Shown here piece by piece: positions 1-64,000 of a stretch of DNA of 64,000 nucleotides. Below the pieces are notes generated by a model, which saw nothing but the letters and a program-made list of their open reading frames with translations, did no database searches and was not told the DNA's origin. The DNA is from Cetobacterium sp. NK01. Lineage in GTDB: Bacteria > Fusobacteriota > Fusobacteriia > Fusobacteriales > Fusobacteriaceae. The position numbers were made by a program, and so were the translations under genes. How positions within the stretch are numbered: the first letter of the stretch is position 1; each line of letters starts with the position of its first letter. Location: NCBI RefSeq assembly GCF_024506395.1, contig NZ_JANIBO010000002.1:248001-312000 (forward strand), given 5' to 3'.

Positions 1-227
1 GGTCCTAAAATACCTCTTCTTGAAAGAGCTAATAAAACTATTAATCCAAAAATTATAGTAGGAACTCCAGTTAATGCCCTAAAAAACTCTAATATTTTTT
101 TAAATCCCTTACCTTTTTTAAAAAACAACCATAAACTTATAAAAAAACCAGCTACTGAGCTTAATATACTTGCGATTCCTGTAACAAATATAGAGAGTAA
201 AACTATATCTATTATCTCCCTCTCCAC
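1..227 (-). CDS. tupB: Tungstate ABC transporter permease TupB, N-terminal part
   Basis: Partial gene running off the window edge; about 75 residues are visible. It would be the inner-membrane permease for tungstate delivered by TupA, the gene just upstream. The visible part has an N-terminal hydrophobic segment, then a stretch reading ALTGVPTIIFGLIVLLALSR followed by RGILG, which matches the conserved 'GLPTVVVGL...LLSRRGPLG' region of TupB/WtpB-type permeases. The likely start is a GTG at 227; the ATG that overlaps the tupA stop is out of frame and closes after five codons. Start and tupA stop are one base apart, so translation is probably coupled. Identity is good; the exact start is less certain because a GGAGAGGGAG motif lies just inside the frame. 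Confidence 0.8.
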   Translation of the reverse strand, partial: MEREIIDIVLLSIFVTGIASILSSVAGFFISLWLFFKKGKGFKKILEFFRALTGVPTIIFGLIVLLALSRRGILG

Positions 228-228
228 A

Positions 229-1014
229 TTATTTACCTACAAAAAATAATGGTGTTCCGAATTCATTTTTTCCATAACTCTTCATGATTTCTTCAGCTTC
301 TTTAGATTGCATGAACTCTATAAATATTTTTATATCATCTTTTTTACTATCTTTAACATCTGAAAGCTCTAAAATTGAATATATATTTTTCAAAGGTTCT
401 TTTTCATTTAATGGTACCTCTTGCAACTTAAAGTTTTCTTTAACTTTTAAAAATGTTCCACTATCAGATAAAGTAAATCCTTGTAATTCAGAAGTTAAAT
501 TTAAAGTTTTTGCCATTCCTAGTCCAGCTTCTTTATAATTCTTAAAATCCTTATCAACCTTAGCTTCTTTCCACATTGAAAGCTCTTTAGAGTGAGTTCC
601 AGATTTATCTCCTCTTGATATAAACGTTAAATTTTCCTTAGAAATTTTATTTAATAATTCATTTAAATTTTTAGGATAGTTTGTTAAATCTTTCTCATTA
701 TCTGTTACAACAACAAAATAATTATACATTAAAGGGTACCTTCTTACTCCATAACCATCCTCTATAAACTTTTTTTCTCTCCCAGGGTCATGAGTAAAAA
801 GAATATCTACATCTCCTCTTTTTCCCAACTCTAAAGCTTCACCAGTTCCTTTTGCTATCCACTTTAATTCGACACCTTTTTTTTCTTTTAATGTTTTTGA
901 AATTTCAGTTAAAAATCCAGTGTCATCTAATGATGTTGTTGTTCCCATTAATATTTCACCTGCGTAAATATTTGCACATAACAATACTCCCGCTAAAAAT
1001 ATAGATTTTTTCAT
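229..1014 (-). CDS. tupA: Tungstate-binding periplasmic protein TupA
   Basis: A 261-residue solute-binding protein with an N-terminal signal peptide (MKKSIFLAGVLLCANIYAG). The mature start carries the TTTSLDDTG motif, which corresponds to the TTTS(T/V)xDxG oxyanion-binding signature of TupA. It is followed by GTGEALELGKRGDVDILFTH, the other conserved TupA block. The role is high-affinity periplasmic capture of tungstate (less likely molybdate), handed to the TupB permease encoded next. A GGAGGG ribosome site precedes the ATG. It has its own promoter downstream of the mobA terminator, so the tup genes are a separate unit from the formate dehydrogenase operon. Tungstate fits the two candidate tungsten enzymes in this window (formate dehydrogenase, AOR). 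Confidence 0.92.
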   Translation of the reverse strand: MKKSIFLAGVLLCANIYAGEILMGTTTSLDDTGFLTEISKTLKEKKGVELKWIAKGTGEALELGKRGDVDILFTHDPGREKKFIEDGYGVRRYPLMYNYFVVVTDNEKDLTNYPKNLNELLNKISKENLTFISRGDKSGTHSKELSMWKEAKVDKDFKNYKEAGLGMAKTLNLTSELQGFTLSDSGTFLKVKENFKLQEVPLNEKEPLKNIYSILELSDVKDSKKDDIKIFIEFMQSKEAEEIMKSYGKNEFGTPLFFVGK

Positions 1015-1042
1015 CTCAATCCCTCCTCATAAAATATGAACA

Positions 1043-1071
1043 ATTATACTATTATACTAGTTTTTTTACAA
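1043..1071 (-). promoter_or_regulatory. Promoter of the tup operon
   Basis: Read on the minus strand: TTGTAA (1071-1066), 17-base spacer, TATAAT (1048-1043), about 30 bases upstream of the tupA ATG. The spacing is ideal for a housekeeping sigma factor. The leader is too short to hold a molybdenum/tungsten cofactor riboswitch. Confidence 0.65.
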
Positions 1072-1133
1072 CTTTTTTTATTCCTTTTGTTTTATTTTAC
1101 TTTTTTTTATACTAAAATAGGAAAAAATTAAAA

Positions 1134-1159
1134 TAGGATAAATTTTAAAATTTATCCTA
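1134..1159 (-). terminator. Terminator after mobA
   Basis: A 26-base perfect palindrome (13-base arms TAGGATAAATTTT / AAAATTTATCCTA) followed on the minus strand by a T-rich run. It overlaps the mobA stop codon and separates the fdh-hyd-mobA unit from tupAB. Confidence 0.7.
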
Positions 1160-1741
1160 CATTTTTTCCATTAATTTTAAATCTTCAAAAGTATTAATGT
1201 TGAAAAAACTGCTTGAAATTTTATTAAAATTTTCAAACTCATTAATATTTATCCAATTTATTTTTAAATTTTTAAAAATATTAGCTATTTTAAACTCTTT
1301 ATTATTAATACAATTTATTATTTCATCCATACTACTTTTTTTATACAATGCACATAACGGTTCTCTAAAAGAGTTATGAATAGGTATAGAAATATCATAA
1401 TCACCTTTGAATCTTCCTAAATATTCTAAAAACTCTTCTTCTAAAAATGGTGTATCACAAGATAAAATAAGACACTCTTCATTTGTGGCATTTTTTAATC
1501 CTGTTAAAATTCCTCCCAATGGACCTACATTTTTTATTTCATCCTTTATAACCTTTAAATTATAACCTAAATATTTTTCTGGGGAATTAGATATTATTAT
1601 AATTTCTGAAAATTTGGAAAGTTTTTCAATAATAATTTCAACAAATGTTTTTCCATTAAATTTTAAAAAACTTTTATCAATATAATTTAATCTACTTCCT
1701 TTTCCACCTGCTAATAAAACTACACTTTTATCATACTTCAT
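1157..1741 (-). CDS. mobA: Molybdopterin guanylyltransferase MobA
   Basis: A 194-residue nucleotidyltransferase that adds GMP to the pterin cofactor, giving the bis-MGD form needed by formate dehydrogenase. The N-terminus has the nucleotide-binding signature LLAGGKGSRLN, with Lys in DKSFLKFNG. NVGPLGGILTGL and LILSCDTPFLEEE (metal-binding Asp) are diagnostic for MobA. Length is normal. It is the third gene after formate dehydrogenase and hydrogenase, five bases beyond the hydrogenase stop and with no clear Shine-Dalgarno, so it is probably translated by coupling. Context says it services the upstream formate dehydrogenase; the metal may be W rather than Mo given tupAB next door. Confidence 0.9.
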   Translation of the reverse strand: MKYDKSVVLLAGGKGSRLNYIDKSFLKFNGKTFVEIIIEKLSKFSEIIIISNSPEKYLGYNLKVIKDEIKNVGPLGGILTGLKNATNEECLILSCDTPFLEEEFLEYLGRFKGDYDISIPIHNSFREPLCALYKKSSMDEIINCINNKEFKIANIFKNLKINWININEFENFNKISSSFFNINTFEDLKLMEKM

Positions 1742-1746
1742 ATTTT

Positions 1747-3459
1747 TTACTTTTTAGAGTATGTAGTATGTAAAATATGGTGGCTTTTATGACCACAAGG
1801 TTCTTTCAAGTAGTTTTTATAAAGGCTAGATACTTCTTCATTTTCATGTGATTTTCGTAAATTTGAAGTTGAATCAAATAGATACATTCCATTCATTCTA
1901 GATTTTCTTATTTCTAAATTATCTGGGATAGGTGCTCCACCGCCACTTATGCATCCACCATAACAAGCCATAACTTCTATAAAATCAAATGAAACCTCTT
2001 TATTTATTATTGCATCTAAAACTTTTTTTGCTGAACCTATTCCATTTATAACTGCAACTTTAATTATTTTTTCTCCTAAATCTATCTCTGCAGACTTTAC
2101 ATTTTCAAATCCTCTTAAGTTCTGAAACTCTATTTGATTTAATTGTCCATTTGTTAAAATATGACTTACTGTTCTTAGTGCCGCTTCCATTACACCACCA
2201 GAAGATCCAAATATCCTTCCAGCACTAGATCCTAATCCCATAAAAGAATCATAGGTTAAATTATTTGGCATTAAATTAAAATCTATGTTATTCATTTTTA
2301 TTAACTTAGCAAACTCTCTTGTTGTTATTACTAAATCTACATCTTTAATTCCATTTTTTTGCATCTCAGCTCTTTCACTTTCACCTTTTTTTGCTGTACA
2401 AGGCATAATTGAAACAACGTATATATCCTCTTTAGGAATATTTAATGTGTCTGAGTAATATGATTTTGCTAATGCACCAAACATTTGCTGAGGCGATTTA
2501 CAAGTTGATAAATTTTCTATAAAACTTGGATAAGATTGTTCCACATAATTTACCCATCCTGGACAACATGAAGTAAACATTGGTAATTTACCATCACCTT
2601 TTATTACTCTTTGAATTAATTCGCTTCCTTCTTCCATTATTGTTACATCTGCAGAAAAATCTGTACTAAAAACTTTGTCAAAGCCTAGTTTTTTTAAAGC
2701 TCCTACCATTTTAGATGTTACATCTATTCCTGGAGCAAGAAAAAACTCTTCTCCTATAGTATGCTTTATTGCAGGAGCCATCTGAACAACAATATGTTTT
2801 TCAGAGCTTTTTAATAACTTATTTAATTCTGTTACACTATTTTTCTCTGTCAAAGCCCCTACTGGACAGACTTTAACACATTGACCACAAGAAACACATT
2901 TACTTTCTTCCAATGTTTTTCCATCTTTTATAATTATCTCTTTGACTCCATTTAATTCAACAACTTCATAAATCTCAAGTCCTTGGACTTTTTTGCAAAC
3001 AGCTACACACTTTTCACATAAAATACATTTATTCATATTTCTAGTTATTCCTGAGGAACCGCTATCTAGTGGGTATTTTTTTATATTCTCTAAATTCCTA
3101 TTTATTATATTATATTCAAAAGATATATTTTGTAATTCACAATCCCCTTTTGATTTTTCACAAGTTAAACAATCATTAGGATGATTTTTCATAATATTTT
3201 TTAAAATTCTTTCTCTTTCTTTAATTATTTTTGGAGTTCTTGTTTTTATAACCATTTTATCTTTAGGATAAGTTTCACAAGATTTTAAAGTTTCTCCATC
3301 ACATTCTACAATACATATTCCACAAACTTTTTGAGATCCTAAATCATCATGATGGCAAAGAGTTGGTATATTTATACCTAACTCTTTACATCTTTCTAGT
3401 ATTGTTTGTGTAGATTTAATTTCTGTTAAAATCCCATCAATTTCTATTTGAAAATTCAT
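1747..3459 (-). CDS. [FeFe] hydrogenase, monomeric CpI-like (M3 type)
   Basis: A 570-residue iron-only hydrogenase, about the length of clostridial CpI. Modules in order: N-terminal [2Fe-2S] domain (Cys near residues 35-60), His-Cys3 [4Fe-4S] motif (HPNDCLTC...C, about 93-108), two ferredoxin-type [4Fe-4S] clusters (CILCEKCVAVC about 143; CVSCGQCVKVCP about 188), then the H-cluster domain. All three H-cluster signatures are intact: TSCCPGW (about 295), MPCTAKKGE (about 351) and VMACYGGCISGGG (about 494). It reversibly couples proton reduction to ferredoxin or directly to the formate dehydrogenase encoded 10 bases upstream, whose N-terminus has the same set of Fe-S modules. A GGAGG site precedes the ATG. 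The maturases HydEFG are not in the window. Confidence 0.93.
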   Translation of the reverse strand: MNFQIEIDGILTEIKSTQTILERCKELGINIPTLCHHDDLGSQKVCGICIVECDGETLKSCETYPKDKMVIKTRTPKIIKERERILKNIMKNHPNDCLTCEKSKGDCELQNISFEYNIINRNLENIKKYPLDSGSSGITRNMNKCILCEKCVAVCKKVQGLEIYEVVELNGVKEIIIKDGKTLEESKCVSCGQCVKVCPVGALTEKNSVTELNKLLKSSEKHIVVQMAPAIKHTIGEEFFLAPGIDVTSKMVGALKKLGFDKVFSTDFSADVTIMEEGSELIQRVIKGDGKLPMFTSCCPGWVNYVEQSYPSFIENLSTCKSPQQMFGALAKSYYSDTLNIPKEDIYVVSIMPCTAKKGESERAEMQKNGIKDVDLVITTREFAKLIKMNNIDFNLMPNNLTYDSFMGLGSSAGRIFGSSGGVMEAALRTVSHILTNGQLNQIEFQNLRGFENVKSAEIDLGEKIIKVAVINGIGSAKKVLDAIINKEVSFDFIEVMACYGGCISGGGAPIPDNLEIRKSRMNGMYLFDSTSNLRKSHENEEVSSLYKNYLKEPCGHKSHHILHTTYSKK

Positions 3460-3469
3460 AATTCCTCCA

Positions 3470-6130
3470 CTAAATCAACTTTTCTATTTTTACTGCTGTA
3501 ACTTTTAACTCTGGAATTCCGCATTTTTCATCTACACGATCAGCTCCAGTTAATACGTTACAAGCTCCTTCTGCAAAATGGAATGGCATAAAAAATAACT
3601 CTTCTAAAATTCCGTCATTTGAAGTTACTCTAGTTTTAATTTCACCTCTTCTGGATATAACTCTTATAATTTCATTCTCTACTATGCCTAATTTTTTCAT
3701 TGTTTGTGGGTGTATTTCAATGTATGAATCTGGAGATTTTTCGTTTAATCCATCTACTTTACCTGTCATAGTTCTTGTATGATAGTGATATAGATTTCTA
3801 CCATTTGTTAATAAATAAGGATATTGACTACACGGATTCTCTCCTAAAAGTTCTTGTTCTGATGGTACAAAAAGTCCTTTTCCTCTCATAGGATTATTTT
3901 TATGTAGAATAGATGTTCCTTCTCCTGATTCATTTATAGGCCAAGGAATTCCTATCTTATCTATCACTGTATAATTTAATCCTTTATATTGTGGAGTTAC
4001 CTTTGCAATCTCTTTTGTTATTTCCTCTGCAGAATTATAAATCTCTTTATAACCTAAAACATTCATAATATTATTTATAATTTTCCAATCAGGCTCAACG
4101 CCCTCTCTTTCTACAACTTTTCTAACTCTTTGAATTCTTCTCTCTGTATTAGTAAATGTTCCATCTTTCTCAGCAAAAGATAAGGCTGGTAAAACAACAT
4201 CTGCTAACTGAGCTGTTTCTGTCATAAATATATCTTGAACAATTAAAAATTCTAAAGATTCTAAAGCGTGTTTTATATGATTTATATCCGGATCTGAAAC
4301 CATTGGATTCTCACCCATTATATATAAACATTTTAATTCATTATGTGAAGCTTTATGCATCATTTCTGGTATAGTGTACCCTACTTTATCATTTAATTTT
4401 ACTTTCCATTCTTTTTCAAATTTAGATTTTACTTCAGGATTATATACTTTTTGATACCCTGGATATGAATCTGGTAATCCTCCCATATCACATGATCCTT
4501 GAACATTATTTTGCCCTCTTAAAGGATTAATCCCTCCAAATTTAACACCTATATTTCCACACAATAAAGCTAAATTTGATAAACTCATAACTCCATTTGT
4601 TCCGGCTTTATGTTGTGTTATTCCCATGGCATAAAAAATAGAGGCTACATCACTTGAATATATTCTTGCAGCTTTTTCTATTAATTCTTTAGGTACACCA
4701 CAAATACTTTCTGCATATTCTGGTGTATATTTTTCGACTAATTTAACTAAGTGTTCAAAGTTTTCTGTATTTTTTTCTATATACTCTTTATTATATAATT
4801 TTTCTTTTATTATTACATGAATCATACCATTAATAAGAGAAATATTAGTTCCTAAATTTAATTGTAAAAATACATCTGCATCATCAGCTAAATCGATCAT
4901 TCTAGGATCGGCAACAATCACTTTTGCGCCATTTAATTTAGCTGTTTTTATTTTAGCTCCAATAACAGGGTGGTTTTCTCGAGGATTTGACCCTATTATA
5001 AAGATAACTTTTGAGTCTACAACTTCTTCAATACTATTAGTCATAGCTCCACTTCCCAACGTAGTTGCTAACCCGGCAACTGTTGAACTGTGTCAAAGAC
5101 GAGCGCAATGATCTACATTATTAGTTCCTATTACCGCTCTAAAAAGTTTTTGAAATATATAATTATCTTCGTTTGTACATCTTGCTGATGTTAATCCTCC
5201 AAAAGAATCTGATCCATAATTATCTTTTATTTCTCTCATTTTTTCTCCAATAAGAGTGTATGCTTCTTTCCAAGACGCAGGCTTTAGTTCACCATTTTTT
5301 CTTATATATGGAGTATTTATTCTATCGGGATGATTAACAAACTTATATCCAAATTTTCCTTTTACACATAATAATCCATCATTAGGAGCTATATTTGCTG
5401 GTTTAGCTTCTACTATTTTATTATTTTTTACTAAAAAATCTATTTGACATCCAACACCACAATATGAACATGTTGTTCTGACACTTTTTGTTTCCCAATG
5501 TCTAAATTTTTCTTTTTCTTTTGGAAGTAAGGCTCCTACAGGACAAATACTTACACAATTTCCACAAGACATGCATTTAGTATTATTAATTTTTTCTTCA
5601 AGTTTAGTACCTACATATTTTCTTCCATCTTTTTCTTTTAATTCTAATATATTACTTCCTTGAAGAGTTTTACAAATTTCTACACATTTTCCACAAGCTA
5701 TACATTTATTAGGATTTATTGTATAAAAAGGGTTTGAATTATCTATTTTTAAATTTTCTTCGTAACCATTCTTGCTAGTATGAATTTCATATTCATAACA
5801 ATAATCTTGTAATTTACATTCTCCAGATTTTTTACACCCTAAACAATCTAAAGCATGTTTATCAATTATTTTACCTAATATCTCTTTTCTCTTTTTAAGT
5901 ACCAATTCACTGTGGGTTTTTATTATTGTGTTATCTTTTAGTTTAGCTTTACAAGCTTTTTCTAATTTACCATCTACTTCTACAACACATATTCCACACT
6001 CTTGTTCATTATGCTCTATTCTTTCATCATAACATAATGTTGGAATTGCTATATCTAAGTCACTTAAAAAGTCTAAAAGAGTTTTATTTTCTACAAAGTC
6101 ATACTCTTTTTTATTGACTTTTATGCTCAC
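3470..6130 (-). CDS. fdhF: Selenocysteine formate dehydrogenase with NuoG-like Fe-S front end (UGA read as Sec at 5095-5093)
   Basis: One 886-residue protein interrupted by an in-frame TGA at 5095-5093. The codons around it read VDHCARL-U-HSSTVAGLATT, matching the active-site context of FdhF enzymes (E. coli: ...CARV-U-HGPSVAGL). A SECIS hairpin follows at the standard distance. N-terminal part: [2Fe-2S] domain, His-Cys3 cluster (HALDCLGC...C), two [4Fe-4S] ferredoxin motifs (CIACGKCVEIC, CMSCGNCVSICP), then CSYCGVGC (about residue 219), which opens the catalytic bis-MGD domain. The start is GTG at 6130 behind AAAGGAGG. It oxidises formate or reduces CO2 using Mo or W. It is first in an operon with hydrogenase (10-base gap) and mobA. 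sel genes and fdhD are not in the window. Confidence 0.95.
5063..5095 (-). promoter_or_regulatory. Bacterial SECIS element for Sec insertion
   Basis: Eleven bases after the UGA (5095-5093), the minus strand folds into a perfect six-base-pair hairpin, stem AGUUGC/GCAACU with loop CGGGUUA (5081-5063). Position, stem length and a GU-containing apical loop match the SelB-binding hairpin of E. coli fdhF, where the spacing from UGA is also 11 bases. The upstream part of the element lies inside the coding sequence. Confidence 0.88.
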
Positions 6131-6267
6131 TTATTTTCCTCCTTTATAAATATTTCTAACTTTAAAAAGTATAAGGTTTTTTCTTTTTATAAAAAATAGC
6201 TTTTATTCATTTTTTTTTAAACAAAACGTCATAATATTTTTTTATAAATTGGTTTTTTTCAAATTTT

Positions 6268-6303
6268 GTACATATTTTTTTTAAATTTATAAAAAAAATG
6301 TAC
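6268..6303. promoter_or_regulatory. Inverted repeat in the fdh/AraC divergent promoter region
   Basis: GTACAT at 6268-6273 and ATGTAC at 6298-6303 flank T8 and A8 tracts, giving a long dyad centred near 6286 with a two-base bulge. It lies between the divergent formate dehydrogenase and AraC-family genes, upstream of the AraC gene promoter. It could be an operator for that regulator or simply a terminator-like AT hairpin. The rest of the 258-base gap (6131-6388) is AT-rich with no other clear element. Confidence 0.4.
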
Positions 6304-6332
6304 TTTTTTTCACTTTTATTAAAATAAAAAGA

Positions 6333-6361
6333 TTGTTTTTAAAAAAAATATAATATATTAT
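6333..6361 (+). promoter_or_regulatory. Promoter of the AraC-family regulator
   Basis: TTGTTT (6333-6338), 17-base spacer, TATTAT (6356-6361), ending 27 bases before the ATG at 6389. Confidence 0.45.
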
Positions 6362-6388
6362 AATAAATAAAATTTAGGATGTGAGTTA

Positions 6389-7633
6389 ATGAATCAAAAT
6401 ATTATATATAAATTAGAAGACTTAATAAAAAATAATAATAAAACTCTTTTTTACGAGTATTTAAAAGTTCTCAATCTTTATAAATTTTTTATTGAAAGTG
6501 TTCAAGAATTTTTTTTAGAAGATCAACTAGAAATAATCACCTTTTTTCATGAAAAAGCTTTAAATAAAAATTTTAATATTTATGATATCTTAAATACCAA
6601 GGAATCTTTAATATTTATAACTAACAAGACAAAAGAAAAAAATTTCAAACTAGCATTAGAGTACTATAGAAATAGAACTATCTACAATTTAGACTCTTTT
6701 CAAAGTATTGAAAACATAAAAAAAGAGGGTAGATACACTTATTCTATAATAGATTTTTTAACTAAAAATATATCTTTAATCTCAAATGTATACGAATTCA
6801 ATAAAGAGATGTTTCAAGAAAAACTTGAATATTTTTCTTCAGAAAAAGAATTTTATGAAATATACTCTGATAAATATTGCGACATTATTTTAATTAAAAA
6901 AAATTTTTTCCAAGAATTCAATCCCTCTTTATTTTCTAGTTTTGGCCTTACAATTCGATTTTGTGAACTTGGACAAATAGGCTTTAAAAAAGATACTATT
7001 ATATTAAATGAAAACGAAGCTTTAATAACTAATGGTATATCTTTGGGACAATATAAGGTTTTAACAAATGATATTAATTATTTAACAATACATATTAAGG
7101 ATAACTTTCTAAAAGATTTTAATATTAAAGAGATTAATTATTCTATGAAAAAACTTCCTTGGAAAATTGATAAGGTATCTTCTATTTTATTTGAAAATTT
7201 AAATAGTTTAAAAAACAATAGAATTCTTGTTTTAAACTTTTTAACTAAAATAATCTTAGAACTTTTAAATGAACAAAAAAATTTAAACTTTAAGGTTCTT
7301 TCAGAAGATAGCATTATTAAAATAACTAAATTTATCGACAATAATTTAGAAAATCCTACTTTATCAATAACTCAATTGCAAAATATATTTGGTTTTAATA
7401 AAAATACTTTAATTCAACTTTTTAAGAGAAATTATAACACTTGTCCTTCTAAATACATTATAAATAAAAAACTTGAGTATGCATCCATTCTTCTTATAGA
7501 AACAGAGCTATCTATAACTGAAATAGCTTATAAATTAAACTTTTCAAACTCTAGTAAATTTTCTTTGAATTTCAAGGGAAAATTTCTTTATACTCCATTA
7601 CAATTTAGAAAAAAATATAAAGAACTTAAATAA
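6389..7633 (+). CDS. AraC-family transcriptional regulator
   Basis: A 414-residue protein. The C-terminal ~100 residues form the AraC/XylS double helix-turn-helix: LSITQLQNIFGFNKNTLIQL for the first HTH, then a second one containing LSITEIAYKLNFSNSSKFSL, ending with TPLQFRKKYK as in typical family members. The N-terminal ~300 residues are Asn/Lys/Phe-rich and match no sensor domain I recognise; YEFNKEMFQ onward may be a cupin-like fold, but this is not certain. It is transcribed divergently from the formate dehydrogenase-hydrogenase-mobA operon, the usual arrangement of a regulator with its target. The ligand cannot be read from the sequence; formate or a metal oxyanion would be logical guesses. 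Confidence 0.85.
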   Translation: MNQNIIYKLEDLIKNNNKTLFYEYLKVLNLYKFFIESVQEFFLEDQLEIITFFHEKALNKNFNIYDILNTKESLIFITNKTKEKNFKLALEYYRNRTIYNLDSFQSIENIKKEGRYTYSIIDFLTKNISLISNVYEFNKEMFQEKLEYFSSEKEFYEIYSDKYCDIILIKKNFFQEFNPSLFSSFGLTIRFCELGQIGFKKDTIILNENEALITNGISLGQYKVLTNDINYLTIHIKDNFLKDFNIKEINYSMKKLPWKIDKVSSILFENLNSLKNNRILVLNFLTKIILELLNEQKNLNFKVLSEDSIIKITKFIDNNLENPTLSITQLQNIFGFNKNTLIQLFKRNYNTCPSKYIINKKLEYASILLIETELSITEIAYKLNFSNSSKFSLNFKGKFLYTPLQFRKKYKELK

Positions 7634-7646
7634 GTTTATTATTTTT

Positions 7647-7675
7647 TTGATATTTTGCTTTTTTTTATATATAAT
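7647..7675 (+). promoter_or_regulatory. Promoter of glsA
   Basis: TTGATA (7647-7652), 17-base spacer, TATAAT (7670-7675), 35 bases before the glsA ATG. A near-consensus housekeeping promoter. Confidence 0.7.
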
Positions 7676-7710
7676 TAGATAAAGATAAAGAATAATTGCG
7701 GAGGATACTT

Positions 7711-8628
7711 ATGAAAAGTTTTTTAGAAGGCGTTATTAATAGAAATAAATATGTTTGCGAACTAGGAAAAGTTGCTGACTATATCCCAGGATTATCTAGT
7801 GCTAATAAAAATCATTTAGGTATTTGTATAACTGATACTTCTGGTGAAATTATTATAGCTGGTGATGCAGATATTAAATTTACTCTTCAGAGCATTTCAA
7901 AACCCTTAACTCTGATGTTAGCTTTGCTTGATAGAGGTGAAAAATATGTTTTTTCTAAGGTTGGAATGGAACCTAGTGGTGATGCTTTTAACTCTATTAG
8001 AAAATTAGAAACTGGTAGAATGAGGAAACCTTTTAATCCCATGATTAATGCTGGTGCTATTGAAGTTTGCTCTATGATAAAAGGTGAAAATAGTACAGAA
8101 AAATTTGAACGAGTTCTTAATTTCATCAAATTAATCTCAGGTAATAATAATTTAAAAGTTAATGAAGAAATATACCAAGGTGAAAAAGAGACTGGTAATA
8201 AAAATCGTTCAATGGCCTATTTCTTAAAAGGAGAAGGTTTAATCACTGGAGATGTTGAAGAAGTCTTAGATATTTATTTTAAACAATGTTCCATTGAAGT
8301 CACTGCTATAGATCTTGCTAAAATAGGTCTATTTCTTGCTAAAGGCGGTGTTTTAGAAAATGGTGAACGTATCGTTAGTGAGCATATTGCTACTATAGTT
8401 AAAACACTTATGGTTACTTGTGGTATGTACGATGGTTCTGGTGAATTCGCTATTAAAGTTGGAATTCCATCTAAGTCTGGTGTAGGAGGTGGAATTCTAT
8501 CTGTTGTTCCTGGAAAAATGGGAATCGGTGTTTTTGGCCCTGCTCTAGATCTTAAAGGTAACTCCATTGGTGGAATTGCTGTTCTTGAGGAAATTGCGGA
8601 AAATTTCAAATTTAGTATTTTTAATTAA
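7711..8628 (+). CDS. glsA: Glutaminase A
   Basis: A 305-residue serine-dependent glutaminase that hydrolyses L-glutamine to glutamate and ammonia. The family signature is clear: QSISKPLTL holds the catalytic Ser-x-x-Lys pair, followed by VGMEPSGDAFNS, KPFNPMINAGAI and GVGGGILSVVPG, all conserved in the beta-lactamase-like glutaminase fold. Start choice: the ATG at 7711 sits eight bases after GCGGAGGA; an in-frame TTG at 7696 lies upstream of that ribosome site and is rejected. It is followed after nine bases by the aromatic acid exporter-like gene, and both may be co-transcribed from the promoter at 7647. Confidence 0.93.
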   Translation: MKSFLEGVINRNKYVCELGKVADYIPGLSSANKNHLGICITDTSGEIIIAGDADIKFTLQSISKPLTLMLALLDRGEKYVFSKVGMEPSGDAFNSIRKLETGRMRKPFNPMINAGAIEVCSMIKGENSTEKFERVLNFIKLISGNNNLKVNEEIYQGEKETGNKNRSMAYFLKGEGLITGDVEEVLDIYFKQCSIEVTAIDLAKIGLFLAKGGVLENGERIVSEHIATIVKTLMVTCGMYDGSGEFAIKVGIPSKSGVGGGILSVVPGKMGIGVFGPALDLKGNSIGGIAVLEEIAENFKFSIFN

Positions 8629-8637
8629 GGAGTTATT

Positions 8638-9600
8638 ATGTTTAAATATTTTGATCATAAAGTTATAAAAACTGCTTTAGCTTCATTTTTAGCATATTAT
8701 CTTGCTGATTATTTTGGCATAAAATATGGTCTCACAGCAAGTATTATCGCTATTATTTCTATACAAGCAACTAAAAGTGATAGTATTAAAATTACTATTG
8801 AGAGATTTTTTGCTGTTATTTTAGGGATGTCTCTTTTTATTTTATTATCTTCATTTTTAGGTTATCATTATATTACCTTAGGTCTTTTTATACTTCTTTT
8901 TATGCCTTTATGCATCAAATTTAGAATTGTACAAGGATTTTTAGTCACTACTGTTTTAGCTACACATATTCTAAGTGAAAAATCAATATCTATAGAATTT
9001 TTACTCAATGAATTTTATGTTTTAATTCTTGGTTTATTTATTGGAAATATTTTAAATCTTTACATGCCAACTAATGAAAAAACTATTGATTCTATTAAAA
9101 TAAAGGTTGACTCTCTTCTTAAACAAATACTTTCAGATATTTCTGAAAGTCTAAAATGTAGTTGTGTTTCTGTAGATGAAGATAAAAATTTTAGAGCTTT
9201 AAAAGCAACTATTGAAGAAGGACGAAAATTTTCTTTATTAGATTATGATAACTCTCTTTTTGATAAATGTAACGAACATCTTAATTTCTTTTCAATGAGA
9301 AGAAGACAGTATCGAATTTTAACTAGAATGAGAACTTGTTTTAAAAGATTATATATCACCCATGAATATAGTATTATTATTGCAGACTTCATAAGTAAAG
9401 TATCTGAAAATGTTGAAGTTAATAAAAAAACAACCCCATTGATAAAAGAGCATAAAGATTTAAAAGAACTCTTTTCAAATTTTCCTCTTCCTAAAACTAG
9501 AGCTGAGTTTGAAAATCGAGCTACTCTTTTTCAACTTTTACAAGAAATGGAGGAGTTTTTAAATGCTAAAATTGAATTTAAAAAAGATTATGATAACTAA
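8638..9600 (+). CDS. Aromatic acid exporter family (ArAE_1) membrane protein
   Basis: A 320-residue protein with about five or six hydrophobic segments in the first ~150 residues (for example the FILLSSFLGYHYITLGLFIL region) and a soluble helical C-terminal half. The start FDHKVIKTALASFLAYYLAD and the IISIQATKSDSIKITIERF block resemble the FUSC/ArAE_1 family with ArAE_1_C at the end. Members are usually annotated as exporters of aromatic acids, mostly without direct proof, so the substrate is unknown. AAGGAG precedes the ATG. It lies between glsA and moaA in one direction with short gaps. Confidence 0.7.
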   Translation: MFKYFDHKVIKTALASFLAYYLADYFGIKYGLTASIIAIISIQATKSDSIKITIERFFAVILGMSLFILLSSFLGYHYITLGLFILLFMPLCIKFRIVQGFLVTTVLATHILSEKSISIEFLLNEFYVLILGLFIGNILNLYMPTNEKTIDSIKIKVDSLLKQILSDISESLKCSCVSVDEDKNFRALKATIEEGRKFSLLDYDNSLFDKCNEHLNFFSMRRRQYRILTRMRTCFKRLYITHEYSIIIADFISKVSENVEVNKKTTPLIKEHKDLKELFSNFPLPKTRAEFENRATLFQLLQEMEEFLNAKIEFKKDYDN

Positions 9601-9629
9601 AATTCCAATCATTATATAAAGGAGATCCT

Positions 9630-10610
9630 ATGTTAGATAAAAGTAAAAGACAAATTAACTATTTAAGATTATCTATTACAGATCATTGTAATCTAAGATG
9701 TCAATATTGTCTTCCTGAACAAGATACAAGCTTTTATAAAAATTGTGATTTATTAAATAGCGAAGAAATAGAGAGAATTGTTAAAGCTTTTTCTTTAATT
9801 GGTATAAAAAAAGTTAGGATAACTGGTGGCGAGCCCTTAATTAGAAAAGATTTTCAAGAAATTTTAAAAAAAATAAATAATATCCAAAAAATTGAAAAAA
9901 TAGCAATTACCACTAATGGATTTAATCTTTTAGAAAATCTAGATACTTTTAAAAAAAATGGTTTGAGTAGAATCAATATAAGCTTAGATAGTCTAATTCC
10001 AGAAAAATATAACGAAATAACTCGTGGGGGAGATTTTTATAAAGTTTTTAATACTATAAAAGAAGCTTCTTTAAAAAATTTTGAAAAAGTTAGATTAAAT
10101 GTCGTTATTATGAAAGGCATTAATGATAATGAAATTTTAGACTTTGTAAATTTAACTAAAAATTTAAATATAGGAGTACGTTTTATTGAAATTATGCCTA
10201 TTGGAGAAGGTAAAAAATTTATTTCTGTAAAAAACTCAGAAATTCTATCCTTAATAAAAGATAATTATCCTTTAGAAAAAAGTTTAACTAATTCAACAGA
10301 TGGTCCCGCTTTATATTATAAAGTTCCTGGATTTATAGGAGAAATTGGATTTATTAGTCCTCTTTCTAATAGATTTTGTGATACTTGTAATAGGGTTCGA
10401 GTTACATCTAATGGATTTTTAAAGCTATGCTTACATTATGATAAGGGAATTGATTTATTACCATATTTAAAAAATAATATATCCATAGAAGATCTGGCTT
10501 CTATTATAAAAGAAGCTATATATAATATAAAACCAAAAGAACATCGCATGGATAAAACTGATATAGTTGAAGATATTGAATCTAAAGGGATGAATAAAAT
10601 AGGAGGATGA
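9630..10610 (+). CDS. moaA: GTP 3',8-cyclase MoaA
   Basis: A 326-residue radical SAM enzyme catalysing the first step of molybdopterin/tungstopterin synthesis, GTP to 3',8-cyclo-GTP. CNLRCQYC (about residues 20-27) binds the SAM [4Fe-4S] cluster; RITGGEPL is the conserved glycine-rich motif; the C-terminal FCDTCNRVR...LCLH (about 249-272) binds the second cluster at the GTP site. The last residues are the functionally required Gly-Gly tail (KIGG). Those glycine codons also provide the ribosome site for the next gene. moaC and moaE are not in the window. Confidence 0.95.
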   Translation: MLDKSKRQINYLRLSITDHCNLRCQYCLPEQDTSFYKNCDLLNSEEIERIVKAFSLIGIKKVRITGGEPLIRKDFQEILKKINNIQKIEKIAITTNGFNLLENLDTFKKNGLSRINISLDSLIPEKYNEITRGGDFYKVFNTIKEASLKNFEKVRLNVVIMKGINDNEILDFVNLTKNLNIGVRFIEIMPIGEGKKFISVKNSEILSLIKDNYPLEKSLTNSTDGPALYYKVPGFIGEIGFISPLSNRFCDTCNRVRVTSNGFLKLCLHYDKGIDLLPYLKNNISIEDLASIIKEAIYNIKPKEHRMDKTDIVEDIESKGMNKIGG

Positions 10611-10611
10611 T

Positions 10612-11652
10612 ATGGGAAAGGTTATTGCAATTTGTATAAGTGAGAATAAGGGGACTGAAAAAACTGTTGTGGACAAAGGAGTTCTTATCGAAAATTTTGG
10701 TCTTGAAAAAGATGCTCATGGGGGAAACTGGCATAGACAAATAAGTCTGTTAGAAGTTGAAAAAATCGAGGATTTTAATAAAAAAGGTGGTAATGTTGAT
10801 TTTGGTGCTTTTGGGGAAAATTTAATCATTCAAGGAATTGATTTAAAAAATCTTGCTGTGGGAAGTATTTTAAAAATTGGAGATTCTCTTCTTGAAATAA
10901 CTCAAAAAGGTAAACAGTGTCATCATCATTGTAAAATATATCATCGAGTTGGAGATTGTATAATGCCTCGTGAGGGTGTTTTTGGAAAAGTTTTAAAAGG
11001 GGGAACTATTCTTCCTAATGATTCAATTGAAATAATTAAATCCCCTATAACTTTAGAAGCATGTGTAGGTTCGTATAGTGAAGCTCTTTTAGCTATTGAA
11101 AAAGGTGCTAATCGAATTGAACTTTGTGAAAATTTATATGAAGGAGGAACAACCCCTTCTTATGGAACAATCAAAAAAATTAGAGAATTAGCTATCCCAG
11201 CTTTTGTTATGATTAGACCTAGAGGAGGAGATTTCTGCTACTCTCAATCTGAAATCGAAATTATGAAAGAAGATATCAAAATTTGTAAAGAACTTGGAGT
11301 TCTAGGAGTTGTATTTGGAGTTTTAACAAAAGACAAAAAAATTGATTATACTCTTTTAAAAGAGTTAGTTACTCTTTCAAAACCAATGAGTATTACTTTC
11401 CATAAAGCTATTGATGAAATCGATAATCCAGAAGATGAAATTTTGAAACTAGCAGAACTTGGAGTCGATCGTATTTTAACATCTGGTAAAAAAGCTATTG
11501 CTTTTGAGGGAGCTGATCTTTTAAATAAATTCATTAATATCGCTCAAGATAAAATAAAAATTGTAGTTTGTGGTGGAGTGACATACGAAAATTTTGAAAA
11601 AGTTAACAAATTAATTCCTAACACTGAATATCATGGAAAAAAAATAGTTTAA
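10612..11652 (+). CDS. MOSC domain - CutC fusion protein
   Basis: A 346-residue two-domain protein. Residues ~1-142 are a MOSC domain (LEKDAHGGNWHRQISLL, FGENLIIQGI, KQCHHHC with conserved Cys, GVFGKVLKGG), a fold that binds or transfers sulfur in molybdenum cofactor enzymes. Residues ~145-346 are a CutC TIM-barrel-like domain (LEACVGSYSEALLAIEKGAN, RIELCENLYEGGTTPSYGTI, MIRPRGGDF, ITFHKAIDE, VDRILTSG). CutC is traditionally called a copper homeostasis protein, but its activity is not settled. The ATG is one base after the moaA stop, with GGAGGA supplied by moaA. Context ties it to pterin cofactor metabolism rather than copper. Confidence 0.88.
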   Translation: MGKVIAICISENKGTEKTVVDKGVLIENFGLEKDAHGGNWHRQISLLEVEKIEDFNKKGGNVDFGAFGENLIIQGIDLKNLAVGSILKIGDSLLEITQKGKQCHHHCKIYHRVGDCIMPREGVFGKVLKGGTILPNDSIEIIKSPITLEACVGSYSEALLAIEKGANRIELCENLYEGGTTPSYGTIKKIRELAIPAFVMIRPRGGDFCYSQSEIEIMKEDIKICKELGVLGVVFGVLTKDKKIDYTLLKELVTLSKPMSITFHKAIDEIDNPEDEILKLAELGVDRILTSGKKAIAFEGADLLNKFINIAQDKIKIVVCGGVTYENFEKVNKLIPNTEYHGKKIV

Positions 11653-11660
11653 ACATAATA

Positions 11661-11694
11661 AAAAATGACGGAATTTGTACTTTCCGTCATTTTT
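11661..11694 (+). terminator. Terminator after the moaA/MOSC-CutC unit
   Basis: Hairpin with 13-base arms AAAAATGACGGAA / TTCCGTCATTTTT and an eight-base loop, ending in a T run, nine bases after the stop codon. Confidence 0.85.
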
Positions 11695-11707
11695 TATTAT
11701 ATTTTTC

Positions 11708-11736
11708 TTGATTTTTATTCACTTTTATTTTAAACT
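11708..11736 (+). promoter_or_regulatory. Promoter of the secreted flavin reductase gene
   Basis: TTGATT (11708-11713), 17-base spacer, TAAACT (11731-11736), about 55 bases upstream of the ATG at 11792. Confidence 0.5.
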
Positions 11737-11791
11737 ATTACTATTGTATATTAGTATTATTATTCATATAAATCGAGGGAGGAATATATTT

Positions 11792-13489
11792 ATGAAATTT
11801 TTTAATAAAAAGTATGTTAGCATTTTAGCTTCTTTACTTTTAACAACAACTTTAGTTCAAGGAAAAGAATTTATTTCGTCAGCTAAGGGATATAATGGGG
11901 ATATCAAAGTTAAAGTGGATATTAATAATAACGAAATTAAAAATATTGAAATTTTAGAAGAAAAAGAAAGTGATTTTACAAGAGATGGAATGAAGTCTAT
12001 AATTTCAGATATTATTGAAACTCAATCAACTAAAGTTGATAATGTAGCAGGTGCAACTTCTACTAGTGTAGGCTTAAAAAGAGCTGTTGATAGAGCTATC
12101 AAAGAATCAGGAGCTAAGCTAACTCCTAAAGAAAAAAAAGTTATAGTTTATAATGATGTTACTACAGATGTTGTTATTATAGGTGGAGGTGGAGCTGGTC
12201 TTACTGCTGCTATTGCCGCTAAAGATAATGGTTCTAATGTTATTTTAGTTGAAAAAGCCGCTATTCTAGGTGGTAATACTAATTATGCTACAGGTGGCCT
12301 TAACGCTGCTGAAACATCCGTTCAAAAGTCTAAAGGTGTCAATGACTCCGTTGATATTTTCATAGAAGATACTATGAAAGGGGGAAAAAATACTAATGAT
12401 AAAACTTTAGTTACTAAAATGGCTGACTCTTCAGCTGAAATTGTAGATTGGTTAATGGATAAAGGCGCTGATTTATCTGATCTTGGAAGAATGGGTGGTC
12501 AAAGTGTTAATAGAACTCATCGACCTACTGGAGGTGCTCCTGTTGGTCCTAATGTTGTTGCCGCTCTTTCTGAAAGTGCTAAAAAATCTGGAGTTGATAT
12601 TAGACTATCAACTTTTGCTGAATCTATCATCTATGATGGTAAAGCTGTTAAGGGAATAGTTGTTAAAGCTCCAACTGGTCAAAAATATACAATCAATTCT
12701 AAAGCTGTTATTATTGCTACAGGTGGTTTTGGAGCAAATTCAGAAATGATTGTTGAAAATGTATCATCTTTAAAAGGATTTGGAACTACAAACCATAAAG
12801 GTGCAACTGGAGATGGTATTACTATGGCTAAACCTCTTGATGTAGATTTAATTCATATGGATCAAATCCAAACTCATCCAACAGTTATTCCTACTAATAG
12901 CGTTATGATAACTGAAGCTGTTAGAGGGAATGGAGCAATTCTTGTTAATAGAGATGGAAAAAGATTTGTTAATGAACTAGATACTAGAGACGTTGTTTCT
13001 AAAGCTGAGCTTGCACAAAAAGGTGAAAGTGCCTATCTTATGTTTGACGAAACTGTTAAAAAAAGTTTAAAAGCTATCGATAGTTATGATAAAAAAGGTT
13101 ACTTAACTAAAGGTGATACTCTTTCTGAACTTGCTAAAAAATTAAATATTCCAGCTACAGAATTAGAGAAAACTTTCTCAAAGTATAACGAAAGTGTTAA
13201 AGTAGGACAAGATCCTGAATTTGACAGACAAAATTTACCTACTGCTCTTACTGAAGGACCTTTTTATAGTGTTGAAGTAGCTCCAGCTGTTCATCATACT
13301 ATGGGAGGAATTAAAATCAACGAGAAAGCTGAAGTTTTATCTAATAACACCCCTATAAATGGACTTTTTGCTGCTGGAGAAGTTACTGGTGGAATTCATG
13401 GTTCTAATAGATTAGGTGGAAACGCTGTTGTTGATATAACTGTTTTTGGGAAAATAGCTGGAGAAAACGCTAGTAACTTTTCTAAATAA
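11792..13489 (+). CDS. Secreted FMN_bind/FAD flavoprotein, fumarate reductase-like
   Basis: A 565-residue exported flavoprotein. It starts with a signal peptide (LASLLLTTTLVQG). An FMN_bind domain follows (to about residue 105), with VAGATSTS as the site for covalent FMN attachment to Thr by ApbE. Then comes the FAD-binding fumarate reductase/succinate dehydrogenase-like domain (VVIIGGGGAGLTAAIAA, GGNTNYATGG, THRPTGGAP, HPTVIP, TEAVRGNG, VHHTMGGI, GSNRLGGNA). The catalytic His and Arg positions look intact and no haem CXXCH motif is present. It would reduce fumarate or a related alpha,beta-unsaturated acid (urocanate, acrylate types exist) outside the inner membrane. The ATG at 11792 follows GGGAGGAA; the longer upstream frame would add a hydrophobic leader before the ribosome site. 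Confidence 0.85.
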   Translation: MKFFNKKYVSILASLLLTTTLVQGKEFISSAKGYNGDIKVKVDINNNEIKNIEILEEKESDFTRDGMKSIISDIIETQSTKVDNVAGATSTSVGLKRAVDRAIKESGAKLTPKEKKVIVYNDVTTDVVIIGGGGAGLTAAIAAKDNGSNVILVEKAAILGGNTNYATGGLNAAETSVQKSKGVNDSVDIFIEDTMKGGKNTNDKTLVTKMADSSAEIVDWLMDKGADLSDLGRMGGQSVNRTHRPTGGAPVGPNVVAALSESAKKSGVDIRLSTFAESIIYDGKAVKGIVVKAPTGQKYTINSKAVIIATGGFGANSEMIVENVSSLKGFGTTNHKGATGDGITMAKPLDVDLIHMDQIQTHPTVIPTNSVMITEAVRGNGAILVNRDGKRFVNELDTRDVVSKAELAQKGESAYLMFDETVKKSLKAIDSYDKKGYLTKGDTLSELAKKLNIPATELEKTFSKYNESVKVGQDPEFDRQNLPTALTEGPFYSVEVAPAVHHTMGGIKINEKAEVLSNNTPINGLFAAGEVTGGIHGSNRLGGNAVVDITVFGKIAGENASNFSK

Positions 13490-13519
13490 GTTGTTTATTT
13501 TAAAAACTATAAGTTTATA

Positions 13520-13550
13520 AAACGCATTTATTGATTAATTAAATGCGTTT
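13520..13550 (+). terminator. Terminator after the flavin reductase gene
   Basis: AAACGCATTTA / TAAATGCGTTT arms with a nine-base loop followed by a T run. Confidence 0.8.
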
Positions 13551-13577
13551 TTTATTTTCTTTTTTTTGAATTTTATA

Positions 13578-13606
13578 TTGCTTTATGGAACAAATTATGT
13601 TAAAAT
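13578..13606 (+). promoter_or_regulatory. Promoter of the abgT-like gene, with structured leader
   Basis: TTGCTT (13578-13583), 17-base spacer, TAAAAT (13601-13606). The ~110-base leader that follows contains nested inverted repeats (AATGGA near 13650 with TCCATT near 13690, and AAATTG with CAATTT inside), ending in GGGAGGA before the ATG at 13725. The leader matches no riboswitch class I know. Confidence 0.45.
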
Positions 13607-13724
13607 CAGTTGAGTCTATACCACATAAATAGATTCGATATATTTCATAAATGGAAATTGTGAAAAAAATTTTTCAATTTTTACACATATTCCATTAATT
13701 CACTTTATTATTAGGGAGGAAAAA

Positions 13725-15335
13725 ATGTCTACAAATTCTACAACAAAAAAAATGAGTTTTTTTGAGAAATTCTTAAACTTTGTAGAAGTTACAGGAAATA
13801 AGTTACCTCATCCAGTAGCCATGTTCTTTGGTTTCTTTGTGATAACTATTATATTTTCTATGATACTTTCTTACACTGGCGTTTCTGTAAACTATAAAGA
13901 AATCTCAAGAACTACTGGACAAGTTATTGAAAAAACAACTTATGTTCAAAATCTTTTAACAAGAAGCGGAATTAGAGGAATTTTCGGTTCAACAGTTAAA
14001 AACTTTACTGGCCATGCTGCATTAGGTTCAATTGTTGTTGCAATGCTTGGAGTTGGATTAGCTGAGGGAACTGGATTATTAAACTCTATTATTAAAAAAA
14101 TTGTTATATCAACTCCTAAACAACTTGTTTCTGCTATAGTTGTTTTTGCTGGAGTTATGTCAAATATTGCATCTGATGCTGGATATGTTGTACTTATTCC
14201 ACTTGGAGCTGTTATTTTCTTATCTTTCGGAAGACATCCACTTGCAGGTATCGCTGCTGCTTTCGCCGGAGTTTCTGGTGGATTTTCTGCGAACCTTTTA
14301 ATTGGTACTACTGATCCGTTATTAGGAGGTATTACTACTTCTGCTGCACAGATTGTTTTACCTGGATACTCTGTTACACCTACAGCTAACTTCTTCTTTA
14401 TGTTCGTTTCAACTTTCTTTATTACAGCTGTTGGTGCGTGGATAACTGATAGAGTTGTTGAACCTAGATTAGGTGAATATAAAGGGCCTAAGGTTGATAT
14501 TAACTTAAATGATCAAATTAGCCCAGAAGAGAAAAAGGGTCTAAGAGCTGCTGGATTAGCTACCATTGGATTTATTATAGTTGTTTTATTTATGGTTATA
14601 CCTGAAAATGCAATTTTTAGATTAACATCTGAAGAGATTTCTAAATTTGTTGCTGAAAACAACAGAGAACCTGGAACTATGGAAATTTTAAAGCCATTCT
14701 TTAGTGATTCAATTGTTTATATTCTTATGTTGGCATTCTTTATTCCTGGTCTTGCTTATGGAGTTGCTGCTAAAACTGTTAAGTCACATAAAGATGTTAT
14801 AAAATCAATGACTAAAGCTATGGCATCTTGTGGACAAGTTTTAGTTATCATATTCGTTTCAGCACAATTCGTATATGTATTCTCTAAATCAAATATTGGA
14901 ATTGTTATTGCAGTTAAACTTGCTGATGTTCTAAAAGATTTAGGTATTTCTGGAATTTGGGCTGCAGTTGGACTAATATTCTTAACAGCTTTTGTTAACT
15001 TATTTATTGGTGGAGCTTCATCTAAATGGCTAATGCTTTCTCCTGTATTCATCCCTATGTTTGTTGAATTAGGATTAACTCCTGAGTATACTCAGTTAGC
15101 ATATAGAATTGGAGATTCTACAACTAATATAATTTCTCCACTTATGTCTTATTTCCCTATTATAGTTGGATTCGCTTCTAAATATGAGGAAAAAGAAGGG
15201 TCAATGGGAATTGGAACTATTATTGCAATGATGCTTCCATATTCATTAGTATTCTTAATTGGATGGACTATTATGTTTATTGCTTGGACTTATTTAGGGT
15301 TACCAATAGGACCTGGAGTTAGCATGTTTATGTAA
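13725..15335 (+). CDS. AbgT family transporter
   Basis: A 536-residue polytopic protein of the AbgT family (p-aminobenzoyl-glutamate importers and sulfonamide exporters). Family features include the N-terminal VTGNKLPHPVAMFFGFF, the hairpin-like VMSNIASDAGYVVLIPLGAV, GGFSANLLIGTTDPLL, and the C-terminal IGGASSKWLMLSPVFIPMF and RIGDSTTNIISPLMSYFP. About a dozen hydrophobic segments are visible and length is typical. The substrate is likely a small acylated amino acid such as p-aminobenzoyl-glutamate. An M20-type hydrolase lies about 9 kb away (24858) but is not in the same operon. Confidence 0.9.
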   Translation: MSTNSTTKKMSFFEKFLNFVEVTGNKLPHPVAMFFGFFVITIIFSMILSYTGVSVNYKEISRTTGQVIEKTTYVQNLLTRSGIRGIFGSTVKNFTGHAALGSIVVAMLGVGLAEGTGLLNSIIKKIVISTPKQLVSAIVVFAGVMSNIASDAGYVVLIPLGAVIFLSFGRHPLAGIAAAFAGVSGGFSANLLIGTTDPLLGGITTSAAQIVLPGYSVTPTANFFFMFVSTFFITAVGAWITDRVVEPRLGEYKGPKVDINLNDQISPEEKKGLRAAGLATIGFIIVVLFMVIPENAIFRLTSEEISKFVAENNREPGTMEILKPFFSDSIVYILMLAFFIPGLAYGVAAKTVKSHKDVIKSMTKAMASCGQVLVIIFVSAQFVYVFSKSNIGIVIAVKLADVLKDLGISGIWAAVGLIFLTAFVNLFIGGASSKWLMLSPVFIPMFVELGLTPEYTQLAYRIGDSTTNIISPLMSYFPIIVGFASKYEEKEGSMGIGTIIAMMLPYSLVFLIGWTIMFIAWTYLGLPIGPGVSMFM

Positions 15336-15340
15336 AAACT

Positions 15341-15370
15341 AAAAGGATGAAGAAAATTCTTCATCCTTTT
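15341..15370. terminator. Bidirectional terminator between convergent genes
   Basis: AAAAGGATGAAGAA / TTCTTCATCCTTTT arms with only two bases between them. It serves both the AbgT gene (plus) and the MBL-fold gene (minus). Confidence 0.85.
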
Positions 15371-16093
15371 TTATATCTCTTTTTCTTCTCCTACTTCTAT
15401 TAAATCAATATATTTTTTCAGCTCTTTTCTAGCGTTTTCTCCTTTAGGAAATATTGTTATAATCTCTTCTGGATTTAATGTTCTAATAAAACTATTTAAC
15501 ATTACTAAATCCATTGTTTTTTCTCCTGTGAAATAACTATTTTTTATATGGCCTATATTAGCTATTAAAATATTTATAGGATAATAAATTAATGTTTTTA
15601 TAATATTTTCTTGATATATTGTATTTCCTGTTATATATATTCTTTTAATTTTCCCTTCTTTATCGATAATAGTTAATAAATATCCATTTGCTTTCCCTTG
15701 TACAGGATTTGATAAAAACCCACCACCTTTATATGTTGGTATTACCTCAACTATAATTCTATAACCTTTTATCTCTAACTCTTTCTTTTTAAACCAATCT
15801 AAATAATAGATATTTGCATTTTTTTTATCTCTTAGAAATTGTCCACATTCTTTTCTAGTTATAATTTTTGCATCATCTTCAATTATTTTAGCTCCCTCTG
15901 CATCAAAATTATTTTGACTACACTCTGTGATCAACCAAAGTTTAATATTTTTAAACGATTCATCCGTTGCCTGAATAAATTTAATATCACTTCCTTTTTT
16001 CTCATCAAAGGATGGATTTGATGCAATTTTAAACTTTTTATCTATGTCTATATACCAACAAGATTTTCCTAAAAATTTAAATTTTAATTCCAT
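15371..16093 (-). CDS. Degenerate metallo-beta-lactamase-fold protein (metal ligands lost)
   Basis: A 240-residue protein whose layout follows the UlaG/Beta-lactamase_2 type of the MBL fold: KFLGKSCWYIDIDKKFKIASNP, then a strand ending LWLIT where the metal motif HxHxDH should follow. Here the motif reads ECSQNNFD, so no histidine ligand remains. The later IPTYKGGG and YITGNTIY replace the usual 'vpaHg' and 'GDT' motifs. The fold is therefore likely kept without the canonical Zn/Fe site, and enzymatic hydrolysis is doubtful. AGGAGGAG precedes the ATG. It is monocistronic and convergent with the AbgT gene. Function unknown. Confidence 0.6.
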   Translation of the reverse strand: MELKFKFLGKSCWYIDIDKKFKIASNPSFDEKKGSDIKFIQATDESFKNIKLWLITECSQNNFDAEGAKIIEDDAKIITRKECGQFLRDKKNANIYYLDWFKKKELEIKGYRIIVEVIPTYKGGGFLSNPVQGKANGYLLTIIDKEGKIKRIYITGNTIYQENIIKTLIYYPINILIANIGHIKNSYFTGEKTMDLVMLNSFIRTLNPEEIITIFPKGENARKELKKYIDLIEVGEEKEI

Positions 16094-16161
16094 AAACTCC
16101 TCCTAGAAATTTCACTTAGTATTTTTTTCTAAAAATTTTATTCTATTCCTTTTAAAAAAAA

Positions 16162-16183
16162 AAGATATCCTTTCGAATATCTT
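16162..16183 (-). terminator. Terminator after the small lipoprotein gene
   Basis: On the minus strand AAGATAT, loop of eight, ATATCTT, then a run of about ten T. It begins within the stop codon region of the lipoprotein gene. Confidence 0.75.
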
Positions 16184-16394
16184 ATTTTTCAGTTTTTATA
16201 ACCCCATCTGTATATTCAATTTTTATAACTTTATCTGTAAAAGGAACTTCTTGGGTTACAAAACCTGTAAATAATTTTCCTTTATAATATAATTTAGTGC
16301 CTTTTAATTCTAAATTTTCATCCCCAAACTTAACTTCTTTTTTCATACATCCAACTAAAGATAAAATTGCCACAAATAATAATATTTTTTTCAT
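16182..16394 (-). CDS. Small lipoprotein, unknown function
   Basis: A 70-residue protein with a lipoprotein signal peptide: MKKILLFVAILSLVGC, lipobox LVGC, so it should be lipidated at Cys16. The mature part is about 55 residues with alternating charged and hydrophobic residues (ELKGTKLYYKGKLFTGFVTQ). It resembles the short beta-hairpin repeats seen in MORN-like/toxin antidote-like lipoproteins, but I cannot assign a family. The ATG at 16394 follows GGGAG; an in-frame TTG five codons upstream precedes that site and is not used. Confidence 0.65.
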   Translation of the reverse strand: MKKILLFVAILSLVGCMKKEVKFGDENLELKGTKLYYKGKLFTGFVTQEVPFTDKVIKIEYTDGVIKTEK

Positions 16395-16514
16395 AATCAA
16401 GACTCCCAACTAGATTTTTAATTTTATTATATCACATTTTTTTATTTTGATTAAAAGGATTTTATTTTTTTAATAGTAACTATTTAATATTAAATAAATT
16501 TTATAGGTGGTATT

Positions 16515-17225
16515 ATGAGTGCTGACTTCGCTATTTTAGCATTTTTTAGCTTAATGCTGACATATCTTCTAATTTGTGAGATATTTACTATTCTTTTTAG
16601 ACTAACTGGTCTTACCGAGGAAACAGCTCGATTTCAAGTTATATCAATGCTTACCACTTGTGGTTTTACAACTGTAGAAAGTGAACTTATTACCTCTTCT
16701 AGAAAAAGAAGAAAATTGGCGTTTATAACTATTCTTTTTGGTTATATTTTTTCTGTCACAATCGTTTCTATGGTAATAAATTTTTTTATGCGGCTAAATG
16801 ATGGGTATAGCTTTCAATTAATCTTAAAAGCAATCTTAGCAATTATAATTTTAATAATAATTTGGTATGCTCTTCTTAGGGTAAATTTTGTAAAAAATAA
16901 TTTTGATAAATTTATCAGCAAAATAGGAATAAAAACTATGTTTAAAAACCAGCACAATCCAATTATGATTCTTGGAATTTTTAAATCTGAAGTTATTGCA
17001 GAAATTACTATAACTAATTTACCTGAAGAATTAATTAACATACAATTAAAAGATTCAAACATTAGAAGTAACTATAACCTACAAATACTAACCATTCTAA
17101 GAGATAATGATTCTACAATTATTGTAAACGGAGAATCAATATTAAAAACTGATGACAAGGTTATCATTTTTGGATCATTAAAAAATATAAAAAAGCTTTT
17201 TGTAAAAGAAAAAGATTTTCTATAA
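16515..17225 (+). CDS. Four-TM membrane protein with C-terminal TrkA_C (RCK_C) domain
   Basis: A 236-residue protein. The N-terminal ~115 residues hold about four hydrophobic segments with an intervening loop LTEETARFQVISMLTTCGFTT. The C-terminal ~70 residues fit a TrkA_C/RCK_C domain (ITITNLPEELINIQLKDSNI...LTILRDNDSTIIVNGESIL, DDKVIIFGS), which binds small ligands such as nucleotides or c-di-AMP in K+ transport systems. There is no potassium selectivity filter and no N-terminal nucleotide-binding RCK domain, so it is not a complete channel. It may be a ligand-sensing accessory protein. AGGTGG precedes the ATG. Function unknown. Confidence 0.6.
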   Translation: MSADFAILAFFSLMLTYLLICEIFTILFRLTGLTEETARFQVISMLTTCGFTTVESELITSSRKRRKLAFITILFGYIFSVTIVSMVINFFMRLNDGYSFQLILKAILAIIILIIIWYALLRVNFVKNNFDKFISKIGIKTMFKNQHNPIMILGIFKSEVIAEITITNLPEELINIQLKDSNIRSNYNLQILTILRDNDSTIIVNGESILKTDDKVIIFGSLKNIKKLFVKEKDFL

Positions 17226-17232
17226 ATTACTA

Positions 17233-17261
17233 TTGATGTTTTTTCTTTTATGAGGTATGTT
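17233..17261 (+). promoter_or_regulatory. Possible promoter of the HAD phosphatase gene
   Basis: TTGATG (17233-17238), 17-base spacer, TATGTT (17256-17261). The spacer end TATGAGG recurs in the AOR promoter at 19064-19092 just before its -10 box. Confidence 0.4.
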
Positions 17262-17297
17262 TATAATAACCCTAAATTATTTTTTGAAGGAGGCATT

Positions 17298-17891
17298 ATG
17301 AAAAATATAGTATTTGATATTGGTAATGTTCTGCTAGATTTTCATCCACAAGATTTTTTAAAAGGATTAGGATTAGAAAAAAATATTGAAGAAAGGTTAT
17401 ACAAATTAATTTTTTTGAGCGAAGAGTGGAAAGAGCTTGATAGAGGTTCTATTGATTACCAAGTAGCTGAAAAAATTTTTAAAACAAAAGCTCCAGAATT
17501 GAAAAATGAAATTTCATTAGTTTTAGAAAAATGGCATGAAATGTTAACTCCTATAGAAGGAAATGTTAATCTCTTAAAAAGTCTAAAAGACTATGGATAT
17601 AATATTTATTATCTTTCTAATTTTCAAAAAGATGTTTATGAAAAGATGTATAATAAGTATGATTTTTTAAGAATAGGTAATGGTGGAGTAATTTCATATC
17701 AAGTAAATACCTTAAAGCCTGATCATTCTATGTATACCATTTTACTTTCAAAATATAATTTAGACCCTAGTGAAACTCTATTTATAGATGATAGTTTTGA
17801 TAATATTGAAGAAGCTAAAAAAATAGGTTTCCACAGCGTTTTATTTACCGATTGCGATGAACTCAAAAATACAATTAAACCATTACTTTAA
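17298..17891 (+). CDS. HAD-superfamily hydrolase (YihX/YjjG-like)
   Basis: A 197-residue haloacid dehalogenase-type phosphatase. Motif I is FDIGNVLLDF, where the second acidic position is Asn, as in YihX-type enzymes with a DxxN... start; motif II is LSNF; the Lys motif is LKPDHSMY; motif IV is FIDDSFDNI. An alpha-helical cap sits at residues ~18-85. Likely substrates are sugar phosphates or nucleotides. The start is the ATG at 17298 after GAAGGAGG; the longer frame from 17250 begins within the promoter. Confidence 0.85.
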   Translation: MKNIVFDIGNVLLDFHPQDFLKGLGLEKNIEERLYKLIFLSEEWKELDRGSIDYQVAEKIFKTKAPELKNEISLVLEKWHEMLTPIEGNVNLLKSLKDYGYNIYYLSNFQKDVYEKMYNKYDFLRIGNGGVISYQVNTLKPDHSMYTILLSKYNLDPSETLFIDDSFDNIEEAKKIGFHSVLFTDCDELKNTIKPLL

Positions 17892-17905
17892 ATTTTATCA
17901 AATAT

Positions 17906-17943
17906 AAAAGAACCCTTTTCACCAACTTGAAAAGAGTTCTTTT
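17906..17943. terminator. Bidirectional terminator between convergent genes
   Basis: AAAAGAAC-CCTTTTCA and TGAAAAG-AGTTCTTTT arms with one mismatch, T run on the plus strand. It also lies at the 3' end of the minus-strand AbrB-type gene. Confidence 0.8.
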
Positions 17944-17944
17944 T

Positions 17945-18985
17945 TTATTCTATAAATTTTACAATAATTTGTATCAACACTGGATAAAAACTCACTATAG
18001 AAACTAATCTTACCAGTTGTATGATTGCAACTTTAGGAGTATCTGCTCCCATTTCACTAGCAATTATAGAAATATCTGAAACTCCACCTGGTGCTGCTGA
18101 AAAAAGTGAGGTTGCTATATTAAAATTACTTACTTTATATATAAACATTCCTATAATTATATTCATTATCAAAAAACCAATTATTACAATAATTACTAAA
18201 TGCAAAAGTTCTTTCATTTCTAAAATATCCTTAATTGAAACTTTAATTCCTATTAAGGCTCCTCCAAACATTTGAATCAATTGCCTTAAGGGAATTGGCA
18301 TAAATCCTTTATTTGAAATAATATTAAAAATCCCTACTCCTATCATAGAAAAACTTAAAGCTCCTGCAGGTATTTTTGATAAATATCCTATATATCCAAT
18401 TGAAACTCCAACTAGCAAAGTTAAAAAAATATTTTCTAAACCATGTTTTATAATTTTTCCCTCTTCTTTCTTAGTATTTACTGGGAACTCTATTATTCCA
18501 TTTTTTTTTATTATTTTTTTCAAAAAAATAGGAATTACTCCAATTACAGATATTAGCCTAACTAATTGAAAAATTACAACTTTAGCTGAATCTGCATTCA
18601 GTTCATGAGCTATTAAGCTCATATCCATCATTCCACCTGGTGCTGTAGAAAATAATGCTGTTGTTAAATCTAAAGATGAATTTTTATATAAAATATATCC
18701 TAAAATAAAATTCATTATTCCCATACAACTAACTACTATTATTGCTGGTTTAAAAATTTGTTTTAAACCTAAAATATCTTCTTTTTTTATTCTTGCTCCT
18801 ATAAATGAACCTGTTGCTATTTGTGTTAAAATTTTATATTCTTGAGGCATTGTCGCTATTCCAAAAACCAGATTAAATACTGAAACCAAAATCATTGCCC
18901 CTATCATTGCTCCTGCTGGTATTTTCAACTTAATTGCAATTTTTCCTCCAATTACAGCAACAACTATTGTTAATAAAAACTCCAT
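17945..18985 (-). CDS. AbrB family (DUF/PF05145-type) membrane transporter
   Basis: A 346-residue polytopic protein made of two similar halves. Each has a KLKIPAGAMIGAM or SKIPAGALSFSMIG segment and a T(A/S)LFS(T/A)APGGxxDxSxIAxE motif (near residues 115 and 295), each followed by a VVIFQLVRL-like helix. This internal duplication and the APGG motif define the AbrB transporter family (sometimes misnamed ammonia monooxygenase). The substrate is unproven. GGAGGGGG precedes the ATG. It diverges from the AOR operon. Confidence 0.8.
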   Translation of the reverse strand: MEFLLTIVVAVIGGKIAIKLKIPAGAMIGAMILVSVFNLVFGIATMPQEYKILTQIATGSFIGARIKKEDILGLKQIFKPAIIVVSCMGIMNFILGYILYKNSSLDLTTALFSTAPGGMMDMSLIAHELNADSAKVVIFQLVRLISVIGVIPIFLKKIIKKNGIIEFPVNTKKEEGKIIKHGLENIFLTLLVGVSIGYIGYLSKIPAGALSFSMIGVGIFNIISNKGFMPIPLRQLIQMFGGALIGIKVSIKDILEMKELLHLVIIVIIGFLIMNIIIGMFIYKVSNFNIATSLFSAAPGGVSDISIIASEMGADTPKVAIIQLVRLVSIVSFYPVLIQIIVKFIE

Positions 18986-19063
18986 TTTCCCCCTCCAATT
19001 TTTATTGTCAATCTATCTTAACATATTTTTTTTCAAATATATATTTTTTCTTCTCAATTGCTA

Positions 19064-19092
19064 TTGATAATCCAATATTTATGAGGTATACT
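19064..19092 (+). promoter_or_regulatory. Promoter of the AOR-moaD-thiF operon
   Basis: TTGATA (19064-19069), 17-base spacer, TATACT (19087-19092), about 45 bases upstream of the AOR ATG. Confidence 0.7.
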
Positions 19093-19141
19093 CGCAATAA
19101 TAGCAATTTTATCACCAATATTATTTTATGGAGGTATTTTT

Positions 19142-20947
19142 ATGGAAACGTCATATAATGGTAAACTATTAAGAGTCAATTTGAACACAGGTGAAATAAA
19201 TACTGAATCTTTAAATTTAGATTTAGCTAAAAAGTTTATTGGAGCAAGGGGATTAGGAAGTAAAATTTTATTAGATGAAATTGATCCATCTATCGATCCT
19301 TTATCTCCTGAAAATAAACTAGTTATTATGACTGGGCCCGTAACTGGAGCTTCTGTTCCTACAGGCGGAAGATATGTTGTTGTCACAAAATCTCCTTTAA
19401 CCGGTATGATAGCTTGTTCAAATTCAGGAGGAGAATGGGGTGCAAAATTAAAATATGCTGGATTTGACGGAGTTATTATAGAGGGAAAAAGTACAACTCC
19501 TAAATACATATCTATTAATGATGATAAAGTAGAGCTTCTAGATGCTGAAAATATTTGGGGAAAAACAAGTAGTGAAACTAAAGATTTTTTTACAACACTT
19601 TATCCTCAAGCATCAACTTTAAATATTGGTCCTGGTGGAGAAAATCTTTCTCTTATGGCAGCTATCATTAATGATGGTGATCGTGCTGCTGGTAGATCAG
19701 GAGTCGGTGCCGTTATGGGGTCAAAAAATTTAAAAGCTATTGTTGTAAAAGCTTCTAAAAACTCTATACCTGTTAATAATCCTGACGCATTAAGAAAAGA
19801 ATTAGTAATTGCTATGAAAAAAATAAAAGAAGATGGTGTAACAGGAAGCGGACTACCCACTTACGGAACTGCAGTTCTTGTTAATATTATAAATGAAACA
19901 GGAAGTTTTCCTACAAATAACTGGTTAGGGTCTTACTCTGAAAATGCTGAAAATATAAGCGGAGAAACTCTGACAGACAAATATTTAAAAAAGACATACA
20001 ACTGCCATAGATGTCCTATTGGTTGTGGAAGAGTTGTTGAAAGAGAAGGAAAAGAAATTGGTGGTCCTGAATATGAAACTCTTTGGGCTTATGGTGGAAA
20101 TTGTGGAGTTTATGATATTCCTAGTATAAACGAGGCCAATTTTTGGTGTAATGAACTTGGATTAGATTCAATATCTGTTCCTTGTACTATTGCTGCTGCT
20201 ATGGAATTATATGATAAAAAAATTATTTCTGAAGATGAATGTGAAGGTATTCCTTTAAAGTTTGGGGATAAAAAAGCTATTGTAGAATGGACTAAAAGAA
20301 TTGGATTTGCTAAAACTTCTCTTGGAAAGTTAATGTCTCTAGGCTCTCAAAGACTTTGTGAACACTATAATCATCCAGAGATGTCAATGTCTGTAAAAAA
20401 ACAAGAGCTCCCTGCTTATGATGCTCGTGGAATCCAAGGAATTGGACTTAACTATGCTACTAGTAACAGAGGAGGATGTCATGTTAGAGGCTATATGATA
20501 TCTCCTGAAATTTTAGCTCATCCAGAACTATTAGATCGAACTGTTAGTGATAATAAAGCAATGTGGACTAAAACTTTTCAAGATTTAACAGCTGTTATTG
20601 ATTCTATGGGTATGTGTTTGTTTACCTCTTTTGCTTTAAATGCAGAAGATTATACAAATTTTTTAAACGCTGCTACTGGAACTAATCACACTGTTTCTAC
20701 TCTTTTAGACGCTGGAGAAAGAATTTATAATTTAGAAAGAGTTTTTAATAAAAAAGCTGGCATGAAGCCTGAAGATGATACTCTTCCTAAACGTCTTTTA
20801 AACGATAGCATTACTAACGGTCCTTCAAAAGGTCATAAAAGCAAGCTTAATATAATGCTCCCTGAATATTATGAAGCTCGTGGTTGGGTTGATGCTTTTC
20901 CTACAAAAGAAACTCTTTATAAACTAGGACTTGAGGATTTATGTTAG
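19142..20947 (+). CDS. aor: Aldehyde:ferredoxin oxidoreductase (tungsten enzyme)
   Basis: A 601-residue tungstopterin enzyme that oxidises aldehydes to carboxylic acids, or runs in reverse with low-potential ferredoxin. The N-terminal AOR_N domain shows MTGPVTGASVPTGGRYVVVT, SPLTGMIACSNSGGEWGAKL and AAGRSGVGAVMGSKNLKAI (pterin contacts). [4Fe-4S] ligands are CHRCPIGC (about residues 287-294) with a distant Cys in MGMCLF (about 491). GGPEYET and NELGLDSISV are conserved pterin-binding blocks. Length matches archaeal and clostridial AORs. GGAGG precedes the ATG. The moaD stop/start overlap and the following ThiF gene make a dedicated cofactor operon. Confidence 0.95.
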   Translation: METSYNGKLLRVNLNTGEINTESLNLDLAKKFIGARGLGSKILLDEIDPSIDPLSPENKLVIMTGPVTGASVPTGGRYVVVTKSPLTGMIACSNSGGEWGAKLKYAGFDGVIIEGKSTTPKYISINDDKVELLDAENIWGKTSSETKDFFTTLYPQASTLNIGPGGENLSLMAAIINDGDRAAGRSGVGAVMGSKNLKAIVVKASKNSIPVNNPDALRKELVIAMKKIKEDGVTGSGLPTYGTAVLVNIINETGSFPTNNWLGSYSENAENISGETLTDKYLKKTYNCHRCPIGCGRVVEREGKEIGGPEYETLWAYGGNCGVYDIPSINEANFWCNELGLDSISVPCTIAAAMELYDKKIISEDECEGIPLKFGDKKAIVEWTKRIGFAKTSLGKLMSLGSQRLCEHYNHPEMSMSVKKQELPAYDARGIQGIGLNYATSNRGGCHVRGYMISPEILAHPELLDRTVSDNKAMWTKTFQDLTAVIDSMGMCLFTSFALNAEDYTNFLNAATGTNHTVSTLLDAGERIYNLERVFNKKAGMKPEDDTLPKRLLNDSITNGPSKGHKSKLNIMLPEYYEARGWVDAFPTKETLYKLGLEDLC

Positions 20948-21162
20948 AAATTCGCCTTTTTGCCTCTTTAAGAAAAGGACGATCTGCTATTATTAAAATA
21001 CCTTTTGAACCTGGAATAACTGGTGAAAAGCTTCTTACATTATTTTCAATATTAAAAGAAGATGTTTCTATATTTCTAGTCAACGGATTCCATTCTTCAC
21101 TTAATGTTGAAATTTCAGATGGAGATATAATCTCTATTTTTCCTCCTGTTGGAGGTGGATAA
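20941..21162 (+). CDS. moaD: MoaD/ThiS-like sulfur carrier protein
   Basis: A 73-residue ubiquitin-like carrier. It ends FPPVGGG, the C-terminal Gly-Gly that becomes adenylated and thiocarboxylated to supply the dithiolene sulfurs of the pterin. LEIRLFASLRKGRS at the N-terminus and VFLVNG...DGDIISIFPPVGG fit MoaD. It overlaps the AOR stop by seven bases and the next gene by one base. Its glycine codons provide GGAGGTGG as the ribosome site for ThiF. Position next to AOR suggests it serves that enzyme's tungstopterin. Confidence 0.88.
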   Translation: MLEIRLFASLRKGRSAIIKIPFEPGITGEKLLTLFSILKEDVSIFLVNGFHSSLNVEISDGDIISIFPPVGGG

Positions 21163-21848
21163 TGGATTTAAGATACTTAAAAAATTTAAATTCATTTACT
21201 GAAGATGATCAATTTAAAATAAATACAACAACTGTTTTAATTATAGGTTTAGGGGGTCTCGGAGGGTTTGTCGTAGACTTTTTAAGCAGATTAGGGGTAC
21301 AAAAAATAAAGTTACTCGATTTCGATACATTTGATACCTCTAATTTAAATAGACAACTTTTATCAACACAAAAAAATATTGGGTCTTTTAAAGCTATTGA
21401 AGCAAAAAAATATATAAATTCTGTGAATTCATGCATTGAAGTAGAAGTATTTTGTAATAAATTCGAAGAGTGTGATTTTAATTTTTTATTTAAAAATGTT
21501 AATGTGGTTTTTGATTGTTGTGATAATATTAAAACTAAGTTAAATATTGAAAACCAATGTCAGTTTTTTAAAATCCCATTAATTTACGGTGCTGTTGCTG
21601 GATACTTTGGTCAAGTTGCTTGTATCTTACCAGAATATCCTATTTTAAAAAAAATTTATCCCAAAGAACACAGCAGTGGTATTGAAAATAAATTAGGAAA
21701 TCTCTGTTTTATTGTTTCTATAATAGCATCTTTACAAATTTCACTTTTTATAAATTTAATATTAAATATTAGCAATAATAATTTATATGGTTTTTATTAC
21801 ATCGATATTGAAAACTATGAAATCCAATGGATTTCTTTTAAAATTTAA
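21162..21848 (+). CDS. ThiF/MoeB-family E1-like adenylyltransferase
   Basis: A 228-residue E1-like enzyme that activates the MoaD C-terminus with ATP. ATP-binding GLGGLGGFVVDFLSRLGV is at residues ~26-45; DFDTFDTSNLNRQLL (Asp and the Asn/Arg pair) and DCCDNIKTK follow. It is shorter than MoeB (~250), and the CxxC zinc-binding pairs typical of MoeB are not seen. It therefore resembles the zinc-less ThiF/HesA subset. The start overlaps the moaD stop (TAATG). Its partner is most likely the MoaD encoded immediately upstream. Confidence 0.85.
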   Translation: MDLRYLKNLNSFTEDDQFKINTTTVLIIGLGGLGGFVVDFLSRLGVQKIKLLDFDTFDTSNLNRQLLSTQKNIGSFKAIEAKKYINSVNSCIEVEVFCNKFEECDFNFLFKNVNVVFDCCDNIKTKLNIENQCQFFKIPLIYGAVAGYFGQVACILPEYPILKKIYPKEHSSGIENKLGNLCFIVSIIASLQISLFINLILNISNNNLYGFYYIDIENYEIQWISFKI

Positions 21849-21910
21849 AAGGAAATATACTATTTTCTCATAAAATAATTATAGAGATTATTAAATTTTG
21901 GGAGGTTTTT

Positions 21911-22663
21911 ATGAAAAAAGCACTTGTTATTTTTAAAAGTGGAGATAATTTAGATTTAATTATTGAAAGTTGTTTATCATTAAAAAAGGAATTCGGATTT
22001 GAAATAACCCCTGTTTATGCATTAAATGTAAATCCATTTATCAACAACTCTGAAGATGAAGCTAATCTTCTTGAAGATTTTTCCGAATTGCAAGATGACT
22101 TTTTAGATAAAACAAAAGAAAAACTAATTGAACATAAATTAAATGCTCATCTTCTTACAATCGTTCAAGTTACAACAGAAAATTTAAAAAATCTTTTAAG
22201 ATTAAATGATCTTCTTGTATATCAAGAGGGACTTTTTTTAGGAGATCTTTTCTTAGAAATTTTAAAAACTATATATAGACCTATTATTGTTTTAAGAGGA
22301 AAACCTCTTAGTTTTGAAAATATATGTATTACATCTGATGATGGAATTAAGGTTAATAAAAGTGTTTACAATTTTTTGAGTTTATTTTCTAGTATAAATT
22401 TAGAAAAAATAGATGTTTTTACATGGGACTATAAAAAACAAGAACATACTCTTTTAGAACTTATACACGATAAAGGAGTTTTACCTCATTTAAGAGGCTA
22501 TTCTCCTTCTTTAGATAGCATTGAAGACTTTTACTTTGAACTTAATAAGTCCTCTCTTTTAATCATGGGAAATCTTAGTCACTCTTTCTTTTTAGAAAAA
22601 ATAACTAATCGAATGGGATTAAATATTTTAGAGCATGTTAATACACCAATCTTCATTGCTTAA
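21911..22663 (+). CDS. Universal stress protein-like protein
   Basis: A 250-residue protein whose N-terminal half has the Usp pattern of a short first strand (KKALVIFKSG), a helix (SLKKEFGFEITPVYALNV) and a later strand-loop (RPIIVLRGKP). The C-terminal half continues with ICITSDDGIKVNKSVYNFL and ends SLLIMGNLSHSFFLEKITNRM...HVNTPIFI, close to the 'GxxGxxxxxxGSVxxxVxxxxxxPVLVV' end of Usp domains. It is probably a tandem Usp with weak nucleotide-binding motifs. GGGAGG precedes the ATG. It lies 62 bases after the ThiF gene and may share its transcript. Confidence 0.6.
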   Translation: MKKALVIFKSGDNLDLIIESCLSLKKEFGFEITPVYALNVNPFINNSEDEANLLEDFSELQDDFLDKTKEKLIEHKLNAHLLTIVQVTTENLKNLLRLNDLLVYQEGLFLGDLFLEILKTIYRPIIVLRGKPLSFENICITSDDGIKVNKSVYNFLSLFSSINLEKIDVFTWDYKKQEHTLLELIHDKGVLPHLRGYSPSLDSIEDFYFELNKSSLLIMGNLSHSFFLEKITNRMGLNILEHVNTPIFIA

Positions 22664-22671
22664 TATAAATC

Positions 22672-22697
22672 AAAAAGAGACTTACCAGTCTCTTTTT
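22672..22697 (+). terminator. Terminator after the Usp-like gene
   Basis: AAAAAGAGACT / AGTCTCTTTTT arms, four-base loop, run of eight T. Confidence 0.85.
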
Positions 22698-22744
22698 TTT
22701 ATGCTATAATCTAGCTCGATGTAAAATTTTAAAAGGAGTAGATA

Positions 22745-24076
22745 ATGAAATTTCATTCAATTGATTTAGAAAAAGATTCTATTGGCAGGTTATTTTTTAA
22801 TTTTTCCTTTCCTGCTGTTATGGGAATGTTAATATCAGCTTTTTATGTTATTGTAGATGGTATTTTTATTGGAAGAGGTATTGGAGGTGATGGATTAGCT
22901 GCTATTAATTTAGCTTACCCTATAATCACCTTAACTATTGCTTTAAGTTTAATGTTTGGCACTGGAGGGGCAACCGTTATCTCAATAAAGCAAGCCGAAG
23001 GGAATTTAAAAGAAGTTAATCGTTATTTCTCACATATGATTACTTTAAACATAATATCTTATATTATTATCTGCTCATTAACTCTCATATTTCAAAACAA
23101 AATAGTATATTTATTAGGAAGCAGTGATAAACTTTTTTATCTAACAAAATCTTATTTAATTCCTGGTGTTATTTTTAGTATATTTTTTATGCTTTCAATC
23201 TCTTTAAACGCTGTTGTAAGAAATAATAATAGTCCTAATTTCGCCATGGCATCTATGGGAATAGGTGCTATTGTTAATATTGTATTAGATGCTCTTTTTA
23301 TAATAAAATTCAAATGGGGCATGTATGGTGCAGCTTATGCTACTGGAATAGCACAAATGGCATCTGCTTTATTTTTATTATCATATTTTTTAAAAAAGGA
23401 CTGTAATATAAAATTTATAAAAGAAAGACTTAATTTTCAAATTTTAAAAAGAATTTGTTTAAATGGTTTTTCATCTTTTGTTTTAGAATTTGCAGTAGCT
23501 GTCATTACAATTTTATTTAATTCCACATTAATGGTTCTAACTGGAGAAATTGGAGTAGCAGCATTTAGTATAATCGCCTATATTTTTTATGTGTTTAGAA
23601 TGATTTTTAATGGGTTAGCCCAAGGAATACAACCTATTATAAGTTATAATTTCGGTGCAAAACATCTTGAAAGAATAAAAGCTACTTTAATTTTAGGTCA
23701 TAAAATTTCTCTTATTGTAGCATTATCTATTCTTTTTTTAGTTTACTTTGAAAGGAATTTTATTATTGAATTTTTCAATGGAGATTTAGAATTAGTTAAA
23801 TTAGCTTCAAGAGGTCTTTTAATTTATTCATCTGCAGTTATATTTTTAGGTGCTAATTTTATTAATATCTCTTATTTACAATCCATGGAAAAAGCTACTT
23901 TCGCAAATTTTTTATCTTTTGGTAGAAGTTTTATTTTTATTACTATTGGAATTTTTACTCTTCCTACTTTTATAGGTGTTGACGGTGTTTGGCTTTCTCT
24001 ACCTTTTGCAGATTTTATGACTTTTTTAACAGGAACAATAGTAGCTCTCAAAAAAAGAGTAAATAAAACACTATAA
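22745..24076 (+). CDS. MATE family efflux transporter
   Basis: A 443-residue, ~12-TM multidrug and toxic compound extrusion protein. The start LFFNFSFPAVMGMLISAFYVIVDGIFIGRGIG and the repeat halves with GAIVNIVLDALFI...GAAYATGIAQ are typical of the NorM/DinF superfamily. The second half carries GLAQGIQPIISYNFGA, the conserved MATE signature. The export substrate is unknown. AAAGGAG precedes the ATG. A TATAAT box at 22705-22710 could start the transcript just after the preceding terminator. Confidence 0.9.
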   Translation: MKFHSIDLEKDSIGRLFFNFSFPAVMGMLISAFYVIVDGIFIGRGIGGDGLAAINLAYPIITLTIALSLMFGTGGATVISIKQAEGNLKEVNRYFSHMITLNIISYIIICSLTLIFQNKIVYLLGSSDKLFYLTKSYLIPGVIFSIFFMLSISLNAVVRNNNSPNFAMASMGIGAIVNIVLDALFIIKFKWGMYGAAYATGIAQMASALFLLSYFLKKDCNIKFIKERLNFQILKRICLNGFSSFVLEFAVAVITILFNSTLMVLTGEIGVAAFSIIAYIFYVFRMIFNGLAQGIQPIISYNFGAKHLERIKATLILGHKISLIVALSILFLVYFERNFIIEFFNGDLELVKLASRGLLIYSSAVIFLGANFINISYLQSMEKATFANFLSFGRSFIFITIGIFTLPTFIGVDGVWLSLPFADFMTFLTGTIVALKKRVNKTL

Positions 24077-24157
24077 TTTTTTTTAGCTAGAAAAAGAAAT
24101 AAACTTTTATTTAGTATATATTTAACATAATACTTTTTATAAAAGGAGGGAAATCTT

Positions 24158-24397
24158 ATGCTACATTTTGTACACGATTTTGAATTCTTAGGACTAGCTA
24201 AAAAGAATTTTACTGATGACTATGGTAATGAAATGTGCCAGCTATACTATATATATAAATGTAAAAAATGTCATAAAATTAGAATTAGAGAATTCATGGT
24301 ATCTAAAGCTGATGAATCAGATGGAATTCCTACAGTGTTAAGTCTATACCGTAACGCCCTTGATTGCGATGTAATTAAAGCTATTGAGATTTCTTAA
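24158..24397 (+). CDS. Conserved small protein, unknown
   Basis: A 79-residue cytoplasmic protein with a strong AAAGGAGGG ribosome site, followed by mscL after 16 bases. It contains a single KCKKCHKIRIRE segment, a half zinc-ribbon, and otherwise acidic residues. No family recognised. Good translation signals and close linkage to mscL support a real gene. Confidence 0.65.
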   Translation: MLHFVHDFEFLGLAKKNFTDDYGNEMCQLYYIYKCKKCHKIRIREFMVSKADESDGIPTVLSLYRNALDCDVIKAIEIS

Positions 24398-24413
24398 TTA
24401 AGGAGGAATTAAA

Positions 24414-24809
24414 ATGTTTTTAAAAGAGTTTAAAGAGTTTGCTATTAAAGGTAATGCAGTAGATTTAGCTGTTGGGGTTATAATCGGAGGAGCTTTTGGA
24501 AAAATTGTAAGTTCTATTGTCAACGATATCTTAATGCCTATTCTTGGAATAATTTTAGGCGGAATTAATTTTAGTAATCTAAAATTTGTTATAAAACCTG
24601 CCCAAGGAACAATTCCAGAATCTGCAATTAAATATGGTAATTTTATACAATCTGTTATTGATTTTACAATAATTGCATTTTGTATTTTTATTATGGTAAA
24701 AGCTATTAATAAACTTCGTAAAAAAGACGATGTGCCACCTGCTCCACCTGCTCCTACTAAGGAGGAGATTCTTTTAACAGAAATAAGGGATCTTTTAGCA
24801 AAAAAATAA
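24414..24809 (+). CDS. mscL: Large-conductance mechanosensitive channel MscL
   Basis: A 131-residue, two-TM channel that opens under membrane tension during hypo-osmotic shock. The N-terminal [20 protein letters not shown] and [18 protein letters not shown] are the hallmark S1/TM1 sequences. TM2 is at ~75-100, and the C-terminus ends with a helical [14 protein letters not shown] bundle. Length is typical. AGGAGG precedes the ATG. Confidence 0.96.
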
Positions 24810-24818
24810 TTTTTTAAT

Positions 24819-24852
24819 AAAAAGGATTACTCAAATTTGAGTAATCCTTTTT
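24819..24852. terminator. Bidirectional terminator (mscL / M20 gene)
   Basis: A 34-base perfect palindrome with 17-base arms, centre AAATTT, and A and T tails on both sides, between convergent genes. Confidence 0.88.
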
Positions 24853-24857
24853 ATTTT

Positions 24858-26024
24858 TTATTTTTCATCAAATTCTAATTTTATTCTATCAATTAATTTT
24901 TCATCTTTTAATAGTTTAATCCCTGTTAAAGTCAATGCTAACACCGCTTCTTCCATTCCCTTATACGCTCCGTCCTCTATAGTGCACATAGCTAACTCTC
25001 TACTGTGACTAATTACATCTTTATATAATGGCATATATGGATGAATAGTTGGACAAACATGACTTACATCCCCTGCATCTGTAGATCCACTATCTTCTGA
25101 ATCTTCAATTTTTTTTATTCCAATATCTTTTAGACTCTCTTCATAAATACTCATTAATGTTTTATTAGTTATTAAATCTAAAAAACTTGTTTCATAATTT
25201 TCTATTTCTAATTTTGTTCCCGATGATATTGCAGCACCTTTTGCACAATTCTTAACTTTTTCTAAAAGAATATCTAGCTCTTTCTTATTTCTTGATCTAA
25301 CATAAAAATTAGCTATAGCTAAATCTGGAATTATATTAGCAGCTTCTCCTCCATTTGTTATAATTCCATGAACTCTATCGCTTGGAAGAATCTGTTGTCT
25401 CAAAGCATTAATGGTATTAAATAAAGTTATTACTCCATCTAAGGCATTGACACCTAAATGAGGAGATCCAGCTGCATGAGATGTTTTCCCTTTAAATATA
25501 AACTTTAAAGCTTCCATAGCTTGACTTGAAGTACTTCTTAAGTGAATATTTCCACTAGTGGGATGTACCATCATAACTAAATCTACATTTTTAAAAGCTC
25601 CTGCTTTTACCATGGCAACTTTTGCACCATCTGTTTCTTCAGCTGGTGTCCCAATTACTAAAACCTCTCCACCGTAAATATTCACAAACTCTCTTAAAAG
25701 TATTCCTGCAGCGCTACTCGTGACTCCTAAAATATTATGTCCGCATCCATGACCTATTTCTGGTAAAGCATCATATTCAGCTAAATAAGCTATTCTTGGT
25801 CCTGGCTTTTCTCCTATGTAATTTGCTAAAAAGGCTGTTTCTATTCCACAATACCCTTTTTCTATAAAAAAACCATATTTTTGTAATAATTCACAATGTT
25901 TATCTCTAGCTTTAAACTCTTTTAAACCTAATTCTGGATTTTCAAACAAATACTTGTTTAAATCTTTTAATTCTTCAAAAATTTCTGCATATCTCTCTTT
26001 TAATTCCATTATAATTTTTTCCAA
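24858..26024 (-). CDS. M20 family amidohydrolase / peptidase
   Basis: A 388-residue metalloenzyme of the M20D type (AbgB/aminoacylase-like). Visible features are LFENPELGLKEFKA at the start, metal-binding GHGCGHNILG (about residue 95), ETDGAKVAMV with the catalytic Glu region, SHAAGSPHLGVNALDG, and DVSHVCPTIHPY near the end. The dimerisation domain has LEALKFIFKGKTSHA. It hydrolyses an N-acyl or peptide amide. AGGAGGG lies seven bases before a TTG at 26024, which is the better-placed start; the ATG at 26009 is too far away. It is paired with an EutH-like permease 11 bases upstream, which may import its substrate. Confidence 0.9.
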   Translation of the reverse strand: MEKIIMELKERYAEIFEELKDLNKYLFENPELGLKEFKARDKHCELLQKYGFFIEKGYCGIETAFLANYIGEKPGPRIAYLAEYDALPEIGHGCGHNILGVTSSAAGILLREFVNIYGGEVLVIGTPAEETDGAKVAMVKAGAFKNVDLVMMVHPTSGNIHLRSTSSQAMEALKFIFKGKTSHAAGSPHLGVNALDGVITLFNTINALRQQILPSDRVHGIITNGGEAANIIPDLAIANFYVRSRNKKELDILLEKVKNCAKGAAISSGTKLEIENYETSFLDLITNKTLMSIYEESLKDIGIKKIEDSEDSGSTDAGDVSHVCPTIHPYMPLYKDVISHSRELAMCTIEDGAYKGMEEAVLALTLTGIKLLKDEKLIDRIKLEFDEK

Positions 26025-26035
26025 ATTTATCCCTC

Positions 26036-27148
26036 CTAGTTTATTTTAAAACTTTTATTTAAAACAAAGTTATTTTTTCTCTCCTTTTTGTTTATAAACA
26101 TAATTTTAGCTAGATAAATTGCACTAAATCCTGATACTAATTTAGCCACTATAAACGGCAATACATTATCTGGTGATACTCCTGCAACAAATCCCAATTG
26201 CCCTCCAAAGACATAAGATCCTGCAACTGCAAAAGCACTATTTATTATTTTACTATTATTATCCATTTTATTAAATATTCCAAACATAGGAATACTACTA
26301 ACTAAAGAAGCCATAAATCCTGCTGTTCCACTTTCATCTATTCCTAATAATTTTCCCATTCTTCTTAAAGTATTTTTAAAATATTTTTCTATAAAATATA
26401 AAAATGGATATGCTCCACTTAACGTTAAAGCTACTCTAGTTACAACTTTCATACTTTCATCTATAGGATTTAAACCTTCAATAACTGAATATCCAAACAT
26501 CGTCTCAATAATTGTTAATACTAGACCTAAAGTTATTACTATCGTCATTCCTTTTCCAAACCTATCAAATAATTTACATGTTTTTTCTGGAAAGAACCAA
26601 AGTCCTGCACATATTACTCCTGAAAAAATAACCACTGGAATTAAATTATGAATTATCAATACAAGTTCAAGTCCCATTATTATTCCAGCAACTAAACATC
26701 CTAAGGGAATAGTTGCAACCCCACTTAATATTCCTTTTGAAAAATTTTCCTTAGACATATCATCAATAATTCCAAAAGCTACAGGCATAGTAAAAATAAC
26801 CACTGTTCCCAACATCGATCCTAATATAACTCCTGAAAAATCTATTAAATTTTTATTTATTGCTAAGTCTTTTGCTAAAAAATATCCTCCCATGTCTGTT
26901 GCTAAAATAGAATTTATATATATTGATGGATCAATTCCAGTCATAAGATAAAGTTTTTCAACAAAAGGCTTGGAAAATTTTGATATTAAAGGACTTATTG
27001 ATAATATACCTAACATAGCTAGTATTAAAGGACCTGCCACACAAATACCCTCTTGGAACTTTTTTCCATATCCTAATTTATTACCAAAACTCCTATCTAA
27101 TGCTCCTAAAACCGCAAAAAAAGTTAGAATAAAAAATATAACTTTCAA
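26036..27148 (-). CDS. EutH-like permease
   Basis: A 370-residue membrane protein of about ten TM segments resembling the ethanolamine permease EutH. The evidence is GYGKKFQEGICVAGPLILAM, IYINSILATDMGGYFLAKDL, MLGTVVIFTMPVAFGIID and GIDESGTAGFMASLVSSIPM. No other eut genes are present; instead it is followed by an M20 amidohydrolase. The substrate may therefore be an acylated amino acid or amide rather than ethanolamine. It starts with TTG at 27148, placed eight bases after AGGAGG. Confidence 0.8.
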   Translation of the reverse strand: MKVIFFILTFFAVLGALDRSFGNKLGYGKKFQEGICVAGPLILAMLGILSISPLISKFSKPFVEKLYLMTGIDPSIYINSILATDMGGYFLAKDLAINKNLIDFSGVILGSMLGTVVIFTMPVAFGIIDDMSKENFSKGILSGVATIPLGCLVAGIIMGLELVLIIHNLIPVVIFSGVICAGLWFFPEKTCKLFDRFGKGMTIVITLGLVLTIIETMFGYSVIEGLNPIDESMKVVTRVALTLSGAYPFLYFIEKYFKNTLRRMGKLLGIDESGTAGFMASLVSSIPMFGIFNKMDNNSKIINSAFAVAGSYVFGGQLGFVAGVSPDNVLPFIVAKLVSGFSAIYLAKIMFINKKERKNNFVLNKSFKIN

Positions 27149-27197
27149 CTATGATCCTCCTATTTCATTTTTATCAATTGATTATATCATGAATTAA

Positions 27198-27231
27198 AAA
27201 AAAATCTAGTATTTAGGTACTAGATTTTTTT
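27198..27231. terminator. Terminator between the Nmo-like gene and the EutH unit
   Basis: A-run, ATCTAGTA / TACTAGAT stem with six-base loop, T run. On the minus strand it terminates the nitronate monooxygenase-like gene, which ends at 27240. Confidence 0.8.
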
Positions 27232-27239
27232 ACTATTTA

Positions 27240-28175
27240 TTATTTTAATACTTTATCTCTAAATAAATCAAAAACCTCTTTTACTGATAAAATTTCATTT
27301 ATTTTCCATGCATCTTTTCCTGCAAAGAAGATTCCTTCTAAAGAGTTTCCTTCATGACCTTTTATTAAACTATCTTTTACGCAAAACTTTCTACTACATT
27401 TTTTTAAACAGCTTGTACATTTCTTAGGTGTTAATTTTTCTTCGTTAATTACCCTTTTTACATATGGAGAAACAATTGCATTAGCAGGAAGACCTGCAGA
27501 ACTCATAATTTGAACTACATCTCCCTCTTTTGAATTCACATATACCTCTTTAAATTCTTGACTCACTTCACATTCATTTGTTGCAATAAATCTACTTCCC
27601 ATTTGAACTCCATCCACACCTAAGGACATCATTCTTTCTGCATCATGAGGAGTGATAACCCCCCCTGCTCCAAACACAGGAATAGAAACTCCATTTACAA
27701 TTTCTTCTACTATATCCCATGAATCTTTTTCAGTTCCTAAGTGTCCTCCAGCATTTCCTCCTTCAACAACAATAGCATCTGCGCCTAATTTTTCAGCAAT
27801 TTTAGCTAATTTTAAACTTGAAACTATTGGAACAATTTTTACTCCTGTTCCCTTTACTGTTTCAAAAATATCTCTTGAAAATCCTGCTCCACATATTATC
27901 ATATCAACTTTTTCTTCTATTGAAACTTTAACAGCTTCTGCAAAATTCGATGCAGCAACCATAATATTAACTCCTAATGCTCCACCTTTTTCTATAATCA
28001 TCTCTTTAGCTTTTCTAATTTCTTCTCTAAACTCGTCAGCTGGAATAGCTGTTCCCGATATAACTCCCACTCCTCCTTGGTTTGCAACAGCTGAAGCTAA
28101 TCTTGACATTGATGCCCTAATTCCCATTCCTCCTTGAATTATTGGTACCTCTATATTTAAATCTCCTATTCTCAC
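27240..28175 (-). CDS. Nitronate monooxygenase / FabK-like FMN oxidoreductase
   Basis: A 311-residue TIM-barrel flavoprotein of the NPD/Nmo family. Evidence is VPIIQGGMGIRASMSRLASA, GGVGVISGTAIP, VEGGNAGGHLG (catalytic His region), VFGAGGVITPHDAERMMSLG and DGVQMGSRFIATNE. It carries an added cysteine-rich stretch CTSCLKKCSRKFC near the C-terminus, unusual for classical Nmo and possibly metal-binding. Reaction: oxidative denitrification of nitronates, or NADH-dependent enoyl reduction in FabK relatives. The start is taken as GTG at 28175, eight bases after TTGGAGG; the longer frame begins upstream of this site. Two tandem dyads lie in its promoter region. Confidence 0.82.
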   Translation of the reverse strand: MRIGDLNIEVPIIQGGMGIRASMSRLASAVANQGGVGVISGTAIPADEFREEIRKAKEMIIEKGGALGVNIMVAASNFAEAVKVSIEEKVDMIICGAGFSRDIFETVKGTGVKIVPIVSSLKLAKIAEKLGADAIVVEGGNAGGHLGTEKDSWDIVEEIVNGVSIPVFGAGGVITPHDAERMMSLGVDGVQMGSRFIATNECEVSQEFKEVYVNSKEGDVVQIMSSAGLPANAIVSPYVKRVINEEKLTPKKCTSCLKKCSRKFCVKDSLIKGHEGNSLEGIFFAGKDAWKINEILSVKEVFDLFRDKVLK

Positions 28176-28195
28176 TAATTTCACCTCCAAGTATA

Positions 28196-28225
28196 ATAAC
28201 ACATGTTATGATAACACATGTTATC
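28196..28225. promoter_or_regulatory. Tandem 14-bp dyads, probable operator of the Nmo-like gene
   Basis: Two copies of ATAACA-CA-TGTTAT, each a perfect 6-2-6 inverted repeat, start at 28196 and 28211 (15-base period). They lie 20 to 50 bases upstream of the Nmo-like start on the minus strand. A dimeric repressor such as MarR or TetR type is likely; no such gene is adjacent. Confidence 0.6.
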
Positions 28226-28259
28226 AAAAAATGGAAACTTTTTTTATTAAATTTCACTA

Positions 28260-28288
28260 TTGACTTTATATCTTACATAGAGTATAGT
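28260..28288 (+). promoter_or_regulatory. Promoter of the cobalamin riboswitch RNA
   Basis: TTGACT (28260-28265), 17-base spacer, TATAGT (28283-28288), predicting a start near 28295 on the plus strand just before the aptamer. Confidence 0.75.
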
Positions 28289-28309
28289 CATATTAATGTT
28301 AATAATATA

Positions 28310-28460
28310 ACAGGATACATAGATAAGGAAATGAGGTTTGATTCCTCTACGGCCCCGCCACTGTAATTTGGACGAAAGTATTTTGTACCACTGGATTTTA
28401 TCTGGGAAGGTTTACGAGTAGAATGAAAAGAGTCAGGATATTTGTCTTTGTATATTATCT
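28310..28460 (+). ncRNA. Cobalamin riboswitch (orphan)
   Basis: The conserved core of the cobalamin aptamer is present in order: AACAGGATACATAG (about 28308), GAGGTTTGATTCCTC hairpin (28333-28347), CCCGCCACTGT B12-box core (28354-28364), CCACTGG (28388-28394), GGGAAGG (28404-28410) and GTCAGGATA (28432-28440). It has its own promoter. A strong Shine-Dalgarno GGGAGGA follows at 28464, but the only frame behind it is nine codons long. No plus-strand gene follows before the convergent aminopeptidase gene (28640). It therefore either controls a tiny peptide, is a regulatory RNA, or is a relic. Confidence 0.92.
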
Positions 28461-28478
28461 TCGAGGGAGGAATTTATT

Positions 28479-28508
28479 ATGATGAACTTTTTATATTTTT
28501 TTCCTTAA
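28479..28508 (+). CDS. Nine-codon ORF behind the cobalamin riboswitch
   Basis: ATG ATG ... TAA encoding MMNFLYFFP, ten bases after GGGAGG. The ribosome site is among the better ones in the window and lies where a cobalamin riboswitch would mask or expose it. The peptide is hydrophobic. It could be a leader peptide, a micropeptide or the remnant of a lost gene. The other two frames also close quickly, so a simple frameshift does not restore a gene. Confidence 0.35.
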   Translation: MMNFLYFFP

Positions 28509-28549
28509 AGTCGCTATTTCATAACATCATTTTTTTGACTATAAGGAAA
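28500..28549 (+). other. Hairpin overlapping the end of the nine-codon ORF
   Basis: TTTCCTTAAAGTC (28500-28512) pairs with GACTATAAGGAAA (28537-28549) with one mismatch around a 24-base loop. The 5' arm contains the stop codon of the small ORF, so ribosomes on it would open the stem. The rest of 28550-28589 is A-rich and shows nothing else. Confidence 0.45.
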
Positions 28550-28589
28550 GCAAACTAAAAAACTTTTATAAAAAACAAACAAACTTTTA

Positions 28590-28633
28590 AAAGCTCTCTA
28601 ATCTAGAAATGATTGTCTAGAATAGAGAGCTTT
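28590..28633. terminator. Hairpin ending the riboswitch RNA and the aminopeptidase transcript
   Basis: AAAGCTCTCTA (28590-28600) and TAGAGAGCTTT (28623-28633) with an inner CTAGA/TCTAG stem. T-rich tracts follow weakly on both strands. It lies between the plus-strand riboswitch RNA and the end of the minus-strand aminopeptidase gene. Confidence 0.7.
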
Positions 28634-28639
28634 GCTTTA

Positions 28640-30031
28640 TTAAATCATATTTTCAAAAAAAACTTTATATGTTCTATATGTTTCATAAACGTCAAGTTTT
28701 GATGAAACTTCAAATGGTGAGTGCATAGCTAAAAGAGCTGGACCTACATCTATAGTTTTTATCCCTACCTCAGCTAAAAGCATTGCAACAGTTCCTCCTC
28801 CACCTTCATCAACTTTTCCTAATTCTCCAATTTGCCAAGTTATCCCATGGGTATTCAATAAATTCCTTATACTCCAAACATATTCAGCATCTGCATCATT
28901 TGTTCCACTCTTTCCTCTAGCACCTGTAAACTTTGTTACAACTATACCATAGTTTAATTTTGCTGCATTCTGAGCTTCATGAACTCCTTTAAATATAGGA
29001 TCCATTGCTGCATTCACATCTGATGAAAGAGCATTAGAATTCCAAAGAGTTTTTCTTAAATCTAAATCGCTATAATCACCTTTAACTTTACTTATTAGAT
29101 CGCTTGTGAAATATTCTAAATAATTAGATTGTAATCCTGTAGATCCATGAGAGCCAGTCTCTTCTTTATCAGCTAAAAAACAAACTGCTGTTTTTTCTGG
29201 AACCTCTTTTAAATCCAATATCGCTCTTAAAGATGTGTAGCCACATACTCTATCATCTTGACCGTAACCACCAATAAGAGATCTATCTAAACCAATATCT
29301 TTTGCTTTAAACGCAGGAACTAGTTGAAACTCAGCTGATATAAAATCCTCTTCTATCATTCCGTAGGTAGTATTTAATTCCTCCAAGATATGATATTTTA
29401 CTAGTTCTTTTATATCTGCATTTTTTATAGTTGTGGGAATAGATCCAACTATAATCTGCAACTCCTCTCCTTTAATAACTTCAGCTGTTTGTCTTTCTCC
29501 CTGATATTTAGCAGCTAAGTGTGGAAGTAAATCTGGTATTGTAAAAACAGGATCATCTTCCTTTTCTCCAATTATAATATCTTTTTTTTCACCATTTTCT
29601 AATATAACAACTCCATGTAATGATAATGGAATCGAAGCCCATTGATATTTTTTTATTCCACCATAATAATGGGTTTTCATATACCCTAACTCTAATTCTT
29701 CATATAATGGATTTTGTTTTAAATCAATTCTTGGTGAATCTATATGAGAAACAACAAAATTTATTCCCTTTGTTATCTCTTCCTTTCCTATAACTACTAA
29801 AACTAAATTTTTGTCTCTATTTACATAGAAAACTTTATCTCCACTCTTTAACTTTTTCTTTGTACTAGCACATACAAACCCATTTTGTTTTGCTAATTCT
29901 AAACCAAATTTAACATACTCTCTCTCTGTTTTCCCCAAATCCAAAGAGTTTTTATATCCTTGACAAAATTCAAAGATATCATTTTTGTTTAACTTTTCAT
30001 TCTTCCATCCATTTTCTTTTTTTAATAACAT
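28640..30031 (-). CDS. M18 family aminopeptidase
   Basis: A 463-residue zinc aminopeptidase of the aspartyl/aminopeptidase I (M18) family. Visible motifs are VVSHIDSPRIDLK (first metal His and Asp), KYQWASIPLSLHGVV, DDRVCGYTSL, LADKEETGSHGSTGL (catalytic Glu-Glu), ALSSDVNAAMDP and the C-terminal AMHSPFEVSSKLDVYET (metal His). Cytosolic peptide turnover. GGAGGAG precedes the ATG. It is followed on the same strand by nothing before the terminator; yvcK lies 22 bases upstream in the same operon. Confidence 0.93.
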   Translation of the reverse strand: MLLKKENGWKNEKLNKNDIFEFCQGYKNSLDLGKTEREYVKFGLELAKQNGFVCASTKKKLKSGDKVFYVNRDKNLVLVVIGKEEITKGINFVVSHIDSPRIDLKQNPLYEELELGYMKTHYYGGIKKYQWASIPLSLHGVVILENGEKKDIIIGEKEDDPVFTIPDLLPHLAAKYQGERQTAEVIKGEELQIIVGSIPTTIKNADIKELVKYHILEELNTTYGMIEEDFISAEFQLVPAFKAKDIGLDRSLIGGYGQDDRVCGYTSLRAILDLKEVPEKTAVCFLADKEETGSHGSTGLQSNYLEYFTSDLISKVKGDYSDLDLRKTLWNSNALSSDVNAAMDPIFKGVHEAQNAAKLNYGIVVTKFTGARGKSGTNDADAEYVWSIRNLLNTHGITWQIGELGKVDEGGGGTVAMLLAEVGIKTIDVGPALLAMHSPFEVSSKLDVYETYRTYKVFFENMI

Positions 30032-30053
30032 TCTCTCCTCCTATTTTATATAT

Positions 30054-31025
30054 TTATTCCTCATAAAAATTTTCTAAATTGTCTATTTGAGAATATACAA
30101 CTGCAGCTAATTTATATGATAAATGTCTAACTCTTTTTTCTGAATCAATTTTTATTAAAGGTTCTTTTATAACTTTTACTCTCATTTTTTTTAATCTATT
30201 TATATCTAGTTCCACTGGAGTACTTCCTTCTTCTCTATACCTTATCACTATCTCCTCTGGTATTTCAACAGAATTTACAATAACTTTATCAATCATATCA
30301 AATCCTACATGCCTATTTATTGACTCTATATGATCTGCAACACTATAATTCTCTGTTTCGCCCATTTGTCCCATAGCATTGCAGATATAAATCTTTTGCG
30401 CTTTTGATTTTTTTAAAGCTTCTTGCATATTTTCTAAAAGTAAATTCGGAATAATACTTGTATAAAGACTTCCAATAGAAAAAACAATTAAATCAGCTTC
30501 TTCTATTGCTTTAATATTTTCCTTTGGGCTATTTACTTTTCCATCATAAAAAACTCGTTTTATTTTTTCTCCTAAAACTGGTATATCTGATTCACCAAAT
30601 ACAAATCCTCCACTTGTTTTTTCTGCTATTAATTCTATTTTTTCTAAAGTTGCAGGAAGTATTTTCCCATTAATATTAAAAAGTTTTCTAAGTCTTCTTA
30701 GCGCAACTTGTACATCTCCTGTTATTTCTGTCATGGCTGTTATCAATAGATTTCCTAATGGATGAGCTCCTATTGAAGAATCCTCTCTAAATCTATACTG
30801 AAAAACTTCCTCTATTAAAGGTTCTACATTGCTTAGCGCTATCATCACATTTCTTAAGTCCCCTGGAGCAGGTATATTAAATTCTTTTTTTAAAATTCCA
30901 CTACTTCCACCACTATCAGCAACAGAAACTATAGCTGTTATATCTATCGGAAAATGCTTCAATCCTCTTAAAACAACAGATAAACCACTTCCCCCTCCTA
31001 TTACTACTACTTTTGGATTTCTCAT
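30054..31025 (-). CDS. yvcK: Gluconeogenesis factor YvcK/CofD-like protein
   Basis: A 323-residue protein of the YvcK (MgfK/GlmR) family, which binds UDP-sugars and affects cell wall precursor flow and gluconeogenic growth in Firmicutes. Evidence is VVVIGGGSGLSVVLRGLKHF at the N-terminus, VSVADSGGSSGILKKEF, PAPGDLRNVMIALS, HPLGNLLITAMTEITG and FSIGSLYTSIIPNLL. In many genomes it sits with rapZ and whiA; these are absent here. It is co-transcribed with the downstream M18 aminopeptidase. Confidence 0.93.
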   Translation of the reverse strand: MRNPKVVVIGGGSGLSVVLRGLKHFPIDITAIVSVADSGGSSGILKKEFNIPAPGDLRNVMIALSNVEPLIEEVFQYRFREDSSIGAHPLGNLLITAMTEITGDVQVALRRLRKLFNINGKILPATLEKIELIAEKTSGGFVFGESDIPVLGEKIKRVFYDGKVNSPKENIKAIEEADLIVFSIGSLYTSIIPNLLLENMQEALKKSKAQKIYICNAMGQMGETENYSVADHIESINRHVGFDMIDKVIVNSVEIPEEIVIRYREEGSTPVELDINRLKKMRVKVIKEPLIKIDSEKRVRHLSYKLAAVVYSQIDNLENFYEE

Positions 31026-31074
31026 AATCTATTCCCCTTTTATTTTTATTATACCTATATTTTATAACATTCTT

Positions 31075-31103
31075 TTGCAAAAAAAAACTATATTTGTTAA
31101 AAT
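31075..31103 (+). promoter_or_regulatory. Promoter of the cobD-tsx operon
   Basis: TTGCAA (31075-31080), 17-base spacer, TAAAAT (31098-31103), about 30 bases before the cobD ATG. Confidence 0.6.
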
Positions 31104-31134
31104 AGTTATATATTTTAAATAATGGAGGGGTTTT

Positions 31135-32217
31135 ATGAAAAGTAATCATGGAGCAAATCTTCATCAGCTATCTGAAGAACTTGGTATTAATGAAAATAAA
31201 ATTATAGATTTTAGTTCAAATATAAATCCTTTTGGCCTTAGTCCTAAAGGGTTAGAGAACTTAAAGAATAATCTTAATTTAGCAACTATCTATCCTGATC
31301 CTAATTATACAGATTTAAAAGCTAGTATTTCTGAGTATTGTAAATGTAATCCAGAAAATATTATTTTAGGTAGTGGAGCAACTGAATTAATAACTTCTAG
31401 CATAAAAGTTATTAATCCCCAAAATACGTTACTATTAGCTCCTGCATATTCTGAATATGAAAAAGAACTTAAAAATATCAACTCTAAAATCACTAAATTT
31501 TTTTATAAAAAAGAGAATAATTTTCAAATAAATATTGATGATATTATAGCTCTTGTTCAGAAGTCTAATTTTGATATGATTATTATTTGTAATCCTAATA
31601 ACCCCACAGGAACTTTAATTCCTCTTAAAGATATCGAAAAATTATATTTAAATTTTAAAAAACCTATTATGATCGATGAAACGTATATAGAATTCACAGA
31701 CTTTTCAAAAACTTCTGCTATAAATTTAATTGATATATGTCAAGAAATAATAGTCATAAGGGGTACTTCAAAATTTTTTTCAACCCCAGGTATCAGATTA
31801 GGATATGCTATTATTTCAAAAGGAGTTATTTTAGATGCTATGAGTTCTATTCCAAATTTATGGAATATAAATATTTTTGCCGATATTATGGGAGAAGCTA
31901 TGTTTAAAGACTATGACTTTATACGTATGTGTCATAAAAATTTTAAAGAAAACTTCACTTTACTTTATAATGGTTTAAATAAATTTAAAGACTTTAAAGT
32001 TTATAACTCTAATAGTAACTTTATTTTATGTGAAATTCTGAATTCAAAATATAATTCAAATGATCTTTATCATTTTTTATCTAAAAAAGGAATTATCATT
32101 AGAAAAGCTGAATCTTTTGATAATTTAAATAATAATTTTTTTAGAGTTTGTGTACTAACAAAAGAAAATATAGATTTTCTATTACAAGAAATTTATAAAT
32201 TTATACAACAATATTAA
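31135..32217 (+). CDS. cobD: CobD-like threonine-phosphate decarboxylase (PLP aminotransferase fold I)
   Basis: A 360-residue PLP enzyme. The N-terminus HGANLHQLSEELGI...IIDFSSNINPFGLS follows the CobD pattern (HGGN...DFSANINPLG). IICNPNNPTGTLIP, IDETYIEF and the PLP lysine in RGTSKFFSTPGIRLGYAI also favour CobD over histidinol-phosphate aminotransferase. CobD makes (R)-1-amino-2-propanol phosphate for the cobalamin lower-ligand linker. No other cobalamin biosynthesis gene lies nearby, so HisC-like activity remains possible. GGAGGGG precedes the ATG, and the 20 bases around the start are identical to those of mglB. It is followed after 13 bases by a Tsx-like porin. Confidence 0.75.
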   Translation: MKSNHGANLHQLSEELGINENKIIDFSSNINPFGLSPKGLENLKNNLNLATIYPDPNYTDLKASISEYCKCNPENIILGSGATELITSSIKVINPQNTLLLAPAYSEYEKELKNINSKITKFFYKKENNFQINIDDIIALVQKSNFDMIIICNPNNPTGTLIPLKDIEKLYLNFKKPIMIDETYIEFTDFSKTSAINLIDICQEIIVIRGTSKFFSTPGIRLGYAIISKGVILDAMSSIPNLWNINIFADIMGEAMFKDYDFIRMCHKNFKENFTLLYNGLNKFKDFKVYNSNSNFILCEILNSKYNSNDLYHFLSKKGIIIRKAESFDNLNNNFFRVCVLTKENIDFLLQEIYKFIQQY

Positions 32218-32230
32218 TCACGGAGGAAAA

Positions 32231-33082
32231 ATGTTAAAAAAAATTTTACTTTTAGGCTCAATTGGTTTATCTACAATATCTTTTGCTAAATATGAGCCTT
32301 GGAATTTTACGGTTTTAGAAGCTAGTTTAATTAAGGGAAATGCTCTTCCCAATGGTTGGGGGACCTCACAAAAAGATGTTATTTTTGAAATACAAGGAAC
32401 TACTCGATATAATCTTTTAGATTTATACTGGTTTGTTGACAGATCTAATATTTTTAAAAGCCGTAGTTTAAGTGACAAAAATGGGGTCGATGACAACTAT
32501 ACGTATGGTGAAATATCTCCTAGACTCTCTATAGATGGATTAATTAACAAAGATCTTTCTATTGGTCCAATATCTGAATGGTTTATTGCTACTCAATTTG
32601 ATTTCGATAATGTTCATGGAAAGAGCAAATATAATCCTGAAAAAAATGAAGGGCTTCGAAAATATTACGTAGGTATTGGTAACTACATATCAATTCCAGA
32701 AATGAAATACTTAAAATTTGATTACTTTAAAACAAATTTATATGCTAGATATGTTGATAAAAATTATGGTAGAAATGAAGATCAATGGGATGGATATCTA
32801 TTTAATATTGCCTATGGTGGTACTATTTATAAATTTGAAAATGGTATGAGATTTGGATTTAGTGGATGGTTAGATTATGATTTTGGTGCTAAAAATAGTT
32901 CTAAAGCAGACATTCAAACTCACGACTCTTTACAATGGCAAAACCAAATTAGATTTTATTTAAATAATAATCTTTCTCTAAGTTATACTTATCAAATAAA
33001 TAATCATTTCTCTCAAGTTGACCAATACACTTCAAATAAAAATAATGAGTCTTTTGGAATTCATTATGCTATTATGTTCTAA
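32231..33082 (+). CDS. Tsx-like outer membrane channel
   Basis: A 283-residue outer membrane protein with a signal peptide (KILLLGSIGLSTISFA). It is rich in alternating aromatic beta-strands (KYLKFDYFKTNLYARYVDK, GMRFGFSGWLDYDFGAKN, NLSLSYTYQINNHFSQ) and ends in Phe (HYAIMF), as outer membrane barrels do. The opening YEPWNFTVLEASLIKGNALPNGWG resembles the nucleoside-specific channel Tsx family. Nucleoside uptake is likely but not proven. CGGAGGA precedes the ATG. It belongs to the cobD operon. Confidence 0.8.
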   Translation: MLKKILLLGSIGLSTISFAKYEPWNFTVLEASLIKGNALPNGWGTSQKDVIFEIQGTTRYNLLDLYWFVDRSNIFKSRSLSDKNGVDDNYTYGEISPRLSIDGLINKDLSIGPISEWFIATQFDFDNVHGKSKYNPEKNEGLRKYYVGIGNYISIPEMKYLKFDYFKTNLYARYVDKNYGRNEDQWDGYLFNIAYGGTIYKFENGMRFGFSGWLDYDFGAKNSSKADIQTHDSLQWQNQIRFYLNNNLSLSYTYQINNHFSQVDQYTSNKNNESFGIHYAIMF

Positions 33083-33099
33083 ATCTATAGGAGGAATTT

Positions 33100-33351
33100 A
33101 TGTTAAAACAGGAACTTTCTTTAATTGGAAAAATTTTAACTTTGGAAGAGTTAAATAACTTTATGATTGAAAATAATTACTATAGTATACACAATGATTT
33201 AAGTGAAAAGGAAATTCAAGATTGTCTAAATGAAGGTGTTATCGCTTTTGAAAATAAAACTCAAGATAGCATTGAAGATATTTATACCTATATTGAGTTT
33301 GAACTTTCTGATAGAAATAAATTAAAAATAACAAATATATTTGAAATGTAA
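33100..33351 (+). CDS. Small acidic protein, unknown
   Basis: An 83-residue cytoplasmic acidic protein (LTLEELNNFMIENNYYSIHN, LSEKEIQDCLNEGVIAFENK). It has a good AGGAGGAA ribosome site and lies 17 bases after the Tsx-like gene, so it is most likely the last gene of that operon. No domain recognised. Confidence 0.6.
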   Translation: MLKQELSLIGKILTLEELNNFMIENNYYSIHNDLSEKEIQDCLNEGVIAFENKTQDSIEDIYTYIEFELSDRNKLKITNIFEM

Positions 33352-33354
33352 TTT

Positions 33355-33382
33355 AATCCTCCTCTAACAAGGAGGATTTTTT
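33355..33382 (+). terminator. Terminator of the cobD-tsx operon
   Basis: AATCCTCC / GGAGGATT stem with an eight-base loop and six T. Confidence 0.85.
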
Positions 33383-33397
33383 ATAAAATTTTTCAAT

Positions 33398-33431
33398 AAA
33401 AAAACTCCTTTTGGGGTAAAAGGAGTTTTTT
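33398..33431. terminator. Terminator of the candidate sRNA (also active on plus strand)
   Basis: A7, CTCCTTTT (33405-33412), loop GGGGT, AAAAGGAG (33418-33425), T6. T runs exist on both strands, so it can back up the cobD-tsx terminator as well as end the minus-strand sRNA. Confidence 0.82.
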
Positions 33432-33509
33432 ATAACACGGGGGAGTGTTAAAATAAAAAGATTTAAATAAATTTTTTGGGGGGTATTAAATTTACTTAAT
33501 CATCGGTTT
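33398..33509 (-). ncRNA. Candidate small RNA with three C-rich loops
   Basis: A transcript of about 112 nt is predicted between a minus-strand promoter (33544-33516) and an intrinsic terminator ending at 33398. There is no coding frame of note. On the minus strand it has a C6 run in an unpaired AT-rich stretch (33483-33478), a hairpin UAACAC-UCCCCC-GUGUUA (33450-33433) whose loop is C-rich, and a terminator hairpin whose loop is ACCCC (33417-33413). Exposed C-rich loops are typical of sRNAs that pair with G-rich ribosome sites (for example the UCCC-type staphylococcal sRNAs). It lies between the cobD-tsx operon terminator and the end of the M24 peptidase gene. Size, promoter and terminator are read from sequence; function is inferred. 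Confidence 0.6.
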
Positions 33510-33515
33510 CAATTA

Positions 33516-33544
33516 ATAATACTATATTCGTACTAAAATGTCAA
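33516..33544 (-). promoter_or_regulatory. Promoter of the candidate sRNA
   Basis: Minus strand: consensus TTGACA (33544-33539), 17-base spacer, TATTAT (33521-33516). No annotated gene starts downstream. The remaining stretch 33545-33617 is AT-rich; an 8-bp hairpin near 33590 has no T run. Confidence 0.72.
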
Positions 33545-33617
33545 CCATGTTTTTAAATAGATTTATTTTTTTTATACGTTTACCACTACAGAACACAACT
33601 GTTCGTATAACAGCTGA

Positions 33618-35012
33618 TTAATTGTTATTTTTTAAAATATCCTCTATTTCATAATAATATTTTGGCATTTTATCCCCTAATCTTCTGTTCCCATTTTCTG
33701 TTACTAAAAAATCCCCTTCATATCTCATACCACCAAAATTCAAGTATTTTTTTACTTCTTCATAACTTATATACTCTTTAAATTTTCCTTCTTTCTCCCA
33801 TCTTTCAATTAATTCTGGAATAAAATAAATTCCTGGTTCAATTGTCAAAACATATCCTGGTTTTAATTCCTTACCCATTCTTAAAGATTTCAATCCAAAT
33901 TTTGTCTCTCTTTTTGTTTTGTCATCGTAACCAACTCTATTTTCCCCAAAATTTTCCATGTCATGAACATCTAATCCAATCATATGTCCTAATCCATGAG
34001 GGAAAAATAAAGCATGGGCTCCTGATTCTACTATCTCCTCTACATTTCCTTTCATGATTCCTCTTTGAATCATACCTTTAGCTAAAACTTTACAAACCTC
34101 TAAATGAACATATTTATTTGTAACTCCAGGCTTTGTACATTCCTCTGCTTTATCAAACATTTCTATTAGAAGAGAATAAAAATCTTTTTGGATATCTGAG
34201 AACTCTCCTGAAACTGGAAACACCGTTGTCATATCTCCACAATAACCATTATCTAATCTTGCTCCACAATCTAATAAAACTATATCTCCCTCTTTAAAAA
34301 TATTTTCATGAAAATGATTATGTAAAATTTGACCATTCGTTGTACAAATAGTATGAAAAGAAGTTGTAGCATTGTATTTTTTAGCTGCACACTCTAATAA
34401 AGCAACTAATTCATAACCTTTCATTCCTGGTTTTACATTTCTCATAGCTGTTAAATGCATTTCTCTTGTTATATTTGTAGCTTTTTCTAATTCTATAATT
34501 TCATAATCAGATTTTAAATTTCTCATTTCAATGATTGCTGCTAATAATTTTTCTGAGAACTCCTTATTTACATCCTCTAATTTTATTCCTAATAAATTAG
34601 AAAGTTTTAAAGTATTTTCTATACGATATTGATTTGTAAAATGAATCTTTTGATTGTTTATTTTTGCCTTTTCTAATAGTTTTTCTAATTCTTCATCTTC
34701 TAAAAAATTTTCAATTCCCACTTCTTTTGATCTTTCTTTAAATGTTTTTTGTTGTCCCATCCAAACTATATCATCTATTGTAAATTCTTTTCCAAATATA
34801 TATTCTTTTTCATTATCTATATCTATTACTCCAATTAAATCTGGAGAATTTAATCCGAAGTAATATAAAAATGTAGAATCTTGCACAAAATTATAAGAAT
34901 TATCCTTATAAGACATTGGTGATTCGGAATTTCCCATAACTATAATTACTCCCTCTTCTACTAACCCTTTTAATTTTTTTCTTCTTGAAACATAAATATC
35001 CTTACTAAACAT
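33618..35012 (-). CDS. pepP: M24B aminopeptidase P family protein
   Basis: A 464-residue Xaa-Pro aminopeptidase. The N-terminal creatinase-like domain covers residues ~1-165. The C-terminal pita-bread domain has all metal ligands: LLDCGARLDNGYCGDMTTVFP (two Asp), FPHGLGHMIGLDVHD (His), LTIEPGIYF (Glu) and GMRYEGDFLVT (Glu). It removes N-terminal residues preceding proline in cytosolic peptides. The ribosome site GGGAGGGG is G-rich and lies on the same strand as, and upstream of, the candidate C-rich sRNA. Confidence 0.92.
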   Translation of the reverse strand: MFSKDIYVSRRKKLKGLVEEGVIIVMGNSESPMSYKDNSYNFVQDSTFLYYFGLNSPDLIGVIDIDNEKEYIFGKEFTIDDIVWMGQQKTFKERSKEVGIENFLEDEELEKLLEKAKINNQKIHFTNQYRIENTLKLSNLLGIKLEDVNKEFSEKLLAAIIEMRNLKSDYEIIELEKATNITREMHLTAMRNVKPGMKGYELVALLECAAKKYNATTSFHTICTTNGQILHNHFHENIFKEGDIVLLDCGARLDNGYCGDMTTVFPVSGEFSDIQKDFYSLLIEMFDKAEECTKPGVTNKYVHLEVCKVLAKGMIQRGIMKGNVEEIVESGAHALFFPHGLGHMIGLDVHDMENFGENRVGYDDKTKRETKFGLKSLRMGKELKPGYVLTIEPGIYFIPELIERWEKEGKFKEYISYEEVKKYLNFGGMRYEGDFLVTENGNRRLGDKMPKYYYEIEDILKNNN

Positions 35013-35113
35013 ATAAACCCCTCCCTTTATATTGGTATTTTAAAAATACTATATCATATTTTTTTAATCTTTTTTATATATTTTTAAAGTATATAATCTT
35101 TAAAATTAAAAAA

Positions 35114-35161
35114 ACACAATATCTTGTGTCATTTTTTTAAAACAAACAATATATATTGTGT
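35114..35161 (+). promoter_or_regulatory. Pair of NrdR boxes upstream of nrdD
   Basis: ACACAATATCTTGTGT (35114-35129) and ACAATATATATTGTGT (35146-35161) each match the 16-bp NrdR consensus acaCwAtATaTwGtgt at 15 positions. Their starts are 32 bases apart, three helical turns, as in known NrdR targets. A TATAAT at 35092-35097 lies just upstream and another at 35332-35337 just before the gene. The rest of the 359-base gap (35013-35371) is poly-A/T rich with no other clear element. Confidence 0.85.
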
Positions 35162-35371
35162 TTTTTATTTTTTTCTTTGAATTTTTTTTGCTCGATTTTT
35201 TTTTGTTTGATTATTTTTTTAACTTTATTTTACTTTAATAACTCTATCTTTTACTGTCAAATATTTTTTTTTAACCATTTTTTTACTCATTTTTACTTTT
35301 TTACAGATTTGTAGAATTAAATAAAAATGTGTATAATAGTTGAAGAAAAAATAAAAAATGGGGTGATTTTT

Positions 35372-37561
35372 TTGAAGGAAGTTATTAAAAGAGATGGGTC
35401 GACTGCAAATTTTGATAAAAATAGAATTGTTAGAGCAATTACTATGGCTTTTAATCAAAAAGAAAAATCAGTTAATATAGAACTTATTGAGAAAATAGCG
35501 TCTCAAATTGAAAATCTTGATATTCCTAAGATGCATGTTGAGGAGATTCAGGATATTGTTGTAAAAAAACTTATGGGTTCTTCTGAAAAAGATATTGCAC
35601 TTTCTTATCAAGAGTACCGTACTATAAAAAATGAATTAAGAAAAAAAGAACAAGTTATATATAAAAAAATCGGTGAATTAATTGATGCTTCAAATGAAGA
35701 TATGTTAAATGAAAATGCCAATAAAGATGGAAAAACAATCTCAGTTCAAAGAGATTTATTAGCTGGTATTTCATCAAAAGACTATTATTTAAATAGAATT
35801 CTTCCAAAACACTTAAAAGAAGCTCATGAAAGTGGAAGAATCCATATTCATGATTTAGACTATCTTCTTTTCAGAGAAACAAATTGTGAGCTAGTTAATA
35901 TTGAACAAATGTTAAAAGGTGGATGCAATATCGGTAATGCTAAAATGTTAGAACCTAACTCTGTTGAAGTTGCAGTTGGACATATTGTACAAATTATCGC
36001 TTCTGTTTCTTCGAATACTTATGGTGGATGCTCTATTCCTTATCTTGATAGAGCTTTAGTTCCATACATTGTTAAAACATTTAAAAAGCATTTTGCTAAG
36101 GGATTAAAGTATATAGAAAGATTAACTCAAAATGAAATTGATTCAATTATTTCTGCAACTGATATCAACTACTCTAACGAATCTTTAAAAGCAAAATATC
36201 CAAACGCTTTTGATTATACTGTAGACATGACTGAGGAGTCTGTAAAACAGTCCATGCAAGGTTTAGAATATGAAATCAATAGTTTATCTACAGTTAATGG
36301 CCAAACTCCTTTTACTACTATAGGAATAGGAACTGAAACATCTTGGGAAGGTAAATTAGTTCAAAAATTTGTATTCAAAACTAGAATGGAAGGATTTGGA
36401 GCTAAAAAAGAAACTGCTATATTCCCTAAAATCGTTTATGCTATTTGTGATGGATTAAACTTCAATCCCGAAGATTCAAACTGGGATATATCTCAACTTG
36501 CTTTTGAATGTATGACAAAGTCTGTTTATCCCGATATCTTATTCGTTACACCAGAACAAGTTAAAAATGGCACTGTTGTTTATCCTATGGGATGTAGAGC
36601 TTTCTTATCTCCTTGGTGGGATGAAAATGGAAATGAAAAATACTCAGGTAGATTTAATATTGGAGCTACTACAATTAACTTACCAAAAATTGCTATAAAA
36701 AATAGAGGTAATGAAGCTGGATTCTATAAAGAATTAGATGAAATTTTAAATCTTTGTAAAGAAAACAGTATATTCAGAGCTAAATATTTAGAAAATACTC
36801 CTGCAGAAATTGCTCCAATTCTTTGGATGGCTGGTGCTCTTTCTGAGAAACAAGCTAAAGAAACAATCAAAAATTTAATTTGGGGCGGATATGCTACTGT
36901 ATCTATCGGTTATATTGGTCTTAGCGAAGTTTCTGAACTTATATATGGTAAAAACTTTGCCTTAGATGAAGAATCATACGATAAAACATTTAAAATTTTA
37001 GAATATATTTCTAAAAAAGTTAAAGAATTTAAAGATGAAACAAAATTAGGATTTGCTCTTTATTCTACACCTTCTGAATCTCTTTGTGATAGATTTGCTC
37101 AAATAGATTTAAAAGAGTTTGGTCCAATTGAAGGAATCACTGATAAAGAGTATTACGATAACTCTTTCCATGTTTCTTCTAAAATCAAAATAAATCCTTT
37201 TGAAAAATTAAGATTAGAAGCTCCTGGACATACTTTAGCTGCTGGTGGACATATCAGTTATATTGAAACTGACTCTTTAAAGAAAAATTTAGAAGCTGTA
37301 TATCAAGTTTTAAAATACGCTCAATCAATTGGAATCCACTACATGGGAATTAATCAACCAGTTGATAAATGTCATGTTTGTAACTTCAATGGAGAATTTT
37401 TAGCAACAGAAAGAGGATTTGAATGCCCACAATGTGGAAATCATGACTCTACTAAAATGAATGTTATAAGAAGAGTTTGTGGTTATTTAGCTCAACCTGA
37501 CTCAAGACCTTTTAACAAAGGAAAGCAAAAAGAGGTTATAAACAGAGTTAAACATATGTAA
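35372..37561 (+). CDS. nrdD: Anaerobic (class III) ribonucleoside-triphosphate reductase NrdD
   Basis: A 729-residue glycyl radical enzyme that makes dNTPs under anoxia. The N-terminal ATP-cone (VIKRDGSTANFDKNRIVRAI, residues ~3-90) gives allosteric control. The catalytic barrel has GGCNIGNA, FTTIGIGTE and CRAFLSPW. The C-terminus has the zinc site CHVCNFNGE...CPQCG and the radical glycine loop RRVCGYLAQPDSRPFNKGK. Start: TTG at 35372 behind GGGGTGA. The longer frame from an ATG at 35327 would start inside the -10 region and add residues not found before the ATP-cone. It is followed by its activase. Confidence 0.96.
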   Translation: MKEVIKRDGSTANFDKNRIVRAITMAFNQKEKSVNIELIEKIASQIENLDIPKMHVEEIQDIVVKKLMGSSEKDIALSYQEYRTIKNELRKKEQVIYKKIGELIDASNEDMLNENANKDGKTISVQRDLLAGISSKDYYLNRILPKHLKEAHESGRIHIHDLDYLLFRETNCELVNIEQMLKGGCNIGNAKMLEPNSVEVAVGHIVQIIASVSSNTYGGCSIPYLDRALVPYIVKTFKKHFAKGLKYIERLTQNEIDSIISATDINYSNESLKAKYPNAFDYTVDMTEESVKQSMQGLEYEINSLSTVNGQTPFTTIGIGTETSWEGKLVQKFVFKTRMEGFGAKKETAIFPKIVYAICDGLNFNPEDSNWDISQLAFECMTKSVYPDILFVTPEQVKNGTVVYPMGCRAFLSPWWDENGNEKYSGRFNIGATTINLPKIAIKNRGNEAGFYKELDEILNLCKENSIFRAKYLENTPAEIAPILWMAGALSEKQAKETIKNLIWGGYATVSIGYIGLSEVSELIYGKNFALDEESYDKTFKILEYISKKVKEFKDETKLGFALYSTPSESLCDRFAQIDLKEFGPIEGITDKEYYDNSFHVSSKIKINPFEKLRLEAPGHTLAAGGHISYIETDSLKKNLEAVYQVLKYAQSIGIHYMGINQPVDKCHVCNFNGEFLATERGFECPQCGNHDSTKMNVIRRVCGYLAQPDSRPFNKGKQKEVINRVKHM

Positions 37562-37580
37562 AAACGATGGGAGATTGATT

Positions 37581-38090
37581 ATGAATTATTCTGGTATTAA
37601 ATATACAGATATGATAAATGGAGAAGGTATTAGAGTTAGTCTCTTTGTTAGTGGATGCTCTCACTATTGTAAAGATTGTTTTAACTCAGATACATGGGAT
37701 CCAAACTATGGCTCTCCATTTACTGAAGAAATTGAAAGCGAAATTTTAAATCACTTTAAAAAATACGATAAAAGTATTAAAGGTTTATCATTATTAGGAG
37801 GAGATCCTACATACATTACTAATATTGAGCCTCTTATATCTTTTCTAAAAAAGTTTAAAGAAAACTTTCCAACAAAAGATATTTGGATTTGGTCTGGATT
37901 CACTTGGGAAACTATTGTTGCTAGTCCTAAACTTTTATCCCTTATTGAATTATGTGATGTCTTAATTGATGGACAATTTTGTATAGAAGAAAAGGATTTA
38001 AATTTAAAATGGCGTGGAAGTAAAAATCAAAGAGTTATTAATATAAAAAAAAGTTTAGAGTTAAAAGAAACCATCAAATATATAGATTAA
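37581..38090 (+). CDS. nrdG: Anaerobic ribonucleotide reductase activating protein NrdG
   Basis: A 169-residue radical SAM activase that generates the glycyl radical on NrdD. CSHYCKDCFN is the CxxxCxxC cluster motif with YSGIKYTDMINGEGIRVSLF before it, and LLGGDPTY is the GGE-like SAM motif. Length is normal. The start is the ATG at 37581, eight bases after GGGAG; an in-frame TTG at 37575 overlaps the spacing region. It lies 19 bases after nrdD in the same operon. Confidence 0.95.
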   Translation: MNYSGIKYTDMINGEGIRVSLFVSGCSHYCKDCFNSDTWDPNYGSPFTEEIESEILNHFKKYDKSIKGLSLLGGDPTYITNIEPLISFLKKFKENFPTKDIWIWSGFTWETIVASPKLLSLIELCDVLIDGQFCIEEKDLNLKWRGSKNQRVINIKKSLELKETIKYID

Positions 38091-38126
38091 AAAAGAATCT
38101 AGAGGCATGCTCCTCTAGATTCTTTT
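38091..38126. terminator. Bidirectional terminator nrdG / mglC
   Basis: AAAAGAATCTAGAGG / CCTCTAGATTCTTTT arms (15 bp) and a six-base loop between convergent operons. Confidence 0.9.
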
Positions 38127-38134
38127 CATTATAT

Positions 38135-39145
38135 CTATTTTTTCTTTACGTATTTTAATGTATCTAATGCAACTGCCATAACTATTATCAATCCTTTTAT
38201 TATATATTGCCAATATGGATTTACTCCTATAAAAGTTAGTCCATAGTTTATTACAGTAAAAATTATAACCCCTATTAATACTCCTGGAACTGTTCCTACT
38301 CCTCCTGAAAACGAAACTCCTCCTACAACACAAGCTGCTATAGCATCCATCTCATACATATTTCCAAGGTTATTTGTAGCACTTCCTACTCTTCCAGCCT
38401 CTAACATTCCACCAAAAGCATAGAATATTCCAGATAATGTATAAACTAGCACTAATGTCTTTTTTACATTTACTCCTGATACCTTAGCCGCTTCAGGATT
38501 TCCTCCTACTGCAAACAAATTTTTTCCAAAAGTTGTTTTATTCCATAAAATCCATATAAACAATACTGCTAATGCTGCATAAATAATCAGATAGTTAAAT
38601 CTAAATCCTGCTATTGTAAAATAGCCTTGAGCAAAATTAGTAAAACTCTTTGAGAATCCTGCTATTGGTGAAGCTCCAACATAATCATAATATAAAGAGT
38701 TTGCACCATAAATTATAATCATCGAACCTAGCGTTGCAACAAATGGAGTTACATTTAAGTATGCTACAACAAATCCATTTAAAAATCCAACAAATGCTCC
38801 TATAATTCCTATTATAACTATAACAGCTGGAATTGGTAATGTATCTAAATTAGGAAATACTTTATTTACATTAGTCATTGCCTGTAATAGTGTCGCCGAA
38901 ATTACTGCTGATAATCCTACTTGTCTTCCTACAGATAAGTCTGTTCCTTGAGTAACTATTATTCCAGCTACTCCTAAAGCTAATATTGTTCTAACTGATG
39001 ATTGAGTTAATATATTTCTCATATTTCTAAAACTTAGAAAAGATGGTTCTTTTATAATTATTCCTGCTATAAGTATCAACAATACTAAATATAACCCTCC
39101 ATCCAATAGAAGTTTTTTTGTATCTTTACCTTTAAAAAATTCCAT
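38135..39145 (-). CDS. mglC: Galactose/methyl-galactoside ABC permease MglC
   Basis: A 336-residue inner-membrane permease of the ribose/galactose type (BPD_transp_2). Features are GIIVTQGTDLSVGRQVGLSA (the typical 'G.DLSVG' motif), FVGFLNGFVVAYLNVTPFVATLG, AVGGNPEAAKVSGVNVKK (ATPase contact) and GVLIGVIIFTVINYGL. Third gene of mglBAC, 16 bases after mglA, with GGGGAGG before the ATG. Confidence 0.95.
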   Translation of the reverse strand: MEFFKGKDTKKLLLDGGLYLVLLILIAGIIIKEPSFLSFRNMRNILTQSSVRTILALGVAGIIVTQGTDLSVGRQVGLSAVISATLLQAMTNVNKVFPNLDTLPIPAVIVIIGIIGAFVGFLNGFVVAYLNVTPFVATLGSMIIIYGANSLYYDYVGASPIAGFSKSFTNFAQGYFTIAGFRFNYLIIYAALAVLFIWILWNKTTFGKNLFAVGGNPEAAKVSGVNVKKTLVLVYTLSGIFYAFGGMLEAGRVGSATNNLGNMYEMDAIAACVVGGVSFSGGVGTVPGVLIGVIIFTVINYGLTFIGVNPYWQYIIKGLIIVMAVALDTLKYVKKK

Positions 39146-39161
39146 TTTGTCCTCCCCTAAC

Positions 39162-40658
39162 TTATAAATATAATGATGCTAATTTTAAAATCTCTTCTTG
39201 ACTTGTTTCATGAGTATTTACAATTCCAGCTACTCTTCCATTACTCATAACTAATATTCTATCTGTAACCCCTAAAAGCTCTGGCATTTCAGAAGAAATC
39301 ATAATTATTCCTTTTCCTTTATTTGCCAAGTCTAGCATTAACTGATAAATTTCATATTTAGCCCCTACATCTATACCTCTTGTTGGTTCATCTAACATCA
39401 GTATATCCGGACTAGTTAAAAGCCATCTTCCTATTATTACTTTTTGTTGATTTCCACCTGATAAATTCCCAATAGGAGTTTTTTGGTTTGGCGTTTTTAC
39501 TCTCATTGAATCAATAACCCATTTCGTATCTCCATACATTTTAGAAGAGTTCAAAATTTTATTTTTCCCTTCATAATTAGTCATATTAGATATTAAAGAA
39601 TTAAATTCAATATTTAACTGAGGAAAAATACCTGTAGCTCTTCTCTCCTCTGTTACAAGTGCAAAACCATTTTTTATAGCTTCTAAACTAGTTTTATTTT
39701 CTATTTCTTTTCCATTTATTATTACTTTTCCACTTTCTCTTTCTCTAATTCCAAATATAGTTTCAACTATATCTGTTCTTTTAGATCCAACTAATCCTGC
39801 TACTCCAAGGATTTCTCCTTTTTTCAATTCAAATGTTATATCTTTTATAGATGGTTGATTTTTAGCTGTTAAGTTTTCTACTTGAAGTACCACTTCTTGA
39901 GGAATATTTGTTTTTTCAGGAAATCTTTGAGTTAAAGATCTTCCAACCATCATACTTATTATCTCATCAGTTGATAATCCTTCTAAACTAGTTGTAGTAA
40001 CCCATTGTCCATCTCTTAGTATTGTTATATCATCACAAATCTCTTTTATTTCTTCCATTTTATGTGATATATATACAACACCACAACCTCTATCTGTAAG
40101 CTTTTTGATAATCTTAAAAAGATGTCCAACTTCCTTTTCTGTTAGAGAGGATGTAGGCTCATCCATTACTATTATTTTAGAATTATATGAAAAGGCCTTT
40201 GCTATCTCAACCATTTGCATCTGTGATACAGATAATGTTGAAACTTTCGCTTTTGGATCTACATCAATTTCCAACTCTTTAAATATTTTCTTTGTATCTT
40301 CATACATCTTTTTATGATCTACAAATATTCCTTTTAAAGGATACCTCCCTAACCAAACATTGTCCATTACAGTTCTTTGTAAAACTTGATTTAGTTCTTG
40401 GTGAACCATTGATACACCATTTTCTAAAGCATCTTTAGCTGAAATAAAATTAACTTCTTTTCCATCTAAGAAAACTTTCCCTTCATCTCTTGAATAAATT
40501 CCAAATAAACATTTCATTAAAGTTGACTTCCCAGCTCCATTTTCTCCCATTAAAGCATGAACTGTATGAGGTCTTATTTTTAAATTTACCTTATCTAGAG
40601 CTTTTACTCCGGGAAAAGACTTTGATACTTCTGTCATTTCTAGTAAATATTTTTCCAT
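39162..40658 (-). CDS. mglA: Galactose/methyl-galactoside ABC ATPase MglA
   Basis: A 498-residue double ATPase. The first domain has Walker [25 protein letters not shown] (signature) and [11 protein letters not shown] (Walker B). The second has a degenerate P-loop ([12 protein letters not shown]) but a clear signature [15 protein letters not shown] and [11 protein letters not shown], the usual asymmetry of sugar importers. ATG at 40658 follows AAGGAG; a GTG two codons upstream is too close to the ribosome site. Confidence 0.95.
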
Positions 40659-40694
40659 ACCCACTCCTTAAAATCTAAATATTTTATAAAGAAA

Positions 40695-40712
40695 GGGAGG
40701 CTCATACCTCCC
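40695..40712 (-). terminator. Attenuator hairpin between mglB and mglA
   Basis: On the minus strand GGGAGG, six-base loop, CCTCCC followed by TTTCTTT. Placed right after mglB, it would partly stop transcription or protect the mglB 3' end, giving excess binding protein over transporter. Confidence 0.6.
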
Positions 40713-40719
40713 CTACACA

Positions 40720-41703
40720 CTACTTTTTAAAATCTTTTAAATTGTCTTTATCTACTCCTACATAAGGTACTCTTAATATTTTATCTTTTAATTCCCACTT
40801 TGTTCCTTCCGTAGGTTTTTTTCCTTCAGCTAAATTTTTTGCAATTTCGTATGTTGCTTGACCTTGGTTCATTCCATCATTAAGTACTGTTCCTGCAACA
40901 TCTCCATTTTCAACCATAACCAAAACTTCAGCTAAAGCGTCTACTCCAAATACAGGAGTTTTTGCTTTTCCATTAGCTTTTAATGCTTCAACAGCTCCCA
41001 TTGCCATTCCATCATTATTTGCAATTACAACCTCTATTTTTTCGCCATTTGGACCTGATAACCATGCTTCCATCTTATCTTTTGCCATAGCAGCATCCCA
41101 CATTCCAGTATCCATATGTAATTCTTGTGTTTTTATTCCTTTTTCATTTAAAGTTTGTGTTACATATGTTGTTCTAGCTTCTGCGTCTGGATGTCCAGGC
41201 TCTCCTTTTAAAAGAACGTATTGTAATACTCCATCTTTATTTAAGTCCCAAGCTGGATTTGCTGCCCAATGTTTAGCTATTACTTCCCCTTGAATAACTC
41301 CTGATTCTTTTGAATCTGTTCCTACATAGTAAGCTTTATCATAGCTTTCCATATCCGCTTTAGACGGTTCTTTATTATAAAATACAACTGGAATATCTTC
41401 AGCTTTAGCTTTTTGGATTATTGTTGAAGCTGCTGCTGGGTCAACTAAGTTAATTGCTAATGCATCTACCCCTTTAGCAATTAAAACGTCTACTTGGTCA
41501 TTTTGCTTAGATTGGTCATTTTGTGAATCATTCATTAAAACTTCAACATTTTTATCGTTCTTTGCTACCTCTTCAATTCTTTGTCTAACTGTCGACATAA
41601 AATTATCATCATAACGATAAACTGTCACTCCAATTTTTGTTGGTGCTGCTGATGCCATTGTCGTAAGAGCTAATGCTCCTAATAAAACCGAAACTCTTTT
41701 CAT
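40720..41703 (-). CDS. mglB: D-galactose-binding periplasmic protein MglB
   Basis: A 327-residue periplasmic sugar-binding protein with signal peptide ([16 protein letters not shown]). [82 protein letters not shown] and [10 protein letters not shown] are MglB signatures, including the aromatic, Asn and Asp sugar contacts. It has a consensus promoter and a G-rich ribosome site (GGAGGGG). First gene of mglBAC. Confidence 0.95.
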
Positions 41704-41726
41704 AAAACCCCTCCAAAATTGTAATT

Positions 41727-41774
41727 ATATGAAACATATTGTTAATTATACAGGATGATTAAAACTAATGTCAA
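41727..41774 (-). promoter_or_regulatory. mglB promoter with a dyad at the start site
   Basis: Minus strand: TTGACA (41774-41769), 18-base spacer, TATAAT (41750-41745). The dyad ATATG-TTT-CATAT (41739-41727) lies at about the transcription start, where a repressor of the GalR/LacI kind would act. The regulator is not in the window. Confidence 0.65.
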
Positions 41775-41784
41775 GCACATAAAA

Positions 41785-41834
41785 AAACTAACACCATACT
41801 TTTTTTCCTAAGTAAAAAAAGTAAGTGTTAGTTT
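41785..41834 (-). terminator. Long terminator hairpin between mglB promoter and tRNA-Arg
   Basis: About 20 base pairs (AAACTAACAC...TACTTTTTTT against its complement) around a six-base loop, with seven T following on the minus strand. No minus-strand gene ends directly at it except the homocysteine methyltransferase gene (stop at 41943), whose transcript must cross the tRNA antisense to reach this signal. Confidence 0.75.
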
Positions 41835-41845
41835 ATTATTTTGGA

Positions 41846-41874
41846 TTGACTTTTTTGTTTTTATATGTTACATT
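41846..41874 (+). promoter_or_regulatory. Promoter of tRNA-Arg
   Basis: TTGACT (41846-41851), 17-base spacer, TACATT (41869-41874), predicting a start about seven bases before the tRNA. Confidence 0.6.
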
Positions 41875-41887
41875 CAAAATACAAAGT

Positions 41888-41964
41888 GTATCTGTAGCTC
41901 AGTTGGATAGAGCAACTCCCTCCTAAGGAGTAGGTCATGAGTTCAACTCTCGTCAGGTACACCA
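41888..41964 (+). tRNA. tRNA-Arg (anticodon CCT)
   Basis: A full cloverleaf of 77 bases with encoded CCA. Acceptor GTATCTG/CAGGTAC, D-arm GCTC...GAGC, anticodon stem ACTCC/GGAGT with loop CTCCTAA (anticodon CCT, reads AGG), T-arm ATGAG/CTCGT with loop TTCAACT, discriminator A. The last 22 bases overlap, antisense, the 3' end of the homocysteine methyltransferase gene. Confidence 0.96.
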
Positions 41965-42749
41965 TTTTTATTTTCCAAAGATTCTATAACTCCCTTCAAT
42001 CTTTTTATATGATTAAAATCAGTTCCACAACAACCACCAACAATGTCTACTATATTTTCATTTATTAATTTAGTTATATTTCCTAAAAATTTTTGGACAT
42101 CGCCATCTGAATTTGGATGAAAAGATATTTTTAAATTTGTATCTCGCTTTAATTTTTTTAAAATTTTAAAAATATCTTGAGAAAACTCTGAACAATTAAT
42201 TCCTAAAGACATTACATCTGTACTTAAAAACTTTTTATAAATATTTAAAATATTTTCACCAGAATAAATATTACCCTCTCCATTCACCGCAAATGACAAC
42301 ATTATAGGTTTATTAATTTTTTTTAAACATAATCTTCTTCTTAATAACCCAAGTGTTTCCAATCCTTTCTGCATATCATATATAGTTTCAATCATGATTA
42401 TATCTACACCACTATCTATAATTCCATCTATTTGATCTATATCTCCAATGCAAAGAGTTCCTATACTTTTCTTTTTATATTTTTTAGAAATTTCTTTACA
42501 AAGCTTTCCTCCTAAAACTGCATATTTATATGCTTCTTTAGGATTTTCACCATAATTTTCCAAAGCTTTTCTAGAACAATTAAATGTATTTGCTTTTAAA
42601 TAATCCGCTCCAACTTCACTATACTTTTTATGAATCTCTAGAATAATTTCTGGATTGGTCAAATTTACTTTTTCTTTACATTTTTCTTGATTTTTATATA
42701 TATTAGATATAGTTGTTCCCATAGCTCCATCTAATAATTCAATTTTCAT
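41943..42749 (-). CDS. Homocysteine S-methyltransferase domain protein
   Basis: A 268-residue stand-alone homocysteine-binding/methyltransferase domain (as in the N-terminus of MetH, or YbgG/BHMT). It has LLDGAMGTTI, ANTFNCSR, MIETIYDMQKGLE, LGINCS and the zinc-binding GGCCGTDFNHIKRL. It transfers a methyl group to homocysteine; the donor (S-methylmethionine, or methyl-cobalamin via a partner) cannot be told. The C-terminal seven codons lie antisense to tRNA-Arg. It follows dprA by about 30 bases. Confidence 0.88.
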   Translation of the reverse strand: MKIELLDGAMGTTISNIYKNQEKCKEKVNLTNPEIILEIHKKYSEVGADYLKANTFNCSRKALENYGENPKEAYKYAVLGGKLCKEISKKYKKKSIGTLCIGDIDQIDGIIDSGVDIIMIETIYDMQKGLETLGLLRRRLCLKKINKPIMLSFAVNGEGNIYSGENILNIYKKFLSTDVMSLGINCSEFSQDIFKILKKLKRDTNLKISFHPNSDGDVQKFLGNITKLINENIVDIVGGCCGTDFNHIKRLKGVIESLENKNGVPDES

Positions 42750-42781
42750 AATTCCTCCTTATACTTTTACTTTATTATATC

Positions 42782-43765
42782 TTAAGAAAATTCAAAAGTA
42801 AAAAGAGTATTTGGCTTACTTGTTAAAGTTTTTATTAAATTAATATCTGAATATGAACTTATAAAAGTTACTTTAGTTATATTTCTCATATTAAACATAG
42901 TATGATTTATTTTAATATTTCTTACATATACTCTTCTTTTCTCTAAAAAGGCAGCTTTCAATGTTGTTATAGTTCCACCTTTTTTTCCACTTTCCAAAAC
43001 TAGTAATTCATTTGTCAGATAGGCTTGTAATCTATTTCTTCGAAGAAGAAATACGCCTTTAACTCCTAAGCTAGGTGGTATTTCAGATATTAAAACTCCT
43101 CCTTTCCTTACTATTTCTTGAGCTAAACCATAATTTTCTTTCGGGTAAATTTCAGTTCCTAACCCTTGGCCTAATACAGCTATATTTTTTATACCATATT
43201 CTAAAGTTATTTTATGACCAATAGTATCACATCCCAAAGCCAAGCCACTTATATTGTATTTTAATTCATTTTTTAAATCTTTTATTAACATTTCAGTAAA
43301 TTGAACTACCCCTTCTTCTTGTGGATTTCTAGTCCCTACAATAGATATAGAGCTATTAAGTTCATGAATTTCTAATTTATTTCCTTTACAATACAATACA
43401 AACGGAGGATTTTTACATTCTCTTAATTTATTAGGATAGCCTGGACAAAAATATGTAATTACATCTATTTCATTTTCTACCATAACTTTTTTTTCATTTT
43501 CTATTTGATTTTTTAAATTTTTCATAAGTTTAAAATCTCCGAAAAAATTCTTTATTTTTTCTTTTTCTACTCCTTCTTTTAATACCTCTATTATTTCTAA
43601 AACTTTTTTATAATCTTCTTTAAAAACATTAATGCCCATCTCACTTGAATTTTTAAAAACTTTAAATAAAAAGTCAGGTGAAAAAGCTAAAATCTCAATT
43701 TTTCCAATATTTACAACCATCGAATTCATCATAGACCATAGCATCATATCTTCTTTTGAATACAT
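42782..43765 (-). CDS. dprA: DprA/Smf family DNA-processing protein
   Basis: A 327-residue protein with the DprA Rossmann-like core: SIVGTRNPQEEGVVQF, ISGLALGCDTIGHKITLEYG, IAVLGQGLGTEIYPKENYGL, GGVLISEIPPSLG, LLRRNRLQAYLTNELLVLE and SGKKGGTITTLKAA. DprA loads RecA onto incoming single-stranded DNA during transformation. Several consensus residues differ (GTR for GSR, LQAYLT for IIAGLS), so it is a divergent member. The N-terminal ~100 residues are helical, SAM-like. Start ATG at 43765. Confidence 0.85.
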   Translation of the reverse strand: MYSKEDMMLWSMMNSMVVNIGKIEILAFSPDFLFKVFKNSSEMGINVFKEDYKKVLEIIEVLKEGVEKEKIKNFFGDFKLMKNLKNQIENEKKVMVENEIDVITYFCPGYPNKLRECKNPPFVLYCKGNKLEIHELNSSISIVGTRNPQEEGVVQFTEMLIKDLKNELKYNISGLALGCDTIGHKITLEYGIKNIAVLGQGLGTEIYPKENYGLAQEIVRKGGVLISEIPPSLGVKGVFLLRRNRLQAYLTNELLVLESGKKGGTITTLKAAFLEKRRVYVRNIKINHTMFNMRNITKVTFISSYSDINLIKTLTSKPNTLFTFEFS

Positions 43766-43850
43766 AACTTCCTCGCCTCCATAATCTCTATTTTAATAGT
43801 AGATACTTTTATTTTATATAATTACCTTTATTTAAATTTATAAAAATAAA

Positions 43851-43874
43851 AAAACGGATTAATTAATCCGTTTT
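43851..43874. terminator. Terminator after the MATE gene
   Basis: Perfect palindrome AAAACGGATTAA / TTAATCCGTTTT overlapping the stop codon region of the minus-strand MATE gene. Confidence 0.75.
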
Positions 43875-45195
43875 ATACAAAACTTTTATTCATCCATTTT
43901 TTTGTTTTCCAACGCCATAACATAGCAAATCCTCTTATCCATTCATCTGTTCCATTAGCAATCCATATTCCTGCCAATGCCATTTCCAACCTTATACCTA
44001 ACAACCAAGATAATGGTGCTGCTACTCCTAACATCACAAAACATCCCATTGCCATTGGAAATTTTATATCTCCTGCTGCATGCAAAGCATTTATAACAAC
44101 AATATTAAAAGTTCTACCAGTCTCTATAAAAATCAACCAAGGGAATACCTTAGCAGTAGCCTTTACAACTTCCATATCTTTAGTAAATAATTCCATTATT
44201 TTAAATCTAAATATATAAACTAGAATCGATACTAGTGTTGCTGCCATAAAAGATAATGTTAGGCTCTTCATACATTGATTATAAGCCTTTTCTTTATCTC
44301 CTGCCCCTACAAGCTGTCCAACTTGAATAGCTGTTCCATGCCCTAATGCAATTGAAAAAATCATAATAAAGGACGACACTAATGCCAAATATGTTCTTGC
44401 CGTTATCTCTATTGTTCCCATAGTATTAACCATAGCCAATATTATAACTTGTGTTAAACTCCAAGTTAAGTGTTCTCCTGCTGTAGGTATTCCAATAGAT
44501 AAAATTTTCTTTACTTTTTCTAAAGTAAATTTATTTAAATCTTCCATTTTAAATTTACAATAATTTGTCATAACTATCAAGGATATTATTGCACCTATAA
44601 ATCTTGAAAAAACTGTTGATAAGCCAACTCCAGTGACTCCTAGAATAGGAGCTCCCAACCATCCAAAAATAAACATTCCATTACCTAATATGTTCAATAA
44701 ATTAACTCCAACATTTATAAATAACATCGGTTTAGTATTTCCATAACTTTTTAAAATTGCACCATTAGTTAAAGATATCGCTTGAAAAACACAAAGACCT
44801 CCAACTAATTTAAAATAATCCATTCCTATTTCTCGTAAATTTAATGGTAATTTTATTTTTATTAAAATCCATTCCCATCCAATAAAATATATAAATCCTA
44901 AAACAATCCCTATAAAAAGATTCATCAATAAAGACGCTGCTATTACCTCTTTTGTGGATTTATGATTTTTTGCACCTATAAATTGTGCCATAAGTATTGT
45001 CGTTCCTAAACATATAAAACTAAGAATGGTATTTTGAATTAACAAAACTTGACTCATTCCACCAACCGATCCAACTGCCTTATCGCTAAATCTTCCAAGC
45101 ATAATTGTATCAACATTTCCTACAACAGTAACCAATAATAATTCTAAAAATATTGGAATAGTTATAGAAAACAATGATTTTTTTTGTTCTAACAT
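43873..45195 (-). CDS. MATE family efflux transporter
   Basis: A 440-residue, ~12-TM MATE protein. It has SITIPIFLELLLVTVVGNVDTIMLGRFSDKAVG at the start (NorM-like), AQFIGAKNHKSTKEVIAASL, GVTGVGLSTVFSRFIGA, and GHGTAIQVGQLVGAGDKEKA in the second half. It differs from the MATE at 22745 (closer to the DinF/NorM drug pump side). Substrate unknown. GGAGAGGA precedes the ATG. Confidence 0.9.
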   Translation of the reverse strand: MLEQKKSLFSITIPIFLELLLVTVVGNVDTIMLGRFSDKAVGSVGGMSQVLLIQNTILSFICLGTTILMAQFIGAKNHKSTKEVIAASLLMNLFIGIVLGFIYFIGWEWILIKIKLPLNLREIGMDYFKLVGGLCVFQAISLTNGAILKSYGNTKPMLFINVGVNLLNILGNGMFIFGWLGAPILGVTGVGLSTVFSRFIGAIISLIVMTNYCKFKMEDLNKFTLEKVKKILSIGIPTAGEHLTWSLTQVIILAMVNTMGTIEITARTYLALVSSFIMIFSIALGHGTAIQVGQLVGAGDKEKAYNQCMKSLTLSFMAATLVSILVYIFRFKIMELFTKDMEVVKATAKVFPWLIFIETGRTFNIVVINALHAAGDIKFPMAMGCFVMLGVAAPLSWLLGIRLEMALAGIWIANGTDEWIRGFAMLWRWKTKKWMNKSFV

Positions 45196-45273
45196 CTTTG
45201 TCCTCTCCTGCTTTTATTTTATTATTTATATCGTTTTATTATACTACACCTTTTGTATTGTGTAAATTTTTTA

Positions 45274-45302
45274 TTGATTTTTAACATATCTTAATGTATA
45301 AT
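45274..45302 (+). promoter_or_regulatory. Promoter of the Bax-like glucosaminidase gene
   Basis: TTGATT (45274-45279), 17-base spacer, TATAAT (45297-45302). It overlaps the longer upstream frame and thereby supports the ATG at 45345 as the start. Confidence 0.7.
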
Positions 45303-45344
45303 CTAACGTATATAAAAAATATAACTATTGATAAAGGAGAAGTT

Positions 45345-46094
45345 ATGGTAAAAAAATTTGTTATTAGTATGCTAATTTTTTTCCTTTATTCATCTTTTAC
45401 ATTCTCTATTAATGTGGATTTTCATATTCCTCATGAAATTAAATACGAAACTATAGAAGTTAAAACATTGAGAGATTTAGAGAATAAACCTACTGAAAAT
45501 CACGTTTACTCTTTAGATGGATTAGACTTAAAAAAATTAAGTATACGTAATCGAAAAGAAGTTTTTATTTCAATGCTCCTGCCTAGTATTGAAATAGTTA
45601 ATAAGGAAATTGATAGAGATATATCTATTATAAATGCCTTATCTAGAAAAAATTCTCATACTTCTGAGGAAAAAAAAGAATTAGATAGAATTTTTAAAGC
45701 TTATAAAGTTTCAGCATATAATTGGTCTGAACTAAAAAAAAGAATGATAAAATATCCTACTTCACTTATTCTTTCGCAAGCTGCAATTGAAAGTGGTTGG
45801 GGAACATCAAAAGTTTTTAGAGAGAAAAATAATCTTTTTGGTATGAATGCCTATAAACATACAAACCGTACTTATAAAGAGTATGATTCTATTAAAGACT
45901 CTGTTAAAGATTTTGTTCTAACTCTTTCTAGAGTTAATGCATATAAGTCTCTTAGAACTAAGGTTCATGCTGGTGAACCACCTGAAAAAATCGCATCCGG
46001 ATTAACTAATTATTCAGAGTTGAAAGGTGCTTATATAAAAAAAGTTCAAACAATGTTAAGACATAATAATTTTGAAAAATATGACGATGTATAA
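45345..46094 (+). CDS. Exported Bax-like N-acetylglucosaminidase
   Basis: A 249-residue exported peptidoglycan hydrolase. Signal peptide FVISMLIFFLYSSFTFS. The C-terminal ~130 residues form a glucosaminidase (GH73-like/Bax) domain: YPTSLILSQAAIESGWGTSK (catalytic Glu), NNLFGMNAYKH, YKEYDSIKDSVKDFVLTLSR, YKSLRTKV and LTNYSELKGAYIKKVQTML. It trims glycan strands in the periplasm. Start: ATG at 45345 after AAAGGAG. Confidence 0.88.
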   Translation: MVKKFVISMLIFFLYSSFTFSINVDFHIPHEIKYETIEVKTLRDLENKPTENHVYSLDGLDLKKLSIRNRKEVFISMLLPSIEIVNKEIDRDISIINALSRKNSHTSEEKKELDRIFKAYKVSAYNWSELKKRMIKYPTSLILSQAAIESGWGTSKVFREKNNLFGMNAYKHTNRTYKEYDSIKDSVKDFVLTLSRVNAYKSLRTKVHAGEPPEKIASGLTNYSELKGAYIKKVQTMLRHNNFEKYDDV

Positions 46095-46126
46095 AAAAAC
46101 CTACTTTTAATTAAGTAGGTTTTTTT
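46093..46126. terminator. Bidirectional terminator overlapping two stop codons
   Basis: AAAAAAACCTACTT / AAGTAGGTTTTTTT with a six-base loop. It includes the end of the Bax-like gene stop and touches the stop of the convergent CDF gene. Confidence 0.85.
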
Positions 46127-47354
46127 AATCCAATAAACAATCTAAATGAATTGTTATACTTTTAACTAATGGAAAATCCTCTTTTATAGAATTTTCTAAA
46201 TCGTCAGATATTTTATGAGCTTTATAAACACTCATATCTTTTGGAACTCTAATATGGAACTCTAAAAATATTTTATCACCTGATTTTCTCATCATTATAT
46301 CATGAACATTTTTTATATCTGTATTTTCGTAAATATATTTTTTTATATCTGTCACAAATTCTACATCTTGTTTATCTAAAATTGTATCTGTAGTTTCTAA
46401 AATTACACTAACCCCTTCTTTAAATATTAAAATAGCAACTAATATACTTATCAACAAATCAAATATCGGATTTATATATATAGATAACAAAATTCCAAGT
46501 ACAACACCTAAAGAAGCAAAAATATCATTTCTGCTATCTTTAGCATCTGCTATCAATGCACTATTTTCTGTTTCTAATCCTACCCTTATTTTTTGCCTAT
46601 ACATAAAGTATTTAACTACTGATGAAAATAAAGCAAAATATACCGTTAGCATTTCTGGAACTTCTCTTTTTTCTCCTGAAAATAGAATTTCAACGCCTCC
46701 TTTTCCAAGTTCAAAAGCAGTAAGAATCATAAAAATTCCCATTATAACTCCTATTACACTTTCTATTTTCTCATGTCCAAAAGGATGATCTTCATCTTCT
46801 GGAATATTACTAAAATGAATTCCTAGTAAAATTCCACTTGAAGTTACTACATCTGACAACGAGTTAAATCCATCTGCTAATAAAGCTCTAGATTTTCCTA
46901 TATATCCAAAACTAATTTTAGTTGTAGCTAAAACTATATTCCAGAATATTGAAGCTATTACAGTTTTTTGCCCTTCTTTTTTTCTTAAATTTTTATTTTC
47001 TACATCTTCAATTATAAACTCGCCATTTTCCATTTTTTTAAATCCTGTTTTCAATAAAAATCCAGAAAGAAAATCTTTATTTTCTACAATCAAGCTTCCC
47101 TTTTTTATTTTCTTGTTAATTATAAAAGATAATAATTTTCTACCATATGATTTAAATCTCTCATCTTTTTTTACGAAAATTCTTTTTAATCTGTAGCTAT
47201 TCAAATTTTTTTCTAATACAGCATAAGCAACAATCTCATTCTTAATTTCTAATGTTACATAAATCCCATTTTCATATAAAAAAAACTCTTTATCCAACTG
47301 CTCAACTTCATTTATTTTACTCTTTATTTCTTCAAAAGAATAACTCTTATACAT
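46125..47354 (-). CDS. GNAT acetyltransferase - cation diffusion facilitator fusion
   Basis: A 409-residue protein. Residues ~1-115 look like a GNAT N-acetyltransferase (IVAYAVLEKNLNSYRLKRIFVKKDERFKSYGRKLLSFII, then ENKDFLSGFLLKTGFKKM). Residues ~125-409 are a CDF metal exporter with SRALLADGFNSLSDVVTSSG and NSALIADAKDSRNDIFASLG (the HxxxD/DxxxD-type metal site in TM2 and TM5), HPFGHEKIE, and a C-terminal cytoplasmic metal-binding domain (VHDIMMRKSGDKIFLEFHIRV). It exports Zn, Fe, Mn or similar. The ATG at 47354 is preceded by GGAGGAG, while the GTG at 47366 lies within that site. Confidence 0.85.
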   Translation of the reverse strand: MYKSYSFEEIKSKINEVEQLDKEFFLYENGIYVTLEIKNEIVAYAVLEKNLNSYRLKRIFVKKDERFKSYGRKLLSFIINKKIKKGSLIVENKDFLSGFLLKTGFKKMENGEFIIEDVENKNLRKKEGQKTVIASIFWNIVLATTKISFGYIGKSRALLADGFNSLSDVVTSSGILLGIHFSNIPEDEDHPFGHEKIESVIGVIMGIFMILTAFELGKGGVEILFSGEKREVPEMLTVYFALFSSVVKYFMYRQKIRVGLETENSALIADAKDSRNDIFASLGVVLGILLSIYINPIFDLLISILVAILIFKEGVSVILETTDTILDKQDVEFVTDIKKYIYENTDIKNVHDIMMRKSGDKIFLEFHIRVPKDMSVYKAHKISDDLENSIKEDFPLVKSITIHLDCLLD

Positions 47355-47391
47355 CTTCTCCTCCACAAAATAGTAATTAGAATATTATATA

Positions 47392-47428
47392 AAAAAAACT
47401 CTCCTTTTACAAGTAAGGAGAGTTTTTT
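47392..47428. terminator. Terminator after the symporter gene
   Basis: A8, CTCTCC... / GGAGAG, T6. On the minus strand it ends the symporter transcript (stop at 47432) just before the CDF gene. Confidence 0.75.
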
Positions 47429-47431
47429 ATT

Positions 47432-48613
47432 TTAATTTTGTTTTTGTAAAGCTTTATCTTTTTTAAAGATTCCATTTAGTATCAATGCTAACGCTCCATC
47501 TCCAACAACATTACATGCAGTTCCAAAACTATCCTGCAAAGCAAATATTGTAAGCATCAATGCAATTCCAGTATCATCAAAACCTAAAACAGATGATATT
47601 ATTCCAAGAGAAGCCATAACTGTTCCACCAGGAACTCCAGGTGCTCCTATCGCAAATATTCCTAATAAAACTACAAATAAAACCATTGTTCCTACCGAAG
47701 GCAGAGTTCCATATAAAACTTGAGATACTGTCATTACGAAAAATACCTCTGTTAACACAGAACCACATAAATGAACAGTTGCTCCTAAAGGAATTGCAAA
47801 ATTAGCAATATCTTCATCTAGTGCTTGAGATTTTTTAGCACAAGAAAGAGCCACTGGTAAAGTTGCTGCTGAAGACATAGTCCCAACTGCAGTTAAATAC
47901 GCTGGACCATAAGCTTTTAAAAGAGTTAATGGATTTTGCTTAGAAACTGCACCTCCTATACTATAAAGTATAGACAACCAAATAAAGTGTCCTACTAAAA
48001 CAATTATAACAACTTTTAAGAAAACAGGTAATTGTTTTGTTATACTACCTTCATAAGCTAATGTTGCAAAAGTTGATGTTATAAAAAATGGTAGTATTGG
48101 TATTATTATTCTATATACAATTGATAAAATTACATTATTAAACTCATCTAATGCTGCCTCTAATTTTTTTGAGTTTGTCCAAACAATAGCTAATCCTAAA
48201 AACAATGCTAACACTAAAGCTGACATTACTGATAAAACAGGTGGAATATTTAATTTAAATAACATTGGCGGCAATGTTTTTAAACCATGAGCTACCGTTA
48301 AAATATTAAGCATAGGAATTATCATATATCCTGAAAGCATTGAAAATATCGCAGCACCCAAAGATGACAAATACGCTAATATTAGCATTGCTATAAGCAT
48401 TTTACTTGCATTTGATTTCATTTTTGTTATAGCTGGTGCTATAAAACCTAAAATAATAAGTGGTACTGTAAAAGAAATTATTTGTCCTAGTATAAACTTT
48501 ATAGTCTGTATTATACCTATTACAGACTCACTAGAAAATAAACCAATAATTAAACCTGCGATAACTCCAAATATCAATTTTAATATTAAGTTATCTTTTT
48601 TTTCATTTGACAT
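47432..48613 (-). CDS. Dicarboxylate/amino acid:cation symporter (SDF family)
   Basis: A 393-residue transporter of the glutamate/aspartate (DAACS) family. The evidence is FTVPLIILGFIAPAITKMKS, PAYLTAVGTMSSAATLPVALSCAKK (the serine-rich HP1 motif), NFAIPLGATVHLCGS (NMDGT-like motif), GAPGVPGGTVMASLGIISS (HP2) and DSFGTACNVVGDGALALIL. The replacement of NMDGT by PLGATVHLCGS points to a substrate other than aspartate/glutamate, such as serine, threonine or a dicarboxylate. It has a consensus promoter and its own terminator. Confidence 0.88.
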   Translation of the reverse strand: MSNEKKDNLILKLIFGVIAGLIIGLFSSESVIGIIQTIKFILGQIISFTVPLIILGFIAPAITKMKSNASKMLIAMLILAYLSSLGAAIFSMLSGYMIIPMLNILTVAHGLKTLPPMLFKLNIPPVLSVMSALVLALFLGLAIVWTNSKKLEAALDEFNNVILSIVYRIIIPILPFFITSTFATLAYEGSITKQLPVFLKVVIIVLVGHFIWLSILYSIGGAVSKQNPLTLLKAYGPAYLTAVGTMSSAATLPVALSCAKKSQALDEDIANFAIPLGATVHLCGSVLTEVFFVMTVSQVLYGTLPSVGTMVLFVVLLGIFAIGAPGVPGGTVMASLGIISSVLGFDDTGIALMLTIFALQDSFGTACNVVGDGALALILNGIFKKDKALQKQN

Positions 48614-48659
48614 TTTTTGTCCCCCTTTGAATTAATTTGTTAAGTTTCATTACTTCCTA

Positions 48660-48688
48660 AGTTTATTCCTGTTTAACATTTTTGTCAA
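48660..48688 (-). promoter_or_regulatory. Promoter of the SDF symporter gene
   Basis: Minus strand TTGACA (48688-48683), 17-base spacer, TAAACT (48665-48660). A palindrome AAAGGAAATT-A-AATTTCTTT near 48707-48727 lies upstream between this promoter and the divergent K+ channel gene. Confidence 0.7.
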
Positions 48689-48775
48689 ATATTTTTATTT
48701 GTTCTTTTAAAGGAAATTAAATTTCTTTCAGTAAGTTTTCAGTAGAAAATGTTTTTTTGGGAGGATACACAAATT

Positions 48776-49720
48776 ATGATAAACTATAAAACTTTTTTCA
48801 CAAAATTAATAAATTACCTTAAAACCTTTAAAAATATCAAGAGTTTAAATGATTTAAAAAAAGAGCAAATAAGAACTTTCTCTTTAATACTTTCTATTTT
48901 ATTTACAGCATGGGAACTTTATACTTCAAATACAATAAATAGCTCTAGACAATTTATTGTTAGTAGTTTTATTATGGTTATTTCAATGTTTTTTATTATT
49001 TATCCTTTTGCTTATTTTTTCAGATCTAAATTTAAAAAATTTTTAAGTAATCATGCTATTTTCTCTATCTTCTTAATTTTGTATTTTATACTATTAATTC
49101 CAATTTTAGGAGGAATAGATTATATTTTTCTAAACATTTTTTTAGGAAGCTTTATTATAAAGTTTCTACATATTATATCAATATTAGTTTCTATGTCATT
49201 AATAATGATTATAGTTTCAAAACAATTTATTATGTTAATAAATAAAAAACGACAAATAAAAGGTTTAGATATATTAACTACTTTTTTAACTTATATTACC
49301 TTAGGTTTAGCTTTTGGATCATTTTATTATATTTTAAATTTAATGGCTCAAAACAATCTTTTTATAGGAGTAGATAAACCTTCTATTTTTAACTTAGAAA
49401 ATTTTTTAAATTACTTATATATAAGTCTTGGTAGTTTAACTACTGTTGGATCAGGTAGCATATCACCATTAAATGCTTACATTAGATTACTTTGTGTTTT
49501 AGAAACTATATTAGGAATATTTTTAACTAGTTTTTCTTTAGGTTTTATTTTCTCGGCTCTTGGAGCTACTTTACCTTCTCCTCAAGATGATAGTTTAGAA
49601 AGTAATAGTACAGAAGTAAATGTTCCTACTAAAAATTTTCCTTTATTTTGGGGAACTATTAATTTTATAAAAAAAATTAAAGCTGATTTAAACGAAGTTG
49701 AAAATCCTTCTAAACTTTAG
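48776..49720 (+). CDS. Putative potassium channel (Ion_trans_2 pore)
   Basis: A 314-residue membrane protein with about six TM segments. The pore region near residues 215-235 reads LYISLGSLTTVGSGSISPL, with TTVGSG as the K+ selectivity filter and a following TM (LLCVLETILGIFLTSFSLGFIFSAL). This is the layout of a 2TM pore after extra N-terminal helices. No RCK domain is attached. The start is the ATG at 48776 after GGGAGG; an ATG at 48749 lies upstream of that site. Confidence 0.82.
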   Translation: MINYKTFFTKLINYLKTFKNIKSLNDLKKEQIRTFSLILSILFTAWELYTSNTINSSRQFIVSSFIMVISMFFIIYPFAYFFRSKFKKFLSNHAIFSIFLILYFILLIPILGGIDYIFLNIFLGSFIIKFLHIISILVSMSLIMIIVSKQFIMLINKKRQIKGLDILTTFLTYITLGLAFGSFYYILNLMAQNNLFIGVDKPSIFNLENFLNYLYISLGSLTTVGSGSISPLNAYIRLLCVLETILGIFLTSFSLGFIFSALGATLPSPQDDSLESNSTEVNVPTKNFPLFWGTINFIKKIKADLNEVENPSKL

Positions 49721-49738
49721 ATATTACAGTGTAAAATA

Positions 49739-49770
49739 AAAATTCAGTCTAATAAAATAGACTGAATTTT
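49739..49770. terminator. Bidirectional terminator (K+ channel / methyltransferase-like)
   Basis: AAAATTCAGTCTA and TAGACTGAATTTT arms, six-base loop, T run, between convergent genes. Confidence 0.85.
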
Positions 49771-49785
49771 TATTTATAATATTTT

Positions 49786-50292
49786 TTATTTTTTTAGTAT
49801 CACATTGATATACTCATTTTTATTTTCTACCTCTAAAATATCAAAATCAGTAAATCCTACTAAATCAACAAGTTCTTTCTCTGTGAAACATGTATGCCAT
49901 TTTCCTTCTTTAAAAAAATCTTGCTCTCCAAACCTAAAAGAAAGATATATTAATCCTTTTTCAACTAAAACTTGATAAAATCTATTCAAAACATAATATA
50001 AATCTAAACGATCTAAATGTAAAAGTGTATCCAAAGCCCAAATTCCTATAAACCGCTCTTTTTCTCTTAAACTTTTCATGAGTTTTATTACACTATCTTT
50101 TGCAATAATATCAAAATTTTCATCATCATTTTTATATTCTATTTTTAAATGCTCTATATTATGGCCTTTTTCTAAAAAAAACTTATTTATTATCTCTTCC
50201 TTAGGTTTTAATGACAGTATTTTTCCATGTTTTAACAGTTTTTTTTCAAAATTTTTTACATCCTCTAATCTAATATTCGTCCCATCATACAA
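49786..50292 (-). CDS. Methyltransferase-like protein with degenerate SAM site
   Basis: A 168-residue protein whose second half follows class I SAM methyltransferases (FIGIWALDTLLHLDRLDLYYVLNRFYQVLVEKGLIYLSFRFGE, then CFTEKELVDLVGFTDFDILEVE). The position of motif I, normally (D/E)xGxGxG, reads KILSLKPKEEIINKFFLEKG, with no glycine cluster. SAM binding is therefore doubtful. It may be a decayed enzyme or one with an altered role. The ATG at 50292 has AAGGAGG upstream. Confidence 0.6.
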   Translation of the reverse strand: MYDGTNIRLEDVKNFEKKLLKHGKILSLKPKEEIINKFFLEKGHNIEHLKIEYKNDDENFDIIAKDSVIKLMKSLREKERFIGIWALDTLLHLDRLDLYYVLNRFYQVLVEKGLIYLSFRFGEQDFFKEGKWHTCFTEKELVDLVGFTDFDILEVENKNEYINVILKK

Positions 50293-50396
50293 ACAACCTC
50301 CTTATCTTTAACTCTCCCTATTTTTATATACAAATTTATTGTGGTCTTTCCTTGATTTATATGATAAAATCCCTATAAAGTTTTAAGGAGGACTGT

Positions 50397-51008
50397 ATGA
50401 TTATATTCCAAAATATTAGTATTAAGTTTAATAATAAAATTATTTTAGAAAATTTTAATTTAAATATAAAAAAAGGCGAAAAAATTCTTATTTCTGGTGC
50501 TTCTGGTAAAGGAAAAACCACGCTTCTAAAAACACTACTAGGTTTTACTCTTCCTAACTCTGGAAATATCTTCGTTGATAATATAAAATTAAACGAAAAA
50601 AATATTAATAATATTAGAAGCAAAATTGCTTATATGCCTCAATCTACACCTTTTTTAAATACAAAGGTTGAAAAATTAATAAATACTATTTTTAATTATA
50701 AACAAAATTTAAATATCAATTTTGAAATGGTTAAACTCATTAAAATTTTAAAGGAATTTGATCTAGATTCAAGTATTTTATCTAAAGATATAACTCAGCT
50801 TTCTGGAGGTGAAAAACAACGTTTGGCTTTTGTTATTCTTATTTTATTAGATAGAAAAATATGGATCTTAGATGAAATCACTTCTTCTCTAGATCAAGAT
50901 ATGAAACAAAAAGTTACTAACTATATATTAAAAACTGATAAAACGGTTCTCCTGGTTTCTCATGATAAAACAGAATCTTTAAATAATTTTAGGACGGTGA
51001 TTCTTTAA
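50397..51008 (+). CDS. fetA: ABC transporter ATPase, FetA type
   Basis: A 203-residue ATPase. Walker A GASGKGKTTL, Q-loop YMPQSTPFL, signature LSGGEKQRLAF, Walker B KIWILDEITSSL and switch His in VLLVSHDK are all present. It is short, like FetA/YbbL. The next gene overlaps its stop by one base and is a FetB-type permease, so the pair is probably an iron (or other metal) exporter. AAGGAGG precedes the ATG. Confidence 0.88.
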   Translation: MIIFQNISIKFNNKIILENFNLNIKKGEKILISGASGKGKTTLLKTLLGFTLPNSGNIFVDNIKLNEKNINNIRSKIAYMPQSTPFLNTKVEKLINTIFNYKQNLNINFEMVKLIKILKEFDLDSSILSKDITQLSGGEKQRLAFVILILLDRKIWILDEITSSLDQDMKQKVTNYILKTDKTVLLVSHDKTESLNNFRTVIL

Positions 51009-51790
51009 TGGCACAAGATATATTTCTACCTAATCTACTTTATTTTGCTATTTTTTTAATCCCTATCTTCTTTATTATGAGTTATCTTGAAATAAATATG
51101 ATTTCTAATGTTATAAAATCTATTCTTAGAATGTTTATCCAACTTATGTTAGTCGGTGTTTATCTACATTATATTTTAACACTCAATAATTCATGGATTA
51201 ATTTAGTGTATTTGGCTCTTATGACTTTCGCATGTACTTTTACAATTGTGAGAGACGTTAAAATAAGAGATGGTAAATTTTATATAATTGTTGCTGTATC
51301 TACTATTATTCCTTTAATCCTTAATATGTTTATATTTTCAGAGCTTTTACTACATTTAAAAAATCCTCTTGATGCATTATATTTAATACCAATCTCTGGT
51401 ATGATTTTAGGAAATACCTTAAATGGAATGATTGTAACTATAAATGACTTTTTAAATAATTTAAAACTTAACGAAGAAAGATATCTTCTATCTTTATCAT
51501 TTGGAGCTACTAAATTTGAAGCACTAAAGCCTTTTATAGCAAATGCCATAACTTTAGCTTTTAAACCTTCTGTTGCTACTATGGCAAATGTTGGATTAGT
51601 TTCTCTTCCTGGTATGATGACTGGTCAAATTTTAGGGGGATCCCTACCTATTATTGCTATAAAATATCAAATTGCTATAATGATTGCTCTTTTTGTATGC
51701 AGATTTTTATCTTCTTTTATTTTACTTTATTTTTGTTCATTATATTTTTTTAATAAATACTCAATATTTACATTAAAAATTAAAGAATAG
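51008..51790 (+). CDS. fetB: FetB/UPF0014 family permease
   Basis: A 260-residue, ~7-TM permease. RMFIQLMLVGVYLHYIL, ISGMILGNTLNGMIVTINDF, ERYLLSLSFGATKFEALKPF and SLPGMMTGQILGGSLPIIAIKYQI are the FetB hallmarks. In E. coli FetAB exports iron and protects against oxidative stress. It overlaps fetA by one base, so translation is coupled. Confidence 0.9.
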   Translation: MAQDIFLPNLLYFAIFLIPIFFIMSYLEINMISNVIKSILRMFIQLMLVGVYLHYILTLNNSWINLVYLALMTFACTFTIVRDVKIRDGKFYIIVAVSTIIPLILNMFIFSELLLHLKNPLDALYLIPISGMILGNTLNGMIVTINDFLNNLKLNEERYLLSLSFGATKFEALKPFIANAITLAFKPSVATMANVGLVSLPGMMTGQILGGSLPIIAIKYQIAIMIALFVCRFLSSFILLYFCSLYFFNKYSIFTLKIKE

Positions 51791-51799
51791 GTGATATTT

Positions 51800-53104
51800 A
51801 TGGCTGAGAAAAAAGAGTTCGGTTTATTTGGACTTATTGGTGTTGTAATTGGCTCTGTTATTGGTGGTGGAATTTTTAATATCTCAAAAGAAATTGCAAA
51901 AACATCTTCTATTGGTGCAGCTTTAATTGGTTGGACTATATCTGCATTAGGTGTATTTTTCATAATAAAAATCTACCAAAGACTTCTTTTAAAAAAATCG
52001 GATTTAAATAATGGAATATATGAATATGCTCGTATTGGCTTCGGACCTTTAGCTGGATTTTTTTCCGCTTGGGGATATTGGTTAGCTTGCGTTGTTAGTA
52101 ATGCTAGTTACCCTGTTCTTATAGTACAAACATTAAGCTATTTTTTTCCATCTATTGTAGGAGTGAAAACACCCCAAGGATTTATTTTAGGTACATTTCT
52201 TCTTTGGCTAATTTCATATATTATTATGAAAGGAATTAAAACTTATAATTTTTTTAATTTTTTAGCTACTTTCGGAAAAATTTCAGCAATTATTATGTCT
52301 ATTTGCTTTATGTTTATTTTTTTTAAGTATAAAATATTTTCTTTTGATTTTTTGGGAACTTTAAATTATAAAGGTGATCTTTTCACACAAATTAAAGGTT
52401 GTATGCTTCAAACCTTATGGGCTTTAATAGGAGTTGAAGGTGCGGTCGTTATCTCAGGAAGAGCAAAAAATAAAAATGATGTTAGTCAAGCTACTTTTAT
52501 TGGTTACTTTATAGCACTTTTTTTATATATTTTTATAGTTGTGCTTAGCTATGGAATACTTCCTGCAGAGAAACTCCAAAATTTAAAAGATCCTGCTTTA
52601 GCCTATATTTTAGAAGCCATTATTGGCAAATGGGGTGCAATTTTTATTAATATTTCTGTTTTAATTTCTATATTCGGAGCTTGGATTACATGGACTATTA
52701 TAGCTGCTGAAATTCCATATAATATATCTATGGATAATCTATTTCCAAGTTTTTTAAAAAAATTAAATGTTAATGGTGCCGCTAGTAATGCCCTAATTTT
52801 CAATGCTTTCATTAAGCAGCTTGCTTTTATGGTGTCTCTTTTTTCAAGCAATGTATATCTTATAATTACAAATTCTGCTGCTGCACTAATGCTTTTACCT
52901 TATATTTTTTCTATCTTATTTTTATTAAAAATTTCATCATTTAAAAGTGAGAAAAAATATATTCTATATGGAACTTTAGCTATATTTTATTGTTTTTGGA
53001 TGGTGTATGCTGCTGGAGAAAAATATATTATTCAAACACTTCTTATCTACTTAACAGGTTTACCACTTTATTTATATAAAAAGTATGAATCCTCTACTAA
53101 ATAG
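51800..53104 (+). CDS. APC-family amino acid antiporter (ArcD-like)
   Basis: A 434-residue, ~12-TM transporter of the basic amino acid/polyamine antiporter type. It has FGLFGLIGVVIGSVIGGGIFNI (TM1 GSxIGGGIF motif), NGIYEYARIGFGPLAGFFSAWGYW, LWALIGVEGAVVISGRAK (TM6 GxEG motif), and VLISIFGAWITWTIIAAEIP. An arginine/ornithine or lysine/agmatine type exchange is likely. ATG at 51800 follows AGGTGA; a GTG at 51791 lies inside that site. Its stop overlaps the convergent thiM by eight bases. Confidence 0.87.
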   Translation: MAEKKEFGLFGLIGVVIGSVIGGGIFNISKEIAKTSSIGAALIGWTISALGVFFIIKIYQRLLLKKSDLNNGIYEYARIGFGPLAGFFSAWGYWLACVVSNASYPVLIVQTLSYFFPSIVGVKTPQGFILGTFLLWLISYIIMKGIKTYNFFNFLATFGKISAIIMSICFMFIFFKYKIFSFDFLGTLNYKGDLFTQIKGCMLQTLWALIGVEGAVVISGRAKNKNDVSQATFIGYFIALFLYIFIVVLSYGILPAEKLQNLKDPALAYILEAIIGKWGAIFINISVLISIFGAWITWTIIAAEIPYNISMDNLFPSFLKKLNVNGAASNALIFNAFIKQLAFMVSLFSSNVYLIITNSAAALMLLPYIFSILFLLKISSFKSEKKYILYGTLAIFYCFWMVYAAGEKYIIQTLLIYLTGLPLYLYKKYESSTK

Positions 53105-53112
53105 TAGAGGAT
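53089..53112. terminator. Terminator formed by overlapping ends of two convergent genes
   Basis: ATCCTCTACTA / TAGTAGAGGAT arms with two bases between. It contains the stop codons of both the APC antiporter and thiM, with T runs outside. Confidence 0.8.
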
Positions 53113-53909
53113 ATTTTTTCATTTTTTCTTATTATCTCCTCAGTTAGATTAGATATATTATCCATTATATTAACTTTTAAACTTCCTGTTCCTATAAAGT
53201 TTTTTTCTGCTAATTCTCCAGCTATTCCCATTGATAATACTCCACCTACTGCACTAACTAATGAGTTATTTTTTCCACCTAAAAATGCTCCTATTAAAGA
53301 TGAAATCATACACCCTGTTCCTGTAACCAGTTCCATTTTTTTATGACCATTCATTACTTTAAAAACTATTTCTTGATTTCCAATATAATCAATTTCTCCA
53401 GTTATAGCTATAACTGAATTAAATTTTTTAGCTGCAAGCTTTACTAACTTTTCTCCACTGTCATCCTTTTCTAAAGAATCTACTCCCCTACTTAAAGAGT
53501 CTATATTTAAAATTGACTTTATTTCAGCCATATTTCCTTTTATTACTGTAAATTTTATCTCTTTTAATAATGCATTTACAAGATTTTTTCTGGCCTTTGT
53601 GGCTCCTACCCCCACTGGGTCTAAAATAATTGGTTTTTTTAACTTATTAGCAATTTTTCCAACCTCCACTGCCATTGTCTCCATACTTTTATCCATAGTT
53701 CCTATATTTAAAACTATACTTGATGAAAATTCAATTATTTCTTCAATCTCTTCTATGCAAAACGACATTAATGGTGAACCTCCAATAGCTAAGGTTATAT
53801 TAGCACAATCATTTATAGTTACTGTATTAGTTAAATGATAAACCAATGGTGTTTTCTCCTTAATATTTTTTAAAGCTAATACAACCTCATCAACTAACTC
53901 CTCTTTCAT
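53097..53909 (-). CDS. thiM: Hydroxyethylthiazole kinase ThiM
   Basis: A 270-residue kinase that salvages thiazole alcohol to its phosphate for thiamine synthesis. PLVYHLTNTVTINDCANITLAIGGSPLMS is the diagnostic N-terminal block, and PIILDPVGVGATKAR, VIKGNMAEI and VTGTGCMISSLIGAFLG (catalytic Cys) follow. Start ATG at 53909, eight bases after the thiD stop, probably coupled. ThiE is not in the window. Confidence 0.95.
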   Translation of the reverse strand: MKEELVDEVVLALKNIKEKTPLVYHLTNTVTINDCANITLAIGGSPLMSFCIEEIEEIIEFSSSIVLNIGTMDKSMETMAVEVGKIANKLKKPIILDPVGVGATKARKNLVNALLKEIKFTVIKGNMAEIKSILNIDSLSRGVDSLEKDDSGEKLVKLAAKKFNSVIAITGEIDYIGNQEIVFKVMNGHKKMELVTGTGCMISSLIGAFLGGKNNSLVSAVGGVLSMGIAGELAEKNFIGTGSLKVNIMDNISNLTEEIIRKNEKISSTI

Positions 53910-53916
53910 GATATTC

Positions 53917-54723
53917 TTATTCAAAATCAACACCAGCCTTTTTATAAATATCTACAAAATGTCCTACTGGTCCTACTCCCTCTCCTATAGAAAAAGAGTT
54001 TTTTATTGCATCTGTTATGTATCTTTTTCCTATTTTTACTGATTTCTCGATAGAATAACCCTTTCCTATATAAGAAGCTATCGTTGAAGATAATGTACAC
54101 CCTGTACCATGGGTATTTTTTGTTTCAAACCTCTCACCCAAAAGTTTAATAATCTCATTCTCTTCTGTTAAAAGTATATCTGTACAGTTATCCTCTCTAT
54201 GTCCACCTTTTATCAAAACATTTTTAGTACCTAATTTTTTTATTTTTTTAGCCGCTAAAATCATCTCTTCTTCAGATTCTATTTTCATATTTGCTAAAAT
54301 TTCTGCTTCTGGAATATTTGGTGTTACTAGAGTTCCAATTTTTAAAAATTCTTTTAACGCTTCTATTGCTTCCTCTTTTAAAAGATAGTAACCACTTTTA
54401 GAAACCATAACTGGATCTATAACTATATTTTTTCCATTGACATTTTTTAAAGTTTCATAAACAACTTTTATAATTTCACTACTAGATAACATTCCTATTT
54501 TAACTGAACTTATCTCTATATCTTCATATAAAACTTCTATCTGTTTTTTTATAATATTCAAGTCCACCTCTTGAACTGCAAAAACTCCCATACTATTTTG
54601 TGCTGTAATTGCAGTTATGACACTCATTCCATATACACCTTGAGCACTCATAGCTTTTAAATCTGCCTGAATTCCTGCACCACCACACGAATCAGATCCT
54701 GCTATAGTTAAAACTTTTTTCAT
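53917..54723 (-). CDS. thiD: Hydroxymethylpyrimidine (phosphate) kinase ThiD
   Basis: A 268-residue ribokinase-fold enzyme phosphorylating HMP and HMP-P. Evidence is TIAGSDSCGGAGIQADLKAM, GVYGMSVITAITAQNS, IVIDPVMVSKSG, LVTPNIPEAEIL, VLIKGGH and the catalytic THGTGCTLSSTIASYIGKG. It lies directly under a TPP riboswitch, with thiM after it. GGAGGT precedes the ATG. Confidence 0.96.
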   Translation of the reverse strand: MKKVLTIAGSDSCGGAGIQADLKAMSAQGVYGMSVITAITAQNSMGVFAVQEVDLNIIKKQIEVLYEDIEISSVKIGMLSSSEIIKVVYETLKNVNGKNIVIDPVMVSKSGYYLLKEEAIEALKEFLKIGTLVTPNIPEAEILANMKIESEEEMILAAKKIKKLGTKNVLIKGGHREDNCTDILLTEENEIIKLLGERFETKNTHGTGCTLSSTIASYIGKGYSIEKSVKIGKRYITDAIKNSFSIGEGVGPVGHFVDIYKKAGVDFE

Positions 54724-54748
54724 TTTTTACCTCCTAGAATTTTTGCAT

Positions 54749-54778
54749 AAAAAAAGCTATCCCTAAAATAGGGATAGC
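54749..54778 (-). terminator. Expression-platform terminator of the TPP riboswitch
   Basis: Minus strand GCTATCCCTA-TTT-TAGGGATAGC followed by seven T, between the aptamer and thiD. Confidence 0.9.
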
Positions 54779-54821
54779 CAAATTATAAATTATAGTCGTA
54801 TTCTTAACTAAAAAATATTGT

Positions 54822-54912
54822 ATTTTGCTACTTCCCTACGCTAGAATTAACTAGATCAGGTTCGAAGGGTCAGTTTTTTAACTTCTCAGCCTTTTGGCTC
54901 CCCTAGTAAACT
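54822..54912 (-). ncRNA. TPP riboswitch (THI element)
   Basis: On the minus strand the conserved blocks appear in order: GGGGAGCC, GGCTGAGA, GACCC, GAACCTGATCTAG, TAATTCTAGCGTAGGGAA. This is the thiamine pyrophosphate aptamer. With the terminator that follows, it should stop transcription of thiDM when TPP is abundant. Confidence 0.95.
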
Positions 54913-54938
54913 TTTTTTATTCTTTTAAACACAATATA

Positions 54939-55553
54939 CTATATTCTATTATTAATGTCAACCATAGCCATCTCTTTTAACTTAGTTCTATAAGATAGAA
55001 TTCTTTTCTCCCAACCCTTTCCATATAGCTCCCAACTAGTTAAACTTTTATAATAATTTATTCTTTCTTCTGTTATAAGATCTATAAACTTTTCATGATC
55101 TTGAACTGAATTTATAACAGCTATTGTTTTACTTCCTAAAACTCCATCTACAACTATATTTTCTGAAGGTTTATATCTTTTTAAAGCTCTTTGAGTTATA
55201 ACAGCTCCTGCATTATATCCACCATTAAAAAATATATCAAATATCATCATTTGTGAATACGAGTGCTTAACCTCATTCAATCGATACTCTGTTAAAAGAT
55301 GCTCAGCTATTTCTCTAGCTTGCTCCTCTGTAAGAGATTTTATTTCATAATCTTTATTAAATTTTTTATTGTACTCAATTAATAAAAAATTTCTTATTCC
55401 ATATTTAGAAAGTTCCTTTTGTGTTTTTACAAGTTTATCCCCCTCGTGAGACAACACTTCACTTATTATAATCTCTCTAATTTTTGTATCCTCATATCCA
55501 AAAGTGACTGTAGAATACAATAACGTAATTATAATTACAAATTTTTCTAGCAT
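54939..55553 (-). CDS. Exported GH108-type muramidase
   Basis: A 204-residue protein with signal peptide (VIIITLLYSTVTFG). The N-terminal part IISEVLSHEGDKLV carries the GH108 catalytic Glu in an E-G motif. SQMMIFDIFFNGGYNAGAVITQRALK and VVDGVLGSKTIAVINS are typical of the following peptidoglycan-binding domain. This family is usually found in phage endolysins and secretion-linked muramidases (TtsA/ZliS). No phage genes are nearby and a signal peptide is present, so a host cell wall role is likely. The ribosome site GGGAGG is 13 bases before the ATG. Confidence 0.75.
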   Translation of the reverse strand: MLEKFVIIITLLYSTVTFGYEDTKIREIIISEVLSHEGDKLVKTQKELSKYGIRNFLLIEYNKKFNKDYEIKSLTEEQAREIAEHLLTEYRLNEVKHSYSQMMIFDIFFNGGYNAGAVITQRALKRYKPSENIVVDGVLGSKTIAVINSVQDHEKFIDLITEERINYYKSLTSWELYGKGWEKRILSYRTKLKEMAMVDINNRI

Positions 55554-55639
55554 ACTCTGATTAGTTTCCTCCCTGTATATTTAAATAGTTTAATAACTTT
55601 TTAAAAACAGGATATATTATATCATAATTTTGACTAATT

Positions 55640-57034
55640 TTATAGAGTTTCTGCAACTTTTTGAACTTTTTCCTTAAAATCAGTTATATCTTTTATTACT
55701 TTTTTAGAATCTACAGTTTTAATTTGCTTATCTTCTACTATTAGCTTTCCATTTACTATAACAGTATCTACATTGCTAGCATTAGCTGAATAAACTAAAG
55801 CTGAATATGGATCATATATTGGATTCATATTTACTGACTTTGTTTCCACTATTACTATATCAGCTAATTTACCAACTTCTAAACTTCCTAATTCATTTTC
55901 TCTATGTATAGCTCTTGCTCCACCTATCGTTGCCATTTCAACAGCCTTTTTTGGCGGCAATGCTGATCTATCTTTTGTATCTAATTTGTGTAACTTAGCA
56001 ACATACCCCATTTGACCAATTATATCTAAAGTGTTTCCACTCATAGGACCATCTGTTCCTAGACCTACTCTCATCCCTTTATCATGCATTTTTAAAGCTG
56101 GTGAGATTCCTTTTGCTGATTTAATATTAGCAACCATATTATGAGCTATTCCGACATCTCTTTTTTTCATTAATTCTATATCACTATCTGTTATAAATAT
56201 ATTATGAGCTGCAATAAATCTTTCATTTAATAAACCAACTGAATCTAAGTACTCAACAGGTGTCATTTTATATTCTTTTTTGATTCTATCAAATTCTCCA
56301 TCAGTTTCTGCTACGTGCATTGAAACAGGCACGTTATATTTTTTTGAAAGCTCTTTGATTTTTAATAACTCCTCTTTTGTTACTGTATGAGGTCCATGAG
56401 GTCCGAACCCTGGAGTTATTAATTCATCATTTTTATATTTTTCTACAAAAGCAACAGCTCTATTTAATGTTTCTCCTTTTTCTTTTCCATCTGCTGTTGG
56501 ATATTTAATTATATTTTGTGTCATAATTCCTCTTAATCCAACCTCTTTAACAGCTTGAGCAGCACTCTCTTCAAATAAATACATATCTACCATCGTAGTT
56601 ACTCCCCCTAAAGCCATCTCCATAGCTCCATGCTTTGCTCCTATATATGACATCTCTGGGCTTACCATTTGATTCTCTAAAGGAAAAATATATCTATTTA
56701 GTCTATCAGGAACATCGTCTGCTAAAGATCTAAATACTGTCATTGATACATGAGTATGAGTATTTATCATTCCAGGCATTATAATTCCATCGTCTGCATC
56801 TATAACCTTAGTAGCACTATATTTTTTTAATAAATCTTCATTTCCTACAGAGATTATTTTATTATTTTTTATAACTATAACTCCATTTTCTATAATCTCT
56901 CTTTTTTCATTCATTGTTAAAAGAGTTCCATTTTTTATTATCATATTAGCTTGTTCTTTTTTCTCAACTAAAGAACTACACCCAACTATAAATAAACTTC
57001 CTAGTAATAATGCACTTTTTAAATAATTTTTCAT
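55640..57034 (-). CDS. Lipoprotein amidohydrolase, probable purine deaminase
   Basis: A 464-residue metal-dependent amidohydrolase anchored as a lipoprotein (SALLLGSLFIVGCSS, lipobox IVGC). The catalytic domain resembles MTA/SAH deaminases: PGMINTHTHVSMTVFRSLADD (HxH metal site), ALGGVTTMVDMYLF, FGPHGPHTV, VPVSMHVAET (metal His), AAHNIFI (metal His) and LGTDGPMSGN (metal Asp). A guanine-class riboswitch and terminator control it, which suggests the substrate is guanine or a related purine rather than SAH. Location outside the inner membrane would make it an extracytoplasmic deaminase, which is unusual for the family. GGGAGGA precedes the ATG. Confidence 0.85.
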   Translation of the reverse strand: MKNYLKSALLLGSLFIVGCSSLVEKKEQANMIIKNGTLLTMNEKREIIENGVIVIKNNKIISVGNEDLLKKYSATKVIDADDGIIMPGMINTHTHVSMTVFRSLADDVPDRLNRYIFPLENQMVSPEMSYIGAKHGAMEMALGGVTTMVDMYLFEESAAQAVKEVGLRGIMTQNIIKYPTADGKEKGETLNRAVAFVEKYKNDELITPGFGPHGPHTVTKEELLKIKELSKKYNVPVSMHVAETDGEFDRIKKEYKMTPVEYLDSVGLLNERFIAAHNIFITDSDIELMKKRDVGIAHNMVANIKSAKGISPALKMHDKGMRVGLGTDGPMSGNTLDIIGQMGYVAKLHKLDTKDRSALPPKKAVEMATIGGARAIHRENELGSLEVGKLADIVIVETKSVNMNPIYDPYSALVYSANASNVDTVIVNGKLIVEDKQIKTVDSKKVIKDITDFKEKVQKVAETL

Positions 57035-57052
57035 TAAATAATCCTCCCAAAT

Positions 57053-57084
57053 AAAAAAATCCCAGCAAGCAAAAGCTTCCTGGG
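57053..57084 (-). terminator. Expression-platform terminator of the purine riboswitch
   Basis: Minus strand CCCAGGAAGC-TTTT-GCTTGCTGGG with one mismatch, followed by seven T, ending about 20 bases before the amidohydrolase ATG. Confidence 0.88.
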
Positions 57085-57109
57085 TTAACTGACTCCCAAT
57101 TTACTTTTA

Positions 57110-57172
57110 CTTATAGTACCAAATTTAAGGTTTGGTGTAGAAACTTTTGGCCATATTCCAAATATATATAAG
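57110..57172 (-). ncRNA. Purine riboswitch, guanine class
   Basis: Minus strand: P1 CTTATA/TATAAG, P2 TTTGG/CCAAA with loop containing ATATGG, J2/3 AGTTTCTAC, P3 ACCAAA/TTTGGT with loop CCTTAAA, and J3/1 ACTAT. These are the conserved parts of the xpt-type aptamer. The key specificity base is C (ACTAT, as in GACTATG), so it should bind guanine or hypoxanthine and not adenine. Binding would favour the terminator and switch the amidohydrolase off. Confidence 0.93.
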
Positions 57173-57315
57173 CTTTAAATAAATATTTCACGAAATAATT
57201 TTAGCATATTTGAATCTAAAATCAAAGTTTTTTTATTTTATTGATTTTATATATGGAATTCTACACATTAATAGTATATAATTAAAATATCACATAATTT
57301 GCAGGAGGTAGTTTA

Positions 57316-58560
57316 ATGTTAAAATTTTTAAAAGATACAGATATTGATGTTTACAATGCTATTGAAAAAGAGTTAGATAGACAAGAAAATGGTTTAGAAC
57401 TTATTGCCTCGGAAAATTTTGTTTCAAAAAGTGTAATGGAAGCTGTTGGTTCAGCTATGACAAATAAATATGCCGAAGGGTATCCTAATAAACGTTATTA
57501 TGGAGGGTGTGAATTTGTAGATATAGTTGAAACTTTAGCTATTGAAAGAGCAAAAGAACTTTTTGGCGCAAAATTTGCTAATGTCCAAGCACACTCTGGT
57601 TCTCAAGCTAATATGGCAGCTTATAGAAGTTTGATAGATTTAGGTGACTGCATTTTAGGAATGAGACTAGATCACGGTGGACATTTAACTCATGGTAAAA
57701 ATGTTAATTTTTCTGGAAATGATTATAAAGTTATATCATACAGTGTAAAAAAAGATGATGAAAGAATTGACTATGATGAAATTAGAAAATTAGCTTTAGA
57801 AAATCAACCTAAACTTATTATCGCTGGAGCAAGCGCTTATCCTAGAACTATTGACTTTAAAAAATTTAGAGAAATAGCTGATGAAGTTGGTGCTTACTTA
57901 GTTGTCGATATGGCTCATATTGCTGGACTTGTTGCAACTGGATTACATCCATCTCCGATTCCATATGCTCATATTACTACTAGCACAACACATAAGACTC
58001 TTAGAGGACCAAGAGGTGGGCTTATTTTAACTAATGATGAAGAGATTGCTAAAAAAATCGACAAGATTATATTTCCTGGTATTCAAGGTGGGCCTTTAAT
58101 GCATATTATAGCAGGTAAAGCTGTAGCCTTTAAAGAGGCTCTTTCACCCAAATTTAAAAAATATCAAGAACAAGTTATAAAAAATGCTAAAGTTTTAGCA
58201 GACACATTAACTCAAAACGGAGTTAGAGTTGTCAGTGGAGGTACTGATAACCATCTTATTCTTGTTGATCTTACAAATTTAGATATAACTGGAAAAGATG
58301 CTGAAAAAATATTAGAAAAAGTAAATATAACAGTTAATAAAAATGGAATTCCTTATGATACTAAAAGTCCTTTTGTTACAAGTGGAATCAGACTTGGTAC
58401 TCCTGCTTTAACAACAAGAGGTATGAAAGAGAATGAGATGATTTTAATTGGAAATTTAATTGTTACAGCTTTACAAAATAGTGATAATGATGAAATTCTT
58501 AAAAATATTATTGAAGAGATTAAAACTCTTTGTAAAAAATTTCCTTTATATAAGGATTAA
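57316..58560 (+). CDS. glyA: Serine hydroxymethyltransferase GlyA
   Basis: A 414-residue PLP enzyme interconverting serine and glycine with tetrahydrofolate. Evidence is [59 protein letters not shown], the PLP lysine in [15 protein letters not shown], and [16 protein letters not shown]. Length is normal. GGAGGT lies before the ATG. A TATAAT at 57277-57282 is a likely -10 box. Confidence 0.97.
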
Positions 58561-58592
58561 AAGTTAAATAATACCAATAAAATTTTGTTTTC

Positions 58593-58621
58593 TTGAATTT
58601 TTTTCAAATTTGTTTTATAAT
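58593..58621 (+). promoter_or_regulatory. Promoter of phnA
   Basis: TTGAAT (58593-58598), 17-base spacer, TATAAT (58616-58621). Confidence 0.7.
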
Positions 58622-58655
58622 ATAAGTAATTATTTATAGAATGGAGAAAAATATT

Positions 58656-58997
58656 ATGACAAAATTACCAAATTGTCCTAAGTGTAATTCAGAGTACACT
58701 TACGAGGATGGAAATCTATTTGTTTGCCCAGAGTGTGCTTATGAATGGTCAATGGAAGCTACTGAGGATGACTCAGACGACGCTCTTATTGTAAAGGATG
58801 CTAATGGAACTCTTTTAGCTGATGGTGATACAATCACTGTTATTAAAGATTTAAAAATCAAAGGAAGTTCTTCTGTTGTTAAAATTGGAACAAAAGTAAA
58901 AAACATAAGATTAGTTGAAGGAGATCATAACATCGATTGTAGAATTGATGGTATTGGAGCTATGAAACTTAAATCTGAATTTGTAAAAAAAATCTAA
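58656..58997 (+). CDS. phnA: PhnA/YjdM zinc-ribbon protein
   Basis: A 113-residue protein. N-terminal zinc ribbon [21 protein letters not shown] (two CxxC pairs), acidic linker, then the PhnA domain [20 protein letters not shown] and [20 protein letters not shown]. Despite the name, YjdM-type PhnA is not known to act on phosphonates, and its function is unsettled. The ATG at 58656 follows GGAGAA by about ten bases; the frame from 58641 starts within that site. Confidence 0.93.
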
Positions 58998-59019
58998 GGT
59001 CGTATTTCTACGACCTTAT
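58996..59019 (+). terminator. Terminator after phnA
   Basis: TAAGGTCGTA / TACGACCTTA with a four-base loop and a T run; it overlaps the stop codon. Confidence 0.85.
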
Positions 59020-59062
59020 TTTTTTATAAAAATATTATATTCTTTATTTGAGTATATTGATT

Positions 59063-60407
59063 CTAACTTTTCTTTTGGAATAATTTTCTCATATTTTTTC
59101 TAACTATCAACAACTCTCCTTCTTTCATTATATCTAGTTTATCCAAAGAAAGATTTTGAATATTATTTTTATTTATTTCATTAGAGATATTCTTTATATC
59201 TTCAAATCTATAATTATAAACCTTTTCACTGTTCTCTTTTAAAATATCTATACTATCTTTAAGAGTATAATTTTTTGTTATAGTAAGGTAATGCAATAAA
59301 ACAAATACTAAATATAACACAATTTATATATAAAAGAGTTTTATATATCTTCTCTTTAGTTCCACTCCATTTTTTTTCAACTACTCTTAAAGTCATTATA
59401 ACAATTCCGTAATAAAGTGGTAATAAATATATATCTAACTTTCCACTTATTAAGCTAAAAAATATTAAATTTGGGATAAGCAAACTAAATGCAATCTTAT
59501 CAATATTTTTCCATTTATTTCTGTTTTTCAAATTTTTCAAATTTTTATAAAGTCCAAATAAAAAAAATGGAGCTATAGGTAATGTAGTTAAAGGTAGTAG
59601 TTTCAAATAATAATATATAGGCCTTGTATGTGTCTTAGCTTTAACAACTCTTCCCAAAGTTTCTTGTCCTAAAAGTAGTCCTATATAATCTTTTCCCTCT
59701 GGAAAACTCAACATCATTAAAAACCATAGGCCTAATATTACCAATATTATTGCTAGGCCCAGTATTGGTCTCAATTTTTTTATATAACTTAAGTCTTTAT
59801 TTAAATATAAATAAAATATAATTGTTAATAATGGAATAACTAAGGCTGCTCCACCTTTAACTAATATACCTATTGCAATAAAAATATACATATATATAAT
59901 TCTATTAAATGATTTTTCCTTCTTATTTAAATAAAATGAAAAAAACATATAAAGAGAACTCATTATAAACATTGTCATCAAAGTATCCATTCGAAGAACC
60001 AAACTTACTCCAAATATATATGGTAATGTTATAAATATAGCTGTGGAAATATAAGCCATTTTTTCATTCCAACATAATTTAGACAATTTAAATCCTAAAT
60101 AAGCTGTTACTCCAGCTGGAATTATCCCTCCAATTATTAGAGAAATAGGATAAAAACTTTCCTTACTAAAGCCTCTTATCAGACCCAATAACCAAAAATA
60201 TACTGGGGGTTTATCTGGATATAGCTCATTAAAATATTTAAGTATCATAAAATTTTTACTATAAACCATTTGGTCTGTAATGATAAAATATTTTAATTCA
60301 TTTCTTACATCTGGAAACCTTAAAAAAGCTATTCCTATTAACAATGCAAAATAACCTATGAAAAATAGTTTGTATCTCTCTTTATACGTATCCTCCTTAA
60401 ATCTCAT
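59063..60407 (-). pseudogene. GT39 (ArnT/PMT-like) lipid glycosyltransferase, frameshifted at a homopolymer
   Basis: The first 382 codons (60407-59259) encode a polytopic GT39-type glycosyltransferase: YFIITDQMVYSKNFMILKYF..YPDKPPVYFW (membrane-proximal acidic and substrate loop), VLRMDTLMTMF, FPEGKDYIGLLLGQETLGRV, LPLTTLPIAPFFLF. The frame ends just after a run of six A (minus strand, 59276-59271). The +1 frame continues without a break for another ~70 codons (YTLKDSIDILKENSEKVYNY... to 59063). Five A instead of six would give one protein of about 450 residues. It may be a real mutation, a slippery phase-variable tract or a sequencing error. The intact form would transfer a sugar from an undecaprenyl carrier to lipid A or a similar acceptor. 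Confidence 0.7.
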
Positions 60408-60419
60408 AAACTCTCCTTT

Positions 60420-61742
60420 TTAATTTTGTCCTACAGGGAAGTATTTAAATAAAGATCTTACTTTACAATGTTTCGCATGTACATTTCTAAGATCAAAGTA
60501 AAAATCACCCTTCATCCTTTCTTTCAACTCTTCTAGGTTAATTCCTCTAAATTGATTCCACTCTGTGACCAAAACTACAGCATCAGAATCTGTACTTGCT
60601 TCCTCTTCATCTTTGCAATACATTATATGATCTTTATAGTTTTCTAATCTCCACTTAGTTTCTTCAATTCCCTTAGGACAATACGCTTTAATAAACGCGC
60701 CTTTTTCAATCAACCCTTTTATAATATCTAGACTAGGTGCATCTCTTACATCATCTGTATCTGGCTTAAAAGATAATCCTAATATGCATATTGTTTTATT
60801 CTCCACACCATCCATTTTTTCTATTATTTTTTCAATCATTTTTTTCTTTTGCTTTTCATTAGCAGAGATAGCTGAAGCAACAACACTCATTTCCTCTTCA
60901 TACTCTTTTCCAATTTCTACAATAGCCTTAGTATCTTTTGGAAAGCAAGACCCACCATAACCTGGTCCACAATGTAAAAATTTAGGCGATATTCTACCAT
61001 CCATTCCCATAGCTTGAGCAATCTCTTGGGTATTAGCTCCTACCTTTTCAGCTAATAAAGCCATTTCATTTATAAAAGATATTTTGACAGCTAAAAAGGC
61101 ATTAGATGCATACTTTATCATTTCTGAAGTTCTTCTATTAGTAAAAACAAAAGGAGTTTTATTTATATATAAAACATCATATATTTTTTTCATTACTTCT
61201 AAAGCTTTTTTACTTTCAGTTCCAATAACAACTCTATCTGGTCTTAAACAATCATTTACAGCCTTTCCCTCTCTTAAAAACTCTGGATTTGAAACAACAT
61301 CAAACTCTATTTCAACTCCTCTATCTTTCAGCTCTTCTTTTATAGCTTTTTCTACAAAATCTCCTGTACCAACTGGAACTGTTGATTTATTAACAACTAC
61401 TGCATAATTTTTTATATTTTTACCAATATCTTTTGCACATTGTAATACATAAGTTAAATCTGCAGAACCGTCTTCAGCAGGTGGAGTTCCAACAGCTATA
61501 AATATAACTTCAGAATTTTGTAAAGCGTACTCTTTATCAGTAGTGAACTTTAACCTTCCCTCTAAAACATTTCTATCTAGAATATCTTTTAGCCCTGGCT
61601 CATAAATAGGAAGAATTCCATTATTTAAATTATTTATTTTTTTTTCATCTATATCTAAGCAAATAACTTTATGACCAAACTCACTTAAAATAACTCCTTG
61701 AACTAGCCCAACATATCCTGTACCAATTACAGTTATTTTCAT
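60420..61742 (-). CDS. ugd: UDP-glucose 6-dehydrogenase
   Basis: A 440-residue NAD-dependent enzyme converting UDP-glucose to UDP-glucuronate. Rossmann motif GTGYVGLVQGVILSEFGH, AVGTPPAEDGSADLTYV, STVPVGTG, VSNPEFLREGKA, the catalytic Cys in GPGYGGSCFPKDTKA, and LGLSFKPDTDDVRDAPS. Length is typical. It is one of five adjacent genes for a sugar modification of the envelope, with 12 bases to the GT39 gene. Confidence 0.96.
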   Translation of the reverse strand: MKITVIGTGYVGLVQGVILSEFGHKVICLDIDEKKINNLNNGILPIYEPGLKDILDRNVLEGRLKFTTDKEYALQNSEVIFIAVGTPPAEDGSADLTYVLQCAKDIGKNIKNYAVVVNKSTVPVGTGDFVEKAIKEELKDRGVEIEFDVVSNPEFLREGKAVNDCLRPDRVVIGTESKKALEVMKKIYDVLYINKTPFVFTNRRTSEMIKYASNAFLAVKISFINEMALLAEKVGANTQEIAQAMGMDGRISPKFLHCGPGYGGSCFPKDTKAIVEIGKEYEEEMSVVASAISANEKQKKKMIEKIIEKMDGVENKTICILGLSFKPDTDDVRDAPSLDIIKGLIEKGAFIKAYCPKGIEETKWRLENYKDHIMYCKDEEEASTDSDAVVLVTEWNQFRGINLEELKERMKGDFYFDLRNVHAKHCKVRSLFKYFPVGQN

Positions 61743-61743
61743 T

Positions 61744-62781
61744 TTACTTTCCTCCTAAGTACCATTTTATAAACTTTTCTATTCCATCATCAAACTTTGT
61801 AGTTGGTTTATATCCTAATAGTTCTTTAGCTTTATCTATATTTGCATACGTTCTTTTTACATCTCCTGGTTGCATAGGCAATCTATTTATAATAGCTTTT
61901 TTATCTAAATGCTTTTCAATTGTTTCCACCATTTTATTTAAAGAAATCGCATCAGATTCACCTAAATTAATAATCTCGTATACATTGTCATATTTTTCAA
62001 GATATTTGACACCTTTAATAACACCATCAATAATATCATCTATATAAGTGTAATCTCTATATGTTTCTCCATCTCCAAAAAATGGAATACTTTCATTTTT
62101 AAGAATTTTATCAACAAATTTATGAATAGCTAAGTCTGGTCTTTGTCTTGGACCATAAACTGTAAAAAATCTAAATTGTAATGTATCTATATTATATAAT
62201 TTAAAATACACATGACCCAGAACCTCACCAGATTTTTTTGTAGCAGCATAAGGAGATATCGCAAAATCAACAACATCAGTCTCTTTAAAAGGAACTATTT
62301 TGTTATTACCGTAAACAGAGCTAGAAGATGCTTGAATAAACTTTTTTACTCCATATTTTTTAGAGCACTCTAAAAGATTTAAATATCCCCCTATATTAAC
62401 TCTTTCATATTCAAGTGGATTTTCTAGAGATGGTCTAACTCCTGCTAATCCAGCAAGATTAATAACCATATCAATTTTATTTTCATTAAATATCTTATCT
62501 AAACTTTCAAGATCCTTTAGATCACAATATTTTAAAGAATATACCGATGAATTTACTTTTTCTAAAAGAAATTCAATTTTTTTATTCTTTTCACCTTTTG
62601 ATAAAATTTCATTAAGATATTCAATGCTATCTACACTTTCTAAAACATTCTTAATTTTTATGTCTTCAGAGTAAAACTCATGAAAATTATCAATTCCTAT
62701 AACGCTATGCCCTAATTTTAATAAGTTTTCAACTAAATGTGATCCTATAAATCCTGCTACTCCTGTTACAACAATTTTCAT
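61744..62781 (-). CDS. NAD-dependent sugar epimerase, probable UDP-glucuronate 4-epimerase
   Basis: A 345-residue SDR epimerase. VVTGVAGFIGSHLVENLLKLGH binds NAD; SSSSVYG and YAATKK hold the catalytic Ser/Tyr/Lys; LQFRFFTVYGPRQRPDLAIHKF is typical of UDP-glucuronate 4-epimerases (CapI/LpsL type). Next to ugd, it would make UDP-galacturonate. The ATG at 62781 overlaps the end of the LAB_N gene. Confidence 0.88.
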   Translation of the reverse strand: MKIVVTGVAGFIGSHLVENLLKLGHSVIGIDNFHEFYSEDIKIKNVLESVDSIEYLNEILSKGEKNKKIEFLLEKVNSSVYSLKYCDLKDLESLDKIFNENKIDMVINLAGLAGVRPSLENPLEYERVNIGGYLNLLECSKKYGVKKFIQASSSSVYGNNKIVPFKETDVVDFAISPYAATKKSGEVLGHVYFKLYNIDTLQFRFFTVYGPRQRPDLAIHKFVDKILKNESIPFFGDGETYRDYTYIDDIIDGVIKGVKYLEKYDNVYEIINLGESDAISLNKMVETIEKHLDKKAIINRLPMQPGDVKRTYANIDKAKELLGYKPTTKFDDGIEKFIKWYLGGK

Positions 62782-63059
62782 TAACAATCAGCTCCTCTTT
62801 TTTTTATTAAGTATATATTTCTTGAGTATATTAATACATTTGGGGCTTGTCCTAATATGAATACTGGATCCTTCTTATATATGGCATATATTAGTAAAAG
62901 TACACTCCCTCCTAAACTAAAAGTCCAAAATGAAAATGGTATCACACTCTTTTTAGCTTTTTCGCTAGCTAACCATTGTATTATAAATCTCATAGAAAAA
63001 AGTCCCTGTCCAACGAATCCTATAATTAAAAAAATATTTAAATTTTCTAAATCTATCAT
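62781..63059 (-). CDS. LAB_N domain three-TM membrane protein
   Basis: A 92-residue membrane protein with three hydrophobic segments matching the lipid A biosynthesis N-terminal domain (LAB_N): GFVGQGLFSMRFIIQWLASE, KKSVIPFSFWTFSLGGSVLLLIYAIY, VFILGQAPNVLIYSRNI. LAB_N belongs to the same broad clan as PQ-loop/SWEET transporters. It sits between the GT2 and epimerase genes. No ArnE/F flippase is present, so this is a candidate to move the undecaprenyl-linked sugar across the membrane. That role is inference. Confidence 0.85.
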   Translation of the reverse strand: MIDLENLNIFLIIGFVGQGLFSMRFIIQWLASEKAKKSVIPFSFWTFSLGGSVLLLIYAIYKKDPVFILGQAPNVLIYSRNIYLIKKRGADC

Positions 63060-63082
63060 TATTTTTATTCCTCTTTTCTATT

Positions 63083-63784
63083 TTATTCTTCAATTTTCCA
63101 GTTAAGAATTCTATTTTTCATCCATCTAACAGCAAAAACATCTTTAAACGCTTTAATTCCCCTACCAAAAACTCTATATTTAGACTCTCCATGTAATCTA
63201 TCATAATGCCTTACTGGAACTTCGGTTACTTTATAACCCATATATTTAGCTAATGTTGGTAAAAATCTATGCATTCCATTAAAAAGTTTATATGATTTTA
63301 CTACTTCTTTTTTAAAAAGTTTTAAAGGGCACCCTGTATCTTGAATATTATCTCCTGTTACAAAATTTCTAAACCCATTTCCTACTTTAGAAGCTAATTT
63401 TCTTTTAAATCCATCTTCTCTCGTAGCTCTTCTTCCATTAACTACATCATACTCTGGAATATATTCTAATAGCTTATATACATCTTCAGGATCTGTTTGT
63501 AAATCACCATCCATCATTAAAATAAGATCTCCTTCTGCTTTCTGAAACCCCGCATCAATCGCTGCACTTTGTCCACTATTTTTAGCTAGATTATACACCT
63601 TTACATTTTTATTCTTATTCTTTAAATTATTTAAAATCTCATAACTACCATCATTACTTCCATCATTTATAAATATAATTTCGTAGCTTGCAAATCCTTT
63701 TTTAAAAGCTTCTTCAACTTTTTCCGCCATAGGTATTATATTATCTTTTTCATTATAAACTGGTATTACTGCTGATATCTCCAT
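63083..63784 (-). CDS. GT2 polyprenyl-phosphate glycosyltransferase (ArnC/DPM-like)
   Basis: A 233-residue soluble GT2. SAVIPVYNEKDNI, FINDGSNDGSYEIL, MMDGDLQTDPEDV (DxD) and TGCPLKLFKKEVV...GMHRFLPTLAKYMGY fit ArnC and dolichol-phosphate mannosyl transferases. Unlike ArnC it lacks C-terminal TM helices. It would attach a sugar, likely from UDP-galacturonate or UDP-glucuronate, to undecaprenyl phosphate. First gene of the five-gene cluster. GGGAGG precedes the ATG. Confidence 0.88.
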   Translation of the reverse strand: MEISAVIPVYNEKDNIIPMAEKVEEAFKKGFASYEIIFINDGSNDGSYEILNNLKNKNKNVKVYNLAKNSGQSAAIDAGFQKAEGDLILMMDGDLQTDPEDVYKLLEYIPEYDVVNGRRATREDGFKRKLASKVGNGFRNFVTGDNIQDTGCPLKLFKKEVVKSYKLFNGMHRFLPTLAKYMGYKVTEVPVRHYDRLHGESKYRVFGRGIKAFKDVFAVRWMKNRILNWKIEE

Positions 63785-63988
63785 TGCTGCCTCCCTTATT
63801 TTTCTTTTATTATAATTTCAAAAAGTAAATTTTTAGTAAATTTTTCTTAAATAAAAGAAATTACTATATATTATATACTTTATAATTTTTAATTTAACAA
63901 GTTTTTAAAAATTTTTTTTACCATTTTTTTACTTTTTAGGTTTATAATGAGTCTATAATATATAAAGATTTGTATAAAAGGAGTGACA

Positions 63989-64000
63989 ATGCAAAAAAAG
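63989..64000 (+). CDS. Start of a gene leaving the window
   Basis: ATG at 63989 after AAAGGAG, visible as MQKK. TATAAT boxes lie at 63943-63948 and 63954-63959. The rest of 63785-63988 is AT-rich with no other recognised element. Product unknown. Confidence 0.5.

Follow-up and report, generated by a model that had tools for sequence, protein, structure and literature searches.

To our knowledge, few gene-less cobalamin (B12) riboswitches are known, and those use termination. The EutV dual hairpin with A1/G4 hexaloops is a defining part of EutX and Rli55 (PMC3369931). The mechanism of EutX has been described, and according to a review EutX could sit anywhere in a genome (PMC5821096). In Listeria, a B12 riboswitch controls the antisense RNA AspocR (PMC8079631), and interplay between a B12 riboswitch and a uORF has a precedent in M. 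tuberculosis (PMC11260477). The gene-less EutX, Rli55, and AspocR and the riboswitch/uORF pairs of M. tuberculosis are already known separately; a conserved gene-less RNA that combines a seemingly translational platform with a mini-ORF is new. Here, we describe such an RNA in a window of 64,000 nucleotides from Cetobacterium sp. NK01 (NZ_JANIBO010000002.1, positions 248,001–312,000), to which the coordinates below refer unless a contig is named. Cetobacterium is a genus noted for B12 production in fish guts. Judged by title and abstract, none of the three publications we found that mention both Cetobacterium and riboswitch has Cetobacterium riboswitches as its subject.

The locus is an apparently self-contained transcription unit at 28260–28635 of the plus strand, comprising a promoter, a cobalamin aptamer, a Shine-Dalgarno (SD) sequence, a mini-ORF, a hairpin, and a terminator-like hairpin. 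It is flanked by a nitronate monooxygenase (NMO) gene (27240–28202, minus strand) and a convergent M18 aminopeptidase gene (28640–30031, minus strand). The sigma-70-type promoter, TTGACT-17-TATAGT, was located at 28260–28288; its hexamers alone were no better than chance (3 sites found versus 3.2 expected), but both hexamers and the 17-nt spacing were kept in all five species that carry the module, and the spacer drifted. The aptamer (28296–28463, plus strand) matched RF00174 over the full model (1–189 of 189) with 75.3 bits (gathering score, 31.5), and an Rfam search of the module at a permissive threshold returned nothing besides the aptamer. Next come a P13-like hairpin, UCUUC-GAGG-GAGGA (28458–28471), which contains the SD GGAGGA (28466–28471) and was weak when folded alone (z −1.1), and the nine-codon ORF MMNFLYFFP (ATGATGAACTTTTTATATTTTTTTCCTTAA; 28479–28508). 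The stop codon of this ORF lies in the 5′ arm of a hairpin of 13–14 pairs with one A·A mismatch (about 28499–28550; −11.7 kcal/mol, z −4.1). An A/C-rich low-complexity linker (28551–28589), whose length differs among species, leads to the terminator-like hairpin, which is probably bidirectional and has an interrupted U tail (28590–28633; −23.5 kcal/mol, z −5.5); this is the only such hairpin of the unit and forms its 3′ end. The G-free, Rho-site-like tail was uninformative because G-free runs of at least 40 nt occur 108 times on the plus strand of this AT-rich window.

No plus-strand ORF longer than nine codons was found between the aptamer and the convergent M18 gene. Nor was any gene found under the control of the riboswitch: no B12 gene lies downstream, and the next gene is convergent. 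The preliminary description, which had read the locus as a cobalamin aptamer with its own promoter, a ribosome site, the MMNFLYFFP frame ending within a hairpin, and a terminator without a gene, was correct in each of these elements. Two further features were observed nearby. Two tandem palindromes (ATAACACATGTTAT; 28193–28224) just upstream of the NMO gene, retained whether or not a species has the module, are probably an operator for that gene. A CobD-like class I/II aminotransferase gene (31135–32217), which we take to be of the threonine-phosphate decarboxylase type, lies near the locus and is not under the riboswitch.

As in btuB leaders, the SD sits within a P13-like hairpin immediately downstream of the aptamer. 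The closest aptamers outside the locus precede btuB-like genes in seven relatives (G003, G004, G005, G007, G011, G020, and G031), where they end in a CTTCGAGGGAGGA-type element with the start codon close behind. The SD element CUUCGAGGGAGGA is common to these leaders with small variations and stands directly before btuB there. In the aptamer tree, the module grouped with the btuB leaders, in no resolved order, and not with the five other cobalamin riboswitches of its own genome, two of which precede cbiK-like genes, two btuB-like genes, and one a cobQ-like gene, as we presume from our own reading of the translations. The platform of the module therefore looks translational and btuB-like rather than like a terminator. 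Because this platform is that of the btuB leaders, B12 binding should close P13, hide the SD, and block translation. The second btuB leader of the same genome (L006, at G000:C2:359139–359315, minus strand, and L081) is unlike those of sister species: its aptamer shows complementarity between L5 (CCCCA) and L13 (UGGGG), and its platform is apparently transcriptional since a long leader with a terminator-like hairpin precedes btuB.

Full-length homologs of the module were identified at the same site in four further species of the Cetobacterium clade: G009, G008, and G006 (86% identity each) and G004 (75%). Together with the own genome these make five module species, three of which are very close to one another. 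In G002, G003, and G005 the site has the same flanking genes, and the promoter-to-terminator module is missing as one clean piece; every form seen was either complete or absent altogether. The terminator hairpin is also absent where the module is absent and is therefore part of the unit, not of the aminopeptidase gene. In the aminopeptidase tree, in which some forks were only moderately supported, G004 branched outside the other module species. The distribution is consistent with one ancestral module and losses in G002 and in the ancestor of G003 and G005, a history preferred because it avoids the assumption that the site received an insertion twice.

Fourfold-degenerate sites of the M18 aminopeptidase showed 44–46% divergence between the own genome and G006, G008, and G009. 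Against this near-saturated neutral background, the aptamer carried 7–8 substitutions in 168 positions (4–5%), the 3′ arm of the mid hairpin 1 in 19, and the terminator none in 46, whereas the mid-hairpin loop differed at 8–10 of 24 positions (about 40%), plus indels. In the more distant G004, the terminator stem was kept with two-sided changes (T-A to A-T, T-A to C-G, and C-G to A-T) and the P13 stem with changes on the 5′ strand only. In place of the mid hairpin, G004 has another one, with about 13 pairs, which begins immediately behind the stop codon; no unpaired tail segment was conserved out to this species. Since the aptamer, the hairpin 3′ arm, and the terminator are near-constant and the loop drifts freely, the module is under selection.

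These data also bear on the origin of the unit. A btuB leader that had lost its gene would leave a riboswitch and a start codon, and the aptamer and SD element are indeed of the btuB-leader type, and the mini-ORF might represent the beginning of a signal peptide. The preliminary description had named a relative with an intact gene directly after the riboswitch as the mark of such a deletion scar. No species examined has a gene there: the site is gene-less in all five module species, in the same form, and no intermediate between intact and absent was seen. Given also the strong selection on aptamer, hairpin, and terminator at near-saturated neutral distances, this possibility was largely refuted, and we regard it as very unlikely. 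A module kept in five species is therefore probably a working regulatory RNA, not debris. The earlier proposal of a functional gene-less B12 riboswitch RNA thus gains support from one syntenic site in five species, near-saturated neutral divergence, and clean absence in three species. As far as sequence comparison can show, this is an apparently independent transcription unit without a gene, conserved under selection in five species.

The mini-ORF encodes MMNFLYFFP in the own genome, MMKFLHFFP in G009, MMKFWHFFP in G008, MMRFWHFFP in G006, and MKLFSGFS in G004. The SD, start, stop, and approximate length (8–9 codons) were kept in all five species, whereas codons 3–6 differed from the own genome at 3–5 of 12 bases, nearly all of them non-synonymous. 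Because SD, start, and stop persist while the inner codons change freely, the pattern, drawn from few sequences, is suggestive of selection on translation up to the hairpin rather than on the peptide. A functional hydrophobic micropeptide repressed by B12 would agree with the retention of frame, start, and stop across four species, the eight-codon counterpart in G004, and the fairly conservative character of the substitutions. We nevertheless consider it improbable, as almost all changes in codons 3–6 alter the amino acid, codons 7 to stop also lie within the hairpin arm, and the G004 peptide is largely different.

The preliminary description had compared the locus with EutX and Rli55, pointing to an EutH-like permease nearby and stating that other eut genes were absent. 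The latter does not hold genome-wide: roughly 90 kb from the module, at about 172.7–187.9 kb of G000:C2, the genome carries a eut cluster with EutV, EutW, EutB, and EutH among its members, and the suggested search for EutV found its ANTAR protein match at G000:C2:186544–186690. The permease is present (26036–27148, PF04346), but as a paralog whose neighbour is an M20 peptidase; riboswitch-less species have it next to NMO as well. This pair (24858–27148) lies outside the eut cluster and is kept in the eut-less G002; the substrate of the paralog may not be ethanolamine.

If the module were a sponge like EutX or Rli55, its RNA would bind EutV at an ANTAR dual hairpin and thereby keep this antiterminator sequestered under B12 scarcity. 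EutV and EutB occur in all five module species and are both absent from G002, the nearest species without the module, and EutX could be located anywhere in a genome (PMC5821096). However, a scan for an EutV dual hairpin with A1/G4 hexaloops was negative in all five module RNAs, while the same script, as a positive control, detected one in the eutW-eutA gap of the own genome and of G004, G005, G007, and G008. In the own genome, this gap (L093, G000:C2, about 13000–13130) holds a dual-hairpin antiterminator with loops AAGGUU and AAAGAA that overlaps a terminator and is conserved in the other four. Nor was a B12-dependent terminator found where EutX and Rli55 would have one, between the aptamer and the EutV site; in the module the SD/P13 element and the mini-ORF stand there instead, and the platform is translational-looking. 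Moreover, the association of eut with the module is weak because 8 of the 12 genomes are eut-positive and eut also occurs where the module does not, in G003, G005, and G007. The analogy was therefore not supported, and sequestration of EutV by this RNA seems a highly improbable function.

Control of the M18 aminopeptidase by B12, through terminator read-through or 3′ UTR overlap, was also considered. The unit converges on this gene, its terminator hairpin only ~6 nt away from the M18 stop codon, and a B12 riboswitch antisense RNA exists in AspocR (PMC8079631). The RNA should nevertheless end at ~28640, before the M18 coding region, its platform has no B12-dependent terminator, and three species do without the module. 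We know of no B12 link of any M18 aminopeptidase, which also counts against such control. Antisense or convergent control of this gene is therefore rather unlikely, though not negligibly so.

We propose instead that the module is a regulatory RNA without a gene, gated by B12, and that ribosomes entering at its mini-ORF control the downstream hairpin and the fate of the RNA, a reading to which we give about even confidence. In this model, P13 would close upon AdoCbl binding, making the SD inaccessible. When B12 is low, ribosomes would enter and translate the mini-ORF, and their halt at or within the hairpin's 5′ arm would hold the hairpin open; at high B12, ribosome entry would be shut and the hairpin would form. 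The output would be altered stability, processing, or trans-activity of a roughly 340-nt RNA, not a protein. A further reading, which we hold to be less likely than not, is that translation of a throw-away mini-ORF is the only event controlled by the riboswitch, with B12 gating ribosome entry and the ribosome stopping in the hairpin and thereby toggling RNA structure and activity. If true, a translational riboswitch would have been converted into a switchable sRNA. Complementarity of the tail to the eut, btuB, cbiK, cobQ, M18, NMO, and EutH/M20 transcripts was not better than that of shuffled tails, and a search for conserved genomic complements of the hairpin's 3′ arm returned the locus itself only. 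If confirmed, the model would mean that a mini-ORF allows translational riboswitches to drive noncoding RNAs. The locus is compact and testable, and sister species provide natural knock-outs.

A gene-less B12 riboswitch of a second kind, different in design from the Cetobacterium module, appears to be present in three species of another genus of Fusobacteriaceae (L021, L022, and L067 in G024, G035, and G077; about 1528–1880, reverse strand). There, the cobalamin riboswitch has a terminator-like platform followed by a conserved hairpin (GGGGAACA...UGUUCCCC); no plus-strand gene follows the hairpin, the unit is convergent with a cobQ-like gene, and no EutV dual hairpin was found at these three loci. 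Because this second gene-less design occurs in three species of another genus, gene-less B12 riboswitches may be recurrent in the family.

Compared with known systems, the module resembles EutX of Enterococcus and Rli55 of Listeria in being a B12 riboswitch RNA that lacks a gene, has a promoter of its own, and occurs in a host with EutV and eut genes; unlike them, it lacks the EutV dual hairpin and the B12-dependent terminator, lies outside the eut locus, and has an SD and a mini-ORF. As in AspocR/Rli39 of Listeria, a B12 riboswitch stands ahead of a noncoding transcript, but AspocR is under termination control and is an antisense RNA of 1.4 kb, whereas the module RNA is predicted to stop short of the neighbouring coding region. 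With the B12 riboswitches and uORFs of metE/ppe2 in M. tuberculosis, the module has in common, by prediction, the pairing of a short ORF with a translational OFF riboswitch; there a real gene follows the uORF, and in the module none does. Its closest counterparts are the btuB leaders of Fusobacteriaceae, whose aptamers are 70–83% identical and which carry the same CUUCGAGGGAGGA-type SD element. In those leaders btuB comes directly after the SD, whereas in the module that place is taken by an ORF of 8–9 codons, a hairpin, and a terminator.
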